From a virus: DNA of 29,914 bases. Position numbers and translations under genes: made by a program. Of this stretch, positions 1 through 29,914 are shown in pieces (the stretch's first letter is position 1; every line of letters begins with the position of its first letter). The notes below the pieces were generated by a model. It made no database searches. It was not told where the DNA came from and was given only the letters and a program-made list of their open reading frames with translations. The DNA lies in IMG/VR virus record IMGVR_UViG_3300030451_000879, positions 1 through 29,914 of that record; one strand, given 5' to 3'.

Positions 1-107
1 TGGTCAAGACTTACTTGCGTACCATCTTCTTTAAATGCACCTGTAGCGTCATTTACAATACCTACTTCTGGATAAGCTCTTAATATTGCTTCGTGATCTA
101 AACTCAT
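1..107 (-). CDS. Partial small phage accessory protein (N-terminus only)
   Basis: An ATG at 105-107 opens a frame that stays open to the left edge of the window. It gives about 35 residues beginning MSLDHEAILRAYPEVGIVND, so the C-terminus is missing. The start overlaps the stop of the preceding gene as ATGA, and a clean GGAGG lies 7 bases upstream. Short proteins with an 'HEAILRAYP...D..G.F...G..V.LDQ' N-terminus recur near the fibre genes of marine phages, but their function is unknown to me. Position suggests a virion-associated or fibre-accessory protein. Reality of the gene is likely; function is not assigned. Confidence 0.75.
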   Translation of the reverse strand, partial: MSLDHEAILRAYPEVGIVNDATGAFKEDGTQVSLD

Positions 108-622
108 GCTGAAACCTCCATTAAGTAAATAAAGGATTTAGCATTATATGGAGTGGAACCATTTTGACAATTTGTAGAATCACTATTCCCTGTTGCATAC
201 AAAGAAAATTGTGTTTTATAAGTAGTTGCACTTGTGGTATTAGGAGAATCTAAAAAATGTATAACTTTTGTATAGTGATGATTTATACTGCTTATATTTC
301 CACCACTTATAAATTGGTCATAAGAACCACTACTGTTTCTTGCACCATGATGAATTGTTGTTGATCCTCTAAGCAAATTAAGCCCAGCACCAGTACCACT
401 AGCAGCATTAGCAAAAAACATTTGTTGTTGAACAACAATCCAAATTTTGCTGCTTGTACTTGTTGGCGTGATAGTTCCACTTAAGTTTGTATCAACCATA
501 GTTGTGGTTGTATTTGTAACACTTGTAGTAGTTGAATCTTCTACTACTTGAACTATTCCACCACCACCACCTGTTGGTACACCTGCTACTGGTATTATGC
601 TGTTAACTTTAAGTTGACTCAT
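104..622 (-). CDS. Putative virion/tail-fibre accessory protein, 172 aa
   Basis: The protein starts MSQLKVNSIIPVAGVP followed by a GGGGG run. This N-terminus is characteristic of a family of marine phage fibre-associated proteins: a short anchor, a flexible glycine hinge, then a beta-rich domain rich in Ser, Thr, Gly and Asn. Residues from about 30 to the end look like one beta-sandwich head ('GTITPTSTSSKIWIVVQQQ' to 'FIYLMEVSA'). There is no signal peptide or membrane helix. Its ATG overlaps the stop of the upstream 82-residue gene as TAATG, and its own stop overlaps the next ATG, so it is translated as part of the fibre operon. A role in host contact is inferred from context. Exact function unknown. 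Confidence 0.7.
   Translation of the reverse strand: MSQLKVNSIIPVAGVPTGGGGGIVQVVEDSTTTSVTNTTTTMVDTNLSGTITPTSTSSKIWIVVQQQMFFANAASGTGAGLNLLRGSTTIHHGARNSSGSYDQFISGGNISSINHHYTKVIHFLDSPNTTSATTYKTQFSLYATGNSDSTNCQNGSTPYNAKSFIYLMEVSA
115..119 (-). promoter_or_regulatory. Strong Shine-Dalgarno for the left-edge gene
   Basis: Minus-strand GGAGG sits 7 bases before the ATG at 107, inside the end of the upstream gene. It decides the start of the partial left-edge gene and is one of the stronger ribosome sites in this AT-rich window. Confidence 0.7.
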
Positions 623-870
623 TAATACTTAGTTTTTCCTAATGTAACGGCAGCGTCTTGAGCAGTAAAATCTTCTGAAGTCCAGATTGATGTAGTTTCA
701 TCTTCTTTTTTATAAGCCTTAATAATCTCAAGATGCTCTACATTTCTTTTAATTGTATCTTTCTGCTCATCTGTAAGAGATGACAATGCTGCAAGTTCGT
801 TTATAAGAGTGACGCTATCTCCAGCAGCAGAAAAGATTTGTGCAATTTCGTCAGCAGTACGTTCAGACAT
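622..870 (-). CDS. Small conserved phage protein in fibre cluster, 82 aa
   Basis: This is a helical, acidic protein. The N-terminal half (MSERTADEIAQIFSAAGDSV) and the middle (TIKRNVEHLEIIKAY) look like two helices. The C-terminus 'WTSEDFTAQDAAVTLGKTKY' resembles a short conserved tail seen in small proteins beside marine phage fibre genes. It starts two bases after the giant-fibre stop and overlaps the next ATG by one base (TAATG), so translational coupling is likely. A fibre chaperone or small virion component is possible, but nothing in the sequence proves it. Confidence 0.65.
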   Translation of the reverse strand: MSERTADEIAQIFSAAGDSVTLINELAALSSLTDEQKDTIKRNVEHLEIIKAYKKEDETTSIWTSEDFTAQDAAVTLGKTKY

Positions 871-872
871 AA

Positions 873-3800
873 TTAAACAATAGTAAGATTTGAATTAGCG
901 GATACAACAACAGTAACACCACTGCTTATGGTTATGTCACCAGCAGCCATAGCGTTGTTACCACTAGTAATAGTATAGTCGCTAGAAACTGTTTGAGCAT
1001 TCTCATAAAAAACACCGCCATTAACAACAGCATGGGTAGATATTGAAAAACCAACACCCGGTATTCTAAATTTGGTAATGTTACTATCACCAATTGTTGC
1101 TTCGTTACTTACAGTTGCAGCACTGGCAGTAGCATCATGTCCAATAACTATATTGTTGTCACCAGTTGTAAGATTATTTCCAGAATTATGACCGATTGCA
1201 GTGTTTGTTGATCCTGTTGTGTTTTCTGTTAATGAATGTCTACCAACAGCAATATTTTCTGAACCTGTAGTATTTGCATCTAATGATAAATTACCAATAG
1301 CAGTGTTATTAGATCCTGTAGTATTGACACCTAAAGCTGACACACCCATACCAGTATTATTAAATCCTGTTGTATTAGCATCTAAAGCATGAGCACCAAC
1401 AGCAGTATGACCACCTCCAGTTGTTGTTTCTTCTAAAGCGTGGTGACCAACAGCAACATTATTACTAGAAACAGTACATTTTTCTAAAGCCTCTGCACCA
1501 ACCGCAGTATTTTTTTCGCCAGTGGTATTTTGATTTAAAGCCAAATTACCAACAGCAACCATGTTACTGGATGTAGTGTTATTACCTAAAGCTGATGTTC
1601 CTACTGCCACATTGTCGGTTCCTGTAGTATTTGCGTCTAAAGAATATGCACCTACGGCTACATTGTCGGCTCCTGTACAAAGACCTAAAGCAGATTGACC
1701 AATCGCAGTATTGTTATCAGCAGTGGTATTTGCATCTAGGGCAAAAGCACCTAAAGCAGTGTTATAAGATCCTGTCGTTATATTTTCACCAGTTTTGTAA
1801 CCGATTGCTACGTTTTGATCTGCTGTGGTTAGATCAGTTCCAGCGTTAAATCCAAATAAAGTATTTCTTATACCTTGACCAGAAGTAATAGTATCTCCAG
1901 CATTAGAACCACCTAAAGTATTTCCATCTGAATCTGAACTTACTCCACTAGAAGCAGCTTCAAAACCTGCTTCTCCATTTGCGTCTACGGTTAAAACGTG
2001 ACCTTGCGTGGCAGTGCTACTTTTTAGTACAAAATTTAAATTAGGTATTCTAAACTTAGTAAGTTCGTCACCTCCAATAGTACATTCGTTGCTTACGCTT
2101 GCAGAACTAGCTTGAGTTCTATAACCTATCAAAATATTATTACTTCCAGTTAAAGTTTGTACAAATCCAGATCTATATCCAATAAGTACATTATTACTTC
2201 CAGTACTGGCAAACTTTCCAGAATCATAACCTATAAAGACATTGTCTACTCCAGTAGATAAATTTTGTCCAGCATTACATCCTAATGCTGTGTTTCCATT
2301 AGCAGTAGTAACGCCTCCTAATGCGTTGCTTCCAACAGCAGTTTGATCTTTACCTGTTGTGCTTGCGTCTAAAGCCCCCCAACCAACTGCCGTATTATTA
2401 GAACCATAAAAATCATATTCCTCACTGCCTTGATCTATATTCTGTAATGCTTTATATCCAACACCTGTGTTTTTATAAGAAGTTATAGTGTTTTTTCCAG
2501 CGTCAGTACCTATATATGTATGTTGATAACCTACAGTTAGGTTAGCTCCAGCAGAATGACCAATAGCTACGTTTTCGTCTGACGTAGTTAAATCAGTACC
2601 AGCATCAAATCCAAATAAAGTATTTTTTAAACCTTGACCAGAAGTTATAGCATCACCAGCATTTGTACCACCAATAGTATTACCATCAGAATCAGAACTT
2701 ACTCCACTTGAAGCTGCTTCAAAACTAGCCTCTCCGCTTCCGTCAACGGTTAATACATGACCTTGTGTTGGTGTGCCACCGTTGTCTTTTAAAACAACAT
2801 CAATACCCGGAATTCTAAATTTAGTAACAGAGCTATTTCCTAATGTGATTTCATTAGATACGGTTGCTGCACTTGGTGTAGCGTTATTTCCTAAACAAGT
2901 ATTATTTGAGCCAGTAGTTAATGTATCTCCAGCATATTGTCCTACACAGGTATTTGAACTTCCAGAAGTTATATTATCTGCTGCCTGATAACCTATACCA
3001 ATATTAAATTGACCTGATGACAGTTGTTCAAAAGCTTGCCTACCAATACCTACGTTATAACTTGCAGTTGTTGCAGAAAATGCAATTTGATAACCTAAGA
3101 AACTATTACTTTGACCAGTAGTTAATCCAGAACCAGCAGAACCACCGACAATGGAATTAAAATTAGCAGTAGTTATTGCATCTCCAGTATTTCTACCAAT
3201 TAGTACATTGTTTTGACCTGTTGTTATGCTTTCTCCAGCACTATGTCCGATTCCAATATTATTTGAGCCAGTAGTGCAATCTTTTAATGCCGAATGACCA
3301 AACGCTTGGTTTGAATGTCCACCAGTAATGCTCTCCCCTGCTTGTGCCCCAAAACATCCATTTGACTCGCCTGTAGTGATTTTTTCTCCAGCATAATAAC
3401 CTAGAAGAGTATTGCGATCCCCTGTGCTTATAAGTCGACCAGCACTGTCACCAATCGCAGTGTTAAATAAACCCCCAGATTGAATGGAAGCACCTGCATT
3501 GTTACCAGCAAAAGTATTACCACTTCCAGTTGTTATTTCGTTAGATATAGTTATTGTTTTCGTAGCTCCTGTGCCAGAAGCAGTTACCTTAGATCCTACA
3601 AAATTTAATGTTGTGCCAGCAGTAGACAATGCTGAACCCTCGTCTTGTACTGTGATACCACCAGAAGAAGCAGCCTCAAAACTAGCCTCCCCATTACTGT
3701 CTACTGTTAATACATGACCTTGTGTTGGTGTTCCGCCATTATCTTTAAGAATAAAGTCTATTCCGGGGATTCTAAACTTGGTAATAGATGTATTACCTAG

Positions 3801-6800
3801 AGTTATTTCGTTATCTGTGCCAACGGCTGAAGCGTTAGTATTATAACCTATAATTATATTGTTACTTCCAGTTGTTAAATTTTCTCCAGCAGGTGCACCG
3901 ATAGCAATATTTTGAGTACCAGTAGTAAGGCTGACAAGTGCATTATCACCTACACCTACGTTAAAACCTCCACTTGTACAAACTTTTAAAGCTTTACGGC
4001 CTATAGCAGTATTAGCGTTTCCTGTAGCTGCTCTTAAAGTTTCCCAACCTAAAGAAGTATTTTCACTACCAGTTGCGTTTGTTTGTGATTCCCAACCTAC
4101 AGCAGTATTTTTATTACCTGTTGTGTTTGTTGATAACGAGCTATAACCTACTGCTGTATTGTTATTTGCAGTAGTATTAGCATCTAAGGCATAAGAACCT
4201 ACAGCTACATTACCTGCTCCAGTTGTGTTTTGATCTAATGCTCTAAAACCTATGGCAACACTGTTACTTGCTGTTGTGTTTCGATATAAAGCTTGTACTC
4301 CAACCGCTGTGTTATTACCTCCACTTGTATTATCTGATAAAGCATTTACACCAACTGCTGTTGAATAATTACCATTATGTGAATCAAGAGCATTTACACC
4401 AATAGCAGTATTTTGTGTACCTGTTGTATTAGCTCCTAAAGCATTATTACCAATAGCAGTATTAAAATCAGCAGTTGTATTAGCGTCTAAAGCTTGATAA
4501 CCTAATGCGGTGTTTTTATCACCTGTTGTGTTTGCTCCTAATGCTTTATAACCAACACCTGTATTATTTGATGCCGTAGTATTAGCACCTAAAGCATCCA
4601 CACCTAAACCAGTATTGTTTGATCCAGTTGTATTACTAGCAAGCGAATCATAACCTAATGCTGTATTAAAATTTGCAGTTGTATTTGCTGTTAAAGAGTA
4701 AGCACCAACTGAGGTATTAAACATACCAGTTGTATTGTTCAGTAACGCAACATAACCTAATCCTGTATTGTGTCCAGCCGTTGTATTTGCAGTTAATGAA
4801 TTATGTCCAAGAGCAGTATTGTATTCTCCAGTAGTATTAGCGTCTAAGGCATTACTACCTACAGCTACGTTCTGAGTTCCAGTTGTGTTTGCTAATAAAG
4901 CATTTACTCCTATAGCGGTGTTGTTATCAGCAGTTGTATTAGCTTCTAAAGCCTTAAACCCTAAACTTACATTACCCGTTCCAGATGTGTTGTCTGCTAA
5001 TGCATTATAACCAACACCAGTATTATTAGATGCTAAATTTGCAGTTAAACTGTTATGACCAACTGCTACGTTAAAAGATCCATTGCCACCATCTAAAGCA
5101 TGACTACCAATCGCTACGTTTCTTTGTCCTGTAGTGTTAGATTCCATTGCTGTATGACCAATGGAAACATTGTTAGCACCAGTTGTATTTGAATCTAACG
5201 AGGTTGATCCTATAGCTACGTTCTGCGTTCCAGTTGTGTTTTCTTCTAAAGCCTTGTAACCAACAGCAGTGTTATTTGATGCAGTTGTGTTCATTTGTAG
5301 AGCTTCTCTACCAATTCCAGTGTTGTAATCGCCAGTTGTGTTATTTGCTAAAGCACCATAACCCATAGCCGTATTTTCACTTCCAGTAGTATTTGCATAT
5401 AAAGCTTCTCTTCCAACCGCTACATGACCACTTCCAGTAGTGTTATTTTTTAATGCTTCTGAACCAACAGCTACGTTATTAGAACCATGATTATTAGCAA
5501 ATAATGCAATCTTTCCAACTGCTGTATTCTCACTCCCTTGAGTATTATAATATAAAGCGTTCTTACCAACAGCAGTATGACCACTTGAAGTTGAACTTGT
5601 ATATAAAGCATTACCACCAATAGCAGTTATATTGGATCCAGTAGTGTTACTTCGAGCAGCATCATTACCAACAGCAACATTTACCGCCCCATTGTTTGAT
5701 AATAAAGCCCTTCTACCGACAGCAGTGTTGCCATATCCACTGTTATTTGCTGATAAAGAGCTATAACCTATTGCTGTATTACCACTGTTGGTAATATTAG
5801 CATCTAAAGCAAGAGCCCCAATCGCTACATTTTGACTTCCAGTTGTATTAACTTTTAAAGCTTCAAAACCACTTGCGGTGTTATCGGCTCCTGTAGTATT
5901 GCTCATTAAAGCATTTTTACCAAATCCAGAGTTATTACTTGCTGTTGTATTTGCAGATAGAGAACCATAGCCACAACCTGTATTACTTCCACCGCTAGTG
6001 TTTGCGTCTAGAACGAATCCTCCAATTGCTACGTTTGCAACTCCTGTAGTACCGCTGACTAATGCAGATGCACCAAAAGCAGTGTTTGTAGCAACATTAC
6101 CACCACCTTTACCAACAGTAAGTCCATTTATGGTTGCGTCTGTCGTTCCAGTGATAGCTCCTGTTACGCTTAATCCACCACTTGAAATTGTTAAATTTCC
6201 AGTTAACGTACCACCAGCTAAAGGTAATTTGGTTGCTATTGAATTGGTTACAGTTGTTGAAAAGTTCGCATCGTCACCCAAAGCTGCTGCGAGTTCATTG
6301 AGTGTATTTAATGTGCTAGGACTAGAGTCAACTAGGTTTGATATTGCTGTATCTGTGTAAGCTGTTGTCGCAACTTTAGTAGAATTATCCCCTGCCGATT
6401 GGGTCGTTGCTGTTACTCCGTTTGTCAATACACCAGAGCTAGAGGTCAAGCCACCGAATAATGTGTCTCTAGCTGCAATATCAACCCCATCTACGGTTCC
6501 ATTAAGAGTAATATTTTTTATACCAGATATATTTGTATTACTATCTCCAATTATATTTCCATTTGCATAAATGCTTCCACTTGAATTAATTATACCTGTT
6601 ACAGTCAGACCTGCTAAAGCTTTAAAACTGTTGTGGATTCTTGTATCAGCAGCCCTTACTGACATTCTTACAACATTATTATCATCTGGCGATTGTATTT
6701 CTAACCTTCCACTATTACATATTATTTTAAAATCAGGATTTTCGTCATTATCAGTAAGAGTAATACTTGGACTTGCGTTTGATATTGTTAAATCTCCAGA

Positions 6801-7583
6801 CATAGTAGTGTCACCAGCTACTTCAAGTCCTGTTCCGTTTATTAGTTTTAAATCTGTACTTGTAAGTCTTGCTCCAATATTATTAGAACCAGCTTTTCTT
6901 AATGCAAATTCAATTAATCCATCTTCTGTTCCAGAACTGGCATCATCAATCTTTCCAGTAAGTTTTGCATAAACTTCTTTACTACCATCATCACTTTCGC
7001 CAGTAAATTTAAGCTGTCCTAAATAATCTGCATCTGCTGGTGATGCACTATTTCTATAAAGCTCAATTATTGGAGAAGCAGAACTTCCAGCATCAGTTGA
7101 TGTAAGTGTTAAATCGCCTGTTCCTGTTATATCTGATGTAAAAACTGGAGAAATTTTTGACCCTGCTATCGCTGCATTTGGATTAATTTCAGCGTTATAA
7201 ATAGTTTCATTAATAATATGAGAATTGCCTACAGAATTATTAGCTAACTCATTAGCTGTTATAGAATCATTAGCTATTTGAGTCGCTGTTATGGAATCAT
7301 TAGCTATTTTACTTCCAGCTATCGCTGCGTTTGAAGCTATATTTGCATTGTCAATTACTCCACTATCGATAGTAAAAGTTCCACCGCTATTGCTGACAGT
7401 TATATCGCCCTTATCTCCATCAGATATACCAGCCCCCCCACCAGATATTTCTGCTACCGTTCCATCGTCTTTTTTTGTAAATAATTTACCAGTATCGGTT
7501 CTTACCGCTACTTCTCCTACAACTAAATCACTAGCACTAGGATCGCTACCGCTTCCTCTCTTAAGTTTAATTGTGTTAGACAT
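873..7583 (-). CDS. Giant repeat-built tail fibre, 2236 aa
   Basis: By far the largest gene here. Residues 1-50 (MSNTIKLKRGSGSDPSASDL, VVGEVAVRTDTGKLF) are a phage fibre anchor of the type shared by many marine phages. Residues 60-150 hold short 'NAAIAGSKIANDSITATQIA' repeats. Residues 150-495 form beta-rich stalk segments, including 'LPLAGGTLTGNLTI'. From about residue 499 the protein is a tandem array of 17-residue units, consensus NTAVGxxALxxNTTGxx, about 85 copies in four cassettes (about 45, 13, 11 and 16). Each cassette closes with a cap containing 'NEITLGN...TKFRIPGI'. The last 55 residues are a different tip ending 'ITISSGVTVVVSANSNLTIV'. The units resemble the beta-roll head repeats of YadA-like trimeric adhesins. 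A long trimeric receptor-binding fibre is inferred. A ribosome site AAGGAG lies 9 bases before the ATG. Confidence 0.85.
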   Translation of the reverse strand: MSNTIKLKRGSGSDPSASDLVVGEVAVRTDTGKLFTKKDDGTVAEISGGGAGISDGDKGDITVSNSGGTFTIDSGVIDNANIASNAAIAGSKIANDSITATQIANDSITANELANNSVGNSHIINETIYNAEINPNAAIAGSKISPVFTSDITGTGDLTLTSTDAGSSASPIIELYRNSASPADADYLGQLKFTGESDDGSKEVYAKLTGKIDDASSGTEDGLIEFALRKAGSNNIGARLTSTDLKLINGTGLEVAGDTTMSGDLTISNASPSITLTDNDENPDFKIICNSGRLEIQSPDDNNVVRMSVRAADTRIHNSFKALAGLTVTGIINSSGSIYANGNIIGDSNTNISGIKNITLNGTVDGVDIAARDTLFGGLTSSSGVLTNGVTATTQSAGDNSTKVATTAYTDTAISNLVDSSPSTLNTLNELAAALGDDANFSTTVTNSIATKLPLAGGTLTGNLTISSGGLSVTGAITGTTDATINGLTVGKGGGNVATNTAFGASALVSGTTGVANVAIGGFVLDANTSGGSNTGCGYGSLSANTTASNNSGFGKNALMSNTTGADNTASGFEALKVNTTGSQNVAIGALALDANITNSGNTAIGYSSLSANNSGYGNTAVGRRALLSNNGAVNVAVGNDAARSNTTGSNITAIGGNALYTSSTSSGHTAVGKNALYYNTQGSENTAVGKIALFANNHGSNNVAVGSEALKNNTTGSGHVAVGREALYANTTGSENTAMGYGALANNTTGDYNTGIGREALQMNTTASNNTAVGYKALEENTTGTQNVAIGSTSLDSNTTGANNVSIGHTAMESNTTGQRNVAIGSHALDGGNGSFNVAVGHNSLTANLASNNTGVGYNALADNTSGTGNVSLGFKALEANTTADNNTAIGVNALLANTTGTQNVAVGSNALDANTTGEYNTALGHNSLTANTTAGHNTGLGYVALLNNTTGMFNTSVGAYSLTANTTANFNTALGYDSLASNTTGSNNTGLGVDALGANTTASNNTGVGYKALGANTTGDKNTALGYQALDANTTADFNTAIGNNALGANTTGTQNTAIGVNALDSHNGNYSTAVGVNALSDNTSGGNNTAVGVQALYRNTTASNSVAIGFRALDQNTTGAGNVAVGSYALDANTTANNNTAVGYSSLSTNTTGNKNTAVGWESQTNATGSENTSLGWETLRAATGNANTAIGRKALKVCTSGGFNVGVGDNALVSLTTGTQNIAIGAPAGENLTTGSNNIIIGYNTNASAVGTDNEITLGNTSITKFRIPGIDFILKDNGGTPTQGHVLTVDSNGEASFEAASSGGITVQDEGSALSTAGTTLNFVGSKVTASGTGATKTITISNEITTGSGNTFAGNNAGASIQSGGLFNTAIGDSAGRLISTGDRNTLLGYYAGEKITTGESNGCFGAQAGESITGGHSNQAFGHSALKDCTTGSNNIGIGHSAGESITTGQNNVLIGRNTGDAITTANFNSIVGGSAGSGLTTGQSNSFLGYQIAFSATTASYNVGIGRQAFEQLSSGQFNIGIGYQAADNITSGSSNTCVGQYAGDTLTTGSNNTCLGNNATPSAATVSNEITLGNSSVTKFRIPGIDVVLKDNGGTPTQGHVLTVDGSGEASFEAASSGVSSDSDGNTIGGTNAGDAITSGQGLKNTLFGFDAGTDLTTSDENVAIGHSAGANLTVGYQHTYIGTDAGKNTITSYKNTGVGYKALQNIDQGSEEYDFYGSNNTAVGWGALDASTTGKDQTAVGSNALGGVTTANGNTALGCNAGQNLSTGVDNVFIGYDSGKFASTGSNNVLIGYRSGFVQTLTGSNNILIGYRTQASSASVSNECTIGGDELTKFRIPNLNFVLKSSTATQGHVLTVDANGEAGFEAASSGVSSDSDGNTLGGSNAGDTITSGQGIRNTLFGFNAGTDLTTADQNVAIGYKTGENITTGSYNTALGAFALDANTTADNNTAIGQSALGLCTGADNVAVGAYSLDANTTGTDNVAVGTSALGNNTTSSNMVAVGNLALNQNTTGEKNTAVGAEALEKCTVSSNNVAVGHHALEETTTGGGHTAVGAHALDANTTGFNNTGMGVSALGVNTTGSNNTAIGNLSLDANTTGSENIAVGRHSLTENTTGSTNTAIGHNSGNNLTTGDNNIVIGHDATASAATVSNEATIGDSNITKFRIPGVGFSISTHAVVNGGVFYENAQTVSSDYTITSGNNAMAAGDITISSGVTVVVSANSNLTIV
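1041..1922 (-). repeat. Fibre repeat cassette 4 plus cap (residues 1888-2181)
   Basis: About 16 tandem 17-residue (51 bp) units. The first three are of the 'NAG..ITSGQ' type and nearly copy the start of cassette 3; the rest are mostly of the NTTG type. The cap near 1041-1109 keeps 'TKFRIPG' but then diverges into the C-terminal tip instead of the linker that ends the other three cassettes. Confidence 0.8.
1944..2681 (-). repeat. Fibre repeat cassette 3 plus cap (residues 1635-1880)
   Basis: About 11 units, mostly of the 'AG..LTTG' type. One unit is expanded by about eight residues ('QNIDQGSEEYDFYGSN', near 2400-2450), which breaks the period. It closes with the cap and linker 'TQGHVLTVDANGEAGFEAAS'. 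Confidence 0.8.
2703..3530 (-). repeat. Fibre repeat cassette 2 plus cap (residues 1352-1627)
   Basis: About 13 units, nearly all of the 'AGE.ITTGxxN' type. They are distinct from the 'AL..NTTG' units of cassette 1. The cap at about 2703-2855 ends with the 'QGHVLTVDGSGEASFEAASS' linker. A short non-repeat beta segment (residues 1309-1351) separates it from cassette 1. Confidence 0.8.
3660..6086 (-). repeat. Fibre repeat cassette 1 plus cap (residues 500-1308)
   Basis: The longest array, with about 45 units of 51 bp and a few 48 bp units that lose one residue. Most units are of the NTAVGxxALxxNTTGxx type, and the last two move toward the 'AG..LTTG' type. Neighbouring units differ at many codon third positions, so the protein period is much cleaner than the DNA period. 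The cap lies at about 3660-3815. Confidence 0.85.
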
Positions 7584-7592
7584 TGTTTAAAA

Positions 7593-7598
7593 CTCCTT
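7593..7598 (-). promoter_or_regulatory. Shine-Dalgarno AAGGAG of the giant fibre gene
   Basis: Minus-strand AAGGAG lies 9 bases upstream of the ATG at 7583 in a 32-base gap after the 362-residue fibre gene. It fixes the start and suggests independent, efficient initiation rather than coupling. Confidence 0.7.
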
Positions 7599-7615
7599 AG
7601 TAATTTAGCTTTAAC

Positions 7616-8704
7616 TCAATATGTGCCTCCATCCAGGTCGAACCCACTAACTGATCCGTTTTCTAAAAATGTCACCAAATCAGAAAAGGCAACTTGTACC
7701 ATTGTTCCGTTATCATTAACAACCATACGATCTGCTAAAGCAAGTGTTGTTGATGTAGCAGATGTTGACCCATCAGTACAGGTATTTAATTCTGTAGTGG
7801 TGGCGAGTAATCCATCAAGTTTGTTTATTTCAGCAGTAGTTACTGTCGCACCGTCTAATTTATTTAACTCTGCGGTTGTAACTGTCGCACCGTCTAGAAC
7901 TTGAACTTCTGCTTGCGTTAAATCTGCTAAAGCGGTTGCTGTGCCAGCAGCCATTGTTGCAAGTTCGTCTAGCTGTGGGTCATAACTTTGAACGTCTGAA
8001 CCGATGGCAACTCCAAGATTTGTTCTAGCATCACTTGCATTTGACGCTCCTGTACCCCCATGTGCCACTCCTATATCTGTACCACTCCAAACACCTGATG
8101 TGATAGTGCCGACTGAAGTTAAGCTAGATGCTAAAACTGTTGAACCAAGTCCTGTTTTCGATAAAACAACAGAACCATCAATACGGAAATTTTTAGATGC
8201 AACAAGCTCTAAATGCTCTGAAGATGTCCAAGAATCTGTTGCATTTAACCAGTTAAATGTATGATCCTGAGTTCCTTTTAAAGTAAGTCCACCACCGTTG
8301 GCTGTGGTATCAGTAGGTGAACTTACCTTACCTAATTCTATGTTTTTATCTGCAACATCAATTGTGCTACTAGAAATGGTAGTCGTAGTACCTTGAACTG
8401 TTAGATTTCCGACAACTGTTAAGTTTTGGTTTATTGAAAAAGATGGAATTGTAGCAGCACTTAAATCAATAGTTCCTGTAAAGGTTTTATTACCTGAGAC
8501 TGTTTGGTTACCAGTTTTATCAACAAAAGCACCCGATCCAGCTATAGCTTTTATTGACGTTGCTGAACCTCCAGCCCCACCTGACCCGATACCAAGATAT
8601 AAAGTATCATCAACTGCGTTATACGCTGGTTCTGTTTCCATCAAAGAAGATGGTGCTCCAGCAGCACCAGATGCTCTTCTTTTAAATCTTAAAGTGTTTG
8701 CCAT
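7616..8704 (-). CDS. Tail fibre protein, 362 aa
   Basis: The N-terminus MANTLRFKRRASGAAGAP is an anchor like that of the neighbouring giant fibre (MSNTIKLKRGSG), so both probably attach to the same virion site. The middle contains beta-helix-like segments 'NQTVSGNKTFTGTIDLSA' and 'NQNLTVVGNLTVQGTT'. Around residue 220 is 'VAHGGTGASNASDARTNLG', a common phage fibre linker. Residues 265-315 carry three or four diverged copies of 'LDGATVTTAELNK'. The C-terminus is a short 'SGFDLDGGTY' tail. The family is common in marine phage structural regions. A trimeric fibre or fibre-adaptor role is inferred. The gene follows a 39-base gap with no strong ribosome site. Confidence 0.8.
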   Translation of the reverse strand: MANTLRFKRRASGAAGAPSSLMETEPAYNAVDDTLYLGIGSGGAGGSATSIKAIAGSGAFVDKTGNQTVSGNKTFTGTIDLSAATIPSFSINQNLTVVGNLTVQGTTTTISSSTIDVADKNIELGKVSSPTDTTANGGGLTLKGTQDHTFNWLNATDSWTSSEHLELVASKNFRIDGSVVLSKTGLGSTVLASSLTSVGTITSGVWSGTDIGVAHGGTGASNASDARTNLGVAIGSDVQSYDPQLDELATMAAGTATALADLTQAEVQVLDGATVTTAELNKLDGATVTTAEINKLDGLLATTTELNTCTDGSTSATSTTLALADRMVVNDNGTMVQVAFSDLVTFLENGSVSGFDLDGGTY

Positions 8705-8743
8705 GAGCTTAGTTTAGGTAAAGGCTAGTGGTAGCAATGGATT

Positions 8744-8971
8744 TCAAAAATTTCCTCCATCGGTCAATTCCAATGGAGTAACATCTGCGTCAGCCACATA
8801 GGAATCTACAGAAGCTTTATACCTAACTATACTCCCATCTACTCTATTTGTATCTATTAAATCTAAACCTTTTGCACCTTGAGCACCTGGAATGGCTACA
8901 GTAACTACTTTTGTTTTGGAATTAACCGTAATTTTTTTCTCAGGAGAATTAACTGTTATTTTTTTATTCAT
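8744..8971 (-). CDS. Small fibre-cluster protein, 75 aa, function unknown
   Basis: Starts with a short internal duplication, 'KKITVNSPEKKITVNSKTK', followed by 'VAIPGAQGAKG', a brief collagen-like stretch often found at phage fibre hinges. The C-terminal half (VDGSIVRYKASVDSYVADAD) is beta-like and ends 'LELTDGGNF'. Its ATG overlaps the stop of the upstream beta-domain gene as ATGA, so the two are translationally coupled. It may be a short fibre, an adaptor for the 362-residue fibre, or a virion protein of another kind. I recognise no enzyme motif. Confidence 0.65.
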   Translation of the reverse strand: MNKKITVNSPEKKITVNSKTKVVTVAIPGAQGAKGLDLIDTNRVDGSIVRYKASVDSYVADADVTPLELTDGGNF

Positions 8972-9318
8972 CTAGTGTACCCCTGTAATACCTTTATTTT
9001 ACCTTTAACATAAGTTTCTTTTTCCCCTGTTCCGTTTGTTACAACAATGTCATAATACAATTCGTCTGGAAAGTTTACAGTTTGATCATCAGTTAAAGAC
9101 AATTTGAATTTGCCATTGGCTCTATCTACAAACGCAACGACAAAATCAGCAAATTTATAATCCCTCTCCTCGTCCCAAGCTTGAGATGCAATAGAAAAAC
9201 CAGATAAATCCATTGCAGTATAGCTTCCGTCAGATTGTTCATTTTCAAGATGATATTCTTGAACCCAATCAGTAGCTCTATAAATTTCTAAATTTTGCAA
9301 AGCTGGAGGTGAGGACAT
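8968..9318 (-). CDS. BppU-like beta-domain baseplate/fibre protein, 116 aa
   Basis: One compact beta domain: 'NLEIYRATDWVQEYHLENEQ' at the start, a central 'MDLSGFSIASQAW', 'GKFKLSLTDDQTVNFPDELY' and 'YDIVVTNGTGEKETYVKGKI'. This pattern (an early hydrophobic strand, a polarisation strand, then 'Y.Y.I....G....+.G.I.V..') matches the Ig-like N-terminal domain of phage baseplate upper proteins and related small marine phage proteins. It sits between a coiled-coil protein and a fibre-hinge protein, which suggests a structural adaptor that docks fibres to the tail tip. Assignment is by fold-like pattern only. Confidence 0.65.
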   Translation of the reverse strand: MSSPPALQNLEIYRATDWVQEYHLENEQSDGSYTAMDLSGFSIASQAWDEERDYKFADFVVAFVDRANGKFKLSLTDDQTVNFPDELYYDIVVTNGTGEKETYVKGKIKVLQGYTR

Positions 9319-9322
9319 TTTG

Positions 9323-9514
9323 TTATGTTACAGGTGCTTCATTAGGAGCATCTTCTGTAGGAGGTTCAATTTTATTGTAAGCTAAAATTTCTCCATTTAA
9401 CCCATCAAGTTGTTTTTCAATTGATCGACACTCAGCTTGCAACTGATTCCACTTTTCTACAAGTTCTTTGCCTTTTGATTGGGCTTCTGTTCTTAGTTCT
9501 GCAATAGATGACAT
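9323..9514 (-). CDS. Small coiled-coil protein, 63 aa
   Basis: Residues 1-48 form a single amphipathic helix with heptad-like spacing (AELRTEAQSKGKELVEKWNQ, then ECRSIEKQLDGLNGEILA). A short acidic, Pro-rich tail follows. This could be a coiled-coil trimerisation module or a fibre-assembly chaperone. It is the first gene after a 61-base AT-rich gap that holds a candidate promoter. No named family is assigned. Confidence 0.65.
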   Translation of the reverse strand: MSSIAELRTEAQSKGKELVEKWNQLQAECRSIEKQLDGLNGEILAYNKIEPPTEDAPNEAPVT

Positions 9515-9540
9515 GAATAAAAATAAATATATTTAAGCTT

Positions 9541-9568
9541 ATTATATACCTAATTATTTAGATTTCCA
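9541..9568 (-). promoter_or_regulatory. Candidate sigma70-type promoter for the left fibre genes
   Basis: On the minus strand, TGGAAA (4 of 6 matches to TTGACA) at 9563-9568 is followed by 16 bases and a perfect TATAAT at 9541-9546. It lies in the 61-base gap between the collar fibre and the coiled-coil gene. AT-rich DNA yields such matches by chance, so confidence is limited. Confidence 0.35.
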
Positions 9569-9575
9569 TTCTTTT

Positions 9576-10745
9576 TTACGTTTTAATTATATAAATCATT
9601 GCTACGTTATGTGGTCTTGATTCGTTATGACCATTGCTGTTTAAACTTAGTGACAAAGTTGAAGTAATTAAATGTCCAATGTTTCCAGAATTTTTTACCG
9701 CATTATTAGCAGCGACCAAACCACTATCATTATTTGCATAACCTACGTTGTAACTTTGACCAGAACCCAAAGTAATATTAACAGCACCATTATGCTGGTT
9801 TAAACGTATAGGTCTTATATTATGAGCATGATTTCCACCACTATTAGAAATGCTTGAACTTGCGACTGTATGAGTATGAGATAAATTAGCAGTATCTTGT
9901 GTAGAACCTCTTACCCGATTGGTGTCTTTATTTCTACCATGATCCCAACCTCGTATAAACTCACCTCTTAAATCAGGCAAGAAAAACTCCCCAGATGGGG
10001 GTGTTTGACCTTTGTTATATGTATTACCACATACAGCAGCTAAATCAGAATAGGTTGAACTAGAAACATGATCTCCATCGCACTCTAAATAACCACCAGG
10101 TATATCTGTCTCAGCACCAGCAAAAGGAAAAATTGTACCTGTTGGCACACCTTGTACTGCTTGAAACGATAAAACTCCATTTCCATTTGTAGTAAGCACC
10201 TCGTCAGCATTTCCATCATCTGAAGGGAGAGTTAAAGTAACATCAGAAGTTAAAGCTGGAGCCTGTAAACTTACGACATTAGAATTACCGCTATCTCTAA
10301 ATTCTAATTTTTTGCCATCTTTTATTTCAATACCTGTTGTTTCTACATAAGCAATATCCTCTCCACCACAAGACAAACCTATTGTGTCTGAGGCTGGTTT
10401 ATATAAACCTGTATTAGCATCATTTACTTGTATAGAGGGAGATGCTTTTGTACCAGCAGATGATTGCACATTACCTGTAAAAGTACCACCTGTTTTAGGT
10501 ATCATACCTAAATTTGTTTCAAGATTTCCTAGAGTAATAAATGCTGCATTATCAGTATCACCTTTAATTTTTAAAACATCTACAGTACCAGAAGTGTCAA
10601 TCCAAGTTTGATGTGCTTTTGCTACTGAAGGTGCAGAATCTCCAGAATTATTAGATTGCAAAGCTAATATGTTTTCATTCATATCAGCTAAAACATTAGC
10701 TCCTGTATCATTAGGTATTGGTAAATTTCCTGATGAAACTTGCAT
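9576..10745 (-). CDS. Tail fibre with collar domain, 389 aa
   Basis: The N-terminal 100 residues contain 'HQTWIDTSGTVDVLKIK' and 'MIPKTGGTFTGNV', fibre elements frequent in marine phages. A beta stalk follows ('TLTLPSDDGNADEVLTT'). From about residue 200, 'GTIFPFAG....PGGYLECDG', 'YNKGQTPPSGEFFLPDLRGE' and 'FIRGWDHG' define a phage tail collar domain as in T4 gp12 and many fibres. The last 100 residues carry HxH pairs (SHTHT, GNHAHN) and end 'RPHNVAMIYIIK', matching metal-binding fibre tips where His pairs coordinate iron along the trimer axis. Its ATG overlaps the gpJ stop by one base. The Asn/Gly-rich insert between the HxH motifs is the likely variable receptor-binding part. Confidence 0.85.
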   Translation of the reverse strand: MQVSSGNLPIPNDTGANVLADMNENILALQSNNSGDSAPSVAKAHQTWIDTSGTVDVLKIKGDTDNAAFITLGNLETNLGMIPKTGGTFTGNVQSSAGTKASPSIQVNDANTGLYKPASDTIGLSCGGEDIAYVETTGIEIKDGKKLEFRDSGNSNVVSLQAPALTSDVTLTLPSDDGNADEVLTTNGNGVLSFQAVQGVPTGTIFPFAGAETDIPGGYLECDGDHVSSSTYSDLAAVCGNTYNKGQTPPSGEFFLPDLRGEFIRGWDHGRNKDTNRVRGSTQDTANLSHTHTVASSSISNSGGNHAHNIRPIRLNQHNGAVNITLGSGQSYNVGYANNDSGLVAANNAVKNSGNIGHLITSTLSLSLNSNGHNESRPHNVAMIYIIKT

Positions 10746-13700
10746 TAAACTGATTTCCCGAATCCTATTGCCGTAAAAGTAAAAGCTTTTGCTATACGAC
10801 TGTTATTACCATCATATATCGAAATGCTAAAACTGGAAGAGGAACTTGAAGTTATTTTATAATACTCACCAGTGCTTGCAGCACTAAAGGTTACTCCAAT
10901 AATAGGAGTACTTACAAAATTATTTGCAAAATTTACTGTTAAATCTGCATTAGCTAAAGTTGTACCACTTCCATTAATAGTTCTTCTTGTCATTTGAGAT
11001 ATAATTTTTAGGCCATAAACTGCTAATTGTGCAGTATTATCATTAGTTTCTAATTCTGCTTTAAATTCATATGCCCTTGCTTTAAATTCTGCGTTATTAA
11101 ATGGCCTCCATGTTGAATAACTACAAGAAGGACTATTCTCATCAGAGACAAAGCTTGGATCATTAGGATTTTGCTGTGTTGTTCTTACATATAATTGAAC
11201 ATTATTATTTTCTGGAGTGTCACCAACAAAAGATGGTAAAGCAGCAATACCTGTAGTATTTAAAGGTGCTAATGGGTCAAAATCTAATCCAAGCGTATTC
11301 ATTGTTGGAGCAGTTGGGAAAAAAGATCTTGATTTAATTTCTGACTTTAGTTTTACACTAAATACGGCTGTCAAATCTATAGGATTATTTGCAAAATAAT
11401 AAGTACCACTTGTATGTAAAACACTTCCATTTGATTTCAAGACAAGCTCACCATTAACAACTTCAAGGTTTGAAGTATTAGGATTAGGTAAACCAGCAAA
11501 CGTATTGTTTTCCGTCTGCGTATTTATATCAATAAGATCTTCTAAATCAGGTTCATCAAACTCTACTAATGCTGCATTAACACTCTGCCTACCACCAGAG
11601 TCAATAAACTTAGCAGAATATGTACCTTCTTTTAAATCAACATAAGCTTCTTTTGCAGTACCAGTAACATCCTCATGTATTGAGTTACTATTCGCCCAAG
11701 TCACACCTGATAGCAAAGGAGAATGCCTTAACCTAACTAGCCCCCCTACGACCACATCAAGTTCTGTACTTTGCGTCCATTGCAATCTTGCAAGTCCATT
11801 AGTAGGAATCATTGTAAGATTTTGTACTTGACCTGGAGCAGCAGTCTTTCCAGCTAAATTTACTTCGTGTAATGCAATACCACTTGATTTACCTAGATAG
11901 TTAACTGCTTGTACTTGTACTTGTAATCGCCCTGCTCTTAACGCTCCAAAGTTACCACCTTGACGTAAAGTCACTGAAGTTGCAGCGGTTGATATTGTAG
12001 CCCAGTTATCATTGTCAACTCTATATGTAACTAAAAACTCAGTTACTCTACGTTTGTTATGTTGCCATGAAATATCACATCCAACAAAAACACCTTGACC
12101 ATCAGAATACAAAAATTCATTATCTGAAAAGTTAGTTGGTTTATCAGGTATTGTGGTTAAATCAGTTACTGGACGTACTGTTATAGGCTCTCCTAAATCA
12201 ACAGCGTTATATAAACTATTGTTGTATTTTAAAGCTACAACCTTGAAAGTAACTCCATCGTCTTTTACATCTATTACTCTATATTGTTGTGCTGGAACTC
12301 CACTATTTTCTAGTAAGTAAACAGTTTGTGCTGCTGGTGCTTCACTAAAACTTTGTCCAGCAGCTAAATTAATAGTTCTATTTGAATAATCAATAGTACT
12401 AACTGTTTTTTTCTCTAAAAGACCAGTAGATAAAATTACTGATATTGTAAAATTACTTCCAGATTGATTAATATCACTACTATTATCAATTTTTATTGCT
12501 GTAGTTGTACTTCCACTTGATACAAAACCTGTGTGTCTATAACCTGTTTTATGTTTATCTGCTATATCAATAACCATACCAGGCATTAGAATCATGCCGC
12601 TATTTATAGGCACGGAAAATGATACTGTTTCCGTGGCAAATTGTTCTGTTTTTAAAGTCCATAACCCTAACCTATGAGCTTGACCTTGTGAATATGTACC
12701 TATACTTTTTATTTGCTTATTAATAATTCCATATTTACTAACAGAATCTACATCTTCAATATATTCAAAATCTACTTCTCCAAGTTTTTGATAATCTTGG
12801 TAAGCAACAGTTACTGTTGTATGTCTTGATTGTTGTGAAGTACCAGTATATTCAAAAAAACCTTCTACAACCGTTGCATTTCCAATTAAATATCTACTTG
12901 TTTCTGGTTTGTCTTGAAATAAGCTAAATATTCCAGCACCGTAAAAACTTTGACCCCTAAAAATACTAGTAAAATCTTTTATTGCATCATGTATTTGTTT
13001 TCTAGTATTAATCAGTATATTCACTAACATTCTTGGTTCTTGTCCAGTTCCACCTTTTTGGTCAGGGACTAATTCATTGCAATATTGTGATATGGCAAAA
13101 AATTCAAATTTTTGTAAAGTGTTTGGATTTACAGAACATCCGTACCTAGTGTTTGTTAATAAGTTGTAAAAACACCAGGCTGGATCTGCACACCATGTTG
13201 CAGTACCAAACGTACCATCCCAAACACCTGTATATGTAACTCTGCCTATATAACCAATACCATCCGTTATAGTTTCTGTTGCTCCTGTAGCTACTACATA
13301 TCTCTGAGTTTCTGAAATGTCTACTTTTGCATTATTTGGCAATTGTACTTTTATACCTCTAATTAAATATTTTCTTCTTGGAATACTAGAAAACTGTCTT
13401 GAATCAAAACGTAAAAATGCTAATGCACTATTTGGATAACGTAATTTAGAATCTATTATTTCAGTTGCACCACCTACAAATGTTTTACTAAAAAACTTTT
13501 CAGTACCTCCTGTAGGGTCATCACGGCTAATTCTTACGACTCTTATCTGGGCTTGATTACTAAAACTAGAAAGGCTAAACACATAATCTTTTTTATATTG
13601 AGTAGAAGTCTTACCTTTTATTTCTGTCCAATATCCATTGTTTTCATCATGATTTGCATTTCTTGAAAATACAGAATTGTTATAACCAGCACCATCATAA

Positions 13701-14206
13701 TTAACTTGTATATTGAATTTTACTGCGTAACCAACAATGTCTCCATCATCTTCAACCCTACGCAAATTAGGAATCATCATTGTTACCCTAACCCTATTTA
13801 CATTGGTATTAGTAACTGTGAAAACAAATGCATTATTCTCATTAGAAGTATACGGATTATTCCCTGCTGTAATTTCTACATTATTAATATCAGTTCTTTC
13901 AGTACCTAATTCGCTTGTAGGTATGTAGTTTTGTGTTTGAGTACCTTTTCTAAATGCACTTGTAAAACCATTAAAATTATTAGTTCCATCTGGATTTTGT
14001 ATTCGAGTTCCGTTAAGAAAAATAGATTGTAAACCCCCACTGTTTATATCACCTGTATCTAATCCTTCTATCTCTCCCTCGGAAAGCAAATCAATTACTT
14101 GACCAAATTGAATACTAGATAAAGAATCATCAGCTTCAACAGGAGTATGTTGATTGCCACCTTTACCACTACCACTACCTCTTAAATACTGTTTATATTC
14201 TTTCAT
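10745..14206 (-). CDS. J: Central tail fibre/host specificity protein, gpJ-like, 1153 aa
   Basis: Length (1153) is close to lambda gpJ (1132), and the gene directly follows gpK and gpI homologues as in lambda. The N-terminus 'GSGSGKGGNQHTPVEADDSL' then 'LLSEGEIEGL' is the classic gpJ start: a Gly/Lys-rich lead, then the 'SEGEIEGL' motif. The middle contains tail-hub segments (SQGQAHRLGLWTLKTEQFAT, SFSVPINSGMILMPGMVIDI). Roughly residues 680-890 are fibronectin-III-like domains (AAPGQVQNLTMIPTNGLARL). The C-terminal 250 residues are unlike lambda and include 'ANADLTVNFANNFVSTPIIG', as expected for a receptor-binding end. It forms the tail tip that contacts the host surface. Confidence 0.92.
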   Translation of the reverse strand: MKEYKQYLRGSGSGKGGNQHTPVEADDSLSSIQFGQVIDLLSEGEIEGLDTGDINSGGLQSIFLNGTRIQNPDGTNNFNGFTSAFRKGTQTQNYIPTSELGTERTDINNVEITAGNNPYTSNENNAFVFTVTNTNVNRVRVTMMIPNLRRVEDDGDIVGYAVKFNIQVNYDGAGYNNSVFSRNANHDENNGYWTEIKGKTSTQYKKDYVFSLSSFSNQAQIRVVRISRDDPTGGTEKFFSKTFVGGATEIIDSKLRYPNSALAFLRFDSRQFSSIPRRKYLIRGIKVQLPNNAKVDISETQRYVVATGATETITDGIGYIGRVTYTGVWDGTFGTATWCADPAWCFYNLLTNTRYGCSVNPNTLQKFEFFAISQYCNELVPDQKGGTGQEPRMLVNILINTRKQIHDAIKDFTSIFRGQSFYGAGIFSLFQDKPETSRYLIGNATVVEGFFEYTGTSQQSRHTTVTVAYQDYQKLGEVDFEYIEDVDSVSKYGIINKQIKSIGTYSQGQAHRLGLWTLKTEQFATETVSFSVPINSGMILMPGMVIDIADKHKTGYRHTGFVSSGSTTTAIKIDNSSDINQSGSNFTISVILSTGLLEKKTVSTIDYSNRTINLAAGQSFSEAPAAQTVYLLENSGVPAQQYRVIDVKDDGVTFKVVALKYNNSLYNAVDLGEPITVRPVTDLTTIPDKPTNFSDNEFLYSDGQGVFVGCDISWQHNKRRVTEFLVTYRVDNDNWATISTAATSVTLRQGGNFGALRAGRLQVQVQAVNYLGKSSGIALHEVNLAGKTAAPGQVQNLTMIPTNGLARLQWTQSTELDVVVGGLVRLRHSPLLSGVTWANSNSIHEDVTGTAKEAYVDLKEGTYSAKFIDSGGRQSVNAALVEFDEPDLEDLIDINTQTENNTFAGLPNPNTSNLEVVNGELVLKSNGSVLHTSGTYYFANNPIDLTAVFSVKLKSEIKSRSFFPTAPTMNTLGLDFDPLAPLNTTGIAALPSFVGDTPENNNVQLYVRTTQQNPNDPSFVSDENSPSCSYSTWRPFNNAEFKARAYEFKAELETNDNTAQLAVYGLKIISQMTRRTINGSGTTLANADLTVNFANNFVSTPIIGVTFSAASTGEYYKITSSSSSSFSISIYDGNNSRIAKAFTFTAIGFGKSV

Positions 14207-14823
14207 TAAATTGCCACCTCATCTGTATCAAGACCTGTTGAAATTATGACACTTCCAACAAAAGCACGACCATAACAAATTGGAATTGGAGTGCCCTGGT
14301 TATCAACATTAGAAAGCCCTGACAAGGCACTACTTTCTAATAAATTTGGTTCAGTTGGTAACTCTGGTTGTGGAGATAACATTTCAGCAGCACCTGATAG
14401 CATCAGCAAACCTCCAAATTGTTTTAAAGCAGTAGCAACATTGATTGCATTTTTAGTTAAACCAAAAGTCCCAATAAACGAATTTGCTCCAACACCTAAA
14501 GCTCCTAACCCAAACAATGCAGCACCCATTAAAAACCTTCCAAAACCACGACCAGCACCTTGTACTACTGGACGGATACTAAATACATCTTTATAACTCC
14601 AAGGATTTAATAAGTCTTTTATATTATCTTCTTGTATAATTTCCTTCCCAAGTTTTACGTCATAAACAATTCCATTTTTTTCAGAATCAATCAAAAACTT
14701 ATCTAAACCTTTGAAATTTGCACACAAAGCTTGTATTGCTTCTGCTGGAGTTGATACATCAAAGTTAAAAACTCCTTGTCCTACATATTTTTTTAATGCA
14801 CCATAAACCTTAACAGTTTTCAT
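14206..14823 (-). CDS. I: Tail tip assembly protein, gpI-like, 205 aa
   Basis: Residues 1-85 look like a ubiquitin/beta-grasp fold (MKTVKVYGALKKYVGQGVF to 'FSIRPVVQGAGRG'), the hallmark of lambda gpI relatives. Residues 88-150 are Gly/Ala-rich and hydrophobic (FGRFLMGAALFGLGALGVGA), followed by a Pro-rich hinge and a conserved end 'GTPIPICYGRAFVGS'. The gene overlaps gpK by 14 bases and gpJ by one base (TAATG), the lambda arrangement. It is needed for assembly of the tail tip. The 'P.CYG+..VGS' C-terminus matches the region seen in gpI of many siphophages. Confidence 0.88.
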   Translation of the reverse strand: MKTVKVYGALKKYVGQGVFNFDVSTPAEAIQALCANFKGLDKFLIDSEKNGIVYDVKLGKEIIQEDNIKDLLNPWSYKDVFSIRPVVQGAGRGFGRFLMGAALFGLGALGVGANSFIGTFGLTKNAINVATALKQFGGLLMLSGAAEMLSPQPELPTEPNLLESSALSGLSNVDNQGTPIPICYGRAFVGSVIISTGLDTDEVAI

Positions 14824-15541
14824 GTTTTAACACCTTTGATGTATTAATTAAATAATAACCATCATATAGATCAATGCCTGATAATCTTCCTTGAACATGA
14901 TGTAAAATTTTATTATTATCTTCATTTTCTTTTCCAATATATATTGCTGCATGATTAGCTTTATTGCTTTCTAGATTTATTAAAATTACACACCCATAAC
15001 TTATATCTTTTAATGGTATTTCTTTAAAACCTTCTTTTCCAAAATTATCCATATACAAATTTTCATCACCATCCCACCATTTATCTCTTCTGTAATAGTC
15101 ATATAATTCAATATTAAATTCTCTTTTATAGAAATCTCGAACAAGACTATAACAATCTACAACTCCATGATTAAACTCTCTTCCTATATAACCTAATTCA
15201 AATCCACTTGGTTCATAATAACCCCACGTTTCTAATTTAGGATTAACAATATACCAAGGCAAATCACTTTTTTCGCAAGAAACTTTATCTGCTGGAGATG
15301 GATCTGGATGTGTCGTAGGGTGAGAATGAATCAGTCCAATAATAGGAGCTTTTTTCTCAGCTTCTTCATATGAATCAGGATCTAAAACAAAATGTTCATC
15401 TGGAGTTTGTGCAATGTTATTACATTTAAAATATCTTTGTTTACCTTTTATAACTTGTACTAACCCAACACTTTCTTTAGGATATTCATCTTTAGCATGA
15501 TCTAAAGCTTGTTTCTTTACTAAGTCTGTGAGTTCTAGCAT
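14810..15541 (-). CDS. K: Tail tip peptidase, gpK-like (JAMM plus NlpC/P60), 243 aa
   Basis: Two peptidase domains in the gpK order. The N-terminal domain has a perfect JAMM metal motif, HxH-x7-S-x2-D: H72, H74, S82, D85 in 'HSHPTTHPDPSPAD', with E23 (PKESVGL) as the usual upstream glutamate. The C-terminal domain has the NlpC/P60 cysteine C130 (VDCYSLVRDFY), H197 (NHAAIYIG) and a His pair at 214-215. The gene lies between gpL and gpI as in lambda and overlaps gpI by 14 bases. It probably acts at the tail tip, perhaps on peptidoglycan during entry or in tail-tip processing. All visible catalytic residues are intact. Confidence 0.93.
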   Translation of the reverse strand: MLELTDLVKKQALDHAKDEYPKESVGLVQVIKGKQRYFKCNNIAQTPDEHFVLDPDSYEEAEKKAPIIGLIHSHPTTHPDPSPADKVSCEKSDLPWYIVNPKLETWGYYEPSGFELGYIGREFNHGVVDCYSLVRDFYKREFNIELYDYYRRDKWWDGDENLYMDNFGKEGFKEIPLKDISYGCVILINLESNKANHAAIYIGKENEDNNKILHHVQGRLSGIDLYDGYYLINTSKVLKHENC

Positions 15542-16437
15542 TATTGTGATCTACCAGCAGTTGGAAAAGCTCCAAACGGTAATTGTGCATTTTCTCCAAA
15601 TCTTGCTTTACAACTTGTAAGTCTTTTCCCACAAACATCATCAGCAAGAGAACTAACACTATTATTATTCTTATCAAAATAATTACTACCTGTATAAGAA
15701 CACTCAGAACTTCTATAACCCCACTGACAACAATTACCAATTAATTGTCTTTTTGGAACTTGTGCATTAGGTCTATCTAATTCTGTACTTAACTCAAATG
15801 TAACTGTATTCATATTTTCTGAAGCTTTACGGTCAACTATCCAAATCTCATAAGGTAAAAATGCAGAACTATCTGCATCAGATTCACCATCTAAGAATTT
15901 TTTCATTGTTAATATTCTTCTTACTTGAGCACCACCTAAATCATTACCACTGTTAAAAGCGTTTACGTCATTTAATAACAAAGTTAATGTTTGTTCAATA
16001 TTAGCTACAGTTAAAGTAGGTCTTGGTGAAGCACCATTAGATTTGCGTTCAAAACCTGTAGCTTCTATAGGTATTCTGCTATAAGTTAACCCACCAAAAG
16101 TAACATTACCAGTACGATTTTCATTGCAACCATTATGCCATCTAATAGGAGTTGATGTATTATGTAAAGCCTGTACAGGATGCAATTCAAATAATTCAAT
16201 ATATGCTGACGGTTCTAATGTATTTGTTGAGCTAAATGTTGAACTGATAGCAGTCCAAACAACAGTATTATCAACAACTGTACCTCCTAATTTAGTAGGC
16301 CATTCTGGCTCAGAACTACCAGTTGTCCCTGCTGTTGTACATTTAAAATGAAACCCAGAATATTGTTTAGTCCCTGCCTGTACAATATTCCCTAAAGAAA
16401 TATTTGCATTAGCCCCCCAAGGAGAAGGAGATGTCAT
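15541..16437 (-). CDS. L: Minor tail protein gpL-like with Cys cluster, 298 aa
   Basis: Residues 75-290 match gpL: 'YIELFELHPVQALHNTSTPI', 'TYSRIPIEATGFERKSNGAS', 'GAQVRRILTMKKFLDG' and a C-terminal Cys set at 236, 237, 246, 269 and 276 (NCCQWGYRSSEC, VCGKRLTSC). Lambda gpL binds a 4Fe-4S cluster through C-terminal cysteines, so this protein probably does too. Residues 1-65 are an extra N-terminal module (YSGFHFKCTTAGTTGSSEPE) resembling small carbohydrate-binding-like repeats of phage tail proteins. The protein is longer than lambda gpL (232 aa) by about that module. It overlaps gpM by 4 bases (ATGA). Confidence 0.9.
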   Translation of the reverse strand: MTSPSPWGANANISLGNIVQAGTKQYSGFHFKCTTAGTTGSSEPEWPTKLGGTVVDNTVVWTAISSTFSSTNTLEPSAYIELFELHPVQALHNTSTPIRWHNGCNENRTGNVTFGGLTYSRIPIEATGFERKSNGASPRPTLTVANIEQTLTLLLNDVNAFNSGNDLGGAQVRRILTMKKFLDGESDADSSAFLPYEIWIVDRKASENMNTVTFELSTELDRPNAQVPKRQLIGNCCQWGYRSSECSYTGSNYFDKNNNSVSSLADDVCGKRLTSCKARFGENAQLPFGAFPTAGRSQ

Positions 16438-16784
16438 GGAAGTACAACCTCCTCAAATGTAGCTTTTATAGTTGCTAAATTTGAATAAGGCATAGTTTTA
16501 CTCCATGTTTTACATCTGTATTTAGATGTGTAAGATTCATTAGGTGGAGTCCATTCAAATGCTTCTGTTCCTTCTCTTGCATTTAAAAAGTTTTCTATAG
16601 TATCAGATTGTGCTTCAGTAATATTAGAAAAAGTTAAATCCCAAGTTTTTAAATCTTGATTTAACCCAAACTTAGCAGCTACAACATACCCATCTCCTAG
16701 TTGCACCTCTCTAAATTTTGGAGTTGATTTTTTTACAACACCATAATCAGGAGGGATATTAACTGAAGTATTCCAACTAGCCAT
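16434..16784 (-). CDS. M: Minor tail protein gpM-like, 116 aa
   Basis: Length (116) is close to lambda gpM (109). Family features are visible: 'PKFREVQLGDGYVVAAKFGL', 'TWDLTFSNI' and the 'EAFEWTPP......+Y.CKTW' segment near the C-terminus. It sits directly after the tape measure gene, overlapping it by 8 bases, and before gpL, the lambda order. It joins the tail initiator complex around the distal end of the tape measure. No unusual features were seen. Confidence 0.92.
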   Translation of the reverse strand: MASWNTSVNIPPDYGVVKKSTPKFREVQLGDGYVVAAKFGLNQDLKTWDLTFSNITEAQSDTIENFLNAREGTEAFEWTPPNESYTSKYRCKTWSKTMPYSNLATIKATFEEVVLP

Positions 16785-19575
16785 GTAGTAAACCTCCTGG
16801 TCGTTGTTCCATTATTAACTGTTGTTGTATAGCAGCAGCAATAGCTTCTCCTAACTGTTTACTTTCAGACATATTGCCTTCAACAGTAGTGCTATCTGCA
16901 TTAACAGTTACATTAACAATATTACTTCCCCCTCCTGATGCTTCAACTCCTAACTTTCCATCTCGCCCACGTTTTAAAGGCATAATAGCTTCTGGATAAC
17001 CAGCTTCAGCCATCAACCCAACACCGCCATTGGCAAAACCAAAAATGGTGGGCTTTGAGACTACGCCCCCCTTGGCGAAAGGTACAATTCCATTTTTAGC
17101 ATAAACATTTCCTAGAGCATCTTTAGTATCAAAACCAGGTAAACCAAATGCTTTTCCTAATGGTGCAATAATTGCTGATCTTATAGCAATACGAGTTAAA
17201 TCAGCAATTACAGATCTTGCAAAATCAGCAAAATTTAATTTGCCTGTCATTACAAATTCTGTTAATGCATCTTCCATCCCTTGGAATGCATTGACTGTTG
17301 CTTCTTGTATTTGAGTAGTAACATCTTGAATTTTTGCAGCGTAAGATTCTAAAGGTGATTTTGCTGCTTCTCCAGATGCTTTTAGTTGTTCAAATATTTT
17401 TGCTAATTCATCTCCAAGTTCTGTATTCTTAGCCCTAAAAGCTTCAATGGCAGCAGTAAGAGTATCATATTCATTTCTAAGATTAGCAATTCTTTGGCTT
17501 TGATCTCTTTTGCCGTCTTCTAATCTTTTAATTTCTTTTTGTATTTCTAAACGTCTTTTAAATGCTTTATTTACAAGTTCTTCTCCCCCTGCACCATCTG
17601 ATAAATCTTTTGCCATTCTTGCACTAGCTGTCGATAATCTATTGATTGCAATAACAGCAGCAGTAATACCAGAAGCTAACGCAACGTAAGGATTAGCTAA
17701 AGCTGCTAAGTTTGCTTTTATCTGAGCAATAGTCATTGCTCTTAAAGCAATCGTCATTTTAACTACTGCTGCAATTGCTGCACCTATTTTCTGACCTGCA
17801 AGAGCAAGAGTGAAACCTTTTGCTTTTAATGCTGCTACTCCATAAGCTGTACCAACAACTGCTAAAACAGATGCTAATTCATGTCCATTATCAACAATTC
17901 CTTTAATAGCTACTCCAATTACTTTGGTTCCAGCAGCTAACCCTCTAGCAAGATCTCCAAATCCAGCAGCTATAGCTTTTAAAGCTGGAACTAAAGCAGA
18001 CATTAAATTAATACCTGCTTCTTGGAACTCAGCACCAATCTCTTTCAAATCATTACCTAAAGCAAGTCTTAACTCGTTAAAGGCAACCTGACTTCTAGCT
18101 CCAGCTTCTTCCGCTGATGCACCAATCTCTTTTGAAACTTCAATATATTCTTCTCCTAAAGCAATTACAAACTTTTCTAACTGTGCAAGACCTACTGTTC
18201 CATTCTTCAAAGATTTCTGTAGTTCTTGGGTGGTCATGTCGTTTGCATCAGCAAACTTTGTCACGGCTGCTGGAAATCTTTCACCGAGTTGCCCGGAAAG
18301 CTCTTCAGCCGACACACGCCCTTTTGAGTATATCTGGACTAAAGCGGTTATTGCAGCCTTTGCGTCCTCTGTACCACCAGCCGTACCTTTAATAGCTGCC
18401 AAGACGTTAGTAAAAGCTCTGGTTGCATTGGTGACATTACCACCAGCACCTATAACCGCAGCACCTAATCTTGTCATTCCTCGAATTGCAAGTTCTTGTG
18501 GAATGTTGAAGTCTTTAGTTACTTGCGTTGATGCTCGTAATGCTTGGTTGTAAGCTCGCAAAGAAGCTGTTGCATTAACAGTTCCATCCTCATTTTTAAC
18601 TTCAGTAGCTTTTTCCAAAGCAATTTTACTCTTAGCTATACCTGATGCATATTGAGCAGATCCTGATACAAACTGTGCTGCTGGACTTATTAGCTGACTA
18701 CCAATCAAACCTCCAGTTATTGCACCTTGCTGTAAATTTCCTCCTGGTCTTATAGCTTCTACTCCTAATCCAGCTAAACCTCCAGCTAACCCTGCTCCTC
18801 CCCCAACAAATGTTGCTCCTAATAATCCTTGAGCAGCACCTAATATATTTTTACCGCTAAATTTAGTTAAAGAATTTAATCTAGTTTCAAGTGCCTGTAT
18901 GTCTTTGGTGAGTTGCTTGAACTTCTGGCTACCAATATCAACACCATTTCTAAGAGTTTCTAATGCTGCTCTTTGTGCATTAAGAGCATTAACATTATTA
19001 CCACCAGCTTGAGCAGCACCTAATATATCTTGCCTTACCTGAGAAACAGATTGACCTAATCTTTGGAATTTTGCATCTACTTGAGCTAAACCTATCTGTT
19101 GTATTTGTTCTGCTAAACCACTTATAGGTCTTAGTTGTGCGTCAGCACTACCTAAGAACGCACGACCACTAGCAGCTAAATTCGCTCTAGAAGTAATCTC
19201 ATCTGCATCTTGAGAAAAAGCTTTAAAGCCAGAGTCTACTCTTCCAGCACGTTGTGCTTGAATATTGAGACGCATTCTTTCTATACCTTTTCCTTGCAGA
19301 CGAGATATAGCTGTTCCAAGTTCTTTATAAGCAACAGTAGCTTTTCCTACACGAGATTGTATTTCTTTAAGTGCAGTTATTTGACCTTTTATTGCTTTAG
19401 TACTTAGTTTGGTATTGCCATGTACTTTGGTTATTTCTTTTATAACCTTTTCAAGCTGTGGTCTTGTAAGTTTTAATGTACTTTTAAAATCTTTAAAAGC
19501 TGTTTGTACAGCTTTTATATCTCCTAAACCTTTTACATCTAACTTAATTTGTACATTTTCAATATTTTCAGCCAT
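16777..19575 (-). CDS. H: Tape measure protein, gpH-like, 932 aa
   Basis: Residues 1-240 are helical and coiled-coil-like. Residues 243-300 are Gly/Ala-rich and hydrophobic (NILGAAQGLLGATFVGGGAG). The conserved tape-measure core spans about 345-520 (TRLGAAVIGAGGNVTNATRA, SKGRVSAEELSGQLGERFPA). Several hydrophobic helices at about 540-660 could cross the host membrane during DNA entry. A further coiled coil lies at about 675-740. The C-terminus (MEDALTEFVMTGKLNFADFA, MAEAGYPEAIMPLKRGRDG) is typical of lambda-type tape measures. The length implies a tail near that of lambda (gpH 853 aa). The ATG overlaps the gpT stop as TAATG, right after the gpG/gpGT chaperones. Confidence 0.93.
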   Translation of the reverse strand: MAENIENVQIKLDVKGLGDIKAVQTAFKDFKSTLKLTRPQLEKVIKEITKVHGNTKLSTKAIKGQITALKEIQSRVGKATVAYKELGTAISRLQGKGIERMRLNIQAQRAGRVDSGFKAFSQDADEITSRANLAASGRAFLGSADAQLRPISGLAEQIQQIGLAQVDAKFQRLGQSVSQVRQDILGAAQAGGNNVNALNAQRAALETLRNGVDIGSQKFKQLTKDIQALETRLNSLTKFSGKNILGAAQGLLGATFVGGGAGLAGGLAGLGVEAIRPGGNLQQGAITGGLIGSQLISPAAQFVSGSAQYASGIAKSKIALEKATEVKNEDGTVNATASLRAYNQALRASTQVTKDFNIPQELAIRGMTRLGAAVIGAGGNVTNATRAFTNVLAAIKGTAGGTEDAKAAITALVQIYSKGRVSAEELSGQLGERFPAAVTKFADANDMTTQELQKSLKNGTVGLAQLEKFVIALGEEYIEVSKEIGASAEEAGARSQVAFNELRLALGNDLKEIGAEFQEAGINLMSALVPALKAIAAGFGDLARGLAAGTKVIGVAIKGIVDNGHELASVLAVVGTAYGVAALKAKGFTLALAGQKIGAAIAAVVKMTIALRAMTIAQIKANLAALANPYVALASGITAAVIAINRLSTASARMAKDLSDGAGGEELVNKAFKRRLEIQKEIKRLEDGKRDQSQRIANLRNEYDTLTAAIEAFRAKNTELGDELAKIFEQLKASGEAAKSPLESYAAKIQDVTTQIQEATVNAFQGMEDALTEFVMTGKLNFADFARSVIADLTRIAIRSAIIAPLGKAFGLPGFDTKDALGNVYAKNGIVPFAKGGVVSKPTIFGFANGGVGLMAEAGYPEAIMPLKRGRDGKLGVEASGGGSNIVNVTVNADSTTVEGNMSESKQLGEAIAAAIQQQLIMEQRPGGLLHG

Positions 19576-20269
19576 TATTTTTTGACCTCTTTATTCAATT
19601 CTTTAAGAGCAGCAAACTCCATAATCTTTAAGCCTTCCAACATTTCTTTTTTATCCTCGACTTGGTAAAGATCAAAGAGTCCTCCTTGTAATAATAATAC
19701 CTCATATTTTAATCCTACATAGCCTCCAAAAGAAGTAGACCATTGTGTACTCATTCTAAGAAACATTTGAACAATATCCCAATTAATATCCCATACTTCA
19801 TAATCATTATTATTTTCTTCTTTCTTGGGCAATTTTGATTCAGCTACTCCTAATTTTTTTAAAAGGTCAACTGATGTATCAATTACTTCTTTGCCACCGC
19901 CAGCCCAATGAACAGCAGCACCTTCTAGTTTTTTGCTTGTGCATTCCCATAAAACTCTCTATATCCATTAGATATAGCTGCAACCATATCAGCATCTTCT
20001 GCAATTTCTGCTAATTCTTTATCACAGAAAGGTATATCCTTTCCATCTTCATCGGTGTAATCAATCCAACCAGCAACAATCATCTTTAACATTTCAACAG
20101 GTTCTAAATCTACTGCGTCATCTTCAAACTTTACAAGTTCTGAAGTTTTTAATCTAATAAATTTAACAGTAAAAGTAGTTGACTCAAACTCTCCTATGTT
20201 AGTTTCAGAAGGTTTAGAAACTTCTACAGGCCAAGGATAGACAGCAAGTTTTCTTTTAATAAATGCCAT
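19575..20269 (-). CDS. GT: Tail assembly chaperone gpGT-like, made by -1 frameshift, 231 aa
   Basis: The gpG frame ends at a TAG (19925-19927) directly after the heptamer A AAA AAC. A -1 slip there reads on as LEGAAVHWAGGGKEVIDTSV and joins the downstream frame (residues such as EVWDINWDIVQMF) with no stop until 19575. The fusion has 114 + 117 residues. In lambda, gpG and gpGT chaperone the tape measure, and the T domain recruits tail tube protein. Position, sizes and stop are all as in lambda. The downstream frame has no ATG at its head; its first usable codon is a TTG at 19832, well inside the frame, so an independent gpT gene is unlikely. The T part overlaps the tape measure start as TAATG. 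Confidence 0.88.
19925..20269 (-). CDS. G: Tail assembly chaperone gpG-like, 114 aa
   Basis: Acidic helical protein. A beta N-terminus (MAFIKRKLAVYPWPVEVSKP, 'FTVKFIRLKTSEL') is followed by helices (DLEPVEMLKMIVAGWIDYTD, 'ADMVAAISNGYREFYGNA'). It lies between the tail tube gene and the tape measure, the universal position of siphophage tail chaperones, and it carries the frameshift signal at its last codons. Lambda gpG is 140 aa, so this is slightly short. It coats and keeps soluble the tape measure until tube polymerisation. Confidence comes from context plus the frameshift more than from sequence similarity. Confidence 0.88.
   Translation of the reverse strand: MAFIKRKLAVYPWPVEVSKPSETNIGEFESTTFTVKFIRLKTSELVKFEDDAVDLEPVEMLKMIVAGWIDYTDEDGKDIPFCDKELAEIAEDADMVAAISNGYREFYGNAQAKN
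19928..19934 (-). promoter_or_regulatory. Programmed -1 ribosomal frameshift site A AAA AAC
   Basis: Reading minus, the gpG frame is GCA AAA AAC TAG. The last A of GCA plus AAA AAC gives the canonical X XXY YYZ slippery heptamer in the correct phase, one codon before the stop. Seven bases downstream, a possible 7-pair stem (TGCTGCT at 19914-19920 with GGTGGCA at 19892-19898, three G-U pairs, 15-base loop) could act as the stimulator. Confidence 0.85.
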
Positions 20270-20323
20270 AAAAATAATAAACAGATATATACTTTCTTAT
20301 TCTAACTACTTAGTCAACAAAAA

Positions 20324-21289
20324 TTAAGTGTAAATTAGCGAAAATTCATCGTTCCCGGAAGCACTTGGAACTAATGTAAAAGGAATTTCCATTGTTAAAA
20401 TTCCATCAGAATCTCCATAACTAATATCACCAAGATCTGCTCTAGAAGAACTAAGTTGTACTTTATTGCCAGCAGTAGTTCCATGTAAGAACGATAAAGC
20501 TCCTAATGTGCCATCTGTCTGTGCAGCAGTAAAGAAATCTTTAACGCTTGGCTTTACAGCATCAATAACAACTGAACCATTTGTTGCTCTATCAGTAAGT
20601 AAAACTTCTTTAGTACTTGTACTACCAATTACTTCTCTATAAACAATACTGTTACCCAAATCCATTGATAATGAATTTAAACCAGCCTGATGTCCATGAA
20701 TACTAAAACCAGATGTGTTACCAGCTTTAAATAATAATGGTGTTGGTTGATGGTTATAAGTCGGAGTACTTAATGAGTTTAAATCAATTGGAGTTTCATA
20801 AATTCCAGTAAAAGTAAAGTTCAGCTTTGGAATTTCTCCAACCGCTGCTTCTAATGCAACACTTCCTCGACAGCCTCGAATTTTATGGAGGACATTTTCA
20901 TTAGCTGCACTACCACCTATCTCTACAAAAAGAACAACAGAACTAAACGCTGCACTTACTGGGGCATATGTAACAGATGTACCCGAAGAAACCGTTTCAG
21001 ATAATCCTGTTGCAAGTAACGCTTTGGAATAACCAGGCGCAGTACCCGCTGTCCCGGAGCCTACTAATTCGACTGAGAACGAAACTTCTACTCTTGAGTT
21101 TGCTAGTAACTGTTCTGATGCACCTAGATATGGTCTTACATAATCTCTAGTAACAACATCACTAGCTATTGGAGTAACATTCAATTCAGTTACTAATACA
21201 GCATCTGCTCCATTGGGAGTAGTAGTTGTATCGTTGTAACTACCTTCTGTCTCAATCAGAATCGACTGTTTCCTTGTCTGTAGTGCCAT
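20324..21289 (-). CDS. V: Major tail tube protein, gpV-like, 321 aa
   Basis: The N-terminus 'LQTRKQSILIETEGSYNDTT' and the following 'LNVTPIASDVVTRDYVRPYL', 'EVSFSVELVGSGTAG' and 'CRGSVALEAAVGEIPKLNFT' are typical of phage tail tube proteins: an early strand, a ring-forming loop, then a repeated beta barrel. Its position immediately before the gpG/gpGT chaperones supports the call. It is longer than lambda gpV (246 aa) and has two similar barrel halves (strands around 65-160 and 210-310). A GAGGT ribosome site lies 8 bases before the ATG. The start is inside the 3' end of the small upstream gene (38-base overlap), which suggests coupling. Confidence 0.85.
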   Translation of the reverse strand: MALQTRKQSILIETEGSYNDTTTTPNGADAVLVTELNVTPIASDVVTRDYVRPYLGASEQLLANSRVEVSFSVELVGSGTAGTAPGYSKALLATGLSETVSSGTSVTYAPVSAAFSSVVLFVEIGGSAANENVLHKIRGCRGSVALEAAVGEIPKLNFTFTGIYETPIDLNSLSTPTYNHQPTPLLFKAGNTSGFSIHGHQAGLNSLSMDLGNSIVYREVIGSTSTKEVLLTDRATNGSVVIDAVKPSVKDFFTAAQTDGTLGALSFLHGTTAGNKVQLSSSRADLGDISYGDSDGILTMEIPFTLVPSASGNDEFSLIYT

Positions 21290-21404
21290 CAGTTGTTACC
21301 TCTGTTTTAGTTTGGAATGGAAGTGTTTGCTTGATAAGCTTGCGTTTACCAGTTTTTGGATCTAGTAGGTAACTCCCACCTTCTCCAGGGTTTTCATTAC
21401 TCAT
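21252..21404 (-). CDS. Small conserved-type phage protein, 50 aa, between tail completion and tube genes
   Basis: A short frame starts at ATG 21402-21404 and runs to TGA 21252-21254, encoding MSNENPGEGGSYLLDPKTGK followed by RKLIKQTLPFQTKTEVTTDG and an acidic end. It fills what would otherwise be a 160-base gap. The 'GGSYLLDPKTGKRKLIKQT' pattern resembles short phage proteins found just before tail tube genes. Codon use matches the neighbours, and its 3' end overlaps the tube gene start by 38 bases. No strong ribosome site was seen. Function unknown; its position suggests a role in tail tube assembly or translation coupling. Confidence 0.65.
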   Translation of the reverse strand: MSNENPGEGGSYLLDPKTGKRKLIKQTLPFQTKTEVTTDGTTDKETVDSD

Positions 21405-21449
21405 TGTAATAAAAAAGTTGTATATAGGTATATCTTATATCGTAATTCA

Positions 21450-21875
21450 TTAAGTTAAATTATTGTAAGCACTTCTGTAATCAATTTCATACTCACAAGT
21501 TACAATCCCTGCTGGTGTATCAGCTTCTACAGCTTCAAAAGTAACTGTTGATGGTCTTACATCTATAGACAAACCACCTAGTGTTGGATCGGCAACTATC
21601 TTGGAATGTAAACTTTGAACAGTTGCATCTGCTTTGGTATCTGGAGTTTTATGTCTAACAATAACTATTACTCTAATTCTTAAAGTCCAATTTAAAATAT
21701 CAATAGTTCCATTTCTAACAGTTGGGTCATCTGTAACAAACTCTAATACAATGCTTGGTGTTTCAGACTTAGCTAAAGCTGAAACTCTATTCCTATATAT
21801 ACGAGTTCCTACTCCTGTAGTGCCAGTTAATTCTGTTTTTATTTTTGCTAATATCTGTTCTCTTTTAGTTGTCAT
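21450..21875 (-). CDS. Tail completion/terminator protein, gpU/gpZ-like, 141 aa
   Basis: Starts 'TTKREQILAKIKTELTGTTG' then 'GTRIYRNRVSALAKSETPSI', 'LRIRVIVIVRHKTPDTKADA', 'ADPTLGGLSIDV' and 'PAGIVTCEYEIDYRSAYNNL'. This helix, strand, 'TP.I...', strand, 'H.+...DPTLGG' and 'Y.I.YR' layout is the common siphophage family placed at the gpU/gpZ position. It caps the tail tube and joins it to the head. It overlaps the gpFII-like gene by 4 bases. I cannot decide between gpU and gpZ by sequence, so no symbol is given. The gene ends with tandem stops TAA TGA. Confidence 0.75.
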   Translation of the reverse strand: MTTKREQILAKIKTELTGTTGVGTRIYRNRVSALAKSETPSIVLEFVTDDPTVRNGTIDILNWTLRIRVIVIVRHKTPDTKADATVQSLHSKIVADPTLGGLSIDVRPSTVTFEAVEADTPAGIVTCEYEIDYRSAYNNLT

Positions 21876-22159
21876 TCGTCTTCATCCTTACTCAACATAA
21901 TTTTAGAAAACTTACCATCATCTATTTTCATCATAGTTCTTACTGAATATTCTTCACCGTTTACTTGAATAGTTTTATCAAAAACAATTGTAGAGAAATC
22001 ACTTGTTTTAACTAATAATTCATATTCGGTGGTTAATATTCTTCCATCAACTATAACCTCATCAGGCTGATCTAATTGACCTATATATGTGTCATTATCG
22101 TATATCACTTCATCAGCGAAGTCAGAAAAAAATACATCTAACTCTTCAACAAATGCCAT
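21872..22159 (-). CDS. Head-tail joining protein, gpFII-like, 95 aa
   Basis: Small beta-barrel-like protein: 'MAFVEELDVFFSDFADEVIY', 'GRILTTEYELLVKTSDFSTI', then 'DKTIQVNGEEYSVRTMMKID'. The closing 'I.VNG.EY.VR' strand pair is typical of gpFII and related head-tail joining proteins. Position after the capsid genes and before the tail completion gene agrees. It is a little shorter than lambda gpFII (117 aa). Its ATG has no Shine-Dalgarno; instead a GC hairpin with a U-tract ends immediately before it. It overlaps the next gene by 4 bases (ATGA). Confidence 0.7.
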   Translation of the reverse strand: MAFVEELDVFFSDFADEVIYDNDTYIGQLDQPDEVIVDGRILTTEYELLVKTSDFSTIVFDKTIQVNGEEYSVRTMMKIDDGKFSKIMLSKDEDE

Positions 22160-22160
22160 A

Positions 22161-22183
22161 AGAAAAAGCCCCAGTTAAGGGGC
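22161..22183 (-). terminator. Intrinsic-terminator-like hairpin between capsid and connector genes
   Basis: On the minus strand: GCCCC, loop TTAACT, GGGGC, then TTTTTCT. Five consecutive G-C pairs with a 6-base loop and a following T-tract form a compact Rho-independent terminator. It lies in the 31-base gap after the putative decoration gene and directly in front of the gpFII-like ATG. It would end or attenuate transcripts of the capsid genes, giving higher capsid than connector expression. The stem is short, so partial read-through is expected. Confidence 0.7.
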
Positions 22184-22190
22184 AATAAAT

Positions 22191-22571
22191 TTAACCGTAC
22201 TTCTTAAGACCTAATCCTGTTACAGATAGATCAAATGTAGGAGAAGAACCACCAATCGTGAATTTAACTCTTACATATCTTTTGCACTCATCAGAACTAA
22301 TAGATAGCTTCTGTGAAGATGCAGTTCCAGTTACTTGAGTAAACGCTGCTCCAGACAATGCAGCAAAAGTTGAATTGTCAGCAGAATCTTCAATAGTTAC
22401 GTCTAGTGTTGGAGATGATCCACCACCAGCAGCAGAATCAAGAATAAAAAGGATATCTCCTTCGTAATCTTTTAAATCGATACCAGTACCTTGACCAGTA
22501 GCAGTTTTTGTAGAAGTACCAAGACCTGTTAAAAGATCTAGTCTTTCTAAGTTAACTCGGTTGTAGCCCAT
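22191..22571 (-). CDS. Putative virion/decoration protein, 126 aa
   Basis: The likely start is ATG 22569-22571, giving MGYNRVNLERLDLLTGLGTS; a longer in-frame start would run far into the upstream gene. After an N-terminal arm come beta segments: 'DLKDYEGDILFILDSAAGGG', 'SPTLDVTIEDSADNSTFAAL', 'KRYVRVKFTIGGSSPTFDLS'. The pattern '.LDV.IEDS.DNSTF..L.GA.FT.V' is common in phage proteins encoded just after the major capsid protein. A capsid decoration or head-fibre role is inferred from this position. The gene begins one base after the preceding stop and is followed at once by the terminator-like hairpin. Confidence 0.7.
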   Translation of the reverse strand: MGYNRVNLERLDLLTGLGTSTKTATGQGTGIDLKDYEGDILFILDSAAGGGSSPTLDVTIEDSADNSTFAALSGAAFTQVTGTASSQKLSISSDECKRYVRVKFTIGGSSPTFDLSVTGLGLKKYG

Positions 22572-22572
22572 G

Positions 22573-22761
22573 TCAGTCGTCCTTAACAACAGTTTTAGTT
22601 TTAGGTTTAGGCTTTGCTTTTGGTGTTGCTTTAACAACAGGAATTACAGCTTTACCGCTGCCTATAAGCGATCTAGCTAAATCTTGATCCACATCAATGG
22701 TTGTGCCAGAGTCCTTATGGACTCCAGCTATCAACACACCTCTGATTAACTCAACTTTCAT
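22573..22761 (-). CDS. Small Lys/Pro-tailed protein after the capsid gene, 62 aa
   Basis: Residues 1-42 form a small beta domain (MKVELIRGVLIAGVHKDSGT, 'DVDQDLARSLIGSGKAVI'). Residues 43-62 are a basic Lys/Pro tail. Short proteins of the form 'MKV.L.+G..I.G.....G...DV....A+.LI..GKA' are found next to capsid genes in many phages; function is unknown to me. It starts one base after the capsid stop, with no separate ribosome site, so translation is probably coupled. A head accessory or connector role is possible. Confidence 0.7.
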   Translation of the reverse strand: MKVELIRGVLIAGVHKDSGTTIDVDQDLARSLIGSGKAVIPVVKATPKAKPKPKTKTVVKDD

Positions 22762-22762
22762 A

Positions 22763-25258
22763 TTAAGTTGCGAAACAGAATGCCCCAGCTTGACGAATAG
22801 CGTAATCGATATCCTGTAAAGCGATGATTCTTACTGTTCCAGCAGTTGCACCAGCATATGGATCAACTGTTAGATCTAAACCAGACCACATACCAACGAT
22901 AAACTGACTAAAGTCTCCGAAGATTGCGTCATTGTTAACTAACTGGTTAGAAACAATAGCGTCATAACCATTAATTTGGTTATTGTCGAATACAAACATA
23001 CCTGTGTTTGAAGCTTTCTCTGTTGACTTCAAAGCACCTCTTGCAGAAGCATTAATGAGATACTTCATAGAACCGCCTTCAGCATTAGCAACAGCTACAT
23101 CTGTTTCCATTCCGATGTACTCAGCAAAAGTACCGAAGGATGTTAAGGACTGAGAACCAATACCACTTGTATCTTTTAGACCTAATGGCTGGTTAGAAGA
23201 ACCTGTTCCATAGATAGCTGTACGATCTAGCTCAAGAGCGATCTTCTTAGCAATATCATCTCTAACAAATGCTTCAATATCAATTGAAGATTGTAGAAGA
23301 GTTCTTCTAGTAAAGTCAGTAAATGCACCGATTGTCTTTGGTGTCATTGAAATTTGCGTAAAGCTTTGCTGACCCTCTGTAGGAGCTCCGCCTTCTCCAA
23401 CCCAGTACGCACTTGTTGTCCCATCTTGCTTGGGGATACTGATGTTTCCTTCTAGCCCAGTAAGCATAGTTACCCCAGCTTCCATGATAGCCATCTTATT
23501 TCTTAAGATTTCTATGAAAGAACCACTGAGAAGCTCTGTACTAACTAGATTTCCACCGTCAGCAGCAGTACCAACATTTAAATCCCTCTTTAGAACTTCG
23601 TTAGGAACAATAATTCCTTTTGCTGGTCTACCATAACGCTTTGCAGCTTCATCAGAAACTTCTCTTTCAAATGCAGCAGCTTCTTGAGCTTGCTTGTCTG
23701 CTGGTGATGCTAATGCGTTGATAGCTCTTAGGAAAGAGAATTGCTTAACTTCTTTTTTGTCAAGAAATTCACTTGACTGTTTTGTTTCAATCATGTCGGT
23801 AGAACGAATTGGAGTAGCCTTTTTATTTTTAACAAGATCCAAAATAGCTGATCTTGCTTCTGTAGCAGTTTTATTACCCTTTATAAGAGTTTCTGCTAAT
23901 TCTTCTGCTCCATATTCTGAGAACTCACGACAAGTTGAAGTGATCTCTGCAACACGAGCATTGTTTTCATCTAAAGCACGTTGTACTTCAGCTTGAACAT
24001 CAATTTCTACTGTCGGCTTCTGTTCCACCGCAGCTTCTTTAGTTGTTTCTTCCATAGATGGATTAGATTGTGCGGTGGGAACCGCTGAACGTTCCTCTTT
24101 TTGAGAGGAGTTAACATTAATGATAATGTCTTCTTCATCTAAAGTAACACTTTCTGATGAAATATTCTCTACTAAAGATCTTCCAAAGCCGACTGAATTG
24201 TCTGCTGGGATAGTTGCCAAGCTGACCTCATGCGGAGTCCAGCGGGTAGCTCTAAGCCCAGTGTCCGTTTCTTCCACTTCGTCCAAACTATAGCCAAACG
24301 AGATTCCACGGAAAATACCGTCTTTAACGTCTTCTAAGACTTCTGTAGCGAATTTAGAGCGAGAAAAGCGGATTTTAGCGTAACCACGTTTATCGGTGTC
24401 TGAAATATACGCAGATTCCACTACCCCTAGAACCCGATTCGGATCATGGTTGAAGAGAAACGGTGCTGCTCCATTTAATCTGGATAAGTCAGCACTTCCT
24501 CTTTCGTGGCTTAACACTTCGTCACCAAAAAACCTACGAACTGGTGCTTCCGATGAAAAAGGAAACTCAAAAGTTCTTGCTTTTTTCTGGTCGAAGTCAG
24601 TAACTTCTTTTCTTTGCAGCTTATCTTCTGATGAGATTACCCTGATCGGAGCAATCTTAGTCAAAGTAGAAAACTTGTGACCAACTTTGCGATCTGTTGC
24701 TTCACCATCTCTATATAAAGTGATTAAAGCAGCAGGGTCATCAGGTGTTCCTGTGATCGTAAAAGAAGAGTCTGGCACATCGATAGAACCATCTCTAACA
24801 ATACGAGTAATTTTTCCTCGTGCCGTACCTCCACTTGAAGACCAAGAAACAAAATCTCCTGTCTTCAAAGCGTCAGGTGCTGCACGTTCTTCAGTCTGTT
24901 CAGACATAGTACGCTCCCTAGCTTTTTTAATTTGGTTAGACTTGGTTCTAGACCAAGACTGCCCTGCGTCTCCGCCCCAAGCAGCCCAACTGACCCTCCC
25001 GTTGCTGGGATAGCCGTCTTCGCCCTTGCGGAAACCCTTGCCCGATTTGTCCGACTCGTGCCGGGCAAACCACGCATTCATAGTTATAACAGTATCTGGA
25101 CTTAGCTGGTTACCACTTAATATTTGTGTTGCTCTTGTTCTTGCATCATCTGTGCCTCCAGCTTCTCCGTCTTTCTTCCATTCTCTATATCTTCTAGCCT
25201 CTACTCTCATTCCTTCCGTGGGCATAAGGTTAATATCCACCCCATTAACATTTGCCAT
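22763..25258 (-). CDS. Fused prohead protease-major capsid polyprotein (HK97 type), 831 aa
   Basis: One uninterrupted frame with several domains. Residues 1-117 hold a phage-specific domain with 'NAWFARHESDKSGKGFRKGE' and 'GYPSNGRVSWAAWGGDAGQS', whose function I do not know. Residues 128-205 look like a small SH3/Tudor-like barrel (LKTGDFVSWSSSGGTARGKI). Residues 215-365 are an HK97-type prohead protease; likely catalytic residues are H271 (FLFNHDPNRVLGVV), S320 (FRGISFGYSL) and E344 (TPHEVSLATIP). Residues 370-490 are a charged helical linker, probably the scaffolding delta-domain. Residues 495-831 are the HK97-fold capsid protein (LVSTELLSGSFIEILRNKMA, 'ALELDRTAIYGTG', 'QPLGL'). Self-cleavage presumably releases the capsid subunit. 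A GGAG ribosome site lies about 10 bases before the ATG. Confidence 0.9.
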   Translation of the reverse strand: MANVNGVDINLMPTEGMRVEARRYREWKKDGEAGGTDDARTRATQILSGNQLSPDTVITMNAWFARHESDKSGKGFRKGEDGYPSNGRVSWAAWGGDAGQSWSRTKSNQIKKARERTMSEQTEERAAPDALKTGDFVSWSSSGGTARGKITRIVRDGSIDVPDSSFTITGTPDDPAALITLYRDGEATDRKVGHKFSTLTKIAPIRVISSEDKLQRKEVTDFDQKKARTFEFPFSSEAPVRRFFGDEVLSHERGSADLSRLNGAAPFLFNHDPNRVLGVVESAYISDTDKRGYAKIRFSRSKFATEVLEDVKDGIFRGISFGYSLDEVEETDTGLRATRWTPHEVSLATIPADNSVGFGRSLVENISSESVTLDEEDIIINVNSSQKEERSAVPTAQSNPSMEETTKEAAVEQKPTVEIDVQAEVQRALDENNARVAEITSTCREFSEYGAEELAETLIKGNKTATEARSAILDLVKNKKATPIRSTDMIETKQSSEFLDKKEVKQFSFLRAINALASPADKQAQEAAAFEREVSDEAAKRYGRPAKGIIVPNEVLKRDLNVGTAADGGNLVSTELLSGSFIEILRNKMAIMEAGVTMLTGLEGNISIPKQDGTTSAYWVGEGGAPTEGQQSFTQISMTPKTIGAFTDFTRRTLLQSSIDIEAFVRDDIAKKIALELDRTAIYGTGSSNQPLGLKDTSGIGSQSLTSFGTFAEYIGMETDVAVANAEGGSMKYLINASARGALKSTEKASNTGMFVFDNNQINGYDAIVSNQLVNNDAIFGDFSQFIVGMWSGLDLTVDPYAGATAGTVRIIALQDIDYAIRQAGAFCFAT
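24914..24918 (-). promoter_or_regulatory. Internal Shine-Dalgarno GGGAG before Met118 of the polyprotein
   Basis: Minus-strand GGGAG lies 6 bases upstream of an in-frame ATG at 24905-24907 (MSEQTEERAAPD). The spacing is good. It could start a 714-residue form lacking the first domain, which ends just before it. Confidence 0.45.
24940..25080 (-). other. GC-rich island inside the polyprotein gene (residues 60-107)
   Basis: In an AT-rich window this stretch stands out. Third codon positions are roughly three-quarters G or C by my count of 42 codons (examples: CGG, CAC, TCG, GGC, CCC, CGC), while adjoining genes mostly use A/T-ending codons. It coincides with the 'WFARHE...WAAWGGDAGQ' domain core. 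Foreign origin or strong codon conservation could explain it. Confidence 0.6.
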
Positions 25259-26806
25259 TTACTTTTTGCTCCTTTTGGTAGGTTTTGATTTTTCTTGTTG
25301 AAGTGGTGCGTTAGGTGATAGATCAAGTTCCATCTGACCCATCTCAACTTCTAAATCAAGATCTTTATCCAATGTTACACCTAAATTACTTGCAACATCC
25401 TGTTCTCTTTTTATTTCTCTAACAATATCATCATAATCTCCACCACCACTCATTGATATTACTTGTGACTTACTCATATACCCTGCCTGTTCTGCTTCTC
25501 TATAAGCTTTCACCTCCTTCAAAGGATCAACGTAGTGCTGGGCTGGTGGTGTCCATCTAGGCTTACAGTATCTTTTGGGATTACTTGTGTAATCTGGGAA
25601 ATCAAGCTCACCAGACAAAACTGCCAAAGATAACCATTCTTTAAATATTCGATAATGAAAATTCTGAATAATATATTTCTGACAAAATCTCCAATGTTCC
25701 CTATCTTCAAGCAAGCTTAATCTTGAACTGGAATAGTTCGTCTCGCTGAAATCCTTTGATATAGTTTCATAGCTACAGCCAAATCCGCTCGCAAACCTTC
25801 TCACTTTGTTTTTGATAAACATCTCATATTGCTGACTTGGGTAGTCAATATCAGGTACAGAAACAGATTCTCCGGGAGCTAAATATTTAAATGTACCAGG
25901 CTGAAAGTCTTGCACACGTTCACTTGCTTCTACATCATCTCCAATAAGTTCTCCAGAATTATTGGTAATAAACCCGGTTACCGAAGCTCCTTGCCTAGCC
26001 CTAATTACTGCTGCTTCTTCGTAGCCTTGCAATTGATGCAAATCATCCATTACTGGATGAAACCAAGGTACTCCTCTATTTTGACCAGGCCGTTCTGGCA
26101 TATATAAATGAATAATATCTTTAGCTGGTAAAAGTAAATTTTCTTTTTGTTTTCCTTGGTTAGTTAAATAATATGCATCCCCAGGATGTCTAGACATAAT
26201 GCTATATCTGACGGCTTTTCCCCACTGATCAACTTCAACTCCATTTCGCCACTCATTACCTTTAGCTAATGTCGCACCACTATATTCCTCATCTAACAAA
26301 TCACTTTCAATAACTTGTAAAGCTAAAGGTACTTTAGATTCTCCAAATTGTTGTCTAACTATTCTGAATATCGCTTCTCCGCTTTCTGGTAATGCACCAG
26401 CTAAAAGCCATTCAAATTCATGGAAGCTATATCTCCCTGCACAATCACAGTTATATGCTTGTGTCCATTCTTCCCATTTCTCTTCAATTGCATCATTAAT
26501 TCTTTCGTCTCTTTTACCACCCCTTATCTGTTTTACTAGCGACTGAAATTTCATACCAGTTCCAACTACATTTAACTGTGTAGTTCTTTTTGCCTGTTTT
26601 GCATATGGATTATTTCTTATAAGTTCTCTAGATCTATCTCTAAGTTTTCTAATGCTATTTCTAATTTCTGCGTCAGGACTTAACTGACTTGCTCTCCAAT
26701 CAGCAGTTAATCTACTAATTAATGCACCTTGATAAGCTCTCTTACCTTTACGTCTCATGTATTTAGGTACGAACAATCTAACAATTGCTCTTTGAAAAAC
26801 ATTCAT
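25259..26806 (-). CDS. B: Portal protein, lambda gpB-like, 515 aa
   Basis: Close in length to lambda gpB (533). Family features run through the protein: N-terminal 'KRAYQGALISRLTADWRAS', 'NSIRKLRDRSRELIRNNPYA' and 'KQAKRTTQLNVVGTGMKFQS', then 'EWEQ'-type helix 'EKWEEWTQAYNCDCAGRYSF', 'IIHLYMPERPGQNRGVPWFH', 'VIRARQGASVTGFITN', and 'YETISKDFSETNYSSSRLSL'. The last is the strongly conserved lambda portal signature. It forms the dodecameric DNA gate at the unique capsid vertex. Its ATG overlaps the stop of the gpW-like gene (TAATG), and its stop is adjacent to the capsid polyprotein ATG. The N-terminal region is very basic. Confidence 0.95.
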   Translation of the reverse strand: MNVFQRAIVRLFVPKYMRRKGKRAYQGALISRLTADWRASQLSPDAEIRNSIRKLRDRSRELIRNNPYAKQAKRTTQLNVVGTGMKFQSLVKQIRGGKRDERINDAIEEKWEEWTQAYNCDCAGRYSFHEFEWLLAGALPESGEAIFRIVRQQFGESKVPLALQVIESDLLDEEYSGATLAKGNEWRNGVEVDQWGKAVRYSIMSRHPGDAYYLTNQGKQKENLLLPAKDIIHLYMPERPGQNRGVPWFHPVMDDLHQLQGYEEAAVIRARQGASVTGFITNNSGELIGDDVEASERVQDFQPGTFKYLAPGESVSVPDIDYPSQQYEMFIKNKVRRFASGFGCSYETISKDFSETNYSSSRLSLLEDREHWRFCQKYIIQNFHYRIFKEWLSLAVLSGELDFPDYTSNPKRYCKPRWTPPAQHYVDPLKEVKAYREAEQAGYMSKSQVISMSGGGDYDDIVREIKREQDVASNLGVTLDKDLDLEVEMGQMELDLSPNAPLQQEKSKPTKRSKK

Positions 26807-27384
26807 TATTTAAACCTCACATACATAGTTCTAGGATTACCAAGACCATTAGCCATTGATTGTGCTTGTTTTTCTAAGTTTACCTCAGATAAGTATTGTG
26901 TCCTTAACTGATATAATTCTGCCAAAGTATATTTTTTAGCTGTTCTTGTTCCTATTTTATATTCCTGTACCGCACCACCTTTTAAAATATTATCTATAGC
27001 TGTATTTATTAAATCTAAAGTTTTTTCTGCGTTGGTTCTTCCATCAAAAGCTTTTGGATTTGATCCAGTAAACTGCATACTTTCTAAAACTTCAAATTCT
27101 CCTTGAGCTATAGTCATTGGAGTATTTCCAGATTTAGTTGCAACTGCTTGGTAATACCAATTACCATCTAACATCGTAGATGTAACAGTGCTTGTCATGG
27201 TAAACTTAAAACTATCCCCATCAGCCGTACTACTAACAGTCACTCCTTGTTTTGATTTGTTAGTTCTTAAATAATAGATAACAGACCAATCTGGACTACT
27301 AATAGGGTTACCATAAGTATCAGTTGTTGCGTTTAGAGTCCACTCAATAGTGTCTCCAGAACGAAATTTAGTGGGAAATAGCAC
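26806..27384 (-). CDS. gpW-like head-tail connector with N-terminal beta domain, 192 aa
   Basis: It sits between the terminase large subunit and portal genes, exactly where lambda has gpW (68 aa), but is almost three times longer. Residues 117-192 are helical and end 'KKYTLAELYQLRTQYLSEVN' then 'GNPRTMYVRF', resembling gpW (a helix, 'Y..EL..L', then a short aromatic C-terminal strand). Residues 1-101 look like an Ig/BppU-like beta domain: 'TKFRSGDTIEWTLNAT', 'SVIYYLRTNKSKQGV' and 'GNWYYQAVATKSGNTPM'. The start is a GTG at 27382-27384, five bases after the terminase stop, with no strong ribosome site. The C-terminal gpW assignment is inference from pattern and position. Confidence 0.7.
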   Translation of the reverse strand: MLFPTKFRSGDTIEWTLNATTDTYGNPISSPDWSVIYYLRTNKSKQGVTVSSTADGDSFKFTMTSTVTSTMLDGNWYYQAVATKSGNTPMTIAQGEFEVLESMQFTGSNPKAFDGRTNAEKTLDLINTAIDNILKGGAVQEYKIGTRTAKKYTLAELYQLRTQYLSEVNLEKQAQSMANGLGNPRTMYVRFK

Positions 27385-27389
27385 GGTTT

Positions 27390-29264
27390 TTACCAGTTTG
27401 AGACGAAATTAGGCCGTTTAGACCTGTTTATCTTCCTTGAGTCTAGCTTAGACTTGGAATTACTATCATTGTTTGTTCTTTTTCTTTCAAATTGGTCAAA
27501 AATGGTTCTTCTGTCATATTTTTGTAGTAATCTTTCAAAACTAGCCCAACTATAAACCATTTCGTCCAAAGCTTCATTTCTAGCACCACTTTTTTTAGCC
27601 CAGACACGTTCTTGATATCCATTCTTATATTTTAATATTTGTTTTTCTGCTGTAAGTTCTTCAAAGTAATCATGTGTTACTTCTTTGTAAAAATGTATAT
27701 ACCCTTCACCTATCTCAGCATCTCGTAATTTGTTATGTAGCAAAGTTTTGATCATATCTACACCAACTGGAAATAATTGCACTCCTCGCTTCAAAGATTT
27801 ACCCACATAATTAATATCAACCATTGATGGTTTTCCTAAAGCTGGTTTTCCTTTGGTTCCTATACCTTTTATTCCTATCAAACCCCAAGCAGATCTTTCT
27901 CTCACATACTGATAAACCTCTTGAGTAAAATGACCACCTGTATCTATAGCAGCACTAATAATTTTTAATTCATGACCACTCTCTGTTTTATATACATTCA
28001 ATAAGGCTTCATCTAATTGTTTCCATACATCTTTTCTTGCAGGGCTACCATATATAACTTTTCTATCAATTAAAAACATTTCAAAATTCTTACCAAAACC
28101 AAAGACAGACATTGATAAACGATCATCTTGTGTGTCGATTCCAGCCACAGCAATTAATGCTTCGTCTGGAGGTGCTGCTTGGCTGTATTGGGAATCCGCT
28201 GCCCTTTCCATCAAACCATCAGCATTTACTTTTGCTTGGTAGCTATCATCCCATGTCTCTCCTAAAATGGTGTTTATAAATGTCTTTAACTGTTCTGGAT
28301 CATCTTTCGATGCTAAAAACTCTTCTACTAAATTTGCCCATGTTGCGTTTGGGCTATAAGAATAAGCAGCCCATATATGAAAACCTATATGTCTAGGGTT
28401 AGAGGATGGGGCAGTAGACCTCCATTCACCTCTTTCAACCATCCATCGTTTCTTGGAGTGATCAATTAATTCGCTACAAGATTCGCATTTATATTTAACT
28501 GTGTCTGGATCATTGTCCATCCAAGTAAATTGTGACCATCGCAAATATTGCATATGACCGCATTTGGGACAGGGACAGTAATATCTTTTTTGGTTCGTCT
28601 GTAAAAACATTTTTTCAATACGACTAAAATCTTTTAGTGTTGGAGTTGAACCAGCAACTATTTTTCGATTCCAGTAATATTCAGTTCTTCTAATACCAAG
28701 CTTGATTTGATCACCTTCAGTTCCAGCACCACCAACTGGATATCCATCCACCTCATCAAAAAGAACAATACGTCTACTTACCCTACGAAATCCTCTAGGT
28801 GAATTTGCACCAACTAAAGAAAGAGTTCCACCAGGAAAGTTTTTTTGCAAAATTGTATTCTGACCATCTTTTGCTTTTGGATCACTTATCAAACCTTGCA
28901 AACATTTGGTGTCCCTAATCATGCAAGCTATTTCTTCTTTAGAATACCCAGCCGCATCCTCAATAGTCGGCTGCACTATCATCATATTGCAAGCGTCCAT
29001 ATGGATATGGTATCCAATCACATGATTAAGAATTTTTGAGTAACCAACCCTAGCTGACTTCATTACAACTATCTGCTCAATATTAGGATCAGTTACCGCA
29101 TCCATGATTGCTTTTTGATAAGGCAAAGTCCTCCACCTCCCGGCCTCACTTGAGGATTCTGCGGAAAGATATGCATATTTATCCGCCCAATCACTAAGTG
29201 ATAGTTTTTCTGGTGGCTTGAAAGATAAGAAAAATGCTTTTTCTAAACTTTGCGTAGATGTCAT
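27390..29264 (-). CDS. A: Terminase large subunit, lambda gpA-like, 624 aa
   Basis: Length is near lambda gpA (641). The ATPase domain has the atypical Walker A 'KSARVGYSK' (residues 69-77, identical in form to the lambda motif), and Walker B 'RIVLFDEVDGYP' with D170 and E171. A zinc-binding insert has C232/C235 (CPCPKCGH) and C260/C263 (CESC). The C-terminal nuclease has acidic residues D377 (AGIDTQDDRLSMSVFGFG) and D441 (AIDTGGHFTQEV). It cuts concatemers at cos sites and drives DNA into the prohead. The ATG overlaps the small-subunit stop as ATGA. Its C-terminus is basic (RKINRSKRPNF). The GpA family suggests cohesive-end packaging, but no cos site was found in this window. Confidence 0.96.
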   Translation of the reverse strand: MTSTQSLEKAFFLSFKPPEKLSLSDWADKYAYLSAESSSEAGRWRTLPYQKAIMDAVTDPNIEQIVVMKSARVGYSKILNHVIGYHIHMDACNMMIVQPTIEDAAGYSKEEIACMIRDTKCLQGLISDPKAKDGQNTILQKNFPGGTLSLVGANSPRGFRRVSRRIVLFDEVDGYPVGGAGTEGDQIKLGIRRTEYYWNRKIVAGSTPTLKDFSRIEKMFLQTNQKRYYCPCPKCGHMQYLRWSQFTWMDNDPDTVKYKCESCSELIDHSKKRWMVERGEWRSTAPSSNPRHIGFHIWAAYSYSPNATWANLVEEFLASKDDPEQLKTFINTILGETWDDSYQAKVNADGLMERAADSQYSQAAPPDEALIAVAGIDTQDDRLSMSVFGFGKNFEMFLIDRKVIYGSPARKDVWKQLDEALLNVYKTESGHELKIISAAIDTGGHFTQEVYQYVRERSAWGLIGIKGIGTKGKPALGKPSMVDINYVGKSLKRGVQLFPVGVDMIKTLLHNKLRDAEIGEGYIHFYKEVTHDYFEELTAEKQILKYKNGYQERVWAKKSGARNEALDEMVYSWASFERLLQKYDRRTIFDQFERKRTNNDSNSKSKLDSRKINRSKRPNFVSNW

Positions 29265-29746
29265 ACAGTTGCTAACTCTTCTAACGCTTCACGAATAATG
29301 TCATCAATACAGGCAATAGCAGTCGTATCTAAATCAGGTAATCTTTGTTTTGCTTTGGTGGGGATACCTAATAACTTAGTTCGTACAACTGTCACTATAT
29401 TTACCCATGCATCTTCTATCTCTTGCACATTAACTAATTCGCTTTCTAACTTTTTCTTTTCTATCTCCATCATTTCTGCTTTTAAATGTTCGGTTCTAGC
29501 TTTACTTTCGTTGTAATCAGGAAAAGATTCTGTTTCTTTTACTGGTTTAGGACGATAAGAAGGTGATTTTACCCTCATAAACTGGGTGTTCCTAGTCCAT
29601 TCGTTCATTAAGGTGTCTGAATTTATCCAAATCTTACCTTTCTCATCTGTTATCGGAGTGAGACGACCTTCTTTTATCGCACCATATACAGCTTGAACTG
29701 TAACCCCCATCTCTTTTGCAGCTTGTGATCTAGTAATTAATGGCAT
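29261..29746 (-). CDS. Terminase small subunit, Nu1-like, 161 aa
   Basis: Residues 1-55 form a winged helix-turn-helix of the Nu1/MerR-like kind: 'TRSQAAKEMGVTVQAVYGAI', 'KEGRLTPITDEKGKIWI'. Residues 75-115 are a charged coiled coil (ARTEHLKAEMMEIEKKKLES), and the C-terminal helices 'WVNIVTVVRTKLLGI' and 'ACIDDIIREALEEL' probably mediate oligomerisation and contact with the large subunit. Nu1 (181 aa) has the same order. It recognises the packaging site DNA. It is the first gene of the module: a 168-base non-coding stretch with a promoter candidate lies upstream. The start ATG has only a weak ribosome site. Confidence 0.9.
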   Translation of the reverse strand: MPLITRSQAAKEMGVTVQAVYGAIKEGRLTPITDEKGKIWINSDTLMNEWTRNTQFMRVKSPSYRPKPVKETESFPDYNESKARTEHLKAEMMEIEKKKLESELVNVQEIEDAWVNIVTVVRTKLLGIPTKAKQRLPDLDTTAIACIDDIIREALEELATV

Positions 29747-29749
29747 AAT

Positions 29750-29764
29750 TGTAAACTACTTACA
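29750..29764. promoter_or_regulatory. Palindrome TGTAA-N5-TTACA next to the small terminase start
   Basis: An inverted repeat TGTAAACTACTTACA begins three bases upstream of the terminase ATG. Its half sites match those of a second palindrome about 110 bases away. An operator role is inferred. Confidence 0.35.
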
Positions 29765-29775
29765 CTTTATAGAAT

Positions 29776-29826
29776 AGCGTAAACTAAAAATAATGGTATA
29801 ATACTAGGCTATCACTAGAGCGTAAA
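29776..29826 (-). repeat. Direct repeat TTTACGCT, two copies
   Basis: Minus-strand TTTACGCT occurs at 29776-29783 and 29819-29826, 43 bases apart. The outer copy supplies the candidate -35 hexamer. The stretch 29747-29914 otherwise holds no gene: all three minus frames carry stops before the terminase start. Confidence 0.4.
29798..29826 (-). promoter_or_regulatory. Candidate sigma70-type promoter for the packaging/structural module
   Basis: On the minus strand, TTTACG (29821-29826, 4 of 6) is separated by 17 bases from TATTAT (29798-29803, 5 of 6). Transcription would start about 45 bases before the small terminase ATG. The optimal spacing and position at the head of the module support it. 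The same bases read plus as an extended -10 TGGTATAAT, so direction is not certain. Confidence 0.45.
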
Positions 29827-29859
29827 AATAATTGATAATATGTGGCTGCTTATTGAGAA

Positions 29860-29873
29860 TGTAAGAACTTACA
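29860..29873. promoter_or_regulatory. Palindrome TGTAAG-N2-CTTACA upstream of the module
   Basis: A perfect 6-2-6 inverted repeat, TGTAAGAACTTACA, lies upstream of the candidate -35. It shares TGTAA and ACTTACA with the palindrome at 29750. The two-base loop is too small for an RNA hairpin of this stem, so a protein-binding site is the better reading. Confidence 0.35.
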
Positions 29874-29914
29874 CATTTTTGTGCCTAGAAAAATTTTGGG
29901 CTTCGAAGTTACCA

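Follow-up and report, generated by a model that had tools for sequence, protein, structure and literature searches.

The heads of the trimeric autotransporters YadA (PDB 1p9h), AtaA (3wp8) and BoaA (3s6l) are formed from a short repeated coil with a conserved Gly, which in YadA has 14 residues and the core NSVAIG. In characterised phage fibres and tailspikes, the S74 domain makes trimers. The YadA label has also been applied to genes of several marine phages. The YadA region of a pelagiphage fibre was under-recruited in viromes (PMC3909814), and YadA-labelled fibres were noted in S-SZBM1 (PMC9146016) and in pelagimyophages (PMC7029224). In S-TIM4, the YadA-labelled structural gene ORF108 was mutated in all evolved populations (PMC6224464). 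ORF108 has a label similar to that of the fibre described here and, by chance, the same length (2236 residues), but it was ruled out as an experimentally studied homologue as it contains none of the 17-residue repeat. Its experimental data are therefore not transferable to our fibre, and the YadA label is unreliable as evidence of homology.

The window analysed here (the whole stretch of 29,914 nucleotides of IMG/VR record IMGVR_UViG_3300030451_000879; G+C 36.5%) contained the structural half of a siphovirus, in the order TerS-TerL-portal-MCP-TMP-M-L-K-I-J-collar fibre-fibre. The module is a lambda-like siphovirus tail and the phage is marine. In gene order, the CRP-822-type roseophages are among the nearest cultured phages; they are siphoviruses whose tail fibres are visible (PMC12629253). 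The window TerL was 41% identical to that of CRP-831. The G+C of the window is close to that of the low-G+C subgroup V of this group, for which SAR86 was predicted as host by the authors (PMC12629253); membership of the window in the CRP-822-type group, and its host, are putative.

All the tail genes considered below lie on the minus strand, which the sequence-only reading had not given for the fibre gene. The J-like tail tip/host specificity protein (10745..14206; phrog_31, E 2e-188) is followed by a tail collar fibre protein (9576..10745; PF07484, E 2e-14), a small LtfC-like protein (8968..9318; phrog_3304, E 2e-5; PF23926, E 0.004, below cut-off), a 362-residue structural protein that is fibre- or adaptor-like (7616..8704; phrog_30158, E 1e-28; phrog_6002, E 3e-26; BppL_N match below cut-off) and the repeat fibre, the last fibre gene (P0001; 873..7583, open for 2236 codons). 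Judged by its profile match, the LtfC-like protein has a possible role in fibre assembly or attachment. A further protein of 172 residues with a tail-fibre-like C-terminal domain is encoded at 104..622 (phrog_6942, E 3e-10).

The 2236-residue product of the fibre gene could be divided into an anchor, a linker, four repeat cassettes and a tip. The N-terminal anchor (residues 1–47; 7443..7583) is conserved among fibres at this locus by alignment and is Mtd_N-like, with a match to PF18454 (E 0.021, 15.2 bits) below the 26.3-bit cut-off. The linker/collar region (residues 48–499; 6087..7442) was assigned by PDB sequence matches, and residues 389–453 of it resemble the tail collar fibre gp4/upper fibre gp68 (PDB 9d93, E 8e-7; 6v8i, E 0.003). 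Inspection and a 17-residue PSSM placed about 45 units in cassette 1 (residues 500–1257; 3813..6086), 13 in cassette 2 (residues 1356–1576; 2856..3518) and 11 in cassette 3 (residues 1635–1831; 2091..2681). Cassette 4, with about 16 units (residues 1888–2159; 1107..1922), was modelled by AlphaFold with a pLDDT mostly of 80–90 for most of its units. Comparison of the sequences between the cassettes showed that each is a cap and linker: cap 1 (NEITLGNTSITKFRIPG..TQGHVLTVDSNGEASFEAA; 3519..3812), cap 2 (2682..2855) and cap 3 (1923..2090). All four cassettes close with one shared cap, NEITLGNssITKFRIPG, and caps 1–3 are followed by TQGHVLTVDxxGEAxFEAASSG. Cap 4 and the C-terminal tip (NGGVFYENAQTVSSDYTITSGNNAMAAGDITI..; 876..1106) are common to a related fibre with 14 units. 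No fold was matched by the tip of about 60 residues, and a Pfam scan of the fibre found neither S74 (PF13884) nor any other known trimerisation domain. The KR-rich N-termini of the 362-residue protein (7616–8704) and of the fibre (7443–7583) are alike, which suggests an attachment module common to the two.

The repeat itself has the consensus NTAVGxxALxxNTTGxx. The sequence-only reading had given about 85 units; inspection agreed with this, and the PSSM scan found 84, mostly spaced by exactly 17 residues. The shuffled fibre protein gave 0–2 units at the same threshold, and the maximum in any of 200 shuffles with an earlier, smaller PSSM was three. The description of the protein as mostly one repeat was correct for about 65% of its length; residues 1–499, the four caps and linkers and the last ~60 residues differ and represent anchor, linker, caps and tip. 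In 70 aligned units, Gly was present at repeat position 5 in all 70, positions 1, 8, 9 and 13–15 were nearly fixed, and positions 6, 7, 10, 11, 16 and 17 varied freely, as in a solenoid where the core is fixed and the variable sites are exposed. Regular Thr/Asn ladders run along the units. Mean identity between units was 41% in protein and 52% in nucleotides and hardly fell with distance. The longest stretch of DNA repeated exactly in the gene was 26 nt. Together, these values indicated that the array is old: an assembly artefact is unlikely given the divergence of the units and the shortness of the exact repeats, and recent tandem duplication or slippage is unlikely given how little identity decays with distance.

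The identification of the gene as a phage fibre was upheld by its position after J and by matches to PHROG virion structural and tail spike families (phrog_23837, E 7e-203; phrog_6002, E 7e-191; phrog_4636, E 2e-170), the profiles of which themselves contain the 17-residue repeat. The Chlorovirus glycoprotein repeat (PF06598) had no match in the window, and the control genomes gave no match either. A literature text search for NTAVG found no relevant paper. The gene encodes a genuine fibre, large and well ordered, of an already known type, and the repeat itself is not new.

Using tblastn, the repeat protein was matched in 142 phage records, mainly of cyanophages and of Bacillus, Escherichia and roseobacter phages, and the best matches were marine phages. 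Repeat matches were also encoded by archaeal viruses (a Halorubrum tailed virus and a Methanosarcinales-associated virus). The 17-residue repeat occurs together with a related 82-residue partner protein, as in the window, in the Methylophilales phage Venkman (repeat fibre gp55), in Pelagibacter phages HTVC111P and HTVC112P and in Roseobacter phages CRP-831, CRP-7 and CRP-1. As in the window, the partner directly adjoins the fibre in Venkman, CRP-831 and CRP-7, and the fibre follows a J-like tail protein in HTVC112P and CRP-831. These cultured marine relatives have one array, often with an S74 C-terminus, whereas the window fibre has four capped cassettes and no S74; in the four that were counted (CRP-831, CRP-7, HTVC112P and Venkman) there were 10–33 units, compared to about 85. 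SPO1 gp2.52 and its Bacillus phage relatives have the same repeat type (10 units counted) and an S74 end. Their start is weakly End_N_terminal-like, and no partner was found with them by tblastn.

The large number of turns is not exceptional, and a record length for the array was ruled out by two viral contigs, L117 with 109 units and L152 with 97 units (1953 residues). The L117 fibre (189–9830) has 3212 residues and is larger than that of the window; it has the same repeat but a different N-terminus, longer interspersed units and an S74 end. The C-terminal S74 chaperone domain was present in many homologues (e.g., L117, L119, L140, L141 and L144). The L152 fibre has repeat, anchor, cap and tip type in common with the window and a partner that is 95% identical; its array is single and uninterrupted. 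The anchor and gene order were kept with 14 units (L024), at least 10 (L003, a cut contig) and 97 (L152), and the L024 fibre, of only 600 residues, has anchor, tip and neighbouring genes in common with the window. At the same locus, repeat number ranged from 0 to 97, or 5 to 97 when only repeat fibres are counted. These comparisons showed that one locus with one anchor carries fibres of very different length. In contigs with more distant relatives of J (57–61% identity), no array of the NTAVG type was present at this position within the length covered. One contig (L001) was an identical fragment of the window. Two other contigs had adjoining repeat-fibre genes: L102 (4481–7432 and 7734–11318, 45 and 54 units) and L110 (2700–5714 and 5704–8406, 42 units each, the second gene being truncated where the contig ends).

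Two single-chain AlphaFold models were produced, model 1 of cassette 4 and the tip from a 7-row alignment, and model 2 of 12 units of cassette 1 from a gap-free 37-row alignment. Their overall confidence was moderate (pLDDT 67–68). In model 1 the pLDDT was below 50 over the last ~70 residues, and in model 2 (pLDDT 67) it was mostly 70–83 in the second half. Both models were a regular beta-solenoid in which TAV forms a strand once per 17 residues, and the second strand was placed differently in each. Foldseek searches of the PDB with either model returned nothing at E<=0.001. Against the viral library BFVD, model 1 matched phage and giant-virus proteins with E down to 9e-14. Among giant viruses of eukaryotes, the same solenoid was predicted for Bodo saltans virus and marseillevirus LCMAC201 and, more weakly, for medusavirus and Tupanvirus.

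The sequence-only reading had likened the repeat to YadA heads, and a true head of that type, that is, a left-handed parallel beta-roll homotrimer homologous to those of trimeric autotransporters, is an explanation to which we would give slightly worse than even odds. NTAVG resembles the NSVAIG core, the coil is short with a conserved Gly as in YadA, AtaA and BoaA, and the model from the deeper alignment retrieved mostly left-handed solenoids, including weak matches to BoaA (probability 0.57), AtaA and YadA. However, the unit has 17 residues rather than 14, and model 1 retrieved LRR and right-handed helix proteins, with no YadA-like head in its top 50. Trimeric autotransporters have a membrane anchor and a secretion signal, and a Pfam scan found no C-terminal YadA anchor barrel in the window fibre. 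The YadA_head profile proposed as a check (PF05658, cut-off 25 bits) had no match in the window; elsewhere it was over cut-off only in L117, in a six-frame search and not in a direct hmmscan of that protein, and gave weak matches to three other records. No relative of the repeat emerged from searches of PDB sequences with the fibre or with two alignments. The YadA link was partly supported. Based on the models, we consider a left-handed roll favoured but not established for the array, and YadA-head identity and a trimer plausible but unproven.

The other left-handed proteins retrieved by model 2 (LpxA, GlmU, gamma-carbonic anhydrase and, with probability 0.38, the Lolium ice-binding protein 3ult), together with the regular Thr/Asn ladders, would suit a monomeric left-handed beta-helix or ice-binding-like solenoid, the whole side of which would bind a flat surface, in contrast to a trimeric rod that binds by its tip. 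None of these fold matches was significant, however, and homologues with the same repeat end in the trimer-making S74, and we regard such a monomer as very unlikely. It is also unlikely, if a little less so, that the long array is a selectively neutral expansion, with function confined to the anchor and tip and none in the length. The range of 5 to 97 units among repeat fibres at one locus is consistent with such expansion, but at ~52% nucleotide identity the core is still nearly invariant and most units remain in the 17-residue register, so that the fold, if not the exact length, is under constraint.

The partner gene (622..870) starts 2 nt after the fibre stop and encodes 82 residues, for which no Pfam or PHROG family was over cut-off and no PDB relative was found. 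In the best 80 contigs, partner homologues were 78–95% identical and mostly beside repeat fibres, and the J proteins of those contigs were mostly only 24–42% identical. The partner was directly 3' of the repeat fibre, within 60 nt, in 62 of the 92 loci with both. When 97 loci were fetched via J or the 362-residue gene, five had repeat and partner, four had the repeat only, none had the partner only and 88 had neither (Fisher p 2e-6, from loci that are non-independent and with many contigs cut). A repeat fibre was present in all seven phage records with a partner. The association is not universal, as tblastn did not find the partner in SPO1-type and P-SSM2-type repeat-protein phages. A search of genome contigs gave one match, to a phage contig from the single-cell genome of an uncultured alphaproteobacterium, which is too little to name a host. 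The probable role of the partner is that of an assembly factor or tip adaptor dedicated to this type of repeat fibre. A broader proposal, which we would sooner doubt than accept, is that fibre and partner form a two-gene adhesion cassette moving between marine phages as a unit, in which the partner would serve a distinct, non-YadA family of 17-residue beta-solenoids as its dedicated chaperone or cap, and the coil number would be a length ruler for reaching the host surface. The conserved, unannotated partner gene is the part of the locus most worth following.

Roseophages CRP-831, CRP-821 and CRP-823 are near-identical in TerL (99.7–100%) and portal (99.6%), and the N-terminus of the fibre after J is common to all three. 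In CRP-831 the fibre body consists of 10 repeats and the partner gene comes next, whereas CRP-821 and CRP-823 have an S74 fibre (a label from reading the sequence) with neither repeats nor partner. This difference between near-identical phages supports the exchange of fibre body and partner as a unit. The recorded host strains differ as well, being FZCC0197 for CRP-821 and CRP-823 and either FZCC0196 or FZCC0198 for CRP-831 (PMC12629253); on the latter, Table 1 (FZCC0196) and the text (section 18; FZCC0198) of that paper disagree. The comparison suggests a role of the fibre in host choice, as a correlation from a single comparison of phages that differ at other loci too. The pair is a practical way to ask what part the fibre has in the host choice of a family of ocean phages.

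The best reading of the gene is a modular, exchangeable host-adhesion fibre. We put at about 0.8 the probability that it serves a marine lambda-like siphovirus as its long distal tail fibre, with an anchor, linker, four solenoid cassettes and a tip, and with a role in host contact. The N-terminal 50 residues would attach the fibre to the tail tip complex beside J. The linker of about 450 residues would lead to four stacked beta-solenoid cassettes of 17-residue coils, each ended by its cap, to form a stiff rod, with a small C-terminal domain closing the tip. At ~0.48 nm per coil, a value from known solenoids, 85 coils would give a rod of ~40 nm plus the rest of the protein. Such a rod could reach the cell surface and make the first, reversible host contact via the tip, the side chains at the variable repeat positions (6, 7, 10, 11, 16 and 17) or both. 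Array length and fibre body can be exchanged behind a retained anchor. The fibre thereby probably helps the virus to grip its host. Among marine phage fibres, it is a large and cleanly modular representative of a type that is widespread but structurally unsolved.

Elsewhere in the window, residues 13–120 of the product of the 831-residue capsid gene (22763–25258, minus strand) match a separate family, phrog_2859, and the N-terminal part of this protein has 48% identity with the beginning of the capsid gene of CRP-831. Based on these two observations, the gene looks like one for a fused capsid protein.
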